Positions 1 through 64,000 of a DNA stretch of 64,000 bases are shown one piece after another; the first letter of the stretch is position 1, and the number at the start of each line of letters is the position of its first letter. Position numbers and translations under genes: made by a program. The notes below the pieces were generated by a model that saw nothing but the letters and a program-made list of their open reading frames with translations, searched no databases and was not told the DNA's origin. Source of the stretch: Bacteroidaceae bacterium (GTDB lineage Bacteria > Bacteroidota > Bacteroidia > Bacteroidales > Bacteroidaceae); assembly GCA_017470525.1 (NCBI GenBank), contig JAFUYM010000021.1:1-64000 (forward strand). Direction: 5' to 3'.

Positions 1-164
1 CTCAAGTCGCATCGTGGGGTAAGGGGATGGTGGCTACATATTGATGTTGTGCTGTTGCTTTTTACTGAAAGCTGCTACTAACGACTCATAAATCTACCCT
101 TAATCGTGTATTGGATGATAGTTGCGGATTTTAGGTTAACACTGATGACAAGGAAACCTTTGTT
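1..164. other. Window edge, no assignable gene
   Basis: Nothing can be assigned with confidence. On the + strand two frames are open from the window edge: one ends with TGA at 42-44 and one with TAA at 79-81. Either could be the tail of a gene that starts outside the window, but neither tail has a recognisable motif. A purine run, AGGA at 151-154, lies 10 nt upstream of the ATG at 165. Confidence 0.3.
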
Positions 165-1715
165 ATGAATCGAGCACAAAAGACAGACACAGGCACAGCC
201 ATTCAAACTCCTGAAAACAATTCAATTCTCGGACTTTATTTAAGAAAAAGACTTGGTGTGACTGAAGGTTTGGAAATTACCAAGAACGACATACTCAATT
301 ATGGCAGGATAGACTTCACTTTCAAGAAAATTGATAATAGACATTATTATTTGGATTTTTCAAAGAACTGGAAAAGTTGTGACATTCTTCATTTATTCAA
401 GACTTTTCTATTGACTGTAAAAAGAGAAATCCCATACAACGTTGTTGAAAATTATATCACAAAAGCCGAAAGTGGAAAAGTTGCAGGTTTTCAAACTCTC
501 TATGATGAATTCGTGAACTCAGATTTCTTTCATAAACATTATTCTATCAATTCAGATATGGCGAAAAATCTTGACACCTCTTCATTTAGTTCTTATCTCA
601 CCGCCATCCGCACAAAACCCTTTATCTTGCTTGCTGGTATATCAGGTACAGGCAAATCGCGTATTGTAAGGAAGTTAGCACAGGCAACGGATGATATAGA
701 CCAGTTCGAGAATGAGGATGACAGATGGAGACTACAAAGACCTGCAAACTTTGAACTGATTCAGGTGAAACCAAACTGGCACAACTCAATGGATGTGGTG
801 GGATTCAAGTCAAACATCAATGGGGAACACTATGAGTTTACTCCTTTCGTGGACTTTATCGTGAAGGCTTGGTGCTATCAAGATACACCGTTCTTCCTGT
901 GCCTTGACGAAATGAACTTGGCTCCTGTAGAAGAATACTTTGCAGAGTTTCTGAGTGCGATAGAGAGTCGAGGTATTGGTGATGACGGTGAGTTTGAGAC
1001 GGACCCGATTGTCAAGCCATTTGACAGTTTTGGAGCAGAATTTTCAGGAATGATGATGCACCATTTTGTGGAAATGGGTTATGATATTCCAAATGATGTG
1101 GAGAACAGATTGAGGAAGAAAGGACTGACGCTGCCCAAGAACCTGATTGTGATGGGAACGGTAAATATGGATGAGACAACATTCTCGTTCTCTCGGAAAG
1201 TGCTCGACAGAGCGATGTCAATAGAAATGAACGAGGTGGACTATGACGGATTCATCGAAGGAAGGACGGAGTATAACATTCCACGGCTGGTAGAGCACAA
1301 CGACTTATTGGTGAATCGCCCCATTTCAGCACAAGAGGTAAAAGATGGCATTGAGGCACAATCGGTGATGGACTTCTTGAAAGGTGTGAATGAACTGTTG
1401 GATGGGACACCGTTCAAGTTAGGCTATCGTGCTGCCAACGAGGCTATCTTGTATGTGGCTGCAGACAAGGCAATAGGTGCAGACAACATTCAGGCGGCAC
1501 TCGATAACTTTACGCTGATGAAGATACTGAGCCGTATAGAAGGTGATGATTCGAAACTCGTCACCAAAGATGGTGACAAGTTGCTGGACAAACTGTATGA
1601 CTTGCTTAGCAGCGATGATGTCTTTGGGAAATTGACAAACAGCAAGTCGCTGGCTAAACTTGAAAACATGAAGAATACGCAGAAACGCGACCACTTCGTG
1701 TCGTTCTGGGGATGA
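165..1715 (+). CDS. McrB-like AAA+ GTPase/ATPase, restriction subunit
   Basis: Probable motor subunit of a modification-dependent (type IV, McrBC-like) restriction system. The 516-residue protein has a P-loop GISGTGKS near residues 157-164 and a Walker B-like CLDEMNLAPVEEY near 244-256. This is followed by the McrB-type sensor segment GTVNMDETT near 331 and an arginine-rich stretch, SRKVLDRAMS; the NMDE form is typical of McrB rather than of other AAA+ clades. The N-terminal ~130 residues precede the motor and should hold the DNA-recognition module. Within them, the stretch around residues 24-66 (LYLRKRLGV, YGRIDFTF, YYLDFS) recalls a small module seen in other restriction enzymes; this is recollection and unproven. 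The next gene, 55 bp downstream on the same strand, encodes the matching nuclease. Family confidence is good. Substrate specificity cannot be read from the sequence. Confidence 0.82.
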   Translation: MNRAQKTDTGTAIQTPENNSILGLYLRKRLGVTEGLEITKNDILNYGRIDFTFKKIDNRHYYLDFSKNWKSCDILHLFKTFLLTVKREIPYNVVENYITKAESGKVAGFQTLYDEFVNSDFFHKHYSINSDMAKNLDTSSFSSYLTAIRTKPFILLAGISGTGKSRIVRKLAQATDDIDQFENEDDRWRLQRPANFELIQVKPNWHNSMDVVGFKSNINGEHYEFTPFVDFIVKAWCYQDTPFFLCLDEMNLAPVEEYFAEFLSAIESRGIGDDGEFETDPIVKPFDSFGAEFSGMMMHHFVEMGYDIPNDVENRLRKKGLTLPKNLIVMGTVNMDETTFSFSRKVLDRAMSIEMNEVDYDGFIEGRTEYNIPRLVEHNDLLVNRPISAQEVKDGIEAQSVMDFLKGVNELLDGTPFKLGYRAANEAILYVAADKAIGADNIQAALDNFTLMKILSRIEGDDSKLVTKDGDKLLDKLYDLLSSDDVFGKLTNSKSLAKLENMKNTQKRDHFVSFWG

Positions 1716-1770
1716 TGCGGGCTTTCCAAGTGAAAAAGTGAAGAGTGAAAATTTGCTACCGCTATAGGTT

Positions 1771-4125
1771 ATGACAGGATTCAGTTCGTTTGAAGTGAGA
1801 AACGGGGATGTGAGTCTGCGCATCTCATGCCTGAACTATGGCAAGCATCTTCGTGCAGCCATACAGAACCTAATGGTTGATGGCAGTGGCGAAGATTGTC
1901 CTTTGTATGCTGTGTATGCCACAGAGCAAGAGGACACCACGTTCTATTTCGACAACGAGGCGACAGAGGAGAAGGATTTTCAGCGGTTAGCGATTCTCTT
2001 TGAAAACACAGAATACCCTATCCGAGTGAAACCGCTGCATGATGGTGTCACGATTGAGGGACTGTACATAGCAGGCCATTCGTCGGATGCAGCATCGGAT
2101 GCCAGCGATGAGGACTCGTTGCTGTTTGGAACATTAAACTTCAAGAACCAGGTGGGTCGCACGGATTTTAAGGTGGTTTATCGGACAAACAGCGAACAAC
2201 GGAGCATGGACTTCCGCACGGAGGTGCTGAGTTACAAATTGGACTATCGCGCCGACATGCAACAGATCATCAACGACATCGAACAGGAGTACTCGATGCT
2301 GAGTTATTCATTCTTGAAACAGACCTACCTGAGTTTCAAGGCTAACGACAGCGAGAGCACAGACCTGATATGGTGGCAGATATTTTGCCAGTGCTTCGAC
2401 GAGATCATTAAAGCCACAAAGACCATTATCAACAACCCCAAGCGTAGACTGAAAGCAGAGGTGCACCATGAAAGAGCGGAACGTCTAAGAAATCTTTCTG
2501 CTGATGTAGAGAATGAACACGCACTCTTCAAGAATGACCCACACCATTTATACAGGACGGAAGAAATGTTCTTGTCAAAAGATACCGTTGAGAACCGCTT
2601 TCTGAAATATGCCATCAAGGAGATGTACAGACGTTTCTCCATCGTGAGGGAGCACATCAAGAACAGCCTGAAGGTGGGTGATGAACGGATTTCTCATCGC
2701 ATCAGCGAGATGGACGATACATTGTTGAGACTGAGTAACCACGTTTTCTTCCGACAGATTGGGCAGTTCAAGGGCTTTACGCAGGACTCGTTAGTGATGA
2801 AGCGTGCTCGTGGGTATAGCGACATCTACAAGAATTGGCTCCTGCTGCAATGCGGCTATGAGTTGGAGGACAGCATCAACCACTTGGAAGTGAAGGACAT
2901 CTCAGAACTGTACGAGATTTGGTGTTTTATCAAGGTGAAGAACATGGTGCAGCAGATACTGGGTAAAGAGACTACGGCAAACTCGTCAGGAAGAGAACTG
3001 ACATCGGGATTTATCCGTCAGTTAGTATATGGCTCAAAGTCGGAAGTCATCTTCAAGAAAGGCGACGTGGAACTGGCTACAGTCACTTACAATGCACAAG
3101 TAGAAAAGGAAGATGCAAGAATAGAGTCTGCTATTGACGATACCCGAACTTTCACCACGATTCAACGGCCTGATATTGTGTTGAGGCTTTCGAAGAAGAG
3201 CGAACAGGACATCGTCTATACTTATCTGTTTGATGCCAAGTATCGTCTGAATGACAGACGTATCGAGGGTAAGGATGTGCCGCCAGAGGATGCCATCAAT
3301 CAAATGCACCGTTATAGGGACGCCATCTACTATACAGAAGGACAGAGTGACGAGCGACTGAAAAAGGAAATTATTGGTGGCTATGTACTCTACCCGGGCA
3401 ATATGGGGAAGAAAGAATATGAAGATTCATATTATCATCGCTCGATAGAGAAGGTAGGGATAGGTGCGTTCCCTTTGAGACCTGGTACCACGAAGATAGA
3501 CGAAGACGGGAACCTGTATGTTGACCCATTGAGCAGCGAGTCGGTGCTGTATGAACAGATTAAAACTTGGATGGAAGAAGGTGACCGACGTTCAAAATTA
3601 TTAGAGAAAGTCATTCCTCAGAAAGGACTTTCGTATGAGCGGGACGCCTCAGCCAACAATTGGAAAACACGATACTATCTGGAGCGTTACCCTGATGCAG
3701 ATATACTGATTGGCTGTTATCACGACCAAGCACATCTAAAGTGGATACTTTCGAAAGACCACAAAGAAGAGGCGATGTATAACATTCGTCTTGGCAGCGA
3801 GAGGGATGGAGCGTTTCCCAGAGAGTTCTTCAACAAGAAGAATGTCAAGTTCGTGGTGCTCTACGAAGAAGGGCTTGAGCATGAGAACAGATACCTTGCC
3901 TATCGAGTCAATGGGACAAAAGAAATGCGACCCTCGGACATGATAAAAGCAGGCTATCCTCGTCACCCCCAATACAGTTATGAATGCTTCATCTTAGATG
4001 AGGAAGTTGAGATTGGCTCATACGATATCTTCCGTATTGTGTCACGGGCCAGAACTGATAAAGACTACAAGGAATATACTCCGATTTTCCATCGCTGTGC
4101 AGAAATGTTAGAGTATCGGCAATGA
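1771..4125 (+). CDS. DUF2357-family PD-(D/E)XK nuclease, McrC-like partner
   Basis: A 784-residue protein expected to be the nuclease partner of the upstream McrB-like motor. A PD-(D/E)XK core is visible: RPDIVL near residue 466, then FDAKYR near 486-491 (the D-x-K half site), followed by the helix INQMHRYRDAIYY that is characteristic of the DUF2357/McrC nuclease family. The long N-terminal part, rich in charged helices (about residues 150-420), fits the DUF2357 region. Beyond the nuclease, about residues 600-784 form an additional domain that I do not recognise; it contains alternating strands such as KFVVLYEEG and YRVNG. The pairing and spacing with the McrB-like gene imply one operon. No modification methyltransferase is seen, which agrees with a type IV rather than type II system. 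The gene is convergent with recO, 17 bp away. Confidence 0.75.
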   Translation: MTGFSSFEVRNGDVSLRISCLNYGKHLRAAIQNLMVDGSGEDCPLYAVYATEQEDTTFYFDNEATEEKDFQRLAILFENTEYPIRVKPLHDGVTIEGLYIAGHSSDAASDASDEDSLLFGTLNFKNQVGRTDFKVVYRTNSEQRSMDFRTEVLSYKLDYRADMQQIINDIEQEYSMLSYSFLKQTYLSFKANDSESTDLIWWQIFCQCFDEIIKATKTIINNPKRRLKAEVHHERAERLRNLSADVENEHALFKNDPHHLYRTEEMFLSKDTVENRFLKYAIKEMYRRFSIVREHIKNSLKVGDERISHRISEMDDTLLRLSNHVFFRQIGQFKGFTQDSLVMKRARGYSDIYKNWLLLQCGYELEDSINHLEVKDISELYEIWCFIKVKNMVQQILGKETTANSSGRELTSGFIRQLVYGSKSEVIFKKGDVELATVTYNAQVEKEDARIESAIDDTRTFTTIQRPDIVLRLSKKSEQDIVYTYLFDAKYRLNDRRIEGKDVPPEDAINQMHRYRDAIYYTEGQSDERLKKEIIGGYVLYPGNMGKKEYEDSYYHRSIEKVGIGAFPLRPGTTKIDEDGNLYVDPLSSESVLYEQIKTWMEEGDRRSKLLEKVIPQKGLSYERDASANNWKTRYYLERYPDADILIGCYHDQAHLKWILSKDHKEEAMYNIRLGSERDGAFPREFFNKKNVKFVVLYEEGLEHENRYLAYRVNGTKEMRPSDMIKAGYPRHPQYSYECFILDEEVEIGSYDIFRIVSRARTDKDYKEYTPIFHRCAEMLEYRQ

Positions 4126-4142
4126 ATTTCACTCGCTCATCC

Positions 4143-4871
4143 TCATGAATACAGTTCGTGAAGGACCTCCAAGGACTTCAGTTCGGGGAAGTTGGGGATG
4201 TGAAGCCGATAGTATTCATTGAGCACATGGAGAATGCGCTGACGGTCTTGGCGAGAGAAACGGAAGATGTGCAGGGTGGGATAATCCATGCGGAAAAGCG
4301 TGGGGAGTGCCTGTGCTTCGGCATAACGGAGGTAATGGGTATGGGAAGGCTGACGGTCGCAGTAGCAGCCAGCCAAGAGGTCGAAGTAAAGGTCGGGATA
4401 CTCCAGATTGGGATAGATGCCCAGAAAGCGGCTGAGGTGCATAAGGAAAGCAAGATGGAAATTCGCCATAGCCACTGGATGCTCCACCATATCAAGCCAC
4501 TGGAGCGAAGACTCCACATATTGATAAAGAGAAGGATTCTCTTTCTCTTCACGCAAGGCAGCAGCGAGAAACTCGGCAAGGAAAAGTGCAAGGGAAGTCT
4601 TGACGGGTGAAAAGGGAAGGTCTATATAATTATAATAGGTACGCACGTCAGAAGGTCGGGGCAGTTTGCCACTATTGGGACGAAGGTCGGCACTGAACTC
4701 CACCATCGACAGGGGCTGCCAGAAAGACATGCTGCGGACAGAATGTTTGGCACGAGTGATGGTTGCCATGAACGACTGGCGTCCATGACTCTCGGTGAAT
4801 AGGTCGATGATGAGCGACGTGTCGCCATATTTCACCGTTCGGAGCACTATGCCACGAAGAGTTTCTTGCAT
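4143..4871 (-). CDS. recO: DNA repair protein RecO
   Basis: RecO (242 residues, the usual length) loads RecA on SSB-coated DNA together with RecR in RecF-pathway gap repair. The N-terminus has the typical OB-fold opening, LRGIVLRTVKYGDTSLIIDL, followed by the helical C-terminal domain (LSRFLGIYPN, YFDLLAGCY). It starts at ATG 4869-4871 and ends with TGA. It stands alone on the reverse strand, convergent with the restriction pair and divergent from tRNA-Glu/rpsT. The family call is secure on the N-terminal signature and the length. Confidence 0.88.
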   Translation of the reverse strand: MQETLRGIVLRTVKYGDTSLIIDLFTESHGRQSFMATITRAKHSVRSMSFWQPLSMVEFSADLRPNSGKLPRPSDVRTYYNYIDLPFSPVKTSLALFLAEFLAAALREEKENPSLYQYVESSLQWLDMVEHPVAMANFHLAFLMHLSRFLGIYPNLEYPDLYFDLLAGCYCDRQPSHTHYLRYAEAQALPTLFRMDYPTLHIFRFSRQDRQRILHVLNEYYRLHIPNFPELKSLEVLHELYS

Positions 4872-4896
4872 AATTCGGGTACAAAAATAATGAAAA

Positions 4897-4927
4897 GTTA
4901 GGAGTTAGGAGTTAAGAGTTAGGAGTT
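4897..4927. repeat. Short 7-bp tandem repeat
   Basis: Four consecutive 7-bp units, GTTAGGA, GTTAGGA, GTTAAGA and GTTAGGA, plus GTT, lie in the recO/tRNA-Glu divergent gap. This is a simple slippage-type repeat upstream of the tRNA promoter. No function is assigned. Confidence 0.7.
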
Positions 4928-4962
4928 TTTTGCAGATGAAGGCAAAAAAAGTGGCAAAAAGT

Positions 4963-4993
4963 TTTGGCAGTCTAAGAAAAGTTCGTACCTTTG
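4963..4993 (+). promoter_or_regulatory. Bacteroidota-type promoter for tRNA-Glu
   Basis: TTTG at 4963-4966 (the -33 element) and TACCTTTG at 4986-4993 (the -7 element, consensus TAnnTTTG) are separated by 19 nt, the spacing expected for the Bacteroidota primary sigma factor. The predicted start lies near 5000, about 25 nt before the mature tRNA. Confidence 0.75.
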
Positions 4994-5025
4994 CACTCGC
5001 AAATTCAAAATTTGCTATTCAGGTT

Positions 5026-5100
5026 GGCCCATTCGTCTATCGGTTAGGACGAGAGATTTTCATTCTCTAAAGAGCAGTTCGACTCTGCTATGGGCTACCA
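5026..5100 (+). tRNA. tRNA-Glu (anticodon UUC)
   Basis: A complete cloverleaf can be folded. The acceptor stem pairs GGCCCAT (5026-5032) with ATGGGCT, with a terminal G-U pair. The D arm contains TATCGGTTAGGA. The anticodon arm AGAGA-TTTTCAT-TCTCT carries TTC, and the T arm is AGCAG-TTCGACT-CTGCT. The discriminator is A and CCA is encoded at 5098-5100. UUC reads GAA and GAG, so this is a glutamate tRNA. It is directly preceded by a strong promoter and followed by a hairpin terminator. Confidence 0.95.
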
Positions 5101-5124
5101 GCCCACACGCTGGGCGTTTTTTAT
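5101..5124 (+). terminator. Intrinsic terminator after tRNA-Glu
   Basis: GCCCA-CACGC-TGGGC followed by GTTTTTT directly abuts the tRNA CCA end. The terminator is nearly identical to a stretch inside the MBOAT gene at 41446-41470. A second small hairpin (GAGCA-TAAC-TGCTC) follows at about 5130-5143. Confidence 0.75.
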
Positions 5125-5242
5125 ATAAAGAGCATAACTGCTCAAAAAAACAAATATGGAGAGGGGTGCGAGGTCTCTTGAGCCATACCACATCGAACTC
5201 CAGAAAACTTATAAACTCAAAAACTAAAAAAACTCAAAACAA
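5125..5242 (+). other. rpsT 5' region, possible structured leader
   Basis: About 118 nt separate the tRNA terminator from the rpsT start. The segment 5157-5202 is closed by TGGAG/CTCCA and is much more G+C-rich than the A-rich 30 nt before the ATG. This could be a leader for ribosomal-protein autoregulation, or just spacer. No clear TAnnTTTG promoter is seen here, so rpsT may depend on readthrough from the tRNA promoter. Confidence 0.3.
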
Positions 5243-5497
5243 ATGGCACACCACAAATCATGTCTGAAGCGCATCCGCCAGAACGAGAAGCGCAGACTCC
5301 ACAACCGCTACTACGCAAAGACTATGCGTAACTACCTCCGCGACATCCGCGAAACGAAAGACAAGGCTACCGCAGAGGAGATGTTCCCAAAACTCCAGAA
5401 GATGCTCGACAAACTTGCCAAGCAGAACATCATCCACTGGAAGAAGGCTGCAAACCTCAAGTCTGGTACAGCAAAGATGATTGCAAAACTCGCCTAA
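5243..5497 (+). CDS. rpsT: 30S ribosomal protein bS20
   Basis: An 84-residue basic protein opening [21 protein letters not shown], with the S20 helical pattern (SAL/KRxRQNEKRR, then [24 protein letters not shown]). S20 binds 16S rRNA early in 30S assembly at the body and helix 44. Length and the N- and C-terminal signatures fit the family. It lies downstream of tRNA-Glu on the same strand and is closed by a strong terminator 39 bp after the stop. Confidence 0.95.
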
Positions 5498-5535
5498 AGA
5501 ACGGCATAGCAAGGCTATATCCGTCAGAGAATACG

Positions 5536-5577
5536 AAAAGGTCAGGACTCATTCAAGTCTTGACCTTTTTCTTTTTG
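5536..5577 (+). terminator. Intrinsic terminator after rpsT
   Basis: A long stem pairs AAAAGGTCAGGACT (5536-5549) with AGTCTTGACCTTTTT (5556-5570), with one G-U pair and a 6-nt loop, followed by a T-rich tail. It ends rpsT transcription. Confidence 0.85.
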
Positions 5578-5584
5578 ACCTAAA

Positions 5585-5670
5585 CGTACCCCTCGGGTGC
5601 GGCAAAGCGTACCCCTCGGGTACGGCAAGGTGCACCCCTCGGGTACGGAGGGGCACACTCCTTGGGGTGC
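5585..5670. repeat. Tandem hairpin repeat, four ~23-bp units
   Basis: Three units of CGTACCCCTCGGGTRCGG type start at about 5585, 5608 and 5631. A diverged fourth (CACACTCCTTGGGGTGC) starts at 5654. Each unit is itself a near-perfect hairpin, for example GTACCC-CTC-GGGTAC. They lie between the rpsT terminator and the gyrB promoter. Short open frames across them have no protein-like character. Confidence 0.8.
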
Positions 5671-5748
5671 AGAAGAGCAGATTTCGCACTTTTTTCCCTG
5701 TAAGGGAAAGTTTTCCCCATTTTGTTTCGTCATGTCAAGAAAAATGCG

Positions 5749-5756
5749 TAACTTTG
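5749..5756 (+). promoter_or_regulatory. gyrB promoter -7 element
   Basis: TAACTTTG matches the Bacteroidota TAnnTTTG consensus 39 nt before the gyrB ATG. A -33-like TTTC lies 20 nt further upstream, so the upstream element is weak. Confidence 0.55.
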
Positions 5757-5794
5757 TAACGTTTAAGAAGAGAATATAAAAGAGAAGAAAAACA

Positions 5795-7771
5795 ATGGAT
5801 GAAACACAACTGAACGGGGCGGATTATTCCGCCAGCAACATCCAAGTGCTTGAGGGCTTGGAGGCAGTGAGAAAACGCCCCGCTATGTACATCGGCGACA
5901 TCAGCGAGAAGGGTTTGCACCATCTCGTGTATGAGACCGTCGATAACTCTATCGATGAGGCGCTGGCAGGTTTCTGTACGCACATCGAAGTGACAATCAA
6001 TGAAGACAATTCTATCACAGTACAGGACAACGGACGCGGTATTCCAGTCGATATGCACGAAAAGGAGCACCGTAGCGCGTTGGAAGTGGTCATGACCGTA
6101 CTGCATGCCGGTGGCAAGTTCGACAAGGGCTCTTACAAGGTCTCTGGCGGTCTGCACGGTGTGGGCGTAAGTTGTGTGAATGCGCTCTCGTCACACATGA
6201 CTTCGCAGGTGTATCGCGACGGCAAGGTGTATCAGCAGGAGTATGAGAAGGGCAAGCCGCTCTACGACGTGAAGGTGGTGGGCGAGACGGAACTGAGAGG
6301 CACACGCCAGCAGTTCTGGCCAGACAAGAGCATCTTCATCACAACGACCTACAAGTATGACATCCTGGCGAACCGCATGAGGGAACTGGCATACTTGAAC
6401 GCTGGCATCCGCATCACGCTGACAGACATGCGTCTGGACAAGAACGCAGAGGTGGGCATCGAAGGAGTGCGCAAGGAGGTGTTCTACAGCGAAGGCGGTC
6501 TGAAGGATTTTGTGCGCTACATCGACTCGACACGCACCTGCCTGTTTGATGATGTCATCTATCTGAACACGGAGAAGCAGAACACGCCCATTGAGGTGGC
6601 AATCATGTATAACACGTCGTACAGCGAAAACATCCACTCTTACGTGAACAACATCAACACGATTGAGGGTGGTACGCACTTGCAGGGTTTCCGCACGGCG
6701 TTGACCCGTGTGCTGAAGAAGTATGCGGACGACAACAAGATTACGGAGAAACTGGAGAAGCAGAAGATTGAGATTAGCGGTGAGGACTTCCGTGAGGGCT
6801 TGACGGCTGTGATTAGCGTGAAGGTGGCTGAGCCTCAGTTTGAGGGTCAGACGAAGACGAAACTGGGTAACAGCGAAGTGGCTGGTGCCGTGCAGCAGGC
6901 GGTGGGCGAAGCACTCACCTACTATCTGGAGGAGCACCCGAAGGAGGCAAAGATGGTCATCGACAAGGTGGTGCTGGCTGCCGAGGCTCGTGTGGCTGCA
7001 AGGGCAGCCCGCGAGAAGGTGCAGCGCAAGAACCCGATGACGGGTGGCGGTCTGCCTGGCAAGTTGGCTGACTGCTCTGACAAGGATGCGGCAAATTGCG
7101 AGATGTTCATCGTGGAGGGTGATTCTGCAGGCGGTTCAGCCAAGCAGGGACGTGACCGCCACTTCCAAGCCATCCTGCCTATCAGAGGTAAGATTTTCAA
7201 TGTGGAGCGCGTGAAATGGCATCAGGCATTTGAGCATGAAGAGGTGAACAACATCTTTCAGGCACTGGGTGTGAAGTTCGGATTGAACCCCGAGGACCAG
7301 AAGGAAGCAAATTATGACAAGTTGCGCTACTATAAGACCATCATCATGACCGATGCCGATGTCGATGGTTCGCACATCGACACGCTCTTGATGACGCTGT
7401 TCTTCCGCTTCCTGCCGCAACTGATTCGCGACGGCCGCCTCTACATTGCCACTCCCCCACTCTACAAGTGTACGAAGGGAAAAATCAGCGAGTACTGCTA
7501 CGACGAGGCTGCCTTGCAGCGTTTCATCGACACGTATGGCGAGGGACAGGAGGACAAGATTAAGGTGCAGCGCTACAAAGGTCTGGGTGAGATGAACCCT
7601 GAACAGTTGTGGGAAACCACCATGAACCCCGAAACGCGCCTCCTGAAGCAGGTGACGATTGACGATGCAGCCGAGGCTGACTACACGTTCTCCATGCTGA
7701 TGGGCGAGGATGTGGGTCCACGTCGTGAGTTCATCGAAAAGAATGCGACATACGCAACCATCGATGCTTAG
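5795..7771 (+). CDS. gyrB: DNA gyrase subunit B
   Basis: GyrB (658 residues) provides the ATPase and part of the cleavage centre of gyrase, which introduces negative supercoils. Visible signatures are EAVRKRPAMYIGD near residues 26-38, and the GHKL ATP-site motifs VDNSIDEALAG and GGLHGVGVSCVNALS. The TOPRIM acidic residue lies in EGDSAGGSAKQGRDR near 441, the metal ligands in DADVDGSH near 520, and a C-terminal RYKGLGEMNPEQLWETTMNP follows. Length matches Bacteroidales GyrB, which lacks the long insertion of E. coli GyrB. It ends with TAG (…IDA-stop), so TAG is used as a genuine stop in this genome. It is monocistronic, with its own promoter and downstream terminators. Confidence 0.95.
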   Translation: MDETQLNGADYSASNIQVLEGLEAVRKRPAMYIGDISEKGLHHLVYETVDNSIDEALAGFCTHIEVTINEDNSITVQDNGRGIPVDMHEKEHRSALEVVMTVLHAGGKFDKGSYKVSGGLHGVGVSCVNALSSHMTSQVYRDGKVYQQEYEKGKPLYDVKVVGETELRGTRQQFWPDKSIFITTTYKYDILANRMRELAYLNAGIRITLTDMRLDKNAEVGIEGVRKEVFYSEGGLKDFVRYIDSTRTCLFDDVIYLNTEKQNTPIEVAIMYNTSYSENIHSYVNNINTIEGGTHLQGFRTALTRVLKKYADDNKITEKLEKQKIEISGEDFREGLTAVISVKVAEPQFEGQTKTKLGNSEVAGAVQQAVGEALTYYLEEHPKEAKMVIDKVVLAAEARVAARAAREKVQRKNPMTGGGLPGKLADCSDKDAANCEMFIVEGDSAGGSAKQGRDRHFQAILPIRGKIFNVERVKWHQAFEHEEVNNIFQALGVKFGLNPEDQKEANYDKLRYYKTIIMTDADVDGSHIDTLLMTLFFRFLPQLIRDGRLYIATPPLYKCTKGKISEYCYDEAALQRFIDTYGEGQEDKIKVQRYKGLGEMNPEQLWETTMNPETRLLKQVTIDDAAEADYTFSMLMGEDVGPRREFIEKNATYATIDA

Positions 7772-7889
7772 ACAATGCATAATTTATAATGTATAATAGG
7801 GCTGACGCGATGCCAACAAGCCGAACAGTTATTATATATTATATCTTGTACATTAAAAGAAATTTCATTCAATTCTTACATATATTCTC

Positions 7890-7936
7890 GTGCCGACCAT
7901 CCAGAAGTGATTCTAACCGAGTCGGCACATCTTTTT
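7890..7936 (+). terminator. Terminator-like hairpin downstream of gyrB
   Basis: GTGCCGAC (7890-7897) pairs perfectly with GTCGGCAC (7921-7928) and is followed by ATCTTTTT. The loop is long (23 nt). It is the first of two hairpins in the gyrB/ftsZ convergent gap. Confidence 0.6.
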
Positions 7937-7969
7937 CTCTCCAAGAGAAGTGTGAGATGAAACAAGAAA

Positions 7970-8006
7970 GATGGGTTGTGCCAATATTGACACAACCCAT
8001 CTTTTA
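7970..8006. terminator. Bidirectional terminator between gyrB and ftsZ
   Basis: A perfect 11-bp stem, GATGGGTTGTG (7970-7980) with CACAACCCATC (7991-8001), has a 10-nt loop. T's follow on the + strand and TTTCTTG on the reverse strand. It can end both gyrB and the long dcw transcript. Apart from the two hairpins, 7772-8038 holds nothing recognisable. Confidence 0.8.
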
Positions 8007-8038
8007 TCTGTTCATTCGGTCAGACCGATGAAAGGCGA

Positions 8039-9355
8039 CTAAAACACGATGGTGGCACCTGGCTCTATGACATTGGAACGGCTGGAGCCAATGTCAGTGA
8101 GTTGACGCAAGGTCTCTTTTGAACGCTTGTAAGTAGGCGAAGTCTCCACCATGCTGATGACATCCTCATTGTCGAGGTCTTCCTCCTTGAAGATGTAACT
8201 GTAGAGCGGACGGCGAATGGTGCTGTGGTTCTTGTCGGGACCGTAGATGGTCTCACGACGATGGGCGCGTTCTGCCTCCTGCTCTGCCTTCTCTGCGTCA
8301 CGCTGCTGTTGCTCCTTGTCGCGGGCGAGAAGACGGTTGTTCATATCTTCCGAGTCAATGTCTTCCACACCGAAACCTGTAGCCAAGATGGTAATTTTCA
8401 CTTGGTCGGTGAGGGCAGGGTCAACAGAGAGACCCCACTTGGTCTCCACGTCATCACGCTTAATCTTTGCCATGAACTCATGCACTTCGTTCATCTCGTC
8501 CATCATCAAGGCATTGTTACCCTCACCAGATTCGTCTGGTACAGAGATGCGGAGGAGTATCTTGTTGGCACGGTAGATGTCCCTATCATTAAGAAGCGGC
8601 GAGTTCAAAGCATCGCTAATACCTTTGGTCACACGGTTCTCCCCTGAACCATAGCCCGTACTCATGATGGCGACACCACCATCCTTGAGGACTGTGCTGA
8701 CATCGTTAAAGTCGAGGTTGATGATGCCATGCATGGTGATGATTTCAGCGATGGAACGGGCTGCATTGCACAAGGTATCATCTGCTTTGGCAAATGCCTT
8801 GATGACGGTGAAATCCTGATAAATCTCACGCAAACGCTCGTTGTTAATCACCAACAGCGCATCCACGTTCTTGCTCATCTCTTCCACACCGTCCAGTGCC
8901 TGGTCAATCTTCTTGTTACCTTCCCAACGGAACGGGATGGTCACGATGCCCACCGTGAGGATGCCCATGTCCTTAGCAGTCTTGGCAATGAGCGGGGCAG
9001 CACCAGTACCTGTGCCACCACCCATACCAGCCGTGATGAATGCCATCTTGGTGCCATCGGAAAGCATGCTCTTGATTTCCTCAATGGACTCCTCGGTAGC
9101 CTTACGAGCACGGTCAGGACGGTTACCTGCACCAAGTCCTTCGCTGCCTAATTGTATCTTTTCTGGCACAGGAGAATCCTGCAACGCCTTATTGTCTGTG
9201 TTACATACAACAAACGTAACATCGTGAATACCCTCATTATACATGTGGTTGACAGCATTACTACCACCGCCGCCAACGCCTATCACCTTGATGATGCTTG
9301 TGGCACCTTTCGCAAAGTTGAATACTCCAATATCTTCGTTCTCTGCCATATTCAT
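8039..9355 (-). CDS. ftsZ: Cell division protein FtsZ
   Basis: The tubulin-like GTPase that forms the Z ring. Features include the N-terminal GGGGSNAVNHM nucleotide-binding loop, the tubulin signature GGGTGTGAAP near residues 111-120, NNERL and DFNDVSTVL. The globular domain ends near residue 330. A charged linker (AEKAEQEAERAHRR) and a C-terminal tail ending GATIVF follow. 438 residues is normal for Bacteroidales. Two ATGs lie six bases apart (9355 and 9349); either is possible. It is the last gene of the dcw operon, 7 bp after ftsA, and its transcript ends at the bidirectional terminator. Confidence 0.96.
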   Translation of the reverse strand: MNMAENEDIGVFNFAKGATSIIKVIGVGGGGSNAVNHMYNEGIHDVTFVVCNTDNKALQDSPVPEKIQLGSEGLGAGNRPDRARKATEESIEEIKSMLSDGTKMAFITAGMGGGTGTGAAPLIAKTAKDMGILTVGIVTIPFRWEGNKKIDQALDGVEEMSKNVDALLVINNERLREIYQDFTVIKAFAKADDTLCNAARSIAEIITMHGIINLDFNDVSTVLKDGGVAIMSTGYGSGENRVTKGISDALNSPLLNDRDIYRANKILLRISVPDESGEGNNALMMDEMNEVHEFMAKIKRDDVETKWGLSVDPALTDQVKITILATGFGVEDIDSEDMNNRLLARDKEQQQRDAEKAEQEAERAHRRETIYGPDKNHSTIRRPLYSYIFKEEDLDNEDVISMVETSPTYKRSKETLRQLTDIGSSRSNVIEPGATIVF

Positions 9356-9362
9356 TGTTGTT

Positions 9363-10997
9363 TTATGCTTCGTTACTATCTTCGTTTACAATATCGGAAA
9401 TCGCCTTTGTAAAGCGTCCCAGCAAACTGTTCTCTTTCTTTACCTTGTTCACCAAATCAGTCAGTTCATCCACTGCCTTCTTCAGCATTTCTGCCAGTTC
9501 TGCGCCTTCCTTGAGGCTCTGCTTGAACTTATCCTTCCCCTCCAAAGCCTTGGCTGCCTTTTCGTACTTCTCACCAATAGTCTCGTCGAGGATGGAGAGA
9601 GAAAGGTCTTTGGCTCTTTGGCGAACCTTCTTGTCACGACCATATCTTGACAGTTCATCACGCTGCTTCTTCACCTTATCGATGGCAGAGCGAATCTCCG
9701 ACTTGATGGCATCAAATGCCGTAGCATCCTGTTCTTCAGCCTTGGCTGCTGCTTCGGCTTCCTCCTGACGCTTACGGCGCTCTTCCTCCTTCAACTGTTG
9801 GTCAAACATGTTCGGTGCCCCATCAAAAGCCTCACCTCCACAAGGAACCGTACCTGCAAGGAGCAACGAGATAATCGTGGTTGTCTGAGCGCTGTCAAGC
9901 GTGATTCCAGCCGCATTGGAAGTCTTCACCACCATCTGATTCACCTTGTTGGCAATACGAACCTTGTCAATTTTCGTGTTCTTCACGAAAGCCTTCACAA
10001 TATTCTTCATATTGCTGCCGCCACCCGTGATGACAAGACCTGCAAGGAGTTTGCCGCTATAATCAGAATTGACAATCTGGTTGCTGATGTTGGCAATAAT
10101 TTCACCCATTCGGGCTTCAATCACATTTTTGATGGTGGAAATCTCTATCTGGCGACCATCCGTCGTTGTGTAATACGGTGTCTCCGCATCCTCCGAAATC
10201 TCCATCTCTTGACAAGCATCACCATACTTCAACTTCAGGTCTTCGGTCTCAGCCTCATCAATCGGCAATGTCGATAAGTCTTTGTTAATGTTGTTGCATC
10301 CCAGAGGAATCGTAACAAGATAGCGGACGATGTTGTTCTTATACACCACCAATGTAGTCGTGTCCGCCCCTAAATCCACCAAAGCACACCCCGAACGCTT
10401 TTCAGCATCGGTCAGCACATTGTTGGCAAGTTGAAGGGGGGCAATCAGTTCCTCCACGATAGCGACACCTGCATTGGCAAACACGGTCTCGATATTGGAA
10501 CGGAGATTGTTCTTGGCAATCACATCCAAGAATTCCCCTTCAATATTTGTTCCCATCACACCCACAGGGTCAGCAATCACGTTAGAATCTACCACAAACT
10601 CCTGTGGATAATTCTCCAGCACTTCATAATCATTGAACGGAATCTCGTAACTCTCCTGACGAATCGCATCAATTGCCTCGTTCGTGATGTAACTCTGTGT
10701 CAGCAGATTGCGCTTAATGATGCACTTATATGAGCGCACCGACTGTCCTCCCATGCCTACATAAGCACGTGAAATCTTTGTCTTCAGAACTGCCTCCAAC
10801 TTCGAAATGATGCTGTTGACACTCTGATAGGTCTTTTCTATATTGTAAACAACGCCACGCTTCACACATCCTGCGGTCTTCTCCTCGGCGTATGCAAGAA
10901 TGTGCATCGTGCCATCTTTCTTTTTACCTGCGATACCACAAATCTTGGACGAGCCAAGTTCTATCGCAACGATGAAATCTTTATCGGAATTTGCCAT
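9363..10997 (-). CDS. ftsA: Cell division protein FtsA, long form
   Basis: An actin-like membrane tether for FtsZ. The ATPase core starts with FIVAIELGSSKICGIAG (about residues 8-24) and continues with the phosphate-2 motif LVDLGADTTTLVVY and GLVITGGGSNMKN. At 544 residues it is about 120 longer than E. coli FtsA. The extra length is a highly charged, coiled-coil-like region, about residues 395-520 (EEERRKRQEEAEAAAKAEE onward), placed between the actin core and the C-terminal amphipathic helix (LLGRFTKAISDIV) that should bind the membrane. Long FtsA tails are known from Bacteroidota. It lies between ftsQ and ftsZ in the canonical order. Confidence 0.94.
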   Translation of the reverse strand: MANSDKDFIVAIELGSSKICGIAGKKKDGTMHILAYAEEKTAGCVKRGVVYNIEKTYQSVNSIISKLEAVLKTKISRAYVGMGGQSVRSYKCIIKRNLLTQSYITNEAIDAIRQESYEIPFNDYEVLENYPQEFVVDSNVIADPVGVMGTNIEGEFLDVIAKNNLRSNIETVFANAGVAIVEELIAPLQLANNVLTDAEKRSGCALVDLGADTTTLVVYKNNIVRYLVTIPLGCNNINKDLSTLPIDEAETEDLKLKYGDACQEMEISEDAETPYYTTTDGRQIEISTIKNVIEARMGEIIANISNQIVNSDYSGKLLAGLVITGGGSNMKNIVKAFVKNTKIDKVRIANKVNQMVVKTSNAAGITLDSAQTTTIISLLLAGTVPCGGEAFDGAPNMFDQQLKEEERRKRQEEAEAAAKAEEQDATAFDAIKSEIRSAIDKVKKQRDELSRYGRDKKVRQRAKDLSLSILDETIGEKYEKAAKALEGKDKFKQSLKEGAELAEMLKKAVDELTDLVNKVKKENSLLGRFTKAISDIVNEDSNEA

Positions 10998-11059
10998 ATT
11001 TATGTAATGTACTTTGAATTATCATTTATAAATCATCTTTCTGAACCAGCCCCTCTTCC

Positions 11060-11818
11060 TCAACGCTTTGTGCAAATGATCTGGTCATCGTATTCAAGAT
11101 TCACCTGCGCATATTTCTTCCATCCCACAGTACCGATTGCCTTGTCATAGAAAGTCTTCAACTTGTGAAGTTTTCGCTGATAATCATCGATAGGACCCAA
11201 ATAGACAATCTGGTCACCCACCCGGGGCACAAGTTCCACCACACGCTCACCTTTTCGGTTCTTCGTCACATAGAGTTGTTCTATCTGGTTGTTCCAGAAC
11301 TCATCGGTCTGCAAGAACTGCCCAAACTCAGCCAGTTTCTTGCTGGCATATTGAGCATCGATGTCACCCGAAGCCACCACCAAATTGGACACATTGTTCT
11401 TATTTGGAATGCACTTTCCCGTTGCATCAACGAAATAGCCATCTTTTCCATCTGGAATCACAAAGATAACCGGCACACGCTGCTCAACATTGATGCACAT
11501 CTTACCATTGGCAGACTTGTAACATTCCACCCTTGATATAAACTCATTGCCCCGAATCGTCTCTTCTATCTTCTCCGTATCCACATCCTTCATCAGCATC
11601 CCCTTCGGATAAACATGGGCATTCTTCAGCATATTCTCAATGTCTTGTTCATCAATGAACATGGACTTTGGGTTCTCTTTCACAATCAGTTCAACCGCAG
11701 TGCATTTCTCTTCATCATCAGGTCCAGACAAGAACACCATGGCATAAACCACGTATGCCACTAATCCACAAGATAGCAGCGACACCAAAGTCACTTTCAT
11801 GATTTTTTTCATTTTCAT
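11060..11818 (-). CDS. ftsQ: Cell division protein FtsQ/DivIB
   Basis: A 252-residue bitopic division protein with a short cytoplasmic N-terminus, a single TM helix about residues 8-28 (VTLVSLLSCGLVAYVVYAMV), then a periplasmic POTRA-like and beta domain. It scaffolds FtsL/FtsB and recruits FtsW/FtsI. Sequence conservation is low, as usual for FtsQ, so the call rests on topology, length, the EFISRVECYKSANGKMCI segment typical of the POTRA strand, and position between murC and ftsA. Confidence 0.85.
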   Translation of the reverse strand: MKMKKIMKVTLVSLLSCGLVAYVVYAMVFLSGPDDEEKCTAVELIVKENPKSMFIDEQDIENMLKNAHVYPKGMLMKDVDTEKIEETIRGNEFISRVECYKSANGKMCINVEQRVPVIFVIPDGKDGYFVDATGKCIPNKNNVSNLVVASGDIDAQYASKKLAEFGQFLQTDEFWNNQIEQLYVTKNRKGERVVELVPRVGDQIVYLGPIDDYQRKLHKLKTFYDKAIGTVGWKKYAQVNLEYDDQIICTKR

Positions 11819-11876
11819 CGTCTTTCTCCTGTCCTTTTTCTATCTCATCACATCATCCCCACCATCTTTACCTATT

Positions 11877-13247
11877 CTATTTTGAGAGAATCTCTGTAAT
11901 CTGAGGAACAAAATTTTCAATATCGCCTGCACCCAAAGACATCAGCACATCGAAGTTTTTCTGTCTCGCCACATCAAGAATATCCTCTTTATGAATGAGA
12001 TACTTCTCGATGCCTGGACGCAAATTGTCATAAATGAGTTGGCTGGTCACGCCCTCAATCGGCTGTTCACGTGCAGGATAGATGTCACACAGATAAACCG
12101 TATCCAACAATGAAAGCGCGGAAGCAAATTCCTTGTAGAAGTCACGAGTACGGGTGTAAAGATGCGGCTGGAAAATCGCAGCAATCTTCTTGTCCTGATA
12201 AAGTTCCCGCACCGACTTCACGCTCTGTTCTATCTCGCTCGGATGGTGTGCATAATCGCTAAGGAACACCATCTTATCGGTCTTTACCTTGAAGTCGAAA
12301 CGGCGGTCAACCCCTGCAAAACTTTTCATCCCCGCACGTAATTCCTCATCCGTTACACCATTCAGAATGGCAAGCGCCATCGCAGCAATTCCATTCTCGA
12401 TGTTGATGCTGACAGGCACACCCAACTGAATGTCCTTCACCACGCCATTGGGATGCACGAAGTCAAACACGATTTCGCCTCCTCCGATGCGGATGTTCTC
12501 AGCATGGAAATCGCCTTCTGTACGAGCGTATTCATACACCTTCACTCCTTCCTGCACATCGGCTTTCATTTCCAATCCTTTGTGAATAATCAAGGCACCA
12601 CCTGGCTGAATGAGCGTCGTATATTTACGGAAACTCTCCAGATAAGCCTCTTTCGTGCCGTAGATATCCAGATGGTCTGGGTCGGTCGCCGTAATGACTG
12701 TCATGTAGGGGCGAAGCCAATGGAACGAACGGTCAAACTCATCTGCCTCAATCACCACATAGTCACTGTCGGAAAGGATGTAATTGGTTCCATAGTTCTT
12801 TGAAATACCTCCCAAGAATGCATTGCAATCCACATGGCTCTGGTGCAGCAGATGTGCCGCCATCGTCGATGTGGTCGTCTTTCCATGGGTTCCAGCCACA
12901 CAAAGTCCACGATGCGATTGTGTCAGAAATCCCAACACTTGAGCACGTTTCTGAATCTCAAAACCATTCTCACGGAAATACACCATCTCTTGATGATCTG
13001 CAGGAATGGCTGGTGTATAAACCACCAAAGTGCTGTCCTTCTGCTTAAAGCATTCATCAATCGCCGCCACATTCTCCTCATAGTGAATCTTGGCACCCTC
13101 CTCTATCAACTTTTCCGTCAGTTCGCTTGGGGTCTTGTCATAACCACCCACATGATAACCTTCCGTGAGGAAATAACGAACCAAGGCGCTCATGCCAATT
13201 CCACCTGCGCCCACAAAATAAACCGACTTTATCTCTTTCGTCTGCAT
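11877..13247 (-). CDS. murC: UDP-N-acetylmuramate--L-alanine ligase
   Basis: Adds L-Ala to UDP-MurNAc in the cytoplasm, the first peptide step of peptidoglycan precursor synthesis. The N-terminal UDP-binding motif GAGGIGMSALVRYF lies near residues 12-25, the ATP-binding P-loop AGTHGKTTTS near 117-126, and the Mur-ligase motif EADEFDRSFHWLRP follows. The C-terminal domain carries DYAHHPSEIEQ and FQPHLYTRT. 456 residues is standard. Its ATG overlaps the murG stop by one base (TGATG), indicating coupled translation. Confidence 0.95.
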   Translation of the reverse strand: MQTKEIKSVYFVGAGGIGMSALVRYFLTEGYHVGGYDKTPSELTEKLIEEGAKIHYEENVAAIDECFKQKDSTLVVYTPAIPADHQEMVYFRENGFEIQKRAQVLGFLTQSHRGLCVAGTHGKTTTSTMAAHLLHQSHVDCNAFLGGISKNYGTNYILSDSDYVVIEADEFDRSFHWLRPYMTVITATDPDHLDIYGTKEAYLESFRKYTTLIQPGGALIIHKGLEMKADVQEGVKVYEYARTEGDFHAENIRIGGGEIVFDFVHPNGVVKDIQLGVPVSINIENGIAAMALAILNGVTDEELRAGMKSFAGVDRRFDFKVKTDKMVFLSDYAHHPSEIEQSVKSVRELYQDKKIAAIFQPHLYTRTRDFYKEFASALSLLDTVYLCDIYPAREQPIEGVTSQLIYDNLRPGIEKYLIHKEDILDVARQKNFDVLMSLGAGDIENFVPQITEILSK

Positions 13248-14383
13248 CAGTTCTTCTTATTTTTGTATTCAACAGCCAACTTATACACCTCCTCAGCAAT
13301 CACATCTGCTGAATTGTGAAAAGCCAACTTCTTTACGTTCTCACTTAATGAAGCCAATTTGGCATCATCTTTCACAGTCTCGAGGGCAATCCCTATCAGT
13401 TTTTCTTTCGCCTCCTTATCAGCAATAAAGATAGCGGCATCTCTGGTGGAAAGTGCCTGCGCATTCTTCGTTTGATGGTCTTCTGCCACATTGGGAGAAG
13501 GCACAAGAATGCAAGGCTTGCCCAACAAACACAACTCGGAAATGGAACTTGCGCCCGCACGGCTCACCACGATATCGGCTGCTGCATAGGCATTGTCCAT
13601 GCTGCTGATGAAATCCATCACCTTCATATTGGGCACCGTTTCGGTTTTACTCAGTTCCTCTGAGATGCTCTGGCTGTAATACTTGCCTGTTTGCCAGATG
13701 ATTTGGACATCACTCTTCCGAATCTCGTCCAGATGCGCCAACACACTCTCGTTCATGGTTCTTGCACCCAGACTTCCACCAATAATCAGCACCGTCTTCT
13801 TGTCAGGAGCCAACCCAAAACTCTTGCGGGCATCTTCTTTCGTGATGTTATTGTCCAACAGATTCTGACGGACAGGATTTCCCGTCATGATAATCTTGTC
13901 GGCAGGGAAAAATCGCTCCATCCCATTATAAGCCACACAAACCTTTCGAGCCTTTTTTGCCAAAGACTTGTTGGTGACACCAGCATACGAGTTCTGTTCC
14001 TGAATCAGGCATGGAATTCCCATCGAATAGGCTGCATTCAGTGTGGGGGCTGAAGCATAACCGCCCACGCCAACTGCCACTTGCGGTTTGAAATCACGGA
14101 TAATCTGCTTCACCATCTTCTTGCTCTTCATGAAATCCATCATCACGCCAATGTTCTTGGGACTCCATAAAGGACGAACCAAACCACGCACGGGAAGACC
14201 CTCTATCTTATAACCAGCAGCAGGAACACGCTGCATCTCCATACGCCCCAACGCACCCACAAACAGGATTTCTGCCTCTGGATGTTGCTTCTTAATGGCG
14301 TTGGCAATAGATACGGCTGGAAAGATGTGACCACCCGTTCCGCCACCACTGACAATCACTCGTAAAGGTCTGTTCTGTTCCAT
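13247..14383 (-). CDS. murG: MurG, lipid II synthase (GlcNAc transferase)
   Basis: Transfers GlcNAc from UDP-GlcNAc to lipid I, giving lipid II at the inner membrane face. The start at ATG 14381-14383 gives 378 residues and puts the diagnostic glycine loop SGGGTGGHIFPAVSIA near residues 13-28. An in-frame ATG at 14452 would add 23 unconserved residues. C-terminal motifs are VSRAGASSISELCLLGKPCILVP and the EDHQTKNAQ segment. It is followed by murC with a one-base overlap. Confidence 0.94.
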   Translation of the reverse strand: MEQNRPLRVIVSGGGTGGHIFPAVSIANAIKKQHPEAEILFVGALGRMEMQRVPAAGYKIEGLPVRGLVRPLWSPKNIGVMMDFMKSKKMVKQIIRDFKPQVAVGVGGYASAPTLNAAYSMGIPCLIQEQNSYAGVTNKSLAKKARKVCVAYNGMERFFPADKIIMTGNPVRQNLLDNNITKEDARKSFGLAPDKKTVLIIGGSLGARTMNESVLAHLDEIRKSDVQIIWQTGKYYSQSISEELSKTETVPNMKVMDFISSMDNAYAAADIVVSRAGASSISELCLLGKPCILVPSPNVAEDHQTKNAQALSTRDAAIFIADKEAKEKLIGIALETVKDDAKLASLSENVKKLAFHNSADVIAEEVYKLAVEYKNKKN

Positions 14384-14516
14384 TTTCTGCTGAACTGTTT
14401 TGTCTGGGAATATTTTAATGGACAAAGGTACGAATAATTGACGGATTATCAACTATAAATGCCCACAAAACATACTATCAAATCGCTAAAAAATTCACCT
14501 AAACCTCTTTTTGACT

Positions 14517-15851
14517 TCAAGACATCGCACCGTCAGTATAATACTCGCTTGTCTCGCCATTTGGAACGGCTTCCACCAAGGGGGCTTTCTGTTCCTTTTT
14601 CTCGGCATAACGGCTCACACTGAGAATGACACCGATATAGAAACTTGTGATGAGGATAGAGGTTCCGCCCTTACTGATGAGGGGAAGAGTCTGTCCCGTC
14701 ACAGGAACCAATCCTACAGCAACACTCATGTTGACAAATGCCTGCAATACCATCATGATGCCAAAACCCAGCACCAGATAGGCGGGGAAGAAACTCGGAC
14801 ATCGTTGTGCAATCCTGCCCACACGAATGAGCAGCACCAGATAGAGGAACGCAACAAAGAATGCCCCTGCTATGCCCATTTCCTCAATGATAATCGCATA
14901 GATGAAGTCCGATTCGGCATGCTGCAAAAAGTCGCGTTGAATAGAATTACCCGGACCCAAACCTATCACATCGGAATTGGCGATAGCGATGGAAGCGTAG
15001 GTTGTTTGAGAGTTTTCGTCATCAAGCAAGATTTGGGTGTCTGTCTTATTCGTTTTCTGCTGTGCCTCTTCTCTCGACTTGCCAAGTTTACGTTCCAGAC
15101 GGTGCTTGACAGTCACGACACGTTTACATCCCGGTATCTCTTTCCACGTGTCTTCAGGCACCGCCATCACTGTCACGACAAAGAAAGCACCGATTCCTGC
15201 AATCACCGCCAGCCCCTTAAACATCAAGTCCTTAGGCACCTGACCAATAAACATCATGACAATCACGACAAAGAAAAGCATCAAGGCTGTAGAGACATTA
15301 TCAAGAAAGATGAGTCCGCAAATCAGTAGAGCCGCACCACCCACAATGGCAAATGCCAAATAACGTTTTCCTTTGATGGCACCGACAATCTTTCTTTTCT
15401 TGCCCCTCACATATTCTTCTTTTTCCGTCTGTGTTTTGGCAAGCACCACTGCCGTCGTCATCAGCAAGGCGGCTTTTGCTATCTCCGACGGTTGGAAACT
15501 GATGGAGCCAAACCGCACCCAACGATGGGTGTCGTTGATGTCTGAGCCACCACCCAACACTGCCGTATAAAGCAACAAGAGAATCGCCACTGGCAGCAAG
15601 ATGAACGGGAACAGCATGAACCATTTGCAAGGAATGCGATGCACCAGCAGAATGATAATCATACCGACCAACAGGAAACCTGCCTGACTCACCATCGGTC
15701 CCCAATGATGTCCACCCTCAAAAGTCAATCGGCTTGATGCGCTATACACCTCCACCAACGAAATCATACAAAGGAAGAAGTATATCATCCACACTCCCTT
15801 ATCTCCCTTGAACAATTTTCCTCCAAAAAAATCTTTCACAAATGTTCCCAT
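14517..15851 (-). CDS. ftsW: FtsW, SEDS-family septal glycan polymerase
   Basis: A 444-residue polytopic membrane protein of the SEDS family that polymerises lipid II with its partner PBP FtsI. About ten hydrophobic segments are readable. SEDS signatures present are HRWVRFGSISFQPSEIAK, LIFLDNVSTALMLFFV and the C-terminal GLVPVTGQTLPLISKGGTSIL. A long periplasmic insert (about residues 240-290, highly charged, with KRVVTVKHRLERK) is typical of Bacteroidales FtsW. It lies between murD and murG in canonical order. Confidence 0.93.
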   Translation of the reverse strand: MGTFVKDFFGGKLFKGDKGVWMIYFFLCMISLVEVYSASSRLTFEGGHHWGPMVSQAGFLLVGMIIILLVHRIPCKWFMLFPFILLPVAILLLLYTAVLGGGSDINDTHRWVRFGSISFQPSEIAKAALLMTTAVVLAKTQTEKEEYVRGKKRKIVGAIKGKRYLAFAIVGGAALLICGLIFLDNVSTALMLFFVVIVMMFIGQVPKDLMFKGLAVIAGIGAFFVVTVMAVPEDTWKEIPGCKRVVTVKHRLERKLGKSREEAQQKTNKTDTQILLDDENSQTTYASIAIANSDVIGLGPGNSIQRDFLQHAESDFIYAIIIEEMGIAGAFFVAFLYLVLLIRVGRIAQRCPSFFPAYLVLGFGIMMVLQAFVNMSVAVGLVPVTGQTLPLISKGGTSILITSFYIGVILSVSRYAEKKEQKAPLVEAVPNGETSEYYTDGAMS

Positions 15852-15861
15852 ATCTTTCTTT

Positions 15862-17193
15862 TTACAGATTCTTCACACACTCTTTGAACTGCTCGCCCCT
15901 GTCTTCCATATTCTTGAACAAATCAAAACTTGCGCAACAAGGGCTCAACAGTACAGTGCTGCCAGGTTTTGCCATCTTAAAGCATTCATCCACACAGTCT
16001 TTCATGCTCTTCACGTCCGCAATGGGGATGCCAAAATTGTCGAATGCTGCATGGAGTTTTGAGTTGTCAACACCGAGGAACACAAGACCGATGCACTTCT
16101 CCCTCACAAGGTCAAAAATCTCCGAATAATCGTTTCCCTTATCCTTGCCGCCCAAAATGAGGACGACAGGGGTGCGCATGCTGTCAAGTGCATACCAGCA
16201 GGCATTGACATTGGTGGCTTTCGAGTCGTTGACAAACTCCACGCCACGCACTCTACCCGCCTTTTCCAGACGATGCTCCACTCCCTCAAAACTCTTCAGT
16301 CCTTCCCGAATCTGCTCATTGCTCACACCAGCCAAATCGGCAGTGATACCAGCAGCGAGCGAATTGTAGAGGTTATGTTTTCCGCGCAATGCCAACTCTT
16401 CCTGTTCCATATTGAAAGGCGTGGGACCTTCAATCACATACTCATCCTCATCCACGTAGGCAATCACGCTGTCACTCTTGAACTCACTGAACGGACAGAG
16501 CCTTGCCTTGATGTTATATTTCTTCAGTTCTTCTGCCACAATCGGGTCATCATTCCAGAAGACGAAGGCATCTTCAGGTGTCTGATTCTGAATAATTCGC
16601 ATCTTGGAATCGACATAGTTCTGCATCTTGAAATCATAGCGGTCCAAATGGTCAGGGGTGATGTTCATCAGCACAGCGATGTCTGCCTTGAAGTCGTACA
16701 TGTTGTCCAACTGGAAACTGCTCAACTCAATGACATAATAATCGTGATTTTCCTCTGCCACTTGCAGCGCGAGACTGCTGCCGATGTTGCCTGCCAAACC
16801 GACATTGTAGCCCGCATTCTTCAAGATGTGATAAATCAGCGAGGTCGTGGTGGTCTTGCCGTTACTACCTGTAATGCAAATCATCTTGGCATGAGTGTAT
16901 CTGCCAGCAAACTCAATCTCCGAAATGATAGGGATATTCTTCTCCTTCAGTTTCAGTATCATCGGCGCATTCTCAGGAATGCCCGGGCTTTTGATCACCT
17001 CATCGGCATTGAGAATCAGTTCAGGCGTATGCTGCCCTTCCTCCCACACAATCTCATGTTTGTTCAGGAGTTCCTTATACTTATCCTTGATTTTCGACAT
17101 GTCGCTGACGAACACATCAAAACCTTTTTTCTTTGCCAGCACCGCAGCACCTGCACCGCTTTCTGCCGCTCCTAACACAACGATTCTTTTCAT
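15862..17193 (-). CDS. murD: UDP-MurNAc-L-Ala--D-glutamate ligase
   Basis: Adds D-Glu to UDP-MurNAc-L-Ala. The protein (443 residues) opens with the Rossmann-like IVVLGAAESGAGAAVLAKKKG. The ATP P-loop ITGSNGKTTTT lies near residue 106-116, followed by the Mur-ligase middle motif ITPDHLDRYDF, GVEHRLE, the C-terminal NDSKATN and the LSPCCASFDLFKNMEDRG signature found in MurD. It lies 10 bp upstream of ftsW in the operon. Confidence 0.95.
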   Translation of the reverse strand: MKRIVVLGAAESGAGAAVLAKKKGFDVFVSDMSKIKDKYKELLNKHEIVWEEGQHTPELILNADEVIKSPGIPENAPMILKLKEKNIPIISEIEFAGRYTHAKMICITGSNGKTTTTSLIYHILKNAGYNVGLAGNIGSSLALQVAEENHDYYVIELSSFQLDNMYDFKADIAVLMNITPDHLDRYDFKMQNYVDSKMRIIQNQTPEDAFVFWNDDPIVAEELKKYNIKARLCPFSEFKSDSVIAYVDEDEYVIEGPTPFNMEQEELALRGKHNLYNSLAAGITADLAGVSNEQIREGLKSFEGVEHRLEKAGRVRGVEFVNDSKATNVNACWYALDSMRTPVVLILGGKDKGNDYSEIFDLVREKCIGLVFLGVDNSKLHAAFDNFGIPIADVKSMKDCVDECFKMAKPGSTVLLSPCCASFDLFKNMEDRGEQFKECVKNL

Positions 17194-17248
17194 CTGTTAT
17201 CTGTTGAAATTATAAATGTCAAAACTCCGCCCAGCGCGTAGGCTGATT

Positions 17249-18508
17249 TTATCTAATCTTCAATGTTATAATCGTGATGGCAGCAAGCAGGATTGTGACA
17301 ATCCAGAATCTTGTTGTAATCATCGACTCAAAAAGCAAACCCTTGGGGCGTTTAATAAGATACTTCACCCCATCTTCCATTTTGTGACGGTAATGGTCAT
17401 GGAACGGTGCCCGTTTGAACACGCGCCACTTCTCGCCTCTTGCGTTGCCCTTCTTGGCGTATGCGATTTGCAGCATCACCGACAGGCTCTCCATCAAGAA
17501 GATGCCACACATGATGGGCAACAACAACTCTTTGTGAATAATCACAGCCGTCACTGCAATCACACCACCAATGGCAAGGCTACCCGTATCACCCATGAAC
17601 ACCTTGGCAGGATAGGCATTATACCACAGGAAACCCACCAACGCGCCCACAAAAGCGCACAAGAACACCAGCACCTCTTCGGTTCCTGGTATATACATCA
17701 CATTCAGATAACTGGCAAACTGGATATGACCGCTCACGTATGCCAAAATACCCAACGTCACGCCAATGATGGCGGAGTTGCCTGCACACATGCCATCCAT
17801 ACCATCGTTCAAGTTGGCGCCATTGCTCACGGCTGCAATCACAAAAGTGGTGACCAGCACAAAGAGAATCCAGCCACAAGCACGTTTGGTCTTGCCGTCA
17901 TGAATGAAACTGAACACCTCATAATAATCTATGTTATTGCTCTTCACAAAAGGCACCGTTGTCACCGTACTTTTACGCGATTCACTCATGTGATACACTT
18001 CCACCTTATCGCCAATCTCACGTTCCACATTCTCACGCACCACAGCATCAGGACTGAGCCAAAGCGTCAAACCCACCACAATGCCGAACACCAACTGTGC
18101 CAGCAACTTCAACTTCGGCGGCATGCCATCCTTGTTACCTCCCAACTTGATTTTATCATCCATAAAACCAATGACACCGAAGAAGGAGATGGTGGCTATC
18201 AGCAGAATCATATAGACATTGCTCAACTTTCCGAACAGCAAGGCAGGGGTGAGCACTGCCGCCAATATCACGACACCACCCATCGAGGGCACTCCTTTCT
18301 TCTGAACACCATACGGGTCAATCGAAGCGTCTCGAGCCTCTTCTATGTGCTTCTTCCTGCGCATATATTTGATGAAATACTCGCCTGCCACCATCGAAAC
18401 TATCAACGACAGAATCAACGATGACAACGCTCTGAAAGACACATAACTGAACATTCCGGCTCCAGGAATGTCAAGTCCATCCAAATATTTGAATAAATCG
18501 TATAACAC
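17249..18508 (-). CDS. mraY: MraY, phospho-MurNAc-pentapeptide translocase
   Basis: An integral membrane enzyme making lipid I from UDP-MurNAc-pentapeptide and undecaprenyl phosphate. The catalytic aspartate pair is in GFMDDKIKLGGNKDG near residues 116-117. Further conserved loops are NGANLNDGMDGM, PAKVFMGDTGSLAIG and FKRAPFHDHYRHK. Its 419 residues exceed the ~360 of E. coli MraY because of a periplasmic insertion after DD (about residues 150-200), as in other Bacteroidales. It stands between murE and murD. Confidence 0.95.
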   Translation of the reverse strand: MLYDLFKYLDGLDIPGAGMFSYVSFRALSSLILSLIVSMVAGEYFIKYMRRKKHIEEARDASIDPYGVQKKGVPSMGGVVILAAVLTPALLFGKLSNVYMILLIATISFFGVIGFMDDKIKLGGNKDGMPPKLKLLAQLVFGIVVGLTLWLSPDAVVRENVEREIGDKVEVYHMSESRKSTVTTVPFVKSNNIDYYEVFSFIHDGKTKRACGWILFVLVTTFVIAAVSNGANLNDGMDGMCAGNSAIIGVTLGILAYVSGHIQFASYLNVMYIPGTEEVLVFLCAFVGALVGFLWYNAYPAKVFMGDTGSLAIGGVIAVTAVIIHKELLLPIMCGIFLMESLSVMLQIAYAKKGNARGEKWRVFKRAPFHDHYRHKMEDGVKYLIKRPKGLLFESMITTRFWIVTILLAAITIITLKIR

Positions 18509-18537
18509 GGTCTTATGGTTGTTTGGTCATTTAATCA

Positions 18538-19983
18538 TTAAAAACAGGCTCTCACCTCTTCCTTGTCATCAAAGTGATGCTTCACGCCCTTCACGTCCTG
18601 ATAGTCCTCATGCCCCTTGCCAGCAATAAGGATAACATCACCCGCTTTCGCCATCATGCAAGCGGTCTTGATGGCTTGCCTTCTATCCACAATGGCAATC
18701 ACCTTCTTCATCTGTTCCTCATCCAAACCTGCCAACATATCATTGATGATGTCCTGCGGTTCCTCAAAACGCGGGTTATCGCTGGTGATAATCACGCGGT
18801 CGCTCTGCTTCACCGCCTCACGAGCCATCAACGGGCGTTTGCCTTTGTCGCGGTTGCCACCTGCCCCACAAACGGTGATGACTTCGCCCTTCCCTTCCAA
18901 CACACCATGAATGGCATTCAGCACATTCTCCAACGCATCAGGCGTGTGGGCATAATCGACAATCGCCGTGTATCCCGACGGGGAACGCAATGCTTCAAAG
19001 CGTCCATTCACGGGTTTCATGGCACTCAATGCCACCAGCACTTCATGCTCATCCTTCCCTAACATCACAGCCGCTCCATACACAGCCAACAAGTTGCTCA
19101 CATTGAACTTGCCGATGAACTGTACACCCACTTCCTTCCCGTTGATGTTCAGATACATGCCTTCGAAGTGGCACTCGATAATTTTCGCCTTGAAATCGGC
19201 AGGACTTTGCACCGAGTAGGTCTTCACGGCCGCTTTCGTGTTCTGCACCATCACCATTCCATTCTTATCATCGGCATTCGTAATGGCAAAAGCATCGGCT
19301 GGCAATTGGTCGAAAAACTGTTTCTTTGCTTTGATATAGTTCTCGAATGTCTTGTGATAATCAAGATGGTCACGGGTGATGTTGGTGAACAAGCCACCTG
19401 CAAACTTCAACCCACCGATGCGGTTCTGCACAATGCTGTGGCTGCTGACTTCCATGAAGGCATATTCGCAACCAGCCTCCACCATACGAGCCAACAACGC
19501 ATTCAGCGTGATGGGGTCGGGCGTGGTGTGCTCCGTTGGGATTGCCTCACCATCAATATAGTTACACACTGTGGAGAGCAAACCCGCCTTATGCCCCATG
19601 TAGCGGAACATCTCGTAAAGTACAGTCGCAATGGTGGTCTTGCCGTTCGTACCCGTCACGCCCACCAGTTTCATCTTGCTCGTGGGGTCGCCATAGAAAG
19701 TGGTAGCCACCTGACCCACTACCTGTTCCGTATTCTCCACTCTGACAAAAGTGACACCAGCACTGGCATCGGCTGGAATCTCTTCACACAACACTGCCAC
19801 AGCACCTTGTTCCACCGCTTTTGCAATGTAATTGTGTCCATCTGCCACCGTTCCCCTCACAGCCATGAAAAGACTTCCCTCACCAATCTGGCGAGAGTCT
19901 ATCTGCACACCACAAATGTCACGCTCCAAATCGCCCTTCACTTCAAGGACATTGAGCCTGCTGACGAGTTCTTTCAGTTTCAT
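18538..19983 (-). CDS. murE: MurE, meso-diaminopimelate-adding ligase
   Basis: Adds the third peptide residue to UDP-MurNAc-L-Ala-D-Glu. The P-loop [10 protein letters not shown] lies at residues 108-117, TTPDP near 155 and TRDHLDYH follows. The substrate-selecting motif is [10 protein letters not shown], with DNPR near residues 401-404; this form selects meso-diaminopimelate rather than lysine. 481 residues is normal. It lies 15 bp after the PBP gene. Confidence 0.95.
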
Positions 19984-19998
19984 TTCTATCGCTTGATT

Positions 19999-22206
19999 TT
20001 ATTTGAGTTCCAAAGTCACCGTTTGTCCTTTCACCACCTTACGGCCACTTGCCACACTCTGGCTCGTCACCTTTCCCTTGCCTCTCATCCGCACATTCAT
20101 GCCACGCGAACTGAGTGCATACACCGCATCTCTCGCCCCCATTCCCAACACACTTGGCACCACATTTTCATTCATCTTGACCGACTGAAATTCAACATAA
20201 TGCTCACCTTCCGCAGCGGTTCCCCATTCATAACCTTGTCCGCCCTTCGACTTCATTCCCAACTTGTCCAACACATAGCGCGCAGCCATCACATTGCCGT
20301 TCTTCACATTCGGCACCAAAACGGCGGTCGAATCCTTCGCCAAATTGATGTCTGTGGTCACATTCTTAGAGTAAATGCGCTGAGCAATCTTCGAGAACAC
20401 AGGACCTGCCTGACCGCCACCGCTCGCCACATAATAAGCATGACGAATCGCCACGATGCAGGTATATTTCGGGTCTTCTGACGGGTAATAACCACAGAAA
20501 CTCACCAAGTGCTCATTGTGACCAGCCTTATAGCCACCACCTGTTGCCACCTGTGCCGTACCGGTCTTTCCGCTCACATGGAAATAAGGGTTCCCGGCTC
20601 TCTTTCCAAGTCCATCCTTATCATTCACCACACGATAGAGAATGCCTTGTATATCCTTCAAAGAAGAATCCTTGCAAATGTGCGGACGAATGACCTCAAC
20701 AGGAAATTCTTCCACCATTTCCCCGTTCTTCGAGATTCCTTTCACAAAGCGCGGACGCACCATCTTGCCGCCATTGGCAATGGCATTGTAGAAACTGACC
20801 GTGCTGATAGGAGGAATCTGGGTCTCATAACCAATGGACATCCATGCCAAAGCCGTAGCCGACCAGTTGTCCGACATTCTGTAACCACCCTTATGGTCTT
20901 TGTGAGGCATTCGAATCACAGGATTTGCCGCACCGTCAAAAGGAAGTCCCAGCGGAGTGCCGATGCCCACACGGCGCAGTCCCTCCACAAACTTATCTGG
21001 CTGATTGTGATAGTACTTATCAATCAGTTTGCTCACACCCACGTTGCTGGACACCATCAACACATGCGGCACATCAATAGTTCCGTAGCCACCCCTGTGC
21101 CAGTTGTGGTCTTTCATCATCGCCCCATACATGTTGCAGATACCGCTACCCGTATCGACATAATCGGTTGTCTTGATATAGCCATCGTCCAGAGCCACCA
21201 GAATCGAGGCGGTCTTAAACGTCGAACCAGGCTCCATCAAAGCAGCCAAAGCATAATTTCTGGCTTCATAATACTCGCCATCATCATAACGCATCAGGTT
21301 CACAATCGCCTTCACGTCGCCCGTCTTCACTTCCATCAGCACGACCACACCCATCGAAGCATCCAACTCATGCAATTTCTCACGCAAAGCGCTCTCGCAG
21401 ATGTCCTGCATGCTCACATCAATCGTGCTCACCAAGTCATAGCCATCCACAGGCTCCTTATCCACAATGGAGAGATATTTCGACAGCACCTTCTTATTGT
21501 GCTTCCGTCCCGGTTCGCCGCGCAAGAGGGAATCGTAAGCCAGTTCCAAACCCGAACGGGCAGAATCTTTCGCACCAAACATTTCCCCGAGTGTGCGTCG
21601 AGCCAACGAACCAAAGGGCTTGTTGCGGTTGTTGCGGGGGTCGATTGTCAAACCGCTCGCATAGCGGTTTTTCAGATTGAAAATGGGCAGCCGCATCAAT
21701 TCATTGAACTGAATGAAGTTCAGCACAACACGCGGCGACACATCCCAATAACGCTTGTGCCCATCCAGCCCCTTCTTCAAGTGTGCATAATGCTCTTCGT
21801 AAGTGTAATTGGGGCAAATCTCCGCCAAGCCTCGGCAAATCGTGTCCAAATTAGCCTTCCACATGGAATCCTTGTCAGCCACTTGCTTCGGGTCGAACAC
21901 CTTCACCTTCGAGCCATCGGGTGCAATGGAATCTTTCAAGCGTTCCACACCCGACAGGAAATCAATATAGACCTTATAGTCAGGCAAACTGCTCGCCATC
22001 AACTGCCCGTCGGCACTCAGGATGTTTCCGCGGGCAGCAGGCAAAGGCAGCGTGTCGCTGACACTCACCGCCCCAACCTTCTTCCACTTCTCATTCTGCA
22101 CCGTTGCAGTGACCACCGCACGGGCAATAATCGCTATCATCAAGAGAGCGGCAAACACCACAATCACCGTGATGCGAGTGTTGATATATTTCTTGTCAAA
22201 CTTCAT
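19999..22206 (-). CDS. ftsI: FtsI/PBP3-type transpeptidase with PASTA domains
   Basis: A class B penicillin-binding protein that crosslinks septal peptidoglycan with FtsW. An N-terminal TM helix lies at about residues 11-33, followed by a pedestal domain. The transpeptidase domain carries the three catalytic motifs STFK (near 328-331, nucleophile Ser), SSN and KTGTAQ (near 546). The last ~110 residues carry two PASTA-like repeats (VPNVKNGNVMAARYVLDKLG and a second from VVPSVLGMGARDAV). Length (735) is typical for the phylum, where division PBPs keep PASTA repeats. Its ATG overlaps the FtsL-like stop by 4 bp (ATGA). Confidence 0.94.
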   Translation of the reverse strand: MKFDKKYINTRITVIVVFAALLMIAIIARAVVTATVQNEKWKKVGAVSVSDTLPLPAARGNILSADGQLMASSLPDYKVYIDFLSGVERLKDSIAPDGSKVKVFDPKQVADKDSMWKANLDTICRGLAEICPNYTYEEHYAHLKKGLDGHKRYWDVSPRVVLNFIQFNELMRLPIFNLKNRYASGLTIDPRNNRNKPFGSLARRTLGEMFGAKDSARSGLELAYDSLLRGEPGRKHNKKVLSKYLSIVDKEPVDGYDLVSTIDVSMQDICESALREKLHELDASMGVVVLMEVKTGDVKAIVNLMRYDDGEYYEARNYALAALMEPGSTFKTASILVALDDGYIKTTDYVDTGSGICNMYGAMMKDHNWHRGGYGTIDVPHVLMVSSNVGVSKLIDKYYHNQPDKFVEGLRRVGIGTPLGLPFDGAANPVIRMPHKDHKGGYRMSDNWSATALAWMSIGYETQIPPISTVSFYNAIANGGKMVRPRFVKGISKNGEMVEEFPVEVIRPHICKDSSLKDIQGILYRVVNDKDGLGKRAGNPYFHVSGKTGTAQVATGGGYKAGHNEHLVSFCGYYPSEDPKYTCIVAIRHAYYVASGGGQAGPVFSKIAQRIYSKNVTTDINLAKDSTAVLVPNVKNGNVMAARYVLDKLGMKSKGGQGYEWGTAAEGEHYVEFQSVKMNENVVPSVLGMGARDAVYALSSRGMNVRMRGKGKVTSQSVASGRKVVKGQTVTLELK

Positions 22207-22865
22207 TGCTCCGTTGTTTTTTCGGGTTCTGCTTTCTGTTCATTCTCCACAGGTTTCTGCTCCTCTCCTGCCTGCTCAGGCTTCTTTTCCTCAGGCTTCG
22301 GCTGTTCCTCTTTGGCACTGGATTCCGTAGCCGACAACTCTGCCGAATCCACCAGCACCTCCTCAATCTCCTCTTCGTCCGAAGCCTCCGACCTGCCTCC
22401 TGCCTTAATCAGAAAAGGTGGAGTGATGGAATTGCGCAGCAAACTGTCTGGGGTGCCGCGAAGTCGTTTCTCCACATTCGATTGCCGTGTCAGGTTCATC
22501 AGTTCGCTCGATTGTGTCAGCACATTGTACTTCACCTCCTGCAATCGCCCTCGCAGGCTGTCAATGAGGATGGCATCCTGCTGGCTGTCATAGCGGTTGC
22601 CCGTATAAATCAGCATCAGGATAACACAAAAAATCACAAACATAACCTGCTTAATCATGAACCGGCTCATCAGAAAGTCACCACCCAGGATGGACTTGAC
22701 CGATATTTCTCCCATGTCGTCATCATCCTCATCGGTAAACTTTCGGATGGCCTCCATCGCCTCTTGTTCCTCTGTTTTCAGTTCTTGCTCTGCCCCAAAG
22801 TCATCTGGAAGAATCATCTCCGACTCTTCCTGCTTCCATTTTCCTTTTTCCTCTTTCTTTGACAT
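22203..22865 (-). CDS. FtsL-like division protein (Bacteroidetes type)
   Basis: A bitopic protein at the ftsL position between rsmH and ftsI. It has a long acidic cytoplasmic N-terminus (about 65 residues, with TDEDDDDMGE), one TM helix around residues 72-92 (VMFVIFCVILMLIYTGNRY), then a short coiled-coil (SLRGRLQEVKYNVLTQSSELMNL) and a Pro/Glu/Lys-rich tail. E. coli FtsL is shorter and lacks these extensions, but the Bacteroidota family (FtsL_2-like) has them. The ATG at 22865 is chosen; an upstream GTG at 22874 is less likely. It would link FtsQ to FtsW/FtsI. Confidence 0.8.
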   Translation of the reverse strand: MSKKEEKGKWKQEESEMILPDDFGAEQELKTEEQEAMEAIRKFTDEDDDDMGEISVKSILGGDFLMSRFMIKQVMFVIFCVILMLIYTGNRYDSQQDAILIDSLRGRLQEVKYNVLTQSSELMNLTRQSNVEKRLRGTPDSLLRNSITPPFLIKAGGRSEASDEEEIEEVLVDSAELSATESSAKEEQPKPEEKKPEQAGEEQKPVENEQKAEPEKTTEQ

Positions 22866-22956
22866 AAGGCTCACGCTCTGGCTTCTTCTTCAAGCCTTCT
22901 TCTTTAAATATAATAATGTATATTCTCACTTTACCACCCTTTCAAAGGCGTGGATA

Positions 22957-23877
22957 TCAATTTTTCTCTGCTATTCTCAATTTTGCGCTCCTGCTTCGCG
23001 GATTCTTCACCATCTCCTCCTCGCTCGGCATAATCACCTGACGGTTCACCAACCTGAACGGCGCATTCACCTTCCCGAAAAAGTCCTTCTCTTCCTTTCC
23101 TTCCACATTGCCCGTCTTCATCAGGTTCTTCACCATCCGGTCTTCCAGCGAATGATAAGTAATCACCACCAACCGACCTCCAGGCTTCAGCATCTCTGTC
23201 GCACCTCTCAACATATCCCGCAAGGCATCCATCTCATGATTCACCTCTATCCGCAACGCCTGAAACACCTTCGCCAATTCTTTCTTTTCCCTTTCATTGC
23301 GGAAAAACGGCTTCACCACCTCCAGGAAATCACCGATGGTTGCGACGGGTTTCGCCCTGCGCGCCTTCACCACTGCCGCTGCAATCTGGCGGCTCTGCCT
23401 CAATTCACCATACAGATAGAACACATCCGCCAACTGCTTTTCCTCATACGTGTTCACCACATCAGCCGCCGTCCGTCCCGCCCGCTGATTCATCCGCATG
23501 TCCAGCATCCCGTCGAAACGGAACGAGAAGCCACGCTCGCTATCATCAAAATGGTGGGAACTCACGCCCAAATCTGCCAACAGCCCATCTATCTGCTCCA
23601 CACCGTGGTATTTCAGAAAGTTCTTCAAGAAACGGAAATTGCCTCTCACAAACGTGAACCTCTCCGCATCAAATCCTTCCGCATTCTTCTCAGCATCAGC
23701 ATCTTGGTCGAAACTGTACAGATGCCCTTCCGCATCCAGCCTTGACAGGATTTCCCGGCTGTGTCCGCCACCGCCGAATGTCACATCCACATAGCAACCG
23801 CCCTGCCCGATGTTCAATCCGTCAACGCTCTCTTTCAGGAGCACCGGCACGTGATACACAAATTCTTGCTCAGCCAT
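22957..23877 (-). CDS. rsmH: 16S rRNA m4C1402 methyltransferase RsmH
   Basis: Methylates N4 of C1402 in 16S rRNA using S-adenosylmethionine (formerly MraW). Signatures are the opening YHVPVLLKESVDGL, the SAM loop VDVTFGGGGHSREIL near residues 29-43, DLGVSSHHFDDSERGFSFR, and the C-terminal LVVITYHSLEDRMVKN. 306 residues is standard. It is the second gene of the dcw operon, 18 bp after mraZ. Confidence 0.95.
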   Translation of the reverse strand: MAEQEFVYHVPVLLKESVDGLNIGQGGCYVDVTFGGGGHSREILSRLDAEGHLYSFDQDADAEKNAEGFDAERFTFVRGNFRFLKNFLKYHGVEQIDGLLADLGVSSHHFDDSERGFSFRFDGMLDMRMNQRAGRTAADVVNTYEEKQLADVFYLYGELRQSRQIAAAVVKARRAKPVATIGDFLEVVKPFFRNEREKKELAKVFQALRIEVNHEMDALRDMLRGATEMLKPGGRLVVITYHSLEDRMVKNLMKTGNVEGKEEKDFFGKVNAPFRLVNRQVIMPSEEEMVKNPRSRSAKLRIAEKN

Positions 23878-23895
23878 CCGTCACCTCCTTTCCCA

Positions 23896-24357
23896 TCAGG
23901 GTTGCATCCCATCTGGCTGTCCAAACATAGCCTCCATTTCGCTGCCCAAATCGACGCTGCTGTTCATCACCTCTTCAAGAGCCGCCTTGCTCCAAATCTC
24001 GATTCTATCGACCATCGCCAAGAACCGCACATCGCCCTCAATGCCTGCATATTGCAGTTTTCTTTTCGAGATGAGCAATCTGCCGTTCTTGTCCAACTCT
24101 ATCGGCTCCGCATCCGCCTCAAAACGGCGCAATGCCATTTGCTGACGGCTGTTCCACTGGTTCACCTGGCTACGCAAACTGTCCAACTGTGCGTTCCACA
24201 CCGATTCGGGGTACAGCACAAGGCACTTCTGGAACACGTCGTTGCGCAACACGAGGTTCTTCTCCTCTTCCGCATCGAGCACCTTCCGAAACGCCACAGG
24301 CAGGAAAACCCGCCCCTTCGCGTCTGTCTTTGCTGGATAATCACCGATGAATCGCAT
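23896..24357 (-). CDS. mraZ: MraZ, dcw operon regulator
   Basis: A SpoVT/AbrB-fold DNA-binding protein that in E. coli represses its own dcw operon. The ATG at 24357 gives 153 residues beginning MRFIGDYPAKTDAKGRVFLP, the canonical MraZ N-terminus. Longer open frame upstream (to 24459) runs through the promoter and is not coding. The second AbrB half carries ELDKNGRLLISKRKLQYAGI. It is the first gene of the cluster and is preceded by TGGGG boxes that fit its known operator type. Confidence 0.93.
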   Translation of the reverse strand: MRFIGDYPAKTDAKGRVFLPVAFRKVLDAEEEKNLVLRNDVFQKCLVLYPESVWNAQLDSLRSQVNQWNSRQQMALRRFEADAEPIELDKNGRLLISKRKLQYAGIEGDVRFLAMVDRIEIWSKAALEEVMNSSVDLGSEMEAMFGQPDGMQP

Positions 24358-24427
24358 GAAACTCTTTTTTACTGTTAATCGTTGTTGATTTTCAGCCCTT
24401 TCGGAGCCGTTTCTATTAAATAATGTG

Positions 24428-24458
24428 CAAATATACTGAAATTCCCCACAATTCCCCA
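24428..24458 (-). promoter_or_regulatory. dcw operon promoter with two MraZ-like boxes
   Basis: On the reverse strand TATATTTG (24435-24428) matches the TAnnTTTG -7 element. Immediately upstream are two TGGGG boxes, at 24454-24458 and 24444-24448, exactly 10 bp apart. E. coli MraZ binds TGGGN direct repeats with 5-nt spacers near its own promoter, so these boxes are good operator candidates that would block the promoter when bound. There is no clear TTTG -33 element; the boxes occupy that region. The 5' UTR would be about 65 nt. Confidence 0.6.
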
Positions 24459-24485
24459 CTTTTTACGAAAAAATTTTCAAAAAAG

Positions 24486-24507
24486 TTATCAACAAAGGTG
24501 TTGATAA
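24486..24507. repeat. Perfect 9-bp inverted repeat upstream of mraZ
   Basis: TTATCAACA (24486-24494) and TGTTGATAA (24499-24507) are perfect reverse complements with a 4-bp spacer, about 50 bp upstream of the dcw promoter. Each arm differs at one position from the DnaA-box consensus TTATCCACA. It could be an operator for a dimeric regulator or a DnaA-binding pair. Confidence 0.7.
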
Positions 24508-24987
24508 GTATATAATCTTCTGATTTTCATTAAAATAAAAATTTCCCAATTTTGGTGGGGGAACATTGATTTGCAAAGCCCGAGTTTACAATTGCGTTTC
24601 TTTTTCATTTTCAGCCGTTCACCCGCTTTCCTCATCGCCACTTCCCGTTCCCCTCCCAACCCCCTGTTCCTGCGCCATTGCCACCACACAACCACACCCG
24701 CCATCATCCCCCTTTCAGCACCTCCAGAGGGGAGAGAGTCTTACCCTTCCAAGGGTGAGAGTCTCTCCCCTAATAGGGTAAGACTCTCTCCCCTTTTGGG
24801 GTACAAACAGCCTCCTCCAACCGCCACAATAAGCGTCCATTTCATTCCGCACCCACCGTCCTGCCCCAGAATCAAATTTCCCTCCTTCTTTTCATTTTTT
24901 TCTCTGAAAAATTTCCATATTCAAGAAAAAAGTATTTACTTTGCAACAGATTACATTTTCTATTCACTACAAATAACCTAAAAGCAC
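24508..24987. other. Non-coding gap between mraZ and porin-like gene
   Basis: No gene is recognised here. The stretch from 24590 to 24870 is strikingly C-rich on the + strand and holds a palindromic repeat (24726-24802, listed separately). Upstream of the next gene, TTACTTTG at 24936-24943 is a one-mismatch -7 element, with no good -33 partner. Confidence 0.5.
24726..24802. repeat. Palindromic repeat, family A copy 1
   Basis: Three alternately oriented ~24-bp units of the type AGGGGAGAGAGTCTTACCCT: one forward, then two inverted (ending TCTCTCCCCTAA and TCTCTCCCCTTTT). The same units make up 41004-41088, 16 kb away. It is non-coding. Confidence 0.8.
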
Positions 24988-25620
24988 ATGAAAAAGAGTA
25001 TTTTGAGCCTCGCTGTCCTCGTTGCAGCATTCACTTTCACATTGCCATCACAGGCACAGGTTAAGTTCGGTATCAAGGCAGGTCTTAATGTAAACTCTGT
25101 CAGCCTCAAAGACCTTCAGAGCAACATCAAAGCAGATAACAAAACAGGCTTCTTTGCTGGTGTGACAGCAGATGTGACCATCCCACTCGCAGGTCTCGGT
25201 GCAGACGCATCTCTGCTCTACGACAACAAGGTGATTGGCGTTACTGAGAACGGTGCCGAAGCCAATAAGACCCTCCACTACGTGGATCTCCCCATCAACC
25301 TGAAATATACCATTGGACTCAGCAGCCTTGCCAGCGTTTATATCGCAACTGGCCCTCAGTTCTCATGGAACGTAGGAGACCGCAACTGGAAACTTTCCAA
25401 CTACCAAGGCTTCACTGAAGACTGGGAACTCAAGAAGTCTGAATTCTCTTGGAATGTAGGTGCAGGTGTCACTGTCCTCAGCCACCTTCGTGTAGGCTAC
25501 AACTACAACATCGGCATTGGCAACACAGCAGAAACCACTGTTCTCGGCGTTGGCAATCAAGCCATCAAGGGCAAACTCAAGAACAACACCCATCAGATTT
25601 CTCTGACCTACCTGTTCTAA
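24988..25620 (+). CDS. Outer-membrane beta-barrel porin-family protein
   Basis: A 210-residue secreted protein with a clear signal peptide (MKKSILSLAVLVAAFTFTLPSQAQ, cleavage after about residue 24). It then begins VKFGIKAGLNVNS, a strand pattern typical of the Bacteroidota small outer-membrane barrel family (OMP_b-brl_2). Alternating amphipathic strands continue to the end (LRVGYNYNIGIG) and the last residues, QISLTYLF, form a terminal aromatic beta signal for Bam insertion. The specific function (porin, adhesin or structural) is unknown. It is probably transcribed alone or with priA, which starts 51 bp downstream. Confidence 0.8.
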   Translation: MKKSILSLAVLVAAFTFTLPSQAQVKFGIKAGLNVNSVSLKDLQSNIKADNKTGFFAGVTADVTIPLAGLGADASLLYDNKVIGVTENGAEANKTLHYVDLPINLKYTIGLSSLASVYIATGPQFSWNVGDRNWKLSNYQGFTEDWELKKSEFSWNVGAGVTVLSHLRVGYNYNIGIGNTAETTVLGVGNQAIKGKLKNNTHQISLTYLF

Positions 25621-25671
25621 ACACATAAGAAGGTTCCGAATGATGCGATGCGGTCGCATCCCGAAAGCATC

Positions 25672-27696
25672 ATGTTTGCAGACATCATCCTTCCTATCCC
25701 TTTCGACAGCTTCACTTATCTCGTCCCACCCACCCTCCAACCCACACGAGATTTGCGAGGCTGTCGAGTTGTTGTACCCTTCGGAAAGAACAAAATCTAC
25801 ACAGGGGTCGTGCTTCGTGTGCACAACAACAAGCCCGAAGGCGTGGAAATGAAAGAAATCATGGAAGTGCTTGATGAACAACCCGTTGTAAACGAAAAGC
25901 AATTCGCCTTTTGGCAATGGATTGCCAACTACTACATCTGTCCCCTCGGCGACGTGATGAAAAGCGGACTTCCCGGAGCCATGAAGCCCAAAGACGAAGC
26001 GGCACTCAAAGAATCGTCTCGCAAACGGAAAGGCGGCAAAAACAATCTCTTCCATGAAGACGCCACGGCTACGCTACAGCCCCTTACCCCTGCACAGCAA
26101 ACGGCGATGGGCGAAATCGAAGCCTCCTTCAAAACAAAAAACGCGACCCTCCTCCACGGCGTCACCTCCTCCGGCAAGACAGAAATCTACATCCACCTCA
26201 TCAACAACTACTTAGAGAGGGGAAAACAAGTCCTCTACCTCCTACCCGAAATAGCCCTCACCACCCAAATCACCGAACGCCTACGCCGCGTCTTCGGCGA
26301 CCGCATGGGCGTTTACCATTCCAAGTTCACTGACGTGCAGCGGCTGGAAGTCTACAAACGGCAAGCCTCCCCCACCCCCTACCAACTCATCCTCGGCGTT
26401 CGTTCCAGCATCTTCCTCCCCTTTCAAGACCTCGGCCTCGTCATCATAGACGAAGAACACGAACAAAGTTACAAACAGCAAGAGCCTTCGCCACGCTATC
26501 ATGCCCGCAACGCCGCTATCATGCTTGCCCACATGTTCGGTGCCAAAACCCTCCTCGGCACCGCCACCCCCTCCTTCGAGGTCTATCACCTGGCACGGAA
26601 GGAACGCTACGGCTACGTACAACTCACCCAACGATACAAGAACAAGCAACTCCCTACCATCGAAATCGTCGATACCAAAGAGGCAAAACGGAAAAAACTC
26701 ATGCGAGGACTTTTCTCCCCACGGCTCATCGAAGCCATGCAGGGAGCACTCGACCGCCACGAACAAATCATCCTCTTCCAAAATCGCCGCGGATTCTCCT
26801 CCTTCATCGAATGTCGGCAGTGCGGCTGGACACCTCGCTGCCCTCACTGCGACGTCACCTTGACACTCCACAAGAAGACCTCCACCCTCACCTGTCACTA
26901 CTGCGGCTACACCACCCGCATCCCCGAGCGATGCCCCGCCTGCGAAGAAGAAAAGTTTAACCACGTCGGTGCAGGCACCGAAAAGATTGAGGATCAGATT
27001 CCACAATTGTTCGAGAATGCCACCACCCTCCGCATGGATCTCGACACCGCCAAGACCCGCCTACAGTTCGAGCGTATCATCTCCGACTTCGCCCAACACA
27101 AAGCCGACATCCTCATCGGCACCCAAATGGTCACCAAAGGCCTTGACTTCGACAACGTCTCCGTCGTCGGCATCCTCGATGCCGACACCATGCTCAACCT
27201 ACCCGACTTCCGCAGTTACGAACGCACCTTCCAAACCCTCAGCCAAGTGGCGGGGCGCGCTGGCCGCAACAACACCCCAGGGCACGTCATCCTCCAAACC
27301 CGCTCTGCCGACAGCGACATCATCCGACAAATCATTCAAGGTGACTACTGGCAGATGTTCTACAACCAAATGACTGAACGCCAGCAATTTCACTATCCTC
27401 CTTTCCGTCGCCTCATCTACATCTACCTGCGCCACAAGGACGACCACCTGCTTGACCATCTTGCCACCGAAATGGGCAACCGCCTCCGCACCATCTTCGG
27501 CGACCGCATCCTCGGTCCCGACCGCCCACCCATTGCCCGCATCCAATCCCTCTACATCCGCAAACTCATGCTCAAACTCGAACTCAACGCACCCACCGAC
27601 CAAGTGCGCCAAGCCCTCCTCACCCTCCAACAACAAATCCTTGCCCTCCCCGCCGCCAAAAACCTCAACATCTACTACGATGTGGACCCTCTCTAA
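25672..27696 (+). CDS. priA: Primosomal helicase PriA, short form
   Basis: PriA restarts stalled replication forks by recognising forks and loading the replicative helicase. The ATG at 25672 (MFADIILPIPFDSFTYLVP) gives 674 residues; an upstream in-frame ATG at 25648 adds only unconserved residues. In order: 3'-DNA-binding domain (residues 1-105), Walker A GVTSSGKT (163-170), DEEH box (260-263), a zinc-binding insertion with four CxxC-type pairs between Cys381 and Cys424, helicase motifs V/VI (GTQMVTKGLDFDNV, SQVAGRAGR) and a C-terminal domain. Between the 3'-binding domain and helicase lobe 1 there are only ~40 residues, a basic linker (SSRKRKGGKNN). The winged-helix domain of usual PriA proteins appears to be missing. 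Confidence 0.92.
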   Translation: MFADIILPIPFDSFTYLVPPTLQPTRDLRGCRVVVPFGKNKIYTGVVLRVHNNKPEGVEMKEIMEVLDEQPVVNEKQFAFWQWIANYYICPLGDVMKSGLPGAMKPKDEAALKESSRKRKGGKNNLFHEDATATLQPLTPAQQTAMGEIEASFKTKNATLLHGVTSSGKTEIYIHLINNYLERGKQVLYLLPEIALTTQITERLRRVFGDRMGVYHSKFTDVQRLEVYKRQASPTPYQLILGVRSSIFLPFQDLGLVIIDEEHEQSYKQQEPSPRYHARNAAIMLAHMFGAKTLLGTATPSFEVYHLARKERYGYVQLTQRYKNKQLPTIEIVDTKEAKRKKLMRGLFSPRLIEAMQGALDRHEQIILFQNRRGFSSFIECRQCGWTPRCPHCDVTLTLHKKTSTLTCHYCGYTTRIPERCPACEEEKFNHVGAGTEKIEDQIPQLFENATTLRMDLDTAKTRLQFERIISDFAQHKADILIGTQMVTKGLDFDNVSVVGILDADTMLNLPDFRSYERTFQTLSQVAGRAGRNNTPGHVILQTRSADSDIIRQIIQGDYWQMFYNQMTERQQFHYPPFRRLIYIYLRHKDDHLLDHLATEMGNRLRTIFGDRILGPDRPPIARIQSLYIRKLMLKLELNAPTDQVRQALLTLQQQILALPAAKNLNIYYDVDPL

Positions 27697-28002
27697 CCTC
27701 TTTTCACGCGCGTACAATATAATATTATCAACAAATATTATTATCTTCAATTATTCTTAATGACCGATTCGGGTTCAATAAAAAAATTGAATCGTTCTCT
27801 GCAATGACACCGCTGCGCAACCACAAAAACCACCCCCACTCTTTCGTTTTTGAACTTTTTTCACACTCTTTTCCATTTTTTTTCAAAAAAGTTTCTCTCA
27901 TATCACTTTTTTTTCGTTTATTTGCACTTTGAAATACTATCCAATGACTAACAACCAAAATTTTATAATTAACTTTTTTATTAACTCTAAATTATTAACC
28001 TT
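27697..28002. other. AT-rich leader and promoter region
   Basis: This 306-bp gap has no gene. It contains a weak hairpin (TTCAAT/ATTGAA around 27774-27793) and a -7-like TTTATTTG at 27917-27924 (one mismatch to TAnnTTTG), about 80 nt before the large surface-protein gene. The last 50 nt are very A/T-rich, as is common before highly expressed Bacteroidota genes. Confidence 0.35.
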
Positions 28003-31000
28003 ATGAAGAAAAGTGTACAATTTCTTTTCTCGCTGGTGGCTTTGATGTGCATAGCACTCACTGCCAACGCTCAAATTGCTGACGGTAAGTATTACCTTCA
28101 GAATGTTGAGTCCGGCAAGTATTGGGGTGCGGGTAACGACTGGGGCACACGTGCCTCTCTCGTAAAGAACCCTGAGTATGTGACCCTCATTTCTAATGAG
28201 GACGGCACATACAACCTCGAGTCACAGGTTTCCAACGGTGGTACGAACTACTACTTTGGCGGTGACTATATGGACGGAGCACCTGTTGCAGGTGGTCTGA
28301 CTATCACTGCATCTGGTGACTACTACACTATCGCCAATGGCGATAACTATTATGGCTATGACGGCTCTTCAACCGTCCTTGGCAAAAACCTTGCGGCAGA
28401 CTCCAAGAATGCTCTCTGGAATATTATTTCAGAAGCAGACATGGTTGCTTCGCTTGCTAAGGCTACTGCTGATGCTCCAGTAGATGCTACATTCCTCATC
28501 CTTGCACAAGGTTTTGGCCGCAACAATCGTAATGGTGGTGGTGCCAACAACGACCTTGGTTCAAAATGGATCGTTTCTGAAGACTGTACAAACAAGAACC
28601 TCTCTGGTGGTAACAACACCAATAACTGTGCGGAATCTTATCACTCAGTTTTCACAATTAGCCAAACAATTGCAAACGCTCCAAAAGGTGTTTACAAACT
28701 GACGGCTCAAGGTTTCTACCGCCAAGACGGCGAGGATAATGATAACCTCCCATACATCTTTATCAACGATGAAAAGGGTGGTACATTCCCATTGAAGACT
28801 GGTTCCGAGAACAACATGAGTGCTGCTTCTGCATCATTCAGCAACGGACTCTATCCAATCGATGCCGCGTTCATCGAATTAGCAGAAGATGGTGAACTTG
28901 TTGTAGGTACAAAACTTGAAACAAATACAACACTCTGGTGCATCTGGGACAACTTCGAATTGACTTATTATGGTGCTGATGCAAATCTTTCTGAGATCAT
29001 GTTTGCTGACCTCATCGCACAGGTTGAGGCTCTCCGCACTCAAGCAGAAGAACTGCAGGGCAAAAGCATCAGCCCTGTTACCAAGACTGCCATCGAAGAC
29101 GCTCTTGCCGCATCTACAGATATTGAAGCAACCAAGGAGGCTTACAATGCTGTTATTGCTGCCCTCTCTGCTGCCAACAACAAGGCTGAAGCAGACATCA
29201 AGAACTGGGCTGCCATCGAAGCACTCAGCACTCTTACTGATAACACCAATGTGTACACTGCAGAAGCATTCGAAGCATACGAGAAGATTCGCGGTGACTA
29301 CAAGACTGCTTGGGAAGAGGGAACTCTCACTGAGACTGTCGTGAATCCAGAAGTGGTTGCAGGTTGGCACTCTGCCAACACATTCGACGACCTGCTCCTC
29401 TCCGCTTGGAGCATCGGCGTAGATAAGTGTCAGGACTTCAACACCGCACTCTACATCAACACATGGTCTGTGGAAGGTGAGAACGACGGCACTCAGTTCA
29501 AGGTTCCATTCTTCGAGTACTGGACAGGTGATGCTAACTCACTGAATGCAAACAACCTCACTGCTATTGTTGAGGGTGTGACTCCAGGTGACTATGTAGT
29601 AAAGGCATGGGTACGCGTTCGTGCAAAGAACGGTGTTGACGCTGCTGAGGCTACAGGTATCACACTGGAAGCAGGTGGTGACCCTGTTGACGTAACAGAA
29701 GGCGAAAAGGTCGGTACAAGCCAGTTCAACATTGGCGAATACAAGGCTAACGCTACTGTAGGCGAGGACGGCAAACTTATCATCAGTTTCATCATAGCAG
29801 ATGACAACAACATCAGTTGGCTCTCATTCAAGAATGTGAAGTACATCACTCCAGAAGAGTCTGCCGCTGAAGAACTCCAGAAGAACTATGAGAAGGCTCT
29901 TCCAACTATCACAGCCGGAAACTACTATGAGATTTTCGCTGAGGTGGGTGAAGATACTTACTACCTCACTTCTGAAGGTAAACTGACTGCAGACGAGGCT
30001 GAAGCAAAGGCGTTCGAGTTCAAGGCTGAAAATGCTTCCGGCACACAATATGCTACAGGCTGGAACATTAACAAGTTCACAAACCCATCTTTGAGCAATG
30101 GCTCAACAGGTGACATCACGAACGACGGTGCGCTCCACATGAACAATGCTGACCGCAACTCTTGGGAGCGTCAGGTATTCTTCCTCGAAGGTGACAAGTA
30201 TGCTGTTCGTTCTACAAACGCAACAGGTACAAACTGGGGTGCAAACACTTACTGGACCGTTGTTACTGACAATGAACTTCCAGAGGCAGGCTACTCACTC
30301 ACTCCTATCTACACATGGCAGTTGAAGGACGTGACCGCTCAGGCTGCTCTCGCTGCTGCCAAGGCTGTCATCGAGGCTAAGGAAGGTGTTGGTACTGACC
30401 TCTTCCAGATTCCAGAGGATGCTTACAACACTTACGCTGCTGCTGTTGAGGCTGCTGACGCTGCTATCAATGCAGAAGACGCTACAGCAGAATCTATTGC
30501 TGCCGCTGTTGCTGCACTGAAGGCTGCAGGTGAGGCTTACGCTACTGCTCCACGCGTGGCTCCAAAGGCTGGCAAGCCATACGCATTCGCACTCACTACT
30601 TCTGACGGCACATACGCACTCAGCATCTCTTCTGAAGGCATCAAGATTGCTGACGAAGAGACTGAAACTTACATCGTGGCTCAGGAAGACGGCACATTTG
30701 CTATCGCAAACAGCGACGGTGAGTATGTAAACTACGCCGGTGGCAACAACTGGACAATGGCTGCTTCTGCCGACGCTTACGGTTGGATTATCTCTGCTGC
30801 TGAAGGTGGCTACACCATCCAAGGCAAGAATGGTCTCCTCGGTACCAATACTTCTGACGGTGCTGCTGCAGGTTCTCCATGCTACGGCGACAAGAAGACC
30901 ACCAATGGTTATGTTGTTTGGGCTATCACAGAGATTAAGCCTGTATTCGACGAGACTCCTCTTACAAAGGATATGTTCAAGGGTTGGGATGGCTTCGATG

Positions 31001-33018
31001 CTTCTGCAAGCGTGAACAACGAGACTCCATACTGGGATGCTGTTGAACTTGGCACAAGTGGTGGTGGTGGCACTACTATCTTTGGTAGCGGCAATGTAAC
31101 CAACACTGATTATGCAGATGTTACTGGTGCTGATGTTCTCCGTTTCGAAGGTGACCCAGGTCTCCCACTCCGTCTGCTCATCAACCGTCAGGCTGACAAC
31201 ACTCTCGTTGAAATCAATCCTGTCATTGGCGCAGAAGGCTATGTTGATGTTGACCTCACTCCTTATGAGTATGTACACATCAACGCCGTTAAGATAAACT
31301 GGGGTGCAGAAGGTGCTGTTACAGCAATGACTTTGAACCCAGGCTTCTTCAAGTATGAGTGGAGTTACGACTTCGAGGCTGACAAGGAAGGCGTTGCTAT
31401 CGTCGGTGCAGGTACTATTGTTGACGACGAGAACGCTAAGTTCGGCAAGGTATTCGAGAACGTAGGTGGTGCAGTCCGCACAAACTACTTCACATTGCCA
31501 GAAGATGTTCTTGCACACAGCACAGAAAGCAAGCAACTCACTATCGGCTTCTGGGTAAATGCAGAAGGCACTACAATGGCTAATCCTTACGCTCCATTCT
31601 TCACTGCTTACGCAAGCAACACCAACGGTGCAGACAATGGCATGCCAATGCTCGCTCTCCAGAGCCGTGGTTTGGCACAGGTGAACTGCAACGGTTGGAC
31701 TGACTTTACTGGTGCAGACAACGTGGACGGTAAGGACAACGTTTACAACAAGAACGCTTGGGAAGCAAACGACGCAGCATTCAACTTCGTTGAGAACTGG
31801 CTTGACGACTCTGACTGGCACTACTACACAGCAGTCTTCACAGAGGAAGGTCTGACTATCTACTTCGACGGTGAAGTGAAGAACCAGTGGACTTGCGACG
31901 GCACAGAAGGCCACACACTTGCAGGTCTCTTCAGCAACGGTGCTGACCTGAAGCACATCTGCCTTGGTGGTAACCAGGCTTGGAACTGGGGCGACGGTGA
32001 TGCTCCATTCCGCTTCGACGATGTATTCGTTACCAACTATGCACTTGACCAGGACGACATCACAGACATCATGGCTGCTAAGTTGTATGGTGTTTCCAGC
32101 ATGTACACTTACAACGTAGAGCGCATTGCAGGTCTGGGCTACACGGCTGAAAACGTTGCGTACGACGAGGCTGACATCCTTGCTGATCTCGGTGTTGAAT
32201 CTTGGGATGCTATCGAAATGTATCCAATCGTGATGACCACTGGCGAGGCTGGTGAAGACCATGACGGATGGCGCGACATCAATGGTGACCCAGCAGAATG
32301 GAATGGTGATGGTACTGACCTCGGTCTCTGCCTCAAGTATCCACATGACGGTGGCATGGCACTCTGCACTCACCCAGGAAATGATCCTAAGGCAGGTGAA
32401 GTTCTCTCTGCAGGCTGGTTGCTCAGCGCAGGTGACAAGAAGACTGCTATCATCACTAACGTAACATTCGTTGAGCCAGAACCAATCGAGATCGTTATCT
32501 CTGAAAACGTGATCAAGGCTTCTATCGAATATGCTTCAACTGAAGCAAGTTATGTTGAGAAAGTTGTGACTCTGACTGACGAGGATGTACAGGCTATTCT
32601 GACTGAACTGGGCATCGCTTCTCTTGACGAGGCAGACATTTACGGTTACAACCCAACAACGAAGGAACTCCTCAGTTCTTATGCAGGCTATGATGGCTGG
32701 CGCAATGCTGACGGCGACTTCGCTAATTGGAGTGGCAACTCAACAGTTCCTGCTTGTGTGAAATACACAGACGGCAAGAACTACTACTGCTACAACATCT
32801 CAGGTTGCGACGCTCAGGACATCAAGACTTACTGGGCTATCGCTACAGAAGAGAAGGCTGTGCTGGTTGAAATCACATTCACTTACACTGTTCCTGTGGG
32901 CATCGCTAACATCGAGAACGCTGCTGCCAAAGCTAACGGTAAGTATCTTGAGAATGGCAAGGTTGTCATCATCAAGAATGGTGTGAAGTACAACGTGGCT
33001 GGTCAGGTTACCAAGTAA
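28003..33018 (+). CDS. Large secreted modular surface protein (LamG-like)
   Basis: A 1671-residue protein with a signal peptide (MKKSVQFLFSLVALMCIALTANAQ). Modules readable in order: a beta-rich N-terminal region about residues 25-145 (DGKYYLQNVESGKYWG, ricin-like or related); a galactose-binding-like jelly-roll about 160-325; helical FIVAR-like Ala-rich segments about 335-410 and 780-850; a second jelly-roll about 450-610; and a LamG/concanavalin-like module about 1120-1370 (QLTIGFWVNAEG, YYTAVFTEEGLTIYFDGEV). Two related ~110-residue units follow, each with a DGWRNADGDFANW-type core (DUF4859-like, about 1375-1490 and 1505-1625). The short C-terminal segment GKVVIIKNGVKYNVAGQ resembles endings common on exported Prevotella proteins. 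Codon use is strongly biased (C- or T-ending, few rare codons), suggesting high expression. Ligand unknown; probably glycan or matrix binding. Confidence 0.7.
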   Translation: MKKSVQFLFSLVALMCIALTANAQIADGKYYLQNVESGKYWGAGNDWGTRASLVKNPEYVTLISNEDGTYNLESQVSNGGTNYYFGGDYMDGAPVAGGLTITASGDYYTIANGDNYYGYDGSSTVLGKNLAADSKNALWNIISEADMVASLAKATADAPVDATFLILAQGFGRNNRNGGGANNDLGSKWIVSEDCTNKNLSGGNNTNNCAESYHSVFTISQTIANAPKGVYKLTAQGFYRQDGEDNDNLPYIFINDEKGGTFPLKTGSENNMSAASASFSNGLYPIDAAFIELAEDGELVVGTKLETNTTLWCIWDNFELTYYGADANLSEIMFADLIAQVEALRTQAEELQGKSISPVTKTAIEDALAASTDIEATKEAYNAVIAALSAANNKAEADIKNWAAIEALSTLTDNTNVYTAEAFEAYEKIRGDYKTAWEEGTLTETVVNPEVVAGWHSANTFDDLLLSAWSIGVDKCQDFNTALYINTWSVEGENDGTQFKVPFFEYWTGDANSLNANNLTAIVEGVTPGDYVVKAWVRVRAKNGVDAAEATGITLEAGGDPVDVTEGEKVGTSQFNIGEYKANATVGEDGKLIISFIIADDNNISWLSFKNVKYITPEESAAEELQKNYEKALPTITAGNYYEIFAEVGEDTYYLTSEGKLTADEAEAKAFEFKAENASGTQYATGWNINKFTNPSLSNGSTGDITNDGALHMNNADRNSWERQVFFLEGDKYAVRSTNATGTNWGANTYWTVVTDNELPEAGYSLTPIYTWQLKDVTAQAALAAAKAVIEAKEGVGTDLFQIPEDAYNTYAAAVEAADAAINAEDATAESIAAAVAALKAAGEAYATAPRVAPKAGKPYAFALTTSDGTYALSISSEGIKIADEETETYIVAQEDGTFAIANSDGEYVNYAGGNNWTMAASADAYGWIISAAEGGYTIQGKNGLLGTNTSDGAAAGSPCYGDKKTTNGYVVWAITEIKPVFDETPLTKDMFKGWDGFDASASVNNETPYWDAVELGTSGGGGTTIFGSGNVTNTDYADVTGADVLRFEGDPGLPLRLLINRQADNTLVEINPVIGAEGYVDVDLTPYEYVHINAVKINWGAEGAVTAMTLNPGFFKYEWSYDFEADKEGVAIVGAGTIVDDENAKFGKVFENVGGAVRTNYFTLPEDVLAHSTESKQLTIGFWVNAEGTTMANPYAPFFTAYASNTNGADNGMPMLALQSRGLAQVNCNGWTDFTGADNVDGKDNVYNKNAWEANDAAFNFVENWLDDSDWHYYTAVFTEEGLTIYFDGEVKNQWTCDGTEGHTLAGLFSNGADLKHICLGGNQAWNWGDGDAPFRFDDVFVTNYALDQDDITDIMAAKLYGVSSMYTYNVERIAGLGYTAENVAYDEADILADLGVESWDAIEMYPIVMTTGEAGEDHDGWRDINGDPAEWNGDGTDLGLCLKYPHDGGMALCTHPGNDPKAGEVLSAGWLLSAGDKKTAIITNVTFVEPEPIEIVISENVIKASIEYASTEASYVEKVVTLTDEDVQAILTELGIASLDEADIYGYNPTTKELLSSYAGYDGWRNADGDFANWSGNSTVPACVKYTDGKNYYCYNISGCDAQDIKTYWAIATEEKAVLVEITFTYTVPVGIANIENAAAKANGKYLENGKVVIIKNGVKYNVAGQVTK

Positions 33019-33044
33019 ACAACGAACAAACAATCTATATCAAG

Positions 33045-33076
33045 AGTGTGGGGCTATCCAGTCCCACACTTTTTTG
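33045..33076 (+). terminator. Intrinsic terminator after surface-protein gene
   Basis: AGTGTGGG (33045-33052) pairs with CCCACACT (33063-33070), loop 10 nt, followed by TTTTTTG. It lies 27 bp after the stop codon. Confidence 0.88.
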
Positions 33077-33173
33077 TGCCTCTATTTCATGCTGACGGTG
33101 CGCTTTTGACAATCAAAACGTTGCGTTTTCAGGTTCTTTCCCGACCTATGAGCATTAAAAATCCTTTATTTCA

Positions 33174-33203
33174 TTGTGGGTCAGAAAAAATGTCGTAAAT
33201 TTG
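33174..33203 (+). promoter_or_regulatory. Promoter of the etfBA operon
   Basis: TTG (33174-33176) and TAAATTTG (33196-33203), separated by 19 nt, match the Bacteroidota -33/-7 pattern. The 5' UTR would be about 75 nt. Confidence 0.75.
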
Positions 33204-33285
33204 CAACCGATTATATTTTGCCTTATTATGGGCAAGACTGACCAGTATTGAACTATACATACCAAAAACAACCAATACATTAATT

Positions 33286-34095
33286 ATGAGTTTGAAAATT
33301 ATTGTACTCGCCAAACAGGTGCCGGACACTCGCAATGTCGGTCCTGATGCGATGACTCCAGAGGGTACAGTGAACCGTGCGGCTCTGCCTGCTGTGTTCA
33401 ACCCCGAGGACTTGAACGCCCTTGAACAGGCGCTGCGCCTGAAGGACGCGAACCCTGGTTCCACCATCACCATGCTCACCATGGGTCTGCCCAAGGCTGC
33501 CGAGGTGTTAAAGGAAGGTATCTACCGTGGTGCCGACGAAGGCATCCTGATTTCTGACCGTCCACTGGGCGGTGCCGACACCCTCGCCACTTCTTACACA
33601 CTGGCTCAAGCCATCAAGAAGATTGGTGACTACGACATCATCCTCTGTGGCCGTCAGGCTATTGACGGTGACACCGCACAGGTGGGTCCACAGGTGGCTG
33701 AGAAACTGGGCTTGACTCAGATTACTTACACCGAGGAAATCATCTCCCTCGACAAAGAGGCGAAGAAGATTGTGGCAAAGCGTCACATCGACGGTGGCGT
33801 GGAGACCGTGGAAGGTCCGCTGCCGATTGTGGTGACCGTGAACGGCTCCGCTGCTCCTTGCCGTGTGCGCAACGTGAAGCGTGTGTGGGCGAACAAGAAC
33901 CGCCAGTTCACCACTTGGGGGGCTGCCGACATTGAGGCTGACCCTGCACAGATTGGTAAGGCTGGTTCGCCAACCAACGTGAAAGCCGTGAAGAGCATCG
34001 TCTTCAAGGCAAAGGAAAACAAGACTCTCACGTCTTCAGATGCTGACGTGGAGAGCCTGATTGTTGAACTCATGGAATCTAACACTATCGGATAA
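33286..34095 (+). CDS. etfB: Electron transfer flavoprotein beta subunit
   Basis: A 269-residue EtfB, the AMP-binding subunit of the ETF heterodimer that accepts electrons from acyl-CoA dehydrogenases. The opening MSLKIIVLAKQVPDTRNVGPDAM and the segment LEQALRLKDANPGSTITMLTMG are typical. The family signature appears as CGRQAIDGDTAQVGPQVAEKLGL, followed by ETVEGPLPIVVTV. The stop overlaps the etfA start by one base (TAATG), indicating translational coupling. Confidence 0.95.
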   Translation: MSLKIIVLAKQVPDTRNVGPDAMTPEGTVNRAALPAVFNPEDLNALEQALRLKDANPGSTITMLTMGLPKAAEVLKEGIYRGADEGILISDRPLGGADTLATSYTLAQAIKKIGDYDIILCGRQAIDGDTAQVGPQVAEKLGLTQITYTEEIISLDKEAKKIVAKRHIDGGVETVEGPLPIVVTVNGSAAPCRVRNVKRVWANKNRQFTTWGAADIEADPAQIGKAGSPTNVKAVKSIVFKAKENKTLTSSDADVESLIVELMESNTIG

Positions 34096-35135
34096 TGAAC
34101 AACGTATTTGTATATTGTGAGCTTGAAGGCAACAAGGTTGCTGATGTAAGTTTGGAGCTTTGCACCAAGGGTCGCAAACTCGCCAACCAACTGGGTGTAC
34201 AGTTGGAAGCCGTGCTCATCGGCGCAGGTCTCGATGGTGTTGAGAAACAAGTGATTCCTTACGGTGTAGATAAGGTGCACATCTTCGACGACGAGAAATT
34301 GTTCCCCTACACTTCTCTCCCCCACACTTCTGCCGTAGTGAACCTCTTCAAGGAGGAGAAGCCTCAGATTTGTCTCCTCGGCGCAACCGTAATTGGTCGT
34401 GACCTCGGTCCACGTGTCTCTTCGGCACTCCACTCAGGTCTGACAGCCGACTGCACCCAGTTGGAAATTGGTTCTTTCGATATGAAGGTGAAGGATGCCG
34501 AGGGCAACTTCGTGGAGAAGCACTACGACGACCAACTCTATCAGATTCGTCCTGCCTTTGGCGGTTCCATCATCGCCACCATCGTCAACCCCGAGCATCG
34601 CCCACAGATGGCAACCGTTCGTGACGGTGTGATGAAGAAGGAAATCCTCGACGAGAACTACAAGGCAGAGGTGGTGAAGCACGATGTGGCTAAGTACATC
34701 CCTCTGACTGACTATGTGGTGAAGGTGCTCGACCGTCACGTGGAGAAGGCAAAGCACAACCTCAAAGGTGCTCCCATCATCGTGGCAGGTGGTTACGGTG
34801 TAGGTGGTCCCGAAGGTTTCAACCTCCTCTTCGACCTCGCCAAAGAACTTCATGCCGAAGTGGGTGCCAGCCGTGCAGCAGTCGATGCCGGTTGGATTGA
34901 CCACGACCGTCAGATTGGTCAGACGGGTACCACCGTCCGTCCAAAGGTGTATATCGCTTGCGGTATCTCTGGTGCCATCCAGCATGTGGCTGGTATGAAG
35001 GAGTCTGGTATCATCATCTCCATCAACTCCGACCCACAGGCACCTATCAACCAGATTGCCGACTACATCATCAACGGCACCATCGAAGAGGTCGTTCCAA
35101 AACTCATCAAGTATTACAAGAAGAATAGTAAGTAA
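34095..35135 (+). CDS. etfA: Electron transfer flavoprotein alpha subunit
   Basis: EtfA (346 residues) carries the FAD site of the ETF. The N-terminal domain starts VFVYCELEGNKVADVSLEL. The C-terminal FAD domain shows the hallmark sequence VGASRAAVDAGWIDHDRQIGQTG (about residues 254-276), then YIACGISGAIQHVAGM and SINSDPQAPINQIADY. It is followed without gap by a small membrane ORF and an acyl-CoA dehydrogenase, so electrons from acyl-CoA oxidation are likely passed to this pair. Whether this ETF bifurcates cannot be decided here. Confidence 0.95.
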   Translation: MNNVFVYCELEGNKVADVSLELCTKGRKLANQLGVQLEAVLIGAGLDGVEKQVIPYGVDKVHIFDDEKLFPYTSLPHTSAVVNLFKEEKPQICLLGATVIGRDLGPRVSSALHSGLTADCTQLEIGSFDMKVKDAEGNFVEKHYDDQLYQIRPAFGGSIIATIVNPEHRPQMATVRDGVMKKEILDENYKAEVVKHDVAKYIPLTDYVVKVLDRHVEKAKHNLKGAPIIVAGGYGVGGPEGFNLLFDLAKELHAEVGASRAAVDAGWIDHDRQIGQTGTTVRPKVYIACGISGAIQHVAGMKESGIIISINSDPQAPINQIADYIINGTIEEVVPKLIKYYKKNSK

Positions 35136-35315
35136 ATGAATAATATCTTTTTGCATATTGCTACTATCGTATTGATTCTTGTCATTATGTTCTCCATTGT
35201 GGCACTTCTGAGAGGAATCGTTAATCCTGCTATCGCTTATGCCTTTGGTGCTGGCATTGGCTATGTAATAGGCGTTAGTCTTACAAACGCAATAAGAAAA
35301 AGAAAAAAGAAATAA
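35136..35315 (+). CDS. Small membrane protein, 59 aa, in etf operon
   Basis: An ATG directly after the etfA stop (TAA-ATG, no gap) opens a 59-codon frame that ends in TAA two bases before the acyl-CoA dehydrogenase ATG. It fills the gap exactly. The product has a first TM helix about residues 6-25 (LHIATIVLILVIMFSIVALL), a short loop (RGIVNP), a second Gly/Ala-rich hydrophobic segment about 32-49 (AIAYAFGAGIGYVIGVSL), and a strongly basic tail RKRKKK that should stay cytoplasmic. No family is recognised. The position suggests a membrane anchor or partner for ETF/dehydrogenase, which is inference. Confidence 0.65.
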   Translation: MNNIFLHIATIVLILVIMFSIVALLRGIVNPAIAYAFGAGIGYVIGVSLTNAIRKRKKK

Positions 35316-35317
35316 TC

Positions 35318-37027
35318 ATGGCAAATTCCTATACAGACGTTCCTGAGATTAAATTCCACATGGAACACCCTTTGATGAAACGCATCGTTGAGTTGAAGGA
35401 GAGAAACTATGCTGACTACGGTCAGTACGACTATGCACCCAAGGACTACGAGGATGCACAGGAGAACTATGACAGCCTGCTCGAAATCACGGGCGACATC
35501 AACGCCAACATCATCGGTCCGAACTCCGAGGATGTGGATGCCGAAGGCCCTCACTGCGAGAATGGTCGCGTTCGCTATGCCAGCAAGACCTACGAAAACC
35601 TTGATGCCACCATCAAGGCAGGTCTCTGCGGCATGACGATGCCACGTCGTTACGGCGGTCTCAACCTGCCCAACGTGGTTTATACCGCTGCCAACGAAAT
35701 CATTGCCGAGGGTGATGCAGGTTTTGAAAACATCTGGTCATTGCAGGACTGTATCGAAACGCTCTATGAGTTTGGTGACGAAGACCAGCGCAAGCGTTAC
35801 ATCCCACGTGTTTGTGCCGGTGAAACCATGTCAATGGACCTCACTGAGCCTGATGCAGGTTCCGACCTTCAGTCAGTGATGCTCAAGGCAACCTTCGACG
35901 AGAAGGAGAACTGCTGGCGACTGAACGGCGTGAAGCGTTTCATCACCAATGGCGACGCTGACATCCACCTCGTGCTGGCTCGTTCAGTGGAAGGCACTCG
36001 CGACGGCCGCGGTCTCTCCATGTTCATCTACGACAAGCGCAACGGCGGCGTGAACGTGCGTCGCATTGAGAACAAACTCGGTATCCACGGCAGCCCCACT
36101 TGCGAACTCGTTTACAAGAACGCCAAGGCTGAACTCTGTGGTTCTGAGAAACTCGGTCTGATTAAGTACGTGATGGGTCTGATGAACGGTGCTCGTCTCG
36201 GCATCGCTTCTCAGTCTGTCGGTGCAGAACAGGCTGCTTACGAGGAAGCCATCAACTATGCCCGTGACCGCAAGCAATTCGGCAAGGAAATCATCCACTT
36301 CCCTGCTGTTTACGACATGATTGCTCGCATCAAGGCTAAACTCGATGCCGGTCGTTCACTCCTCTACATGACGGCTCGCTACGTAGATATCTACAAGGCG
36401 CTCGACGACATCAGCAAGGAACGCAAACTCACTCCCGAAGAGCGTGACGAGTTCAAGAAGTACAGCAAACTCGCCGATGCCTTCACGCCACTGGCAAAGG
36501 GTATGAACTCCGAGTTTGCCAACGAAAGTGCTTACGACTCCATTCAGGTGCACGGCGGTTCAGGCTTCATGCTCGAATACAAGTGCCAGCGTGTTTATCG
36601 TGATGCCCGCATCATGTCTATCTACGAGGGTACCACTCAGTTGCAGACCGTTGCAGCCATCCGCTACATCACTTCGGGCTTCTATGCCAACGTCATCAAG
36701 GACTTCGAGGCAGAACCCGTTGCAGCCGAGTATGCAGCCTACGCAGAGCGCATCAAGGCAATGAACGAGAAACTCACCGCTGCCATCGAAAAGGCAAAGG
36801 CTCCTGGCAATCAGGACTTCCTCGACCTCTGTGCTCGCAAACTCTACGAGATGACCGCCTATGTCATCATGTCGCACCTGCTCCTTCAGGACACCCAGCG
36901 TGCTCCCGAACTCTTCGGCAAGTCTCTCGTGGTCTTCATGAACTACGCCGAGAGCGAAGTTGCCAAGCACAGCAACTACATCAACCGCCTCGATGTCGAG
37001 CAGTTGGCAAGTTACGTGCAGGAGTAA
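35318..37027 (+). CDS. Acyl-CoA dehydrogenase family protein
   Basis: A FAD-dependent acyl-CoA dehydrogenase of the long Bacteroidales type (569 residues, against ~380 for short-chain enzymes). Family motifs: MSMDLTEPDAGSDLQSVMLKA (FAD/substrate loop), RFITNGDADIHLVLARS, SQSVGAEQAAYEEAINYARDRKQFGK (CoA region), and IYEGTTQLQ near residue 436, whose Glu is at the usual catalytic-base position. About 120 extra C-terminal residues are helical. Adjacent etfB/etfA provide its electron acceptor. The natural acyl substrate cannot be told from sequence alone. A strong terminator follows. Confidence 0.92.
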   Translation: MANSYTDVPEIKFHMEHPLMKRIVELKERNYADYGQYDYAPKDYEDAQENYDSLLEITGDINANIIGPNSEDVDAEGPHCENGRVRYASKTYENLDATIKAGLCGMTMPRRYGGLNLPNVVYTAANEIIAEGDAGFENIWSLQDCIETLYEFGDEDQRKRYIPRVCAGETMSMDLTEPDAGSDLQSVMLKATFDEKENCWRLNGVKRFITNGDADIHLVLARSVEGTRDGRGLSMFIYDKRNGGVNVRRIENKLGIHGSPTCELVYKNAKAELCGSEKLGLIKYVMGLMNGARLGIASQSVGAEQAAYEEAINYARDRKQFGKEIIHFPAVYDMIARIKAKLDAGRSLLYMTARYVDIYKALDDISKERKLTPEERDEFKKYSKLADAFTPLAKGMNSEFANESAYDSIQVHGGSGFMLEYKCQRVYRDARIMSIYEGTTQLQTVAAIRYITSGFYANVIKDFEAEPVAAEYAAYAERIKAMNEKLTAAIEKAKAPGNQDFLDLCARKLYEMTAYVIMSHLLLQDTQRAPELFGKSLVVFMNYAESEVAKHSNYINRLDVEQLASYVQE

Positions 37028-37050
37028 ACATTACACATATTATTATATAT

Positions 37051-37076
37051 AACGTGAGTTCGACGAAAATCACGTT
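37051..37076. repeat. Short inverted repeat after acyl-CoA dehydrogenase
   Basis: AACGTGA (37051-37057) and TCACGTT (37070-37076) flank GTTCGACGAAAA in an A/T-rich context, just before the terminator. It may be a hairpin or a dispersed repeat. No function is assigned. Confidence 0.5.
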
Positions 37077-37085
37077 AATATAAAC

Positions 37086-37134
37086 AAAAAAGAGAGGGAA
37101 GACCCCGTTGTGGAAGGTCTTCCCTCTCTTTTTT
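37086..37134 (+). terminator. Strong intrinsic terminator of the etf operon
   Basis: AGAGAGGGAAGACC pairs with GGTCTTCCCTCTCT, with A's before and TTTTTT after, so the stem extends through the A/T tracts. It could work in both directions. Confidence 0.9.
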
Positions 37135-37175
37135 GCTTTAATTCAACTAAACACATAGTTAAAAAGTGTTTTTTA

Positions 37176-37207
37176 TTTGGTTGGAACAGAATAAATGCAT
37201 ACATTTG
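37176..37207 (+). promoter_or_regulatory. Promoter of blaI/M56 operon
   Basis: TTTG (37176-37179), 20-nt spacer and TACATTTG (37200-37207) match the Bacteroidota promoter pattern. It lies about 75 nt before the blaI-type gene, where the repressor would also be expected to bind. No clear operator dyad was found. Confidence 0.7.
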
Positions 37208-37282
37208 CAGTATTGAACTAAATTATTCGTTGAATAATGAAGGGAAAGCAATAGAGAAACTAATTGGAAAAGAAGGAAAACA

Positions 37283-37642
37283 ATGGAAAAACTAACAGGA
37301 AAAGAAGAAGAGGTGATGGAGAAAATCTGGGAGATTGGTCCCTGTGCTCCTAAAGACGTTGTGGCAGAGTATGAAGACCTGAAGCCGCATGTCAACACCA
37401 TCGCAACCATGTTTCAATCGTTGGAACGGAAAGGCTACCTCACGCATGAGCCCAAAGGACGCGGGTACATCTATTCCGCCATCATTCCGCAAGAGCATTA
37501 CGGACGAGGGAAGTTCTCAAGTTTTGTCAATCGGTATTTCGGCAATTCGTACATGAATGTGGTCTCAGCACTGGTGCAAGATCAGAAAATCAGCAAAGAA
37601 GAACTGATGGAGTTTCTTGAAGAACTCAAGAACAGGAAGTAA
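37283..37642 (+). CDS. BlaI/MecI/CopY-family transcriptional repressor
   Basis: A 119-residue winged-helix repressor. The N-terminus carries the family pattern TGKEEEVMEKIWEIGPCAPKDV, a recognition helix region (HVNTIATMFQSLERKGYLTHEPKGRGYIYSAII), and a helical C-terminal dimerisation segment. In the classic pair, BlaI is inactivated when the membrane sensor-protease BlaR1 is activated. The gene 34 bp downstream encodes just such an M56 protein, so the pair is likely a ligand-controlled regulatory switch. No beta-lactamase gene is nearby, so the signal and targets are unknown. Confidence 0.9.
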   Translation: MEKLTGKEEEVMEKIWEIGPCAPKDVVAEYEDLKPHVNTIATMFQSLERKGYLTHEPKGRGYIYSAIIPQEHYGRGKFSSFVNRYFGNSYMNVVSALVQDQKISKEELMEFLEELKNRK

Positions 37643-37676
37643 TCAGGAGTTAAGGACTTAAAAAGAAACAAAGACT

Positions 37677-40013
37677 ATGGCGGCATTCGTCATCTATATC
37701 CTCAAATGGGCTATCAGCCTCACGCTGTTGTATTCGCTCTACGGGCTTTTTCTGCGGAAAGAGACCTTCCACCACTTCAACCGCATGGTGCTGATGGGCA
37801 TCCTGCTCACCAGCATGGTGTTGCCTTTCTGCACCATCCACACAAAGGAGGAAACCATTGTATCGAAAGGGATGAGTGGAATTGAAGAAAGCATCTCCAA
37901 CGAAATTGTCATCAGATACCAACCTACGGAGGAAGCGGATTTCAGTCATCAATACACACGAATCGAAGAAAATCCCAAGGCAAACACTCCGACGATGAGT
38001 CTTGTCCAATGGCTTGTCCTTCTCGGGCTGTTAGGAACTGCCTATTTCTGGGGGAGTTACCTCATTTCGATTGTGAAACTATGCTTCGTGATGAAGAACA
38101 GCCGTCCGATAGATGGAAACGGAAAACTCCCACAAGGCATACGTCTCTTGGCCAATCCCACCATCCACTCCCCTTTCAGTTGGTTTCGCACGATTGTGAT
38201 TCGCAGCGAAGACACACCCCAACCCACAGACATCATCCTGACCCACGAACTTGCCCACGTACAACACCATCACTCGTGGGACAACCTGCTGTGCGACATC
38301 ACGGTCAACACCCTCTGGTGGCTTCCCTTCGCATGGATGCTGAGACGAGACCTGCGCGATGTGCACGAATACCAAGCCGACCAAGCCGTAATGGAGCAGG
38401 GTTTCGATGTGGAAGCCTATCAAATGCTGCTGATTGACAAAGCCACAGGAGAAAGAAACGAAGAAATCGTGAACAATTTTGAACAGAACCCATTAAAAAG
38501 ACGATTCATCATGATGTTTAGAGACAAATCCAATAAGTATGCAGGGCTGAAAGTCCTCTACATCCTGCCTCTTGCCACCATCGCACTGGCTGTCTTTGCC
38601 AAGCCTGACATGATGAAAGCGGTGGAGAATGAAGTGACCGCAGAAATGGAACCCTTCTCATCCGTTCTCAGTGGCAAAAAGAGTGCGGAAGTGAACCATG
38701 AAGACGACACTCCAACCCAAGAAGGCGAAGAAAAATGGAACATCGACCCGCGAGGCATCTACAAAATGACCCAAATGACAGGGCGGGACGGCATCGAAAT
38801 AGAGGCTCCAAACGACCAGTACAAGATTTGCAGAGACGATGTGACCATCACCTTCAGGGTGACTACCAACAAAGCCAATCCCAAGAAATACGCCTTTTAT
38901 TTCTGCATCAACGATGCCATCATCTACAACTATACAGGCAAAGTGCCCCAAGGAGAGGACATGCATGGCACTCAGATTTACGACAGCAACGGAAAGGAGT
39001 TCACCATGAGATGGTGGAGTCAGTACAAAGACCACCCGCTTTTCTCCGAGAACAATTGGGTGGTGGAGAAATATGAACGGGACAAGTTCTCCAAGCATGC
39101 CCAAGAGATACTGGAACTGCTCAAGAGTGGCGATTTCTCCAACAGCAGGAATCCATTTGAGGGAAGATGGATATTTTGGGGAGAGACTGACAGTGAGGAA
39201 GAATGCTTTGCCATGGCAAATAGAGACATAGAAAAAGAAAGTATTCGTGCCAAAGAAATTATGGTCATGATGATACGTGGCGACAAGGAACTCTCACTCA
39301 ACATAGCGGAGACACACAATCCGACAAACTACCTTCCCATCGGAAGCGTCAATCCCTGCTCCCACAAAGGAGACAAACAACTCAACATTGACAACCGCAC
39401 CTACGAAATCCATTGGGCAGGCAACAACCGTTTCTTCTACAAGGGGATGAACGGGAAATTCTGGCTTTGGGTTCGTGACAGTTATTCGCCCAACTACTAC
39501 GATTACATCATCGACCTTCTCCGAATCAGCAGCAAAGAAGACCTTTCCGTTCCCACCAACCTGTCGAAAGTGACTACGGAAGAGATTGAGCACCCTGCCT
39601 CCGAAAGCGACAGCATCTACATCGGTCCCAATGTCAGCATCGCGGAGTTTCCCGGAGGGGATGGTGAACTCCTGAATTACATGAGAACGCATGTCCGTTA
39701 TCCCGATGCCACCTACAGGCAGTATGGCATGGCAGGCAGGGTGATGATTAGTTTCGTGGTGGAGAAAGACGGCAGTTTGCAGCACTTCACGGTGGCTCGC
39801 AACGACATCCAGGTCAACACGACCGCTGCCGAGCAGAATATGTCGGAAACGGAATTCGGGAACATCGTCAGCAAAGGAAAACACGCCTTCGAGCAGGTGG
39901 TGATACAGACCCTGCAATCCATGCCACGCTGGAAACCTGCCATACACGAAACAGATGGGAAAATGGAGCGCGTGCGCATGAAATACACCATCCCCGTCAC
40001 CTTCTGGCTTTAA
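37677..40013 (+). CDS. M56 (BlaR1-like) metallopeptidase fused to TonB domain
   Basis: A 778-residue membrane protein. About four TM helices frame a zinc-protease domain with ILTHELAHVQ (HExxH at 190-194) and the third ligand region VHEYQADQAV near 225-234. A TM segment follows at about 290-310. The long periplasmic region (about residues 310-660) has no recognised domain. The C-terminal ~110 residues are a TonB-C domain: VRYPDATYRQYGMAGRVMISFVVEKDGS, ending PVTFWL. M56-TonB fusions are known from Bacteroidota, but in which way the TonB domain takes part in signalling is not established. It forms a pair with the upstream BlaI-type repressor and is followed 28 bp later by a secreted protein gene. 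Confidence 0.85.
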   Translation: MAAFVIYILKWAISLTLLYSLYGLFLRKETFHHFNRMVLMGILLTSMVLPFCTIHTKEETIVSKGMSGIEESISNEIVIRYQPTEEADFSHQYTRIEENPKANTPTMSLVQWLVLLGLLGTAYFWGSYLISIVKLCFVMKNSRPIDGNGKLPQGIRLLANPTIHSPFSWFRTIVIRSEDTPQPTDIILTHELAHVQHHHSWDNLLCDITVNTLWWLPFAWMLRRDLRDVHEYQADQAVMEQGFDVEAYQMLLIDKATGERNEEIVNNFEQNPLKRRFIMMFRDKSNKYAGLKVLYILPLATIALAVFAKPDMMKAVENEVTAEMEPFSSVLSGKKSAEVNHEDDTPTQEGEEKWNIDPRGIYKMTQMTGRDGIEIEAPNDQYKICRDDVTITFRVTTNKANPKKYAFYFCINDAIIYNYTGKVPQGEDMHGTQIYDSNGKEFTMRWWSQYKDHPLFSENNWVVEKYERDKFSKHAQEILELLKSGDFSNSRNPFEGRWIFWGETDSEEECFAMANRDIEKESIRAKEIMVMMIRGDKELSLNIAETHNPTNYLPIGSVNPCSHKGDKQLNIDNRTYEIHWAGNNRFFYKGMNGKFWLWVRDSYSPNYYDYIIDLLRISSKEDLSVPTNLSKVTTEEIEHPASESDSIYIGPNVSIAEFPGGDGELLNYMRTHVRYPDATYRQYGMAGRVMISFVVEKDGSLQHFTVARNDIQVNTTAAEQNMSETEFGNIVSKGKHAFEQVVIQTLQSMPRWKPAIHETDGKMERVRMKYTIPVTFWL

Positions 40014-40041
40014 TCAACCAACCTCTACCAACCATACCTAT

Positions 40042-40860
40042 ATGAACAGGAAAACATTATCATCCATCGTGCTGTCTCTTCTTCTATGGCTGGCAGCCAC
40101 CGCCAACGCCTCCGCCACAGGGCAGGACGGGGAGATACTCTACTGGAACGGAAAAGAGTATGAGATGCTGTCATTGCCCCTGAAGTACAACGACGAACTG
40201 GACCGTTTGGTTGCCCAAGTAGCCGACTTCACCGTCACCAGCAATTGGCGCGGCTATCAGGGGCATTGGAGCATTCAAGACAATCAGTTGTATCTTGACA
40301 GCATCGTCATTTCCTATCAAAAAGTGCTGATTCCACAAAAGGATTCCATTTTCAGCAAATACCTCAAAGATGGGAAAGTGCCAGCCACATGGGTGAGCGA
40401 CACCCTGCGGGTTGTGTCTGGGAAATGCATCAAATACGAGCACATGGGCTTTGCCCGCTATTATGAGCATGAGGACTTTATCGCCTTCAAGGATGGCGTG
40501 GTGCAATCTGTCAGAAGAGAAGAGCAGAAGTGTCTCATCAAATGGGATGAACGGACGGCAGTCCCCAAAATCCATCAGTTCATTGATGAACTGACCGCTC
40601 AACTGCATGCTCGCTATCCTAAAACTCATGGCTACATTGGTGTCAGCATCCTATACAGCGACTTCGACAACAATATGATGCCCACCAACGTGGAAGCCAC
40701 CATTAGCAAGAACACCCTCACCCATCCCAACCCAAAACTGGAACGGGAACTCTGTGAGAAGGTCAGCAACTTCGTACTCATCAACCGCATCTTCCCCCTC
40801 TACTACATCAAAGGCAAGATCACCCAAGATGGACGGTGTTTCCCCTTCCAGATTCCTTAA
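40042..40860 (+). CDS. Secreted protein of unknown function
   Basis: A 272-residue protein with an N-terminal signal peptide (SSIVLSLLLWLAATANASA, cleavage near residue 26). No family is recognised. The body is mixed alpha/beta, with repeated Tyr/Trp-rich stretches (ILYWNGKEYEML, WRGYQGHWSIQDNQLYLD). The C-terminal third (VEATISKNTLTHPNPKLERELCEKVSNF) has a layout reminiscent of a degenerate TonB-C domain, which is only a guess. It is the third gene of the blaI-M56 operon (28-bp gap), so it may be a periplasmic or surface component of the same response. Confidence 0.6.
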   Translation: MNRKTLSSIVLSLLLWLAATANASATGQDGEILYWNGKEYEMLSLPLKYNDELDRLVAQVADFTVTSNWRGYQGHWSIQDNQLYLDSIVISYQKVLIPQKDSIFSKYLKDGKVPATWVSDTLRVVSGKCIKYEHMGFARYYEHEDFIAFKDGVVQSVRREEQKCLIKWDERTAVPKIHQFIDELTAQLHARYPKTHGYIGVSILYSDFDNNMMPTNVEATISKNTLTHPNPKLERELCEKVSNFVLINRIFPLYYIKGKITQDGRCFPFQIP

Positions 40861-41003
40861 CCCCCAACCCGTTCATTAGAACTTTTTTACATAATGACCG
40901 ATTCGAATTAGAAACACCAACAAAGCCATCATTGGGGGTCGTTTTCCTTTCACCAACATCCGAGAGATGGTTTCTCTTTGTAACGGAAAACAGCAAGGCT
41001 CAC

Positions 41004-41088
41004 AACCTCTTTAGGGGAGTGAGTCTTACCCTTTTAGGGGAGAGAGTCTCACCCTTCCAAGGGTAAGACTCTCTCCCCTAAAGAGGTT
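41004..41088. repeat. Palindromic repeat, family A copy 2
   Basis: An 85-bp inverted repeat. The 30-bp arms, 41004-41033 and 41059-41088, begin AACCTCTTTAGGGGAG and end CTCCCCTAAAGAGGTT, with one mismatch. The centre is a third forward copy of the same unit (TTAGGGGAGAGAGTCTCACC). The units are the same as in 24726-24802. It lies between convergent genes, and nothing else is seen in 40861-41110. Confidence 0.85.
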
Positions 41089-41110
41089 ATTCAGCATGGG
41101 AAGAAGTTCT

Positions 41111-42679
41111 TCAGAATTGGAAATAAATGAAGGGCTGTACGTCGCTCGATTTGATTTGGATGACCACCCAAATGAGGAGGACGATGAGAAGGGCTTTGAC
41201 GAGGAGAGGGCTCTTGGTGACGAGCGTCTTTGCCTTGTCGGAGAGGGATTCGGGCATGAAGTGGAGCACGTAGCCAAGCAGCATGAGGGCACCGACGGCT
41301 TTGTAGGAGGTGCACCACTGGAAGAAAATCTGAGGCTCGAACTTATGGAAAATCTGCATGAAGACCTGCTCGGCAATGCCAAAGGAGGGAGCACGGAAAA
41401 GCACCCAACAAGCGGCTACGAGGTGGAAGGTGATGATGCCGCCCACCAGCCCACGCGCTGGGCGTTTTTCTCCCTGCGGATTGTACTTGCTGGGAAGGCC
41501 AGAAAGCGGGCTGAGTTTGGGACAGAGAGAGTGCCAGATTTTGTCGAGGCAAAGGAGGATGCCGTGGATGCCTCCCCAAAGGATGAAGTTGAGGGATGCC
41601 CCATGCCAAAGACCACCCAGGAGCATGGTCATGAGGAGGTTGAAGTATTGGCGGAACTTGCCGTGACGGTTGCCGCCAAGGGAGATGTAGAGGTAGTCCT
41701 TGAGCCACGAGGAGAGGCTGATGTGCCAACGGCGCCAAAACTCGGTGATGGAGGCGGACTTGTAGGGGCTGTCGAAGTTCTTGGGGAACTCGAATCCGAG
41801 CAGGAGGGCAATGCCGATTGCCATGTCGGAGTAACCCGAAAAGTCGCAATAGATTTGGAGCGTGTAGCCATAGACGGCAAGGAGGTTTTCGAGTCCGCTG
41901 TAGAGGTCGGGCTGGTCGAAGATGCGCTCTACGAAGTTGATGCTGATGTAGTCGCTGATGACGGCTTTCTTGAAAAGTCCAGCGATGATGTAGAAAACAC
42001 CCGTGCCGAACATGGCATCTGTGACCATGAGCGGACGACGAATCTGTGGGATGAAGTCACGTGCCCGGACAATAGGACCCGCCACAAGTTGCGGGAAGAA
42101 ACTGACGTAGAAAGCATAGTCGAGCAAGCGATTGAGCGGTTTGATGTTGCCCCGATAGACATCGATGGTGTAACTCAGCGACTGGAACGTGAAGAAAGAG
42201 ATGCCCACGGGCAGGAAGATGTCGCGCGGTTGCCACGCCACACCTTGCAAGTAACTGCCGCTAATGGAAGATGGCACATGAATGCCATTGTCCTCAAGCA
42301 GGGTGCAGATGGTGTCGCCGAGGAAGTTGGTGTACTTGAAGAATACAAGCAAGCCGAGGTCGAGAATGAGGGAAAGAACGACGAGGGTTTTGGCAAGCCC
42401 TCCTTTCTCTTTCACCGTACCTATCGCCTTGGCAATGAAGTAGTCGGAGGTGGTGACGAGTGCCAGCAGCCAGAAGAAGAGTCCGCTGGACTTATAGTAA
42501 AAATAGTAGGAAAAGAGGGTGACGAAGAGGATGCGGAGGGTATCTGCCTTGCCAAGGCAATTGTATATGAGTGTGAAGCCCAAAAAGAGGAACAGAAAGA
42601 TGCCCGACGAGAAAATCATCGGAGAATCAGGCTGATAGAGCAACTGTTCTATGAGGCGTGAAAAATCAATATCAAACAT
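41111..42679 (-). CDS. MBOAT-family O-acyltransferase (DltB/AlgI-like)
   Basis: A polytopic membrane acyltransferase, about 522 residues from the ATG at 42679; an ATG 15 bp upstream is also possible. MBOAT signatures: PVGISFFTFQSLSYTIDVYRG, SFFPQLVAGPIVRA, YCDFSGYSDMAIGIALLLGF, EFWRRWHISLSSWLKDYLYI, and the conserved histidine region MLLGGLWHGASLNFILWG, with the invariant His near residue 357. It transfers acyl groups (usually acetyl) across the membrane to glycans or other acceptors, working with an SGNH partner. Two SGNH-type genes lie just upstream in the same operon. A loop near residues 403-411 is encoded by a 25-bp palindromic repeat also found at tRNA-Glu. Confidence 0.9.
   Translation of the reverse strand: MFDIDFSRLIEQLLYQPDSPMIFSSGIFLFLFLGFTLIYNCLGKADTLRILFVTLFSYYFYYKSSGLFFWLLALVTTSDYFIAKAIGTVKEKGGLAKTLVVLSLILDLGLLVFFKYTNFLGDTICTLLEDNGIHVPSSISGSYLQGVAWQPRDIFLPVGISFFTFQSLSYTIDVYRGNIKPLNRLLDYAFYVSFFPQLVAGPIVRARDFIPQIRRPLMVTDAMFGTGVFYIIAGLFKKAVISDYISINFVERIFDQPDLYSGLENLLAVYGYTLQIYCDFSGYSDMAIGIALLLGFEFPKNFDSPYKSASITEFWRRWHISLSSWLKDYLYISLGGNRHGKFRQYFNLLMTMLLGGLWHGASLNFILWGGIHGILLCLDKIWHSLCPKLSPLSGLPSKYNPQGEKRPARGLVGGIITFHLVAACWVLFRAPSFGIAEQVFMQIFHKFEPQIFFQWCTSYKAVGALMLLGYVLHFMPESLSDKAKTLVTKSPLLVKALLIVLLIWVVIQIKSSDVQPFIYFQF
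41446..41470. repeat. Palindrome shared with tRNA-Glu terminator
   Basis: On the + strand CCAGCCCACGCGCTGGGCGT followed by TTTTC matches 5098-5122 at 23 of 25 positions. Here it lies inside the MBOAT gene, antisense to its reading frame, where it encodes part of the loop GEKRPARGLVG. Chance identity over 25 bp within 64 kb is unlikely. Confidence 0.7.
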
Positions 42680-42767
42680 TATTTTCAAATTCATAATTCA
42701 TAATTCATAAATAACGCTTTGCATGCCGTATGGCAATGATGAATCATCAATTATGAATTGTTAATTA

Positions 42768-43703
42768 TTAAAATCCTTTTACCGACTTGTAGGGTTGTTG
42801 TTCTTTGGGGGTGGAGCCATGCATCATGCGTGTCTGGGTGCCCGAAATGGCTGTACCCGTATAGGCTTTGTAGATGGCTTCGCCGAGGAGTTTGCCTTGC
42901 AGAATGTAGCCATTGGCAAGGTAATGGACGCAATCGGTGTTCATCATGCCCGAATTGCGCCAGTTGGTAAATGCCGATGGAGAACCACCAGCAATGGTGA
43001 AGATGTCCCATGCCGCCATGCGATGGGATTGACAGAAATTGACGATGCTACGTGCCACATTGACGGTGTTCTGATTGGGCACCTTCGTGGTGTTGTAGTG
43101 GGTGCGGCGACGGCGTCCCGTGCCCGTGGTGTAAGAACTGGTGCGCTGAGTGATAAAACTGCCTGGAGGGGTGGTGAAGAGGAAGCAGACACCAGGACAG
43201 CGTTCGCTGATGCGGCTGGTCAGTGTTTCCATCGTCTGGGCATGTGTCCGTTCATCGAGGGTGGCGCCATGCGCCTCGTTGGTCCCGAAAGAGATGATGA
43301 CGAGGTCGGGGTGTGATGCCACCACACGGTTAATCATGTCGTTCTCATAGAAGCGACGCGCCCACGCACCATTGATGCCGTAATAATCGAACTCGATGCG
43401 AGGGAAATAACTTTGCAGCGTAGTGCCCACCGTGCGCGGCAGGATATTGCCTTTCACGTGGGAGTCGCCAATGTGCATCACCTTCACCGTCTTGTTCTGC
43501 TTGAGTTTCTTGAACACGGGCGCGAGTGCCGCCCCATTGACCAGTTCGTTCGTATGCGTGTTGCGGAAACTGGCTGGGAATGGGGTGCTTAGAGACTGGG
43601 CAAGGGCACCGCTTCCCATCGAGAGGAAAACGATGAGACACCACGTCGCTCGGATGATATGCCTAAGTCTATCGTACACGATTGTCGTAATTCTCTTTAC
43701 CAT
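42768..43703 (-). CDS. Secreted SGNH/GDSL hydrolase, 311 aa
   Basis: A predicted periplasmic SGNH-fold esterase or acyltransferase. An N-terminal hydrophobic segment (ATWCLIVFLSMGSGALAQ) serves as signal peptide. Block I VMHIGDSHVKGN near residues 74-85 holds the nucleophile Ser; the block III-type FGTNEAHG follows, and the Asp/His block is near DCVHYLANGY (about 262). The start at 43703 overlaps the previous gene's end by 35 bp. Together with the neighbouring SGNH gene and MBOAT it resembles acetyl-transfer modules for peptidoglycan or polysaccharides (for example PatA/PatB-type). The substrate is not determinable here. Confidence 0.82.
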   Translation of the reverse strand: MVKRITTIVYDRLRHIIRATWCLIVFLSMGSGALAQSLSTPFPASFRNTHTNELVNGAALAPVFKKLKQNKTVKVMHIGDSHVKGNILPRTVGTTLQSYFPRIEFDYYGINGAWARRFYENDMINRVVASHPDLVIISFGTNEAHGATLDERTHAQTMETLTSRISERCPGVCFLFTTPPGSFITQRTSSYTTGTGRRRRTHYNTTKVPNQNTVNVARSIVNFCQSHRMAAWDIFTIAGGSPSAFTNWRNSGMMNTDCVHYLANGYILQGKLLGEAIYKAYTGTAISGTQTRMMHGSTPKEQQPYKSVKGF

Positions 43704-45177
43704 TCATGAGCACATTAAACAGCAGTTCCGCCAAACGGCGACCACCGGCAAAGTTGATGTGCGTATAATCGAGGTTCGCTTGTTTCTTTTCTGTCATCTT
43801 GGCAAGACTTCCATCGCCCCCCATCGCCTCGTAGAGGTTCCAGAATGCCACCCGATGGTCGCTCGCCATCTTTCGCTCATAGGAAATCATCTCTTTCACG
43901 CCTCCCATCGTGTGCATCTGCCCATCGGAACCGCGTGTGTCGCGGTCGCCCATCGACACCACCAGAATGCTGGCATGAGGGAATGCGGCTTTCATCTGGT
44001 CAATCACCTTCCCAATCTGAGCGGTATAGCCGCTGTAGTCTTTCTGCTTGGCATTGGCTACATTGAGTCCATATTGCAGAATGATCAGATCATAAGGACG
44101 CACGGAAGCAAAACTGCGAAGCGTCTCTGGAGGGATATTGCCCAAATGCTGACCGCCACTGCCACGCATGCTGAAGTTATCGACCGACACGCCATGATGC
44201 CCATCGAGGGCAACCCCATAAAAACGTGAACCATGTCCACCAGAAACGGTCATGGCGAACTTGCCGATACGACCATTCACGGCTTTTGCCACCACATTAC
44301 CAGCCCCTTGTTGTGCAGGGTCGATGGTGCGCGTCACGGTCTTATATTGCACGACAGAATCGGAATCAAGCGTTTCCACCACCTCGTCGTAGGTTTCGGG
44401 AGCCTGTGCCACCCCATTGGAAAAGAGCAACTGACTGGAACCTCCATTGAGGGCATAATCAATGTTCAAACCATCGCCAGGCGTAAAAAACACCGTTGCC
44501 ACTTCGGCGGTGTCGAGCAGATGGGCATAGACATTCTTCTGTCCACGCAGTTCGTATGTCGCCGTACCTCCTGGAATGAAGTAACTACCCGCCAACCCTT
44601 GCAGGGAGGCTTTGAATCCACGACCTTTCTCGTTGGCATGATAACGATTCCACCCATTGCGCTTGCTGGTCACAGAACGGCGGAAATCAGAAGAAACGCA
44701 GGCAATCTCCACAAATCCGACACCCTTTCCGCCAAACTTCTGCTGGAGCAGACCCCGCAAGTCCATCGTGAGGATGTCTCCTTCGATGTAGGAATCACCA
44801 AAATAAGCAACACGCACAGGACGATTGCGAACCTCATCCAAGGCTGCATAAAAATCGTCCATTTCACGATGCACACCATTCACATCTGCAAAATCCTCAA
44901 TCGCCACCATCCCTTTCGGAATAGAATCAACGTATGCCATCTTTCTCACCTCAATGGCAGCAGAATCCATCTCCTTCTCCACAAATCCGTCCCTCGTGTC
45001 TGCCTCAACTTCCGCTACAATGTTACCATCCTTATCTCGCTGCTGCACATCACTCAGGATGTTGACACGGCGTAAATCAACGTCACCCACACTCGTGCGT
45101 GGCAAATAAAAAAGTCCCATCAGCGCCACTACAACGAGCAGCACCAACAGGAATGTTTGCCAAACTCTATTCTTCAT
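43669..45177 (-). CDS. Membrane-anchored SGNH-hydrolase-like protein, 502 aa
   Basis: An N-terminal TM anchor about residues 8-25 (TFLLVLLVVVALMGLFYL) is followed by a periplasmic SGNH domain. Block I is VAYFGDSYIEGD near residues 122-133, block II/III is LQYGLNVANAKQKDYSGY near 363-380, and the catalytic Asp/His block is LDYTHINFAGGRRLAELL near 476-493. An inserted beta-rich region (about residues 185-340, GGTATYELRGQKN, GSRFYGVALDGHHGV) resembles the carbohydrate-binding insert seen in SGNH proteins acting on glycans. It overlaps the upstream HD gene by 11 bp and the downstream SGNH gene by 35 bp, so the three are translated as a unit. Confidence 0.82.
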   Translation of the reverse strand: MKNRVWQTFLLVLLVVVALMGLFYLPRTSVGDVDLRRVNILSDVQQRDKDGNIVAEVEADTRDGFVEKEMDSAAIEVRKMAYVDSIPKGMVAIEDFADVNGVHREMDDFYAALDEVRNRPVRVAYFGDSYIEGDILTMDLRGLLQQKFGGKGVGFVEIACVSSDFRRSVTSKRNGWNRYHANEKGRGFKASLQGLAGSYFIPGGTATYELRGQKNVYAHLLDTAEVATVFFTPGDGLNIDYALNGGSSQLLFSNGVAQAPETYDEVVETLDSDSVVQYKTVTRTIDPAQQGAGNVVAKAVNGRIGKFAMTVSGGHGSRFYGVALDGHHGVSVDNFSMRGSGGQHLGNIPPETLRSFASVRPYDLIILQYGLNVANAKQKDYSGYTAQIGKVIDQMKAAFPHASILVVSMGDRDTRGSDGQMHTMGGVKEMISYERKMASDHRVAFWNLYEAMGGDGSLAKMTEKKQANLDYTHINFAGGRRLAELLFNVLMNGKENYDNRVR

Positions 45178-47227
45178 TATTTAACTCTGGATAAGAAATA
45201 CGCGTATGATAAATAGTCTTCAACTTGTCTTTCAAGACACTCTTTGCCACAGCAATATCCTTGAAGGTGATGGAACACTCGCTGAAGAAGCCTTCTGCCA
45301 CCTGCCCATCAATGATTCTATCAACAAGTTGATTGATACTTTCCTCTGTATATTCAGGCAAGGAACGCGATGCCGCTTCCACCGCATCACACATCATCAG
45401 GATAGCCTCTTCCTTGGTGCTCGGATTGGGACCCGGATAGGTGAAAGCAGCCTCATCTATCTCTTCATCAGGATGCTCATTCTTATAGGTGATATAGAAG
45501 TATTTAGCCTTGCCACATCCATGATGGGTGGAGATAAAACGCTTGATGGCTTCTGGCAAATGATTCTTATCTGCCATGGAAAGCCCTTTCTTCACATGGG
45601 CAATGATGACCTCCGCACTCTTCAATGGGGTCAGATGCTTATGAGGAGAAAGACCATTCTGGTTCTCCGTGAAAAAGACTGGACGTTCCGTCTTTCCAAT
45701 GTCGTGATAGAGTGCGCCTGTTCGCACCAACTGTGCTTTGGCACCAATCTTATTTGCCACCTCCGCACTTAAGTTCGCCACCTGCATGGAATGTTGGAAG
45801 GTGCCTGGAGCCACTTCTGTCATGTGTTGCAAAAGCGGGTTATGCACATTGCTCAACTCCACCAATGTCACATCGCTGATAAATCCAAAGACTTTCTCCA
45901 GCATCCACAAGAGCGGATAAGTGAACAACAGCAAGACACAATTGACAGTGAAGCAGATGTACATCCAAGAATCCATCTTGATATCATTCTCATGATGCAA
46001 CGAATATCCCGTGTAGAAAACAACGTAAACGAGGAAGATGATAAATGCCGTTCTGACAATCTGCGAACGCTGAGAGAGTTCCCTCATGGTCTGAATTGCC
46101 ACCATACCTGCCACCAACTGCAAGATGAGGAACTCATAATTGTTGGTCAGCATCATGGAAATGATGAGCACCATCGCACAATGAAACATGAATGCGGTAC
46201 GGGAATCCATGAACACACGAATCACAATAGGCACCAAACAACATGGCAGCATAAAGACATTCAGAATCTTATGCGACACCATAATGGAAGCAACAATACA
46301 CATGAACACGGGCAGGACAAAAAGTAAAGTCACGTTCCGAACATTCTCAAAATAATCTGCACGGAAAAGCGATAGATAAGTGGTCAACGACAAGAATATC
46401 ACCAAAACAAAGATGGTCTGCCCGATAGACTTATAAGGAATATTTGTATCGCTGATATTACGCCGTTCGTAGTCCTTTTCGTAAGAGCGCAAGACATCAT
46501 AGACTTCATCGGTCACCGTCTCTCCACGGTCAACAATCTTCTGTCCTGCCTGCACAAAACCATTATAATTCGAGATACCTTGCAACAATTCGTCCAGTTC
46601 CTCTTCAGATTTCATCTGGTCGTAAAAAAGGTTCTGCTGTATCAATTCGTTGATGTTATACTGCTGCAGCACCAATCGGGAGAACTTTGTGGTGTCCTCT
46701 CCCATGATGTATTTATAAGCCGAACTCAATGAGAACACACGGTTCAACGACACTGATGTTGCTACATTGTCATCTACAATACGGATATTCTTGTGGTGCT
46801 CCACATCTTTCACCTGTGAGTAATCATCCGTGGAAAGCACACCACGCTTATAGATGGTGTCCAGCAACGCTGCGATGTGATGCACATACATGGCGGAGTT
46901 TTGTCCTTGCCATTCCTTTGCCGATTCCCTGTACAAACGATTCACCATGCTGTCCCTCACAGCCCTCTCACATCTGTAGTAGGGCTGGAACTGCCGCATC
47001 GTTGCCTCTCGCTCCTTGTGGATGGTGGAATCATTCTTGAGAACGGGGAATTTGGTGTTGGCAATCAACAATCCATAGTTCCACGGTCTATCCAGTTCGT
47101 ACTGATAGCCAAATTCATCGCCTGTTGGCATGAAATAGACAATCAGTGCCGTAGAAACAGTCACCAATATCACCTTCATCAAGAAGCGTGTCAGTTTCGT
47201 CCGCTTTTGTTGCTTTGTGGGTTTCAT
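45167..47227 (-). CDS. PgpH-like 7TM-HD phosphohydrolase
   Basis: A 686-residue membrane HD-domain protein of the 7TMR-HD family, whose studied member PgpH hydrolyses cyclic di-AMP. Layout: an N-terminal TM about residues 16-32, an extracytoplasmic 7TMR-HDED region to about residue 270, then a block of seven TM helices (about 275-445), and a cytoplasmic HD domain. HD ligands are visible in HSMQVANLSAEVANKIGA (first His near 476), GALYHDIGKTERP (His508-Asp509), and STHHGCGKAKYFY. It sits between thrC and the SGNH/MBOAT genes with 3-bp and -11-bp spacing. c-di-AMP often controls turgor and wall homeostasis, a plausible link to the wall-modifying neighbours. Confidence 0.88.
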   Translation of the reverse strand: MKPTKQQKRTKLTRFLMKVILVTVSTALIVYFMPTGDEFGYQYELDRPWNYGLLIANTKFPVLKNDSTIHKEREATMRQFQPYYRCERAVRDSMVNRLYRESAKEWQGQNSAMYVHHIAALLDTIYKRGVLSTDDYSQVKDVEHHKNIRIVDDNVATSVSLNRVFSLSSAYKYIMGEDTTKFSRLVLQQYNINELIQQNLFYDQMKSEEELDELLQGISNYNGFVQAGQKIVDRGETVTDEVYDVLRSYEKDYERRNISDTNIPYKSIGQTIFVLVIFLSLTTYLSLFRADYFENVRNVTLLFVLPVFMCIVASIMVSHKILNVFMLPCCLVPIVIRVFMDSRTAFMFHCAMVLIISMMLTNNYEFLILQLVAGMVAIQTMRELSQRSQIVRTAFIIFLVYVVFYTGYSLHHENDIKMDSWMYICFTVNCVLLLFTYPLLWMLEKVFGFISDVTLVELSNVHNPLLQHMTEVAPGTFQHSMQVANLSAEVANKIGAKAQLVRTGALYHDIGKTERPVFFTENQNGLSPHKHLTPLKSAEVIIAHVKKGLSMADKNHLPEAIKRFISTHHGCGKAKYFYITYKNEHPDEEIDEAAFTYPGPNPSTKEEAILMMCDAVEAASRSLPEYTEESINQLVDRIIDGQVAEGFFSECSITFKDIAVAKSVLKDKLKTIYHTRISYPELNNEE

Positions 47228-47230
47228 TTT

Positions 47231-48532
47231 TTATTGATTCATCAAGTACTGCTTGAAGTCGGCAAAGTCCTTGCTCATCGGCACACTCTGCTTCGTTCCC
47301 TGCATGAATGCCTGCAATTTGGCAGGAATCTCGATGCTCTCGCCAAGGATGCCGTCCACCGTATCTTTGAACTTGGCAGGGTGAGCCGTTTCGAGGAACA
47401 CGCCCACTTCGCCCTCCTTCAATCCTTCTTTCAAGGCACGATAGCTACACGCACCATGAGGGTCACACACGTAACCCGTCTCTGCCTTCACCTCCTTGAT
47501 GGTTTCGGCAATCTGCTCATTCGTGTAAGTGGCACCACTGATGTCTGCTGTAATCGCCGCATGACTCTTGCCATACAGGTCGTAGATACGGGCAAAGTTG
47601 CTCGGGTCGCCCACGTCCATCGCATTAGCAATGGTCTGGACAGATGGTTTCGGCTCATACTTGCCTGTTTGCAGATACTTGAAGAAGATGTCGTTAGCAT
47701 TGTTGGCGGCAATGAAACGCTTGATGGGCAGCCCCATCTTCTTGCCAAACAAAGCCGAACAGATATTGCCGAAGTTGCCCGATGGCACACACACCACCAG
47801 TTGGTCAGCCAAACCACGTTTCTTCATCTGGGCGTATGCATAGAAGTAGTAGAACGCTTGTGGGAGGAAACGTGCCACGTTGATAGAGTTGGCTGACGTC
47901 AGTCTCATGTGAGCATTGAGGTCGGCATCCATAAAGGCGTTCTTCACCAGTGCCTGGCAATCGTCAAACACACCATCCACCTCCACAGCCGTGATGTTCT
48001 TGCCCAACGTTGTGAATTGGCACTCCTGAATCGGACTTACCTTACCCTTCGGATAGAGCACATATACATGAATGCCATCCACACCCAAGAAGCCATTTGC
48101 CACCGCACTGCCCGTATCGCCCGAAGTAGCCACCAGCACATTCACCTGTCCCTTACCCTCTTTCTTCAAGAAATACTGCAACAGGCGAGCCATAAATCTG
48201 GCACCTACATCCTTGAAAGCCAACGTAGGACCATGGAACAACTCCAACGAATAGATGCTGTCTGTCACCTTCACACAAGGGCAGTCAAATGCCAGCGTGT
48301 CATACACAATCTTCTTCAAGTCCTCGGCTGGCACATCCTCGCCGAAGAAGGCATCTGCCACGGTGTAAGCAATCTCTTGGAATGAAAGGTTCTCTATATG
48401 GTCAAAAAACTCCTGAGGAAGAGCCTTGATGCGTTCTGGCATATAAAGTCCCTTATCCTCTGCCAACCCCTTCACCACCGCCTTTTCCAGCGTAGCAATA
48501 GGAGCCTGTCCGTTCGTACTGTAAAATTTCAT
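47231..48532 (-). CDS. thrC: Threonine synthase
   Basis: A PLP enzyme converting O-phosphohomoserine to threonine. 433 residues. Opening KFYSTNGQAPIATLEKAVVKGLAEDKGLY is typical of the long bacterial/yeast-type ThrC. The PLP lysine is Lys107 in LAFKDVGARFM. The phosphate/PLP-binding loop VATSGDTGSAVANGF and the VPSGNFGNICSALFGKKMG segment are intact. It is the third gene of the thrA-apgM-thrC set, 6 bp after the apgM-like gene. Confidence 0.95.
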   Translation of the reverse strand: MKFYSTNGQAPIATLEKAVVKGLAEDKGLYMPERIKALPQEFFDHIENLSFQEIAYTVADAFFGEDVPAEDLKKIVYDTLAFDCPCVKVTDSIYSLELFHGPTLAFKDVGARFMARLLQYFLKKEGKGQVNVLVATSGDTGSAVANGFLGVDGIHVYVLYPKGKVSPIQECQFTTLGKNITAVEVDGVFDDCQALVKNAFMDADLNAHMRLTSANSINVARFLPQAFYYFYAYAQMKKRGLADQLVVCVPSGNFGNICSALFGKKMGLPIKRFIAANNANDIFFKYLQTGKYEPKPSVQTIANAMDVGDPSNFARIYDLYGKSHAAITADISGATYTNEQIAETIKEVKAETGYVCDPHGACSYRALKEGLKEGEVGVFLETAHPAKFKDTVDGILGESIEIPAKLQAFMQGTKQSVPMSKDFADFKQYLMNQ

Positions 48533-48538
48533 ATCTTC

Positions 48539-49840
48539 TTATTTTATATCCATAAACGCTCTGATAAACCCATCCTTCTCCAACAGCCCGTAAGCACCTG
48601 CCTTGCAAGCATCCTCGTCAAACACCTCCACATCGTCCGCTTCGATGCCAGGAGCATAAATGAGGAACGGAATCGGTTCGTTCGTATGTGTCCGATGGGC
48701 GATGGGTGTCGGGTGGTCAGGCAAGACGGCAATCGCAACGGGTTCCAAGTCAGCCGTCGGAGTGCCAGCCACTCCCCAGTTCTTCACCTCTTCGTAGATT
48801 GGTTTGATGGCACGGCTGTCCAGATTCTCAATCGTCTGGAGTTTCAGTTCCAAGTCGCCGTCATGTCCAGCCTCATCAGATGCCTCGATGTGCAGATAGA
48901 CAAAATCGTCCGTCTTCAACGCCTCAATCGCCGCCTGTGCCTTCCCTTCATAGTTGGTGTCGTAAAGCCCCGTAGCACCTTCCACATTGATGACCCGCAA
49001 GCCTGCCAGCGAACCGATGCCCCTGATGAGGTCAACAGCCGTGATGACCGCACCCCGTTTAATCTGGGGGAAAGTTGTTGTCAGCGGCACCATGTGCGGA
49101 CGATAGCCTCCTGCCCAGGGCCAGATGGAGTTAGCAGGGTCTTTCCCCTCAGCAATGCGTTGAGCATTGAACGGGTGTTCACCCAACAGTTTCTGACTCT
49201 TCACAATCAGCAGATTCAGCAATTCCGCCGTCTCCGCCGCCGAGAGTTTCGACCTGTGAGGGTCTTTCTGCTCTGCCTCCAAATCAGGCTTCACCAGCAA
49301 TGGCTTCCACGGTTTCAGCGGCACATCATGAGGCGGTGTACACACCAAGTGTTTGCTGCCGCCATTGATGACCAGCAGATGCCTGTACTGCACACCCGTA
49401 TAGAAATGCACCACGTTGCCATACTTCTCCACCACTTCGGGGTCATTCGCCAACTTCTCCTGCAAATACCGAATCAGCACATCGCCCTCTTCCGTCTCCA
49501 GTCTTCCACACGAATGGTTCTTGATGTGGTCACCCTCGATGCAGATGATGTTGCAGCGAATCGCCATATCGTCAGGAGCCAACTCCACGCCGATGCTGGC
49601 AGCCTCCAGAGGACCACGACCCTCATACACCTCGTTCTGGTCATAGCCAAGGATGCTCGAGTTCGCCACCTCCGACCCAGGGTGAAACCCATCCTGCACA
49701 GTCTTCAGCATACCCGTTCTGCCCACTTTCGCAAGCATGTCCATATAAGGAGTCTTGGCATACTGTAGCAGCGTCTTGTTTCCAAGCGACTCCACATGCC
49801 AATCTGCCATGCCGTCACCCAAGATAATAATATGCTTCAT
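48539..49840 (-). CDS. ApgM-like alkaline-phosphatase-fold protein, proposed homoserine kinase
   Basis: 433 residues related to archaeal-type cofactor-independent phosphoglycerate mutase: IIILGDGMADW (metal ligands near Asp9), the nucleophile region SEVANSSILGYD (Ser61/Ser62), GRGPLEAASIGVEL, and the C-terminal HIEASDEAGHDGDL and PIAHRTHTNEPIPF metal sites. It lies between thrA and thrC with 1- and 6-bp gaps, exactly where homoserine kinase (thrB) is needed, and no GHMP-type thrB is present. Members of this subfamily in threonine operons have been proposed (TIGR02535-type annotation) to phosphorylate homoserine. That role here is inferred from context; a mutase function remains the alternative. 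Confidence 0.8.
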   Translation of the reverse strand: MKHIIILGDGMADWHVESLGNKTLLQYAKTPYMDMLAKVGRTGMLKTVQDGFHPGSEVANSSILGYDQNEVYEGRGPLEAASIGVELAPDDMAIRCNIICIEGDHIKNHSCGRLETEEGDVLIRYLQEKLANDPEVVEKYGNVVHFYTGVQYRHLLVINGGSKHLVCTPPHDVPLKPWKPLLVKPDLEAEQKDPHRSKLSAAETAELLNLLIVKSQKLLGEHPFNAQRIAEGKDPANSIWPWAGGYRPHMVPLTTTFPQIKRGAVITAVDLIRGIGSLAGLRVINVEGATGLYDTNYEGKAQAAIEALKTDDFVYLHIEASDEAGHDGDLELKLQTIENLDSRAIKPIYEEVKNWGVAGTPTADLEPVAIAVLPDHPTPIAHRTHTNEPIPFLIYAPGIEADDVEVFDEDACKAGAYGLLEKDGFIRAFMDIK

Positions 49841-49841
49841 A

Positions 49842-52328
49842 TCAGATATTGGCTATTGACATGATATCCGCAAACACGCCGGCAGCCGTCACCGAAGCGC
49901 CTGCACCGTAGCCCTGAATGAGCATGGGGTACTGGTTGTAACGCTCCGTCGTGATGAGGATGATATTGTTAGAGCCTTCGAGGTCGTAGAACGGATGGTG
50001 CTCGCCCACACGCTGCAAGGACACACTACCCTTCCCGTTCTCCAGTTTTGCCACAAACTTCCAGTGCTGATTGGCAGCCTCCACCTCCTGACGCTCCTTC
50101 TCAAAGTCAGTATCCAACGAGGGCAGGTTCTTCCAGAAGTCCTCCAGCGAACCGTCGAAGAACGACTGAGGGATGAACAACTTCTTCTCCACGTCCTCCT
50201 GATTCATCTGATAACCTGCCTCGCGAGACAGAATCACCAACTTTCTCACCACATCCTTGCCGCTCAGGTCGATGCGTGGGTCGGGTTCGCTGTATCCTTC
50301 TTCCTTCGCCAGACGTACCGTCTCGCTGAAAGGCACCTCGGCACTGATTTTGTTGAAGATGAAATTCAACGTGCCACTCAGCACCGCCTCCAACTTCAGA
50401 ATCTTGTCGCCCGAGTTGATAAGGTCGTTGATGGTATTGATAATGGGCAATCCGGCACCCACATTCGTCTCAAACAGATACTTCACGCCCCTCTTCCGTG
50501 CCGTCGCCTTCAGTTTCGCATAGTTTGCATAGTCGCTCGATGCCGCCACCTTGTTGGCAGCCACCACCGAGATGTTGTTGCTCAAGAAGTCTTCGTACAG
50601 GCTTGCCACCTCCGTGCTTGCCGTACAATCCACAAACACGCTGTTGAAGATGTTCATGCCAATGACCTCGTTCTTCAGCCGCTTGATGTTGCTCGGTTCG
50701 GCAGCCTTCAACGCCGCCCGCAGTTTCTTGATGGAGAAAGCATTGTCTTCCGTGAATTGCAGCAAGTCGATGCCATCCCGATTGAACACCGCATTGTGTC
50801 CACTCGCAATGCCCACGATGTTGATTTTCAGGTTCCGTTCCCTCATCAGTTTCTTCTGCTGGCTGGCAATCTGCTCCAGCAGGCTGCCGCCCACCGTGCC
50901 GACACCACACAGAAAGACATTGAGCACCTGAAACTCGGACAGGAAGAAACTGTCGTGGATGACATTCAGCGATTTGCGCAGCGACTTACGTTCCACCACA
51001 AACGAGATGTTCGTCTCGCTCGCACCCTGAGCACAAGCAATCACGCTGATGCCGTTTCGTCCCAAAGTGCCAAACAACTTGCCCGCAATGCCCGGCGTGT
51101 GCTTCATGTTCTCACCCACAATCGCCACCGTTGCCAAGTCGCGCTCCAGTTTCATCCTGTACATCGCACCCATCTCTATCTCTTTCGAGAACTCGGCATT
51201 GAGCACCTCACACGCACGGTCAGCATCCTCATCCCTTACACCGATAGAGGTACTGTTTTCCGAACTTGCCTGACTCACCATGAAGACACTTACCCCATTG
51301 GCAGCCAAAGCCGTGAAGATGCGCTGGTTCACACCAATCACACCCACCATCGAAAGACCACTCACCGTGATGAGCGAAGTGTTGTTGATGGAGGAAATGC
51401 CCTTGATGGCACGTCCGTTCTCATCCACACCGCTATCATTCGTGATGATGGTGCCCTTATCCTCAGGACGGAACGTGTTCTTAATCAGAATCGGGATATT
51501 CTTGATGCACACAGGATAAATCGTGGGTGGATAGACCACCTTCGCTCCGAAGTTGCACAACTCCGTTGCCTCCACGTAGGAGAGTTTGTCAATCGGGTAA
51601 GCCGTGTTAATCACCCTCGGGTCGGCTGTCATAAAGCCCGACACGTCTGTCCAAATCTCCAGCACCTCAGCATCCAAAGCCGCAGCCAGAATAGCAGCCG
51701 TATAGTCACTGCCGCCACGACCCAGATTCGTGATTTCGCTCGTTTGGCTATCCGTCGAGATGAAACCAGGAGCCAAACAAACCCTGTGGTCAGCAGTGCC
51801 GTTCTTGAAATCCTTAAAGGTCTCCAGAATCAGCGGAGTGCTGATGGAATTGCTGAACAGGTTGCGCCCATGCTTCTTCTTCGTCTTGATAAATTCGAGG
51901 GAGTTATACCACTTGGCACCCTCAATCAAGGTTGCCACAATATTGCTCGAAATGCGCTCGCCGTATGAAACGATGGCATTGCTCGTCTTTTCGCTCAAGT
52001 CGCCAATCAGATACACACCCTGATAAATGCTCTTCAACTGACCGAGCATCTCATCAACAATTGTCAGAAGAGTTGTTTTCTTTGTTGTGTCTGTGATAAT
52101 TGCGTCAATCATCTGATGGTGACGTTCCACCATCTCGTCGTATGATGTCAGGTATGTGGAATCGCCTGTAACAGCCAACTTTGATGTGTTGATCAACTTG
52201 TCGGTGATACCGCCAAGCGCTGAAACCACCACGATAGCAGGCTCTTCCTGCGCCTCTACAATCTTTTTCAGGTTGAGAATACTCTCCACGGAACCTACGG
52301 ATGTTCCGCCAAACTTCAATACTTTCAT
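49842..52328 (-). CDS. thrA: Bifunctional aspartokinase/homoserine dehydrogenase
   Basis: An 828-residue fusion enzyme catalysing the first and third steps from aspartate to homoserine. The N-terminal kinase begins MKVLKFGGTSVGSVESI and contains GRGGSDYTAAILAAALDA (aspartokinase family). Two ACT regulatory domains lie about residues 310-460 (ITVSGLSMVGVIGVNQRIF, VAIVGENMKHTPGIAGKLF), likely for threonine feedback. The homoserine dehydrogenase NAD(P) motif VFLCGVGTVGGSLLEQI is near residues 467-483, and GLPIINTINDLINSGD follows. It is the first gene of the operon, with a near-consensus promoter about 40 bp before the ATG. Confidence 0.96.
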   Translation of the reverse strand: MKVLKFGGTSVGSVESILNLKKIVEAQEEPAIVVVSALGGITDKLINTSKLAVTGDSTYLTSYDEMVERHHQMIDAIITDTTKKTTLLTIVDEMLGQLKSIYQGVYLIGDLSEKTSNAIVSYGERISSNIVATLIEGAKWYNSLEFIKTKKKHGRNLFSNSISTPLILETFKDFKNGTADHRVCLAPGFISTDSQTSEITNLGRGGSDYTAAILAAALDAEVLEIWTDVSGFMTADPRVINTAYPIDKLSYVEATELCNFGAKVVYPPTIYPVCIKNIPILIKNTFRPEDKGTIITNDSGVDENGRAIKGISSINNTSLITVSGLSMVGVIGVNQRIFTALAANGVSVFMVSQASSENSTSIGVRDEDADRACEVLNAEFSKEIEMGAMYRMKLERDLATVAIVGENMKHTPGIAGKLFGTLGRNGISVIACAQGASETNISFVVERKSLRKSLNVIHDSFFLSEFQVLNVFLCGVGTVGGSLLEQIASQQKKLMRERNLKINIVGIASGHNAVFNRDGIDLLQFTEDNAFSIKKLRAALKAAEPSNIKRLKNEVIGMNIFNSVFVDCTASTEVASLYEDFLSNNISVVAANKVAASSDYANYAKLKATARKRGVKYLFETNVGAGLPIINTINDLINSGDKILKLEAVLSGTLNFIFNKISAEVPFSETVRLAKEEGYSEPDPRIDLSGKDVVRKLVILSREAGYQMNQEDVEKKLFIPQSFFDGSLEDFWKNLPSLDTDFEKERQEVEAANQHWKFVAKLENGKGSVSLQRVGEHHPFYDLEGSNNIILITTERYNQYPMLIQGYGAGASVTAAGVFADIMSIANI

Positions 52329-52365
52329 GCAGTGAATCTTTGTATATTCTTTTCGAAATCAACTG

Positions 52366-52396
52366 CAAAATTACGACATTTCCATGGAATGGCAAA
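52366..52396 (-). promoter_or_regulatory. thrA operon promoter
   Basis: On the reverse strand TTTG (52396-52393) and TAATTTTG (52373-52366) are separated by exactly 19 nt, a very good Bacteroidota promoter. The 5' UTR is about 30 nt, so there is no room for a leader-peptide attenuator or a riboswitch. Confidence 0.8.
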
Positions 52397-52399
52397 AAG

Positions 52400-52445
52400 A
52401 AAAAGGCTGAAAGTCTATTGACCCTCAGCCTTTTCATCACATAAC
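52400..52445. terminator. Terminator between thioredoxin-like gene and thrA
   Basis: AAAAAGGCTGA (52400-52410) pairs with TCAGCCTTTT (52435-52444), with a 24-nt loop and T's on both strands. It ends the reverse-strand sigma-factor transcript just before the thrA promoter. The gap 52446-52523 has nothing else. Confidence 0.75.
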
Positions 52446-52523
52446 ACCCCCTTTTTTCTTTTTCCTCACATCTTTTTAGAGGTGACAAAGAATGGCTTCA
52501 AGGAAGGGGGATGCCACATGCCT

Positions 52524-54389
52524 TCATTGGCTATGCCGAGTTGAAGGTTCTTTATTCCAAGCCTCGATGACTTGAAGAGCCTCTTTTTTGTCTGTGGTGG
52601 AAAGTATGGTTGCGCCGTCAGGACTGTGCAACTCATAATATATGCCAGAGGCTGGATATTGTGTCTTATAGAACATGCTGCCATAGCCATACCTTTGTCG
52701 TCTGCCACCATAGTGCTCCCCATGCCATCGTAGCGCAGACTGGAGCCATCCCCTCACACCCATAAAGTTTATGTCGATGTGGATGAACACCGTCTTCTGG
52801 CTGTCGGTCTCGGCGATGATTGGGTCAAGTTCCTGCAAGTCTTGGACGTTCTCCTCTGTCTCCCTTGCATAGACGAGGAAAACCACATTCTTCCCCCTAT
52901 ATTCTCGCAACACCTCTTCCTTCAACTGCTCACTGGTGAGTGTCCGTTCGTGTTGGTCGAAGTGCAGATGGGGGATCCGGTTGATGCTGTCCACAAACGC
53001 CTGCCATCTTTGGGCTGCAACAGGATAGAATGCTTTGAGTTCAGGGTCTGCAATCTTTTCCGCTTTTTTTAGTCCTTCTTTATATGATTCCTGCTCGTTA
53101 TAGGTTAGTGCTCGCGAAAGTGTCCATATATCTTTGATGTAAGGATGAACATTGCATCTTGCACCGTCTAATCCGTATTGGAAGAATCTCATGGCATCCA
53201 TATATTCAACGAGATACGTTATTTTGTTCCTGTGGAAAAAGCGGTAATGAAGGGTATTGAGAGGTACACTCAGACCCTGCCGCACGTTATTCCAAAGGTC
53301 GCTGTTGTCAAGGATGCTGCTGTGTGCGTCTTTCAGTTCCTTCTCCACCTTTCTTGCGATATACTGGTTATAATCATCAACCCACTGTATGTACAGGTAG
53401 TCAGCCGTCATCTCCAGCCATTCCTTAGTGGCATAGCAGTATTGGCTCTTGAAGATTCGGTCCGATTCATTGGTTAACTCCTTTTCAAGCAGAGTCTTCA
53501 TTTTTTTATTCATGGCAAGAAGCGAGTCAAAATGGGCTTCACTGAAGTCAAAAGAGATAAAGTCTTTTGCGCCCAACACGTTCAACTCGTAGTTGACCTT
53601 TGCCAAATCGCCTTTGAATGCCAGGGGCGTTCCACCTCTTTCCATATCCAGAAGGATCTCGCACTCATCACCAGGCATCACTAACAAAGGGAAGAACTCT
53701 CCCTTGCCCACTCTCACATACATAGTTATGGGAAAACAGGGATGCAACTTGAAGGCAGCAGTCCCATTAGCGGAAATAGGGAACGAGCTAATGTAATTAC
53801 GTTGGTCGAAGTCGAAGGGAAATTCATATACATCAAGTTTCACTCCTGCCTCAGGCACATAATTGAGAATCTTGACCCGTATGGTGGTGGAGTCATCGCA
53901 CAGTTTTGATTCGGGCAGTTCCTTCAGATCGGCATATTCCACATTCCGCCATTCTTTAGGAAGCGCTGTAGCGAAGTTCCTCTTGCCGTCCCTGATGTTG
54001 CACAGATGCCATCCCTCGTCACCATCGCGTTCCACGAAGTGCATCACCTTGGTGTTTGAGGGTAAGGGGGCGAACTGCATGGTGAAATGCACCTCCCCAC
54101 TTTTCGGCACAGTGTTTTTCTTGTCCGTTCCCACTTCTGGCACTTCAAGCAAGGCATATTTCTTGCCGTTCGCCTTCAAGCAGGACGTGGATTCAATCCA
54201 GAAAGCCTCTCCTTCACGCCCCGAGACAGTCACGTGCATCACGGTCTTGTGAGGGGTGAACTCCACCTTGTCAACACTCAGCATGCTGGTGTTGGAGTAG
54301 CCCACATGGGGCGATGTCCACTCCTTTTTCTGCGCCCATAAAGATTGCATCAGGGCAAACAACATAATGATTAAAGCAGTTCTTTTCAT
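52524..54389 (-). CDS. Secreted protein with thioredoxin-like C-terminus, no CxxC
   Basis: A 621-residue exported protein (signal peptide MKRTALIIMLFALMQSLWAQ). The N-terminal ~280 residues are beta-rich. The middle (about 280-480) is helical and Trp/Tyr-rich. The last ~140 residues resemble the thioredoxin/TlpA fold of Bacteroidota exported proteins (EYRGKNVVFLVYARETEE, then KTVFIHIDINFMGVRGWLQSAL). The active-site CxxC expected after the first strand is absent, so it is unlikely to be a thiol oxidoreductase. It is preceded by its own -7-like element and follows the sigma/anti-sigma pair on the same strand, and may be their target or partner. Confidence 0.6.
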   Translation of the reverse strand: MKRTALIIMLFALMQSLWAQKKEWTSPHVGYSNTSMLSVDKVEFTPHKTVMHVTVSGREGEAFWIESTSCLKANGKKYALLEVPEVGTDKKNTVPKSGEVHFTMQFAPLPSNTKVMHFVERDGDEGWHLCNIRDGKRNFATALPKEWRNVEYADLKELPESKLCDDSTTIRVKILNYVPEAGVKLDVYEFPFDFDQRNYISSFPISANGTAAFKLHPCFPITMYVRVGKGEFFPLLVMPGDECEILLDMERGGTPLAFKGDLAKVNYELNVLGAKDFISFDFSEAHFDSLLAMNKKMKTLLEKELTNESDRIFKSQYCYATKEWLEMTADYLYIQWVDDYNQYIARKVEKELKDAHSSILDNSDLWNNVRQGLSVPLNTLHYRFFHRNKITYLVEYMDAMRFFQYGLDGARCNVHPYIKDIWTLSRALTYNEQESYKEGLKKAEKIADPELKAFYPVAAQRWQAFVDSINRIPHLHFDQHERTLTSEQLKEEVLREYRGKNVVFLVYARETEENVQDLQELDPIIAETDSQKTVFIHIDINFMGVRGWLQSALRWHGEHYGGRRQRYGYGSMFYKTQYPASGIYYELHSPDGATILSTTDKKEALQVIEAWNKEPSTRHSQ

Positions 54390-54426
54390 AATTGAGTTGT
54401 TATGGATATGTTTTCTTATTCGGTTG

Positions 54427-54434
54427 CAAAGTTA
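54427..54434 (-). promoter_or_regulatory. -7-like element before thioredoxin-like gene
   Basis: On the reverse strand TAACTTTG (54434-54427) matches TAnnTTTG and lies 38 bp upstream of the ATG. The -33 position reads TTCC, so the promoter is partial and might depend on an alternative sigma factor. Confidence 0.45.
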
Positions 54435-54449
54435 CTCTCTTTTTGAGGG

Positions 54450-55199
54450 TTATGGAAGAATCTCCTCATCCAAATTGGAGGAAAGGATGTCGTAGGCATC
54501 CCACCCATTGGGTGCGTAAACTCCCTCCTTGCCTTCAGGGTGAAGAATTCGGAAGAGACTTCTGGTGCGGAGATAGGGCTCAACAATATAGTCAGGTTCT
54601 TCATGCCACTCAATGGAATCGACAAGCGTTTCGTCAAGGCTGTTGTTGACAGCGTACTCATCGGAGGCAAAGAGTATGCTGTCTTTCTGGTAATAATTGG
54701 CAGTATATCGTGCGATGACCTCCTCAATTTCCCGTTCGATATTCCGTATGCTTCTCTCTTGTTTCGGGGATGGTTTCTGCTTGATTTCGGCAATCGGGTA
54801 TTTCGGCGCCTCATATTGAATATGTTTATAATCCTTGATGATGCTGGTGGCGTCCTTTTTTTCTTCAGCACGTTTGAGAGTGTCCTCTGTCGCAGTGTCC
54901 TGCTTTACGAGCCTGCCGGAGGGTGTCGGGTCTTGCTGAGGCATGCTGTTATCTTGGGGGCGATTGAGATGAAGGGCAACCGCGACGAGCAGGGCGATGG
55001 AGGCGGCAATGCCCATGCCGAGCCACCAGCGACGGTGTTTGGCAGCCTTTCGCATGGTTTCCTCACGATGGATGCGCCGCATGAGCAGGTCGGTGAAATG
55101 CTCTGAAAGCACCATCCGCTCGGCATCTTCTGCCTTTTGGCGCATGACCGCTTGCAGGTCGGAGTCCTTCAATATCTCGTTAGTCTTCATATTTTTCAA
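54450..55199 (-). CDS. Single-TM anti-sigma-like protein
   Basis: 249 residues. The cytoplasmic N-terminus (about 60 residues; HFTDLLMRRIHREETMRK) resembles the helical start of anti-sigma factors. One TM helix lies about residues 66-82 (GMGIAASIALLVAVALHL), and a periplasmic region rich in charged residues follows. The gene starts 20 bp inside the end of the sigma-factor gene, the usual arrangement for a sigma/anti-sigma pair. No zinc-binding HxxxCxxC motif is visible. The exact start is ambiguous between two ATGs (55199 or 55190). The role as anti-sigma factor is inferred from topology and position. Confidence 0.65.
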   Translation of the reverse strand: MKNMKTNEILKDSDLQAVMRQKAEDAERMVLSEHFTDLLMRRIHREETMRKAAKHRRWWLGMGIAASIALLVAVALHLNRPQDNSMPQQDPTPSGRLVKQDTATEDTLKRAEEKKDATSIIKDYKHIQYEAPKYPIAEIKQKPSPKQERSIRNIEREIEEVIARYTANYYQKDSILFASDEYAVNNSLDETLVDSIEWHEEPDYIVEPYLRTRSLFRILHPEGKEGVYAPNGWDAYDILSSNLDEEILP

Positions 55200-55848
55200 G
55201 TTCTATGATGGTTTGTTGGATTTTCTTTCTAAGCCATTGCAGACGGGAGCGCAGATAACTGTCGGTATGGTCAACGATGTAGGCAACTTCCCGTAGCGGT
55301 CGCCCATCATAGTAGTGGAGGGAGAGGAGCATCTGGTCCTCTGGAGCAAGCCTGTCAACAGCCTGCCACAGCAGTTGAAGGCGGTCAGGAGGGTTTTCTT
55401 TCGGCAGGATGTTAGCGGGATGGTCTGGCAGGGCTTCGATTCTGGTCTGTTCCACCTCGACCAAGGGCAAGCGTGCATTCTTTCGCAGATGCTGCATGGC
55501 GATATGGTAGGCGATGTGCAGGAGCCAAGTCTTGAAACTTGCCCGTCGGCAGTCAAAACGTGGCAGGCTTTCGTAGGCAGCAGCCAGTATGTCTTGAGTC
55601 ACATCTTCAGCATCCTCTGGCTGTGAAATCATACGCCCCACCAGCCGCTGCACACTCTGTCCATACCGTTCAGCCAGCAGACGGAACTGCTCCGTATGCC
55701 CATCGAGGATGTTGCGGATGAGTTGTGCCTCTTCAACCTCAGGTGACTGTATGCTGTCTGCTTGCTTTCTCATATCTTCTCTTATCTCTATATTCCACTT
55801 TTCCTCAAAATGTATAACGTCACAAGGGATTTTTTCTTCATTCGTCAT
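55180..55848 (-). CDS. ECF-type RNA polymerase sigma factor
   Basis: A sigma-70-family (ECF group) protein. Region 2 is readable as EQFRLLAERYGQSVQRLVGRMI, then QPEDAEDVTQDILAAAYESLPRFD and FKTWLLHIAYHIAMQHLRK. Region 4 is LLWQAVDRLAPEDQMLLSLHYYDGRPLREVAYIVDHTDSY. Three starts are possible. 55893 would lie inside a perfect hairpin and is rejected. 55848 (222 residues) is given here, and 55773 (197 residues) fits the usual ECF length equally well. The anti-sigma-like gene overlaps its end. It lies directly downstream of gldN on the same strand, with a large inverted repeat between. Confidence 0.88.
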   Translation of the reverse strand: MTNEEKIPCDVIHFEEKWNIEIREDMRKQADSIQSPEVEEAQLIRNILDGHTEQFRLLAERYGQSVQRLVGRMISQPEDAEDVTQDILAAAYESLPRFDCRRASFKTWLLHIAYHIAMQHLRKNARLPLVEVEQTRIEALPDHPANILPKENPPDRLQLLWQAVDRLAPEDQMLLSLHYYDGRPLREVAYIVDHTDSYLRSRLQWLRKKIQQTIIELEKYED

Positions 55849-55873
55849 TTTCCTTCCGCCTCCGAATATGAAA

Positions 55874-55923
55874 GTCACCTGAAAGAAATGCATACGGTAA
55901 TTTGTACATTTCTTTCAGGTGAC
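55874..55923. promoter_or_regulatory. Perfect 17-bp inverted repeat between gldN and sigma gene
   Basis: GTCACCTGAAAGAAATG (55874-55890) and CATTTCTTTCAGGTGAC (55907-55923) are exact reverse complements, with a 16-nt loop. No T-tract follows on either strand, so it is not a standard terminator. It may be an attenuator/processing hairpin at the end of the T9SS transcript, or an operator for the sigma gene. Confidence 0.75.
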
Positions 55924-55959
55924 GATGGTGTGTTGATGGCAGGGAAGGGGGTGTCTGCA

Positions 55960-57084
55960 TCAGTGGCGTTGCCTTCTGACTGACACGCGGGGGGCTCCGT
56001 TGCCTCCACCTGAATTGCCGCTGGACTTGCCGCTCTTGCCTGATGGGGAGGCGGAGGAACTGCGGCGGCTTGTGCGGGCGGCTGATGAGGAAGCAGAATC
56101 GGCACTCTTCACTTTCCTGCCTTTTGACGATGAGGCAGCGATGGAGTCAAGTCTTGCCTGTTCCACGGAGTCGACAGGTTCTTTCCAGATATGTTCTTCA
56201 AAGTCAGTTATTTCCTTTTCGATACGCTTCTGCTCTTTCTTCAGGAGTGAGTCGGTGGCGCAATACTGCTGCAGGGACTTGTTCTGCATGTTGGTGGTCA
56301 TGTAGATTTCACCCTTATAGTGGTTGGTGGAGAAGAAGTCGTCCATCGACATACGGGCAGCGTTGTTAAGGTTGCTTGTCATCACGTCCTGACCACTAAG
56401 ATAGGTCTTGATGTCGTCGTACTTCACCCAGAAAAGAGGGAACTTCTGTACGTTCTGGTTCCGTGCCTCATCTTCTCCGTCTTCACTCACCGTCTCTCGA
56501 ACGGCAAACTCATCGGCTGCACGATGCAGCACTGGGCAAAGTGCCACGATGCGGCTATGATAAGTTGCCGTGTTTTGGTCATAGTAACTGCTTTCCTTCA
56601 CGTAGTAACTAAGCACGTCGGCAGAGGGGATGTCGGCCTGCTCCACCTTGATGCCATTGCCCTCCACCTCGTAGAAAATGCCCTGACGTTCCAGCATATC
56701 CTTAAAGTGCATGCGGTTGCTCTGCTGGAAGTTCTCGACACCATCCAACTGATAATCGTAGGCAGGAATCTTGCCCGTATTGAGCAGTTTGAACAGGAGG
56801 GTGAAAAGGTTCATGCTATTCCCTTGTGGCTCCACTGGATAGTAGAGTGCTGCGTTCTCGTCCTTGGTCAGGTCGATGGAACGGTAGATGTCACGACGCC
56901 AGCTGGGGTCTTCTGGCACATCTACAGCCGTTGGAAACATGAGGCTGGCGCGCCCCTGTCCTGCAGCCGTTGAGGTGTTCTTGGCTGTAGTGGTGCGGGC
57001 ATTCTGCACACGACTCTTCTGTGGCTGAGCATTGAGCACACCCACCATACAGAGTGATAACAATATGAATAATACCTTTTTCAT
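55960..57084 (-). CDS. gldN: GldN, T9SS periplasmic ring protein
   Basis: A 374-residue periplasmic protein (PorN in P. gingivalis) that, with lipoprotein GldK, forms the large outer-membrane-associated ring of the type IX secretion system. Signal peptide: KKVLFILLSLCMVGVLNAQ. Family features: WRRDIYRSIDLTKDENAALYYPVEP, MNLFTLLFKLLNTGKIPAYDYQLDG, and VKYDDIKTYLSGQDVMTSNLNNA. The last ~55 residues are low-complexity Ser/Gly/Arg, longer than in typical GldN. It is the last gene of the operon. A ~163-bp repeat element separates it from gldM. Confidence 0.92.
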   Translation of the reverse strand: MKKVLFILLSLCMVGVLNAQPQKSRVQNARTTTAKNTSTAAGQGRASLMFPTAVDVPEDPSWRRDIYRSIDLTKDENAALYYPVEPQGNSMNLFTLLFKLLNTGKIPAYDYQLDGVENFQQSNRMHFKDMLERQGIFYEVEGNGIKVEQADIPSADVLSYYVKESSYYDQNTATYHSRIVALCPVLHRAADEFAVRETVSEDGEDEARNQNVQKFPLFWVKYDDIKTYLSGQDVMTSNLNNAARMSMDDFFSTNHYKGEIYMTTNMQNKSLQQYCATDSLLKKEQKRIEKEITDFEEHIWKEPVDSVEQARLDSIAASSSKGRKVKSADSASSSAARTSRRSSSASPSGKSGKSSGNSGGGNGAPRVSVRRQRH

Positions 57085-57095
57085 AATTTAAAAAT

Positions 57096-57258
57096 AGACC
57101 CTCTCTGTCCTTCGGACATCTCCCCCGTAATGGGGAGAGCCATCCGGCAAGGTTCTAACGAGGTTTTTTTGTTATATATTCTTTTTCTTATTGATACATT
57201 TCCCAACACCCCGCATGGTCTCCCTCCCCATTATGGGGGAGGGTCGGGGAGAGGGTCT
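57096..57258. mobile_element. MITE-like element, copy 1 (gldN-gldM gap)
   Basis: A 163-bp non-coding element bounded by AGACCCTCTC and, at the other end, GAGAGGGTCT (perfect terminal inverted repeat). Inside are a hairpin half TCTCCCCCGTAATGGGGAGA and, at the other side, CTCCCTCCCCATTATGGGGG. It shares both halves with 59848-60013 at high identity, while the A/T-rich centre is more diverged. No transposase is encoded, so it would be mobilised in trans, or be a REP-type repeat. Confidence 0.75.
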
Positions 57259-57264
57259 TCTTCT

Positions 57265-58827
57265 TTAATTGATGATAACTTCCACTGGAGTTTTCAAAGT
57301 TCGTTCGATGCCATCAGGACCTATAACGCGGATTTCACTGATGTTGAAAAGTTTGCCTCTCGTGAGGGAACGGATACGGGCTAACTGATTCGGCGTGAAG
57401 GTAGCAGAGTTGCTGACCTCTGGCACCACATTACCCATATTATCAACGAAGCGCGTCTGGAAGCCAAGCACTCGGAAAGAGATATTCAGCAGTCCGTCGT
57501 CAATGGCGGCTCCGATACCTCCCGCTGCCACAATGGCTTGCTTGGAAATGCGTCCGCCCTTGAATCGGGTAACATTACCTTTGGAGTCTGCGTATTCGAG
57601 ATAGCCCGTCGGGTCAGGCAGTTTACGCACATTGAACGTGAACTTGCCCATCTCCTGCTGGCGGCCTTCGTTCTGGGCTGTGACCGTGAAGGTGACAGCA
57701 TTCTCACCGATATTCGTCGGCACAGCAATATAGTTGCCGCCATCCTTCTTGGTAAGGGTTCCATTCGTCATGGAGAGGCTAATCTTATTGCTGGGCACTC
57801 CTGGCACACTGACACTGATGGGGTTCTGATAACCTGCATACAGCATATTCATCATCGTCGCACTCACTGTTGCCGATGGTTCCACGACGGTATAAGGTTG
57901 TGCAAATTCACGCCGGATGGTCTCACCATTACCATTCTTCATCACCAGATAACCCTTCAGTGTGAAGTCACCTGTTGAATTACAGATAGTCTCATAGCGC
58001 CCATTCTCCGACTTCAAAAGTGTATTGCCCACATAAATCTCTGGACGCTGAGTGGAATCGACCGCCGCCATGATGATTTGAGCGGAGAACTTACCGCCTC
58101 GCACCACCGTTTGTGCGGTAGGAATGACATAGGCATTGATTTGGTTCACACGCACATCTTTCACGTCGATGTTTGCCACCAACTGGTGCAACATCTCGCC
58201 TTCTGCATGGCGCACATCCGTCTGGAGTTTCGTGAGCAACGTGATTGCAGCAGCCACAGGCGTGTTCTCAAACATATACTCCTGCCAATTCTTGCCTTGC
58301 AACTTCGCCTTCTGAGGCACTTCGGTCGTCAAGTTCGACTTGATGATGTCCTTTTGCTTCTCATCGTTAATCATCGAAGTGATGCCATCACGATAAGTTT
58401 CAATGGCTTTCTTGAGTTTTCCACCTTTCCCTATGCCTGGAGCCAGCATCACATGAGTAGCCGCCTCCAGATTGTCACGCCCTTTAATATCGTTCAGGTC
58501 AGCATCCTTACCATCAGCCTCGCGCACAATCTCCCACTTCAGGTTCTCGGCAAGGGTATAGAGTGAGTCAGACATTTTACGAACCTGCTGTGCCTTCTCA
58601 TACCACTGGCGAGTCTTCTCCGGATTCTGCTTCATGGCAGCCTCCATCTCCTTGTAGATTGCCTCGTTCTGAGTGGTCGAGTTGACCTTCGTGCGGTTCA
58701 GTCCTTCGTCCACGAGCGAGAAGCCTTCGAGCACATCCGATGACACGTTGAGTGCCAACATTGCCATCAGCACAACGTACATCAGATTAATCATCTTCTG
58801 TCGTGGAGAGAGTTTTTTTCTAATCAT
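57265..58827 (-). CDS. gldM: GldM, T9SS motor periplasmic shaft
   Basis: 520 residues, the usual length. One N-terminal TM helix (MINLMYVVLMAMLALNVSSDVLEGF) anchors it in the inner membrane with GldL. Four periplasmic domains follow (PIGLxxK-type segments such as KLKKAIETYRDGITSMI, NKISLSMTNGTL, SFRVLGFQTRFVDNMGNV). With GldL it forms the proton-driven rotary motor that powers T9SS export and gliding-type movement. It lies in the canonical order after gldL. Confidence 0.95.
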   Translation of the reverse strand: MIRKKLSPRQKMINLMYVVLMAMLALNVSSDVLEGFSLVDEGLNRTKVNSTTQNEAIYKEMEAAMKQNPEKTRQWYEKAQQVRKMSDSLYTLAENLKWEIVREADGKDADLNDIKGRDNLEAATHVMLAPGIGKGGKLKKAIETYRDGITSMINDEKQKDIIKSNLTTEVPQKAKLQGKNWQEYMFENTPVAAAITLLTKLQTDVRHAEGEMLHQLVANIDVKDVRVNQINAYVIPTAQTVVRGGKFSAQIIMAAVDSTQRPEIYVGNTLLKSENGRYETICNSTGDFTLKGYLVMKNGNGETIRREFAQPYTVVEPSATVSATMMNMLYAGYQNPISVSVPGVPSNKISLSMTNGTLTKKDGGNYIAVPTNIGENAVTFTVTAQNEGRQQEMGKFTFNVRKLPDPTGYLEYADSKGNVTRFKGGRISKQAIVAAGGIGAAIDDGLLNISFRVLGFQTRFVDNMGNVVPEVSNSATFTPNQLARIRSLTRGKLFNISEIRVIGPDGIERTLKTPVEVIIN

Positions 58828-58846
58828 CTTTGTTATATTTTTTCAA

Positions 58847-58994
58847 CAACGAATGTTTCTAATTTGGCTAATGGAGTTAAATGGGCAAGCCCGACGAATA
58901 AAAACCTTGCGGTTTTCACGAATGCAATTCGTTTCTATTCGGTGCCGCTTGCGGCATTGTCATTGTCAATTCGTCCCATTCGCTCAATTCGTTG
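58847..58994. repeat. Palindromic intergenic element (gldM-gldL gap)
   Basis: A 148-bp region bounded by CAACGAAT (58847-58854) and ATTCGTTG (58987-58994), with further internal AATTCGT/ACGAAT words and hairpins (CCTTGCGG, CCGCTTGCGG). It is non-coding and fills most of the 186-bp gap. Sequence type is different from the neighbouring MITE-like copies. Confidence 0.55.
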
Positions 58995-59013
58995 TTTTTA
59001 TATCTACAAAGTT

Positions 59014-59193
59014 TTACGCTATCTTCATTTTGAGTGCTTCAACCATCTTGGCATAAACCTCATTCAGTTCTTGCAACTGAACAGCGAGTTTCTTCGTCTG
59101 CTCGTTCACCTCATCGATGGTAGCCGACTGGGTGCCGACGCTCTTCAGTTGCATCTCGTAGAAGCGGTTGATGCCTGTGAGGGTGCGGTTCAT
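59014..59193 (-). pseudogene. Detached C-terminal segment of GldL
   Basis: In the same frame as gldL and directly after its internal TAG, 61 further codons follow before a TAA at 59014-59016. They read NMNRTLTGINRFYEMQLKSV, then a heptad-rich stretch ending LNEVYAKMVEALKMKIA, which is the conserved coiled-coil end of normal GldL proteins. An ATG lies 3 bases after the TAG (59193), preceded by GAGGA at 14-18 nt, so re-initiation as a separate 59-residue peptide is possible. The reading frame is otherwise undamaged. Confidence 0.75.
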
Positions 59194-59196
59194 GTT

Positions 59197-59841
59197 CTAC
59201 ATTTCCTCGGAGTCGCGGGTGAGACGGGCACTCTGCTCTGCCACCTTCTTGAGGGTGTCGGTCAGTTCTGCCAACTGCTCCACATAAGCCTTCGTTGCTT
59301 CCTGCATTTCAGGAGCCATACCCTTGAACTGAGCGGAATTGAAGACTGGTGCAGAAGAAATGTTGGCTGCCAACTCTGCGGCATCCACAGGTTCGCCCTC
59401 TGCCACAGCAGGGCCTGACCCACCACCATTGATGACAATCGTACCACCGCCAGGCACTCCGCCACCGCCAACAATAACAGCGCCACCACCGCCACCAGCA
59501 GGTGCATGTGCCGCTGCGTTGGCTGCACTTGCCAATGCTGCAGCCGTCTCTTCCGAGATGGAAGCATTCACCTGTGCAACGATATTTGCGTTCTCAACAG
59601 CCTCTTCTGCCAATTCCCTTGCATCCATACTCTCCTGTGGCTCGAAACCTGCCAAGAAGAACACGATGACTTCAGTACCCATACCCAAGAAGAGCATGAT
59701 GTCGGCACCTGCGATGTGGGTGAGTTTGAAGAGCGCACCTGCAATCACGACGGATGCACCCCAACTGTATGCATAGTTCAAGAAAGTCTGCCCCTTCTTG
59801 GTGCGGAGAAATCTCTGAATTGCATTATATTGTGTTGCCAT
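59197..59841 (-). CDS. gldL: GldL, T9SS motor stator, cut by in-frame TAG
   Basis: An inner-membrane protein of the T9SS motor. The start is ATG 59841 (MATQYNAIQRFLRTKKGQTF), because the longer frame to 59880 is encoded by a repeat element. Two TM helices lie about residues 18-60 (YAYSWGASVVIAGALFKLTH, LFLGMGTEVIVFFLAGF). The second contains the conserved Glu (TEV) that couples proton flow. A Gly-rich linker (about 105-140) follows, then a coiled-coil. The frame stops at TAG 59197-59199 after 214 residues, whereas a complete protein would have 275-276; the missing end is present downstream in frame. Either a true nonsense mutation, a split gene, readthrough or a base-calling error. gyrB uses TAG as a stop, so a reassigned code is unlikely. 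Confidence 0.9.
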   Translation of the reverse strand: MATQYNAIQRFLRTKKGQTFLNYAYSWGASVVIAGALFKLTHIAGADIMLFLGMGTEVIVFFLAGFEPQESMDARELAEEAVENANIVAQVNASISEETAAALASAANAAAHAPAGGGGGAVIVGGGGVPGGGTIVINGGGSGPAVAEGEPVDAAELAANISSAPVFNSAQFKGMAPEMQEATKAYVEQLAELTDTLKKVAEQSARLTRDSEEM

Positions 59842-59847
59842 AAATAA

Positions 59848-60013
59848 AGACCCTCTCTGTCCTTTGGACATCTCCCCCATAATGGGGAGAGCCGTTCGGC
59901 CAGTTTCTTATTGAGGGATGATTTTTAGAGTTATTTATTATTTGTATTTTTTTTGTCCCAAACACCCCGCATGGTCTCCCTCCTCATTACGGGGGAGGGT
60001 TGGGGAGAGGGTC
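59848..60013. mobile_element. MITE-like element, copy 2 (gldL-gldK gap)
   Basis: A 166-bp element with the same terminal inverted repeats (AGACCCTCTC … GAGAGGGTCT) and inner hairpin halves (TCTCCCCCATAATGGGGAGA, CTCCCTCCTCATTACGGGGG) as 57096-57258. It begins 7 bp upstream of the gldL start codon and so supplies the gldL translation-initiation region. Confidence 0.75.
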
Positions 60014-60022
60014 TCCTTCTTT

Positions 60023-61489
60023 TTACTTCTTTGCCTTTGAAGATGTTCCCACCTGCGACCTCACACATCGGAAGCCGATGAAAGAACGTCCTACATTCTG
60101 ATACTCATACGAACGCCATGCACTCTTGATGAAACTTTCGGGGTCTTTCCACGAGCCACCTCTCACGCTCTTCTTCTTCAGTGCGTATGGGTCTTCCTTG
60201 GCTGCGTTATAATTGAGTGTCGGGTTCATGTCGCTCATAGAAAGCACACCCGCCTCGGTATAGACTGTGTTGGTCCACTCCGCCACATTACCCGCCATGT
60301 CGTAGAGACCATTGGAATTGGCACTGTAAATACCCGTCTTCGACGTGATGAGGTTGCCATCCTTCGTGTAGTTTCCTCTGTCAGGCTTGAAGTTCGCATA
60401 GAAGCATCCCTTGTCGCTCGCCACGCCCTCTTGCTCCCAAGGCAGTTCGTTGCCATCCTTACCACGAGCGGCAAACTCCCACTCAGCCTCAGTCGGCAGA
60501 CGATACCGTTGCACAAACTTCGCCTGTGGTCCTAAACCTTTGATAAGGTAGTCGGTACGCCAGTTACAGAACGCATTGGCTTGTTCCCAATTGACACCCA
60601 CCACTGGATATTCATTAAAGTTGGAATGGGTGAAGTAGAGACGCATATACACCTCGTTCTCCGCATTCTGGAAATCGTTAATCCAACAGGTCGTATCGGG
60701 ATAAACATTCACAATATAGGTGTTCACGAAGTCCCACATGCTGCTTAGCGGACGCGTGATGGTTTTGCGATGAATCACACCATCATCATCCACATACGCC
60801 GTGTCCTTCGAAATCATCACCACCTCATTAGGGTCGTTCTCAAAGTCCGTGTTCAGATTGCGTTCCTCCAAAGGAGAAGCACCGAAACCACGGTCGCCAC
60901 CATTCTTCAGACGATACTTACGCTGGGCAGCCATCACATAGTCGAACACCTCATAGCGGTAATTCAACTGGCTCACATCCAGCATCTTCTCGCCCGTCAC
61001 AGGATGAGTCGTATAGACACTCTCCATTGCACGTTCCTGGTCTTCATCAGGATTGCGAGGCAAAGCCTTGTTCCAGTTCAGATGGGGAGTGACAGGCTCG
61101 CCATACTTGTCCTCCTCAATCTTGTACGTCTCGTCACCGCCCCATGCAGGGTCAGCCAGACGCTCACGAATGATGGAATCACGCACCCAATACACAAACT
61201 GACGATACATAGAGTTCGTCACCTCCTTCTCGTCCATCCAGAACGCATCCACACTGATGTCCCTTGTCGGCACATCTTTGCCCCACAGACTGTCCGTCTT
61301 CTCCGTACCCATCTTGAGGCTGCCACGCTTCACCAATACCATGCCATAGGGTGCAGGCTCCGACATCGACGTGCCGCTGACACCCGTCACCTCTCCACCC
61401 GAGGCATTCGCTCCTCCCTTACTCGAGAAGCAGGAAGCAACCGCCAAGGCGAAGACTGCCGTACATATAGCAAACAATATTTTTTTCAT
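60023..61489 (-). CDS. gldK: GldK, T9SS ring lipoprotein
   Basis: The ATG at 61489 gives 488 residues with a lipoprotein signal (KKILFAICTAVFALAVASC, lipid-modified Cys at the lipobox VASC). An ATG at 61525 would place extra residues before the signal. The body is the formylglycine-generating-enzyme/sulfatase-modifying fold used by GldK/PorK: GMVLVKRGSLKMGTEKTDSL, DAFWMDEKEVTNSMYRQFVYW, RLPTEAEWEFAARGKDGNELPW, YDMAGNVAEWTNTVY and SVRGGSWKD. With GldN it builds the periplasmic ring. It is separated from gldL by MITE-like copy 2. Confidence 0.95.
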   Translation of the reverse strand: MKKILFAICTAVFALAVASCFSSKGGANASGGEVTGVSGTSMSEPAPYGMVLVKRGSLKMGTEKTDSLWGKDVPTRDISVDAFWMDEKEVTNSMYRQFVYWVRDSIIRERLADPAWGGDETYKIEEDKYGEPVTPHLNWNKALPRNPDEDQERAMESVYTTHPVTGEKMLDVSQLNYRYEVFDYVMAAQRKYRLKNGGDRGFGASPLEERNLNTDFENDPNEVVMISKDTAYVDDDGVIHRKTITRPLSSMWDFVNTYIVNVYPDTTCWINDFQNAENEVYMRLYFTHSNFNEYPVVGVNWEQANAFCNWRTDYLIKGLGPQAKFVQRYRLPTEAEWEFAARGKDGNELPWEQEGVASDKGCFYANFKPDRGNYTKDGNLITSKTGIYSANSNGLYDMAGNVAEWTNTVYTEAGVLSMSDMNPTLNYNAAKEDPYALKKKSVRGGSWKDPESFIKSAWRSYEYQNVGRSFIGFRCVRSQVGTSSKAKK

Positions 61490-61530
61490 TCTTTTATATA
61501 TTAATACATGTAAATTCTCTCTCAACTCAC

Positions 61531-61550
61531 TTCTCCCCTAAACAGGAGAA
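61531..61550. repeat. Small hairpin between porP-like gene and gldK
   Basis: TTCTCC (61531-61536) and GGAGAA (61545-61550) flank CCTAAACA, with AGAGGGGTCTTC shortly after. The wording resembles the ends of the MITE-like copies, so it may be a relic. There is no T-tract. Confidence 0.4.
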
Positions 61551-61567
61551 CCAGAGGGGTCTTCACC

Positions 61568-62509
61568 TCACAGCCATCTCACACTCTTATGTTTATTCCG
61601 CCCCTTCTTGAAGAGGTCAAGGTCTGTCTGATACCCCAACACCACCTCATGACTGCCGTTAATCAACCCCACCCCAGAAGTGTATAACTGGTAACTGTAA
61701 CCGAGGCAAATGCCGTGGAACACACCACCCGCAAGGACTGTCACCGACGTGTTGGGGCTATACCCCACACCACCATAGAACTTCTTCTCGTCACGTTCAT
61801 ACACCACTTTGCACTGCACATCCTCTCTCCACACATCCAAATCTGACTGCACCAAGAAAGAGGGTTGCAAAGATATTAACGAATTTTTGAACTTAATATT
61901 GTATCCACCCATCAAATAATACACACGTGGAATCGACACTTCGTTCGTTTCGCCCATCACGAGCGTGGGTGCCAAAAGATGTTGAGCCGACACACCCAAC
62001 CATGCCTTCGGATGGTAATAATACAATCCCGCACCCATGTCCACCTTACTGCCATCCAACTGTGCCGAAGGGAAAGCCGGGTCGCTGTTATCCTCCAGTT
62101 CCACACCGCTCTTATCCACCTTCTCACTCATCAGCGAGCCCAAGAAGCCCACAGCCAACTTGCCCCTTTTCCCCACCTTCAGGTTATAGGCATACTGAAC
62201 ACTGACACGCGTTGTCTTGAAAATGCTGTTGTCATCCGTCAAGAAACTGACACCCGCACCATGACGGGGACTCAGGAAATATACAGGCAAATCCGCCCCC
62301 ACATACATCGTCTGCGGCGCATCCTCATACCCCCCCATCTGCACCGAATACGTCGCCGCCACATTCAGTCTCCCATCCGTACCCGACACAGCAGGGTTAT
62401 AAAACGACTTCAGGGCTGTGAAGTCCGAAAACTGCACATCCCACTGTGCTCTCACTGCCGATACACCCACCGTCAGGAGAGCCGCCAACGCTATCACACG
62501 CCTGTTCAT
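61568..62509 (-). CDS. porP: PorP/SprF-family T9SS outer-membrane protein
   Basis: 313 residues from ATG 62509, with a signal peptide (RRVIALAALLTVGVSAVRAQ). After it comes the family opening WDVQFSDFTALKSFYNPAVSG, then a barrel of alternating strands (VSVQYAYNLKVGKRGKLAVGF, GAGLYYYHPKAWLGVSAQHL). PorP/SprF proteins are outer-membrane components of T9SS that help anchor or release cargo. It is the first gene of the operon porP-gldK-gldL-gldM-gldN. No convincing TAnnTTTG promoter was found upstream. Confidence 0.9.
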   Translation of the reverse strand: MNRRVIALAALLTVGVSAVRAQWDVQFSDFTALKSFYNPAVSGTDGRLNVAATYSVQMGGYEDAPQTMYVGADLPVYFLSPRHGAGVSFLTDDNSIFKTTRVSVQYAYNLKVGKRGKLAVGFLGSLMSEKVDKSGVELEDNSDPAFPSAQLDGSKVDMGAGLYYYHPKAWLGVSAQHLLAPTLVMGETNEVSIPRVYYLMGGYNIKFKNSLISLQPSFLVQSDLDVWREDVQCKVVYERDEKKFYGGVGYSPNTSVTVLAGGVFHGICLGYSYQLYTSGVGLINGSHEVVLGYQTDLDLFKKGRNKHKSVRWL

Positions 62510-63033
62510 CACTAATAATAACTCCATTTCCCGGCTTTTATTGTGCAACAGGAGGATTATTTTCTCAGAAAAAGGCTCTTCGTTCTTTTTCTGCTTTTGT
62601 TGGCTCTTTCATTTCTTTTCATGCCTGTCTATGGCAAAAAGAAACGGTGAAAGGAGCATTTTTTATATTTGACAAGTTCCTTCGGAACGATTGAACGGAT
62701 GAAGCGGATTTTTCGGATAATCTGTTTTCGTCCGCCGAAGGCGATAACCACACATGAATAGGACAAAATTATCTTTTCTCAAAAAGGGATGGAACAAGAA
62801 GAGATGAAAAGGTCGATTCCTTGAGTTTTTCTCAAAAAGAGTGTAATTGTTTTAATGATAAGTGATTGCAGAAAACCGGGCACTCAGCGCGAAATGACAG
62901 GCGCTGGGTGCTCGTAATTTTACACGCTGGGTGTGGCAAATGACATGCGCTGAGTGCGCGTATAGGAAGATATTGACATCGGGCCCTTCATGATGGCAGG
63001 TTGTTCGTTTGAACTCAAACCTTACGAATGGGC
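62510..63033. other. Intergenic region with hairpins and repeats
   Basis: No gene is supported. Two small hairpins, GTTCC-TTC-GGAAC (62676-62688) and CGCC-GAA-GGCG (62733-62743), border a CGGAT-rich stretch. A palindromic repeat cluster follows at 62880-62962. Short open frames here have no protein-like features. Confidence 0.5.
62880..62962. repeat. Palindromic repeat cluster (CGCTGGGTG family)
   Basis: GCACTCAGCGC (62880-62890) is the exact reverse complement of GCGCTGAGTGC (62947-62957), and nearly that of GCGCTGGGTGC (62901-62911). A direct repeat AAATGACAKGCGCTGRGTGC occurs at 62892 and 62938, and ACAC-GCTGG-GTGT lies between. The core resembles the tRNA-Glu terminator palindrome. Confidence 0.7.
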
Positions 63034-63072
63034 ACAAAAAAAGAGAGCCTTAGATTCACATCTCAGACCCTC
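63034..63072 (-). terminator. Terminator of PAS-domain gene
   Basis: On the reverse strand GAGGGTCTGAGAT (63072-63060) pairs with ATCTAAGGCTCTC (63055-63043), with two wobble pairs and one mismatch, loop 4 nt, followed by seven T's. It lies about 55 bp after the stop codon. Confidence 0.75.
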
Positions 63073-63127
63073 AACTAAAAAACAGAGTTAGTTAATATAT
63101 AATAATAGGTACTTATGTGTTGCAAAG

Positions 63128-64000
63128 TTAAAAAAATAGATTCACATAATCACTACGCATCTTCGAGAAATACGTCTTCAGCGTTTCGTCAGCCATATTG
63201 ACCTTCTGCGTCAGTTCATGCAGTTTCTCGATGTTCTCGTATTGTTCCGTTAGGTCGTGACACATCGCAATCATCTCCACCATGTTCCCCTCTGCATCGT
63301 TGTAGGTTTTTAGTTCGATGTTGCAAACCATCTTCTCCATCCGTCGGCATGCCAGCACCTTTCGGCTCCTCTGCGACATGTTGGCAAAGTCGAACGTTTT
63401 CGTGCAGGTGTAACCGTTCGCTTTCTCCAGTTCCACATCCTGCATGTCCAGCAAGTCCTTGTACGATACCTTCTCTGCCAGAATGATGTCGTGGTTGCAG
63501 CCAAACATCTCACACGCCTTCGGGTTGATGTCGGCAATGATGCCATCGGGTGTGAACAGGATGTTGCCCTGCATCGGCATGTTGAAGATGGTGGCGTATC
63601 GCTGCACAGCCTCATCTGCCTCGCGTTCACGCTTGCGCAGTTCGGTCACGTCTCGCTTGGTGCCCAAGATGACGCTGGCTTTTCCGCTCTTGTCGCGCCG
63701 CAGTACGGAGAGTGCGATGATGAAGTCTTTCTCCTCGGCATCGCCGTCCTCCACATCGCGCGCCTTCAGGTTCAGTGTGATTTCCTCTTCCTTGTCGTTC
63801 TCAAGGGTGGGCTTTTCGGTGTTTGCCAGTTTCTGGATGGCTTCTGTCAGAGTCTGGAAATCTTCGGAGCGGTAGCGGTGGGCAAACTCGTCGGTGGTGT
63901 AGGTGTATGCCACCTGCCCATTCTCGTTGCGCCACTCGAACAGTTGTGTCGCCACCTGATAGGTCCACACCCTCACGCGGCTGGTTTCCAGAATGAGTGC
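63128..64000 (-). CDS. PAS-domain sensor protein, 5' end outside window
   Basis: A partial gene: the frame is open to the window edge (about 291 residues seen) and ends with TAA at 63128-63130. Two PAS units are readable. The first, at the visible start, ends in the PAC-like KASVILGTKRDVTELRKRERE. The second runs AVQRYATIFNMPMQGNILFTPDGIIADINPKACEMFGCN to MVEMIAMCHDLTEQYENIEKL. This layout is normal for Bacteroidota hybrid sensor kinases, which continue from a helix into HisKA (MSHEIRTPL). Here the helix (MADETLKTYFSKMRSDYVNLFF) ends the protein, so no kinase domain follows. It may be a truncated sensor or a kinase-less PAS protein with output upstream of the window edge. Confidence 0.75.
   Translation of the reverse strand, partial: ALILETSRVRVWTYQVATQLFEWRNENGQVAYTYTTDEFAHRYRSEDFQTLTEAIQKLANTEKPTLENDKEEEITLNLKARDVEDGDAEEKDFIIALSVLRRDKSGKASVILGTKRDVTELRKREREADEAVQRYATIFNMPMQGNILFTPDGIIADINPKACEMFGCNHDIILAEKVSYKDLLDMQDVELEKANGYTCTKTFDFANMSQRSRKVLACRRMEKMVCNIELKTYNDAEGNMVEMIAMCHDLTEQYENIEKLHELTQKVNMADETLKTYFSKMRSDYVNLFF

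Follow-up and report, generated by a model that had tools for sequence, protein, structure and literature searches.

A single TAG codon interrupts an otherwise conserved gldL gene in a draft Bacteroidaceae genome and may be a wrong or minority base of the consensus

The type IX secretion system (T9SS) gene gldL is interrupted by one in-frame TAG in the window, a stretch of 64,000 nucleotides of a Bacteroidaceae contig, at a position where a glutamate codon stands in every relative's locus compared. We lean towards the view that a single base of the assembled consensus is wrong or stems from a minority variant, and that it has made a TAG out of a glutamate codon in an ordinary GldL/PorL gene. 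If so, all or most cells would make a normal full-length GldL and would have a normal T9SS, and the sequencing reads would be expected to carry a sense codon at the TAG site.

The minus-strand frame 59841..59014 spans 276 codons, as the earlier note had counted. It consists of 214 sense codons including the ATG, the TAG at 59199-59197 that breaks the complete reading frame, 60 sense codons and a TAA. The earlier note had given 61 codons behind the TAG; the frame does run unbroken to the TAA at 59016-59014, and the figure of 61 includes that TAA. The start at 59841 (MATQY) is common to the relatives and is the basis for the 214 codons; the alternative in-frame ATG at 59880, taken as the start in the program-made list of open reading frames (ORFs), gives 227 residues. 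NCBIfam family TIGR03513 (GldL/PorL) matches both pieces, which bears out the claim that a GldL C-terminal frame lies behind the stop. The first piece alone (E 2.7e-19, profile 2-54) reaches 70 bits and passes the cut-off of 68.3, and the tail (E 9.5e-8, profile 174-247 of 247) scores 32.2 bits, under the cut-off by itself. The Pfam search matched the first piece only (GldL_N PF22827, E 7.4e-21), with no match to the tail. This is the sole gldL match in the assembly and it is co-located with gldK, gldM and gldN, the context looked for in GldL/PorL. Judged by profile matches and gene order, the interrupted gene is identified as gldL. Its first piece holds what we take to be both membrane helices and the glutamate corresponding to E49 of F. 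johnsoniae. The ATG noticed earlier just behind the stop is present (59193-59191), one codon past the TAG and in the same frame, and it opens a 59-residue ORF with all but one residue of the tail. The features of the region are listed in Table 1.

Table 1. Features of the gldL region (positions in the window)
Feature	Position	Strand	Evidence
gldN/porN, intact	55960..57084	-	TIGR03523 E 1.9e-65
gldM/porM, intact	57265..58827	-	TIGR03517 E 9.4e-167
TAA, normal gldL end	59014..59016	-	reading frame
gldL tail, 60 sense codons	59017..59196	-	TIGR03513 profile 174-247; 43 invariant columns, no departure
ATG, candidate re-initiation site; Met in 64/66 relatives' loci	59191..59193	-	ORF list, codon comparison
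In-frame TAG; glutamate codon in relatives (66/66 loci)	59197..59199	-	codon comparison
5' part of gldL (214 codons): membrane part, most of the cytoplasmic region	59200..59841	-	TIGR03513, GldL_N PF22827
gldK/porK, intact	60023..61489	-	TIGR03525 E 1.8e-152
porP/sprF-type gene, intact	61568..62524	-	TIGR03519 E 3.6e-65

No further stop was found in the T9SS genes examined, namely gldK, gldM, gldN, porP and the genes for SprA and PorX, both of which are encoded in the genome. Twelve C-terminal domain (CTD, Por_Secre_tail) matches lie over the cut-off. One of the 13 CTD matches, under the cut-off, contains an internal TAA (contig 44, 95956-96120, minus strand). Decay of the whole system was considered and rejected, as the T9SS genes examined are stop-free save for that one match. 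The intergenic gaps also contain near-palindromic CTCCCCATTATGGGGGAG-like elements, at 57120-57137 and 57220-57241 between gldM and gldN and at 59872-59889 and 59976-59997 between gldK and gldL. These are four sites at no more than three mismatches, against 0.02 expected from shuffles. An inverted-repeat search of 59820-60060, in the gldK/gldL gap, reported none, although the near-palindromic elements are present there.

The codon at the TAG position was read at 67 gldL loci, the window's own TAG included. As a finding against its reading, the earlier note had named a sense codon in the reads or in related genomes, with a consensus error here. A glutamate codon is present in 66 of the 66 relatives' loci and a stop in none; 29 of these loci come from one genome set and 37 from named genomes among the matches listed, and the two sets share genomes, as the matching coordinates of L004/L036 and L002/L043 show; the independent loci thus number fewer than 66. 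One kind of glutamate codon accounts for 61 of the loci and the other for five. The methionine behind the TAG is kept in 64 of the 66; leucine replaces it in L063 and L064, which are the most distant loci. By this comparison, the methionine is to be regarded as an inherited part of the protein, and the ATG would not have arisen for a role in restarting translation. A gldL match was found in 59 of the 61 genomes searched (this genome included), among them all 36 same-genus relatives. At least 37 named contigs carry a related gldL; their titles refer to Bacteroidaceae, Prevotellaceae or Bacteroidales that are uncultured or metagenome-assembled. Rumen, reticulum, omasum, caecum or faeces appear in several titles among the matches listed, and the DNA of the window may come from a similar gut habitat.

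The tail is 89.7-98.3% identical to all 29 of 29 same-genus loci. It is therefore not a chance frame, and the description of an intact tail holds. Compared with the five closest matches, it differs by 17-24 synonymous and one or two amino-acid codon changes. Invariance was assessed from the best alignment to each of the 29 same-genus loci. A column was counted if 15 or more loci were aligned there, and the TAG codon itself was left out; for the loci listed, the alignments took in 441-486 of 488 codons in gldK and 405-439 of 520 in gldM. The invariant columns number 293 in gldK, 75 in the gldL body, 43 in the gldL tail and 228 in gldM, and the window agrees at every one of these 639. No damage beyond the TAG is therefore seen in the gldK-gldL-gldM block, in agreement with the earlier statement that a single codon is affected. 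The absence of departures and the mostly synonymous changes argue that the tail was under strong selection until very recently.

A second lesion of the same type occurs in dnaK, on contig 29 (L133, 514-516, minus strand), where an in-frame TAG about 0.5 kb from the contig end is followed by 126 in-frame codons. A profile search found this one TAG in the dnaK of the genome and no stop in any other row. The position is glutamate in 26 of 26 relatives compared; 29 relatives' loci were considered, 26 of which gave a match to the tail and three were without it. Two clear internal-stop cases, gldL and dnaK, came out of ab initio scanning of 1.44 Mb; among 101 candidates they rank one and two by coding score just past the stop. 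On visual inspection, the other 99 of the 101, and the other 13 of the 15 candidates from a further scan, were put down as gene junctions or shadow frames. A strong codon bias makes a gene easier to pick up in these scans, and weaker genes could hide further stops. Alignment of genes from two relatives (58 and 63 alignments; 24,595 and 21,861 aligned codons) brought up no internal stop, leaving aside any within eight positions of an alignment end. Internal stops were absent as well from the whole-genome matches to SusC (28, of which 13 over the cut-off) and to the ABC-transporter domain (35, of which 31 over the cut-off). An ab initio scan of two control relatives (0.4 Mb each) gave no clear case. 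In relative G035, a short minus-strand ORF pair at L197:13015 is split by a TAA and looks coding on both sides; it is possibly an interrupted small gene. A generally poor assembly was dismissed, as only gldL and dnaK stand out in the 1.44 Mb scans, the 121 gene alignments and the two family scans.

The genome is a draft of 3.24 Mb in 83 contigs and is 83.49% complete. The sampled part holds two near-identical overlapping contig pairs with one mismatch each: contig 56 (L162) repeats contig 3 (L108:1525-10465), and contig 44 (L150:17443-20000) repeats contig 52 (L158:1-2558). Over these duplicated stretches (11,499 bases), there are two differences in total, neither of them more than 25 bases from a contig end. 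The gldL TAG, at 59.2 kb of a 71,028-base contig, is away from the contig ends.

Two ordinary explanations come into question. For a consensus error or an unfixed variant speak the glutamate codon in all 66 relatives' loci (37 among the matches listed, partly from the same genomes), the unaltered invariant columns, the draft state with its redundant contig pairs, and the stop-free SprA and PorX beside 12 CTD matches over the cut-off. The dnaK TAG, likewise at a conserved glutamate, points the same way. Assembly errors are also reported to lie behind many putative pseudogenes (Cooley and Wright 2024, PMC11017572). Against it, the TAG is in mid-contig, two clear internal stops in 1.44 Mb do not indicate a generally poor assembly, and the differences between duplicate contigs sit only near contig ends, so that contig-body errors are not demonstrated in the 11,499 bases. 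Alternatively, the sampled strain may carry a real and very recent nonsense mutation, and would then make a 214-residue GldL with the membrane part and without the conserved cytoplasmic tail. Secretion would probably be impaired or lost, perhaps with weak rescue through re-initiation at the ATG one codon downstream. This reading is a serious possibility, although we hold it to be the less probable of the two. The TAG is in the consensus, in mid-contig and in the sole gldL match, and a very young mutation would equally leave a conserved and undecayed tail. Moreover, in two-hybrid assays with P. gingivalis PorL, PorX binding depends on residues close to the PorL C-terminus (PMC5005315), and PorX is encoded here. 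On the other side, the T9SS genes examined show no decay, and the same type of lesion in dnaK suggests a technical cause; one CTD match below the cut-off contains a TAA. An adaptive loss is hard to see in dnaK, and a disabling stop in a main chaperone is unlikely to be tolerated; it is for this reason that the consensus error or unfixed variant is favoured over a real mutation.

The remaining explanations keep the TAG as part of a working gene, and the new kind of GldL that the earlier note had envisaged, split or read through, is not supported. It is extremely unlikely that GldL functions in two pieces, with translation of a separate tail starting at the ATG just past the TAG. The ATG is in frame, one codon past the stop, and covers the tail minus one residue, and a weak GAGG stands 11 bases ahead of it. 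However, a methionine is present there in 64 of the 66 intact relatives' loci (37 of the 66 among the matches listed), no longer Shine-Dalgarno motif than this 4-base one was found among the motifs tried, and a split gene occurs in no relative examined. Programmed recoding with a conserved stop fails on the absence of a stop from all 66 relatives' loci compared (37 among the matches listed). As for natural amber suppression or partial readthrough, some TAG codons would be decoded as an amino acid, e.g., glutamate, giving full-length GldL and DnaK. Both clear internal stops are indeed TAG at conserved glutamate codons. With the genome's own codon use, glutamate to TAG makes up 6-9% of the single-base routes to a stop; two random nonsense events would fall in the same class in 6-8% of cases and would both be glutamate to TAG in 0.3-0.8%, values which are post hoc and refer to two events, and the coincidence is a weak signal. 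Nevertheless, release factor RF1 is present without a stop, and in the part of the genome sampled TAG is the terminator of 84 out of 549 strong ORFs. The check for suppressor tRNA genes proposed in the earlier note gave no CTA anticodon among 36 tRNA hits read by ARAGORN in this 83%-complete genome, where about one-sixth may be missing. On these three grounds a recoding of TAG was discarded. The anticodon 'tag' of a tRNA-Leu (L090) was set aside as a suppressor since it reads a leucine codon. In addition, the sequence contexts of the two TAGs are unlike each other, and internal stops are absent from 46,456 aligned codons (121 gene alignments). Suppression is thus very unlikely, and only the faintest chance is left to its special form, in which UAG would be partly decoded as glutamate or read through in some conserved genes, gldL and dnaK among them, and serve as a normal terminator elsewhere.

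The window's gldL tail aligns with the 309-residue PorL chain 7sat at 209-239 and, with weak support through an intact relative, at 259-285. The latter just reaches the hydrophobic patch 279-298 described in PMC5005315, if chain numbering is taken as PorL numbering. PorX binding was lost in two-hybrid assays when the PorL cytoplasmic domain ended at 274 (PMC5005315), and in F. johnsoniae, too, PorX interacts with the cytoplasmic domain of GldL (PMC10951265). When gldL is deleted there, substrates are no longer released from the translocon (PMC10994853), and adhesion to glass failed in cells carrying GldL E49A (PMC8986121). A review reports the proposal that an unidentified cytoskeletal protein anchors GldL by way of the long cytoplasmic tail (PMC9389320). 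Neither the literature listings nor the available text of these five sources describes a deletion of just this GldL tail; the PorL deletion in PMC5005315 is close to the C-terminus. A real truncation would be likely to impair secretion, and the strain would then offer a natural test of the need for the conserved tail. Should the TAG be an error, the case would show that one internal stop is no ground for reading the loss of a secretion system into an uncultured genome.

Compared with known systems, the gene clearly resembles the T9SS motor protein GldL/PorL. Both pieces match TIGR03513, the gene order is gldK-gldL-gldM-gldN, and the solved chains 7sat, 7sau, 6ys8, 7sax and 7saz all match the first piece, 7sat being matched by the tail as well. 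It differs from GldL/PorL in the in-frame TAG 60 codons short of the normal end, which occurs in no relative examined. As the assembly is a draft and the gene is conserved except for a one-codon lesion, it is similar to the artefactual internal-stop pseudogenes described by Cooley and Wright (2024, PMC11017572).
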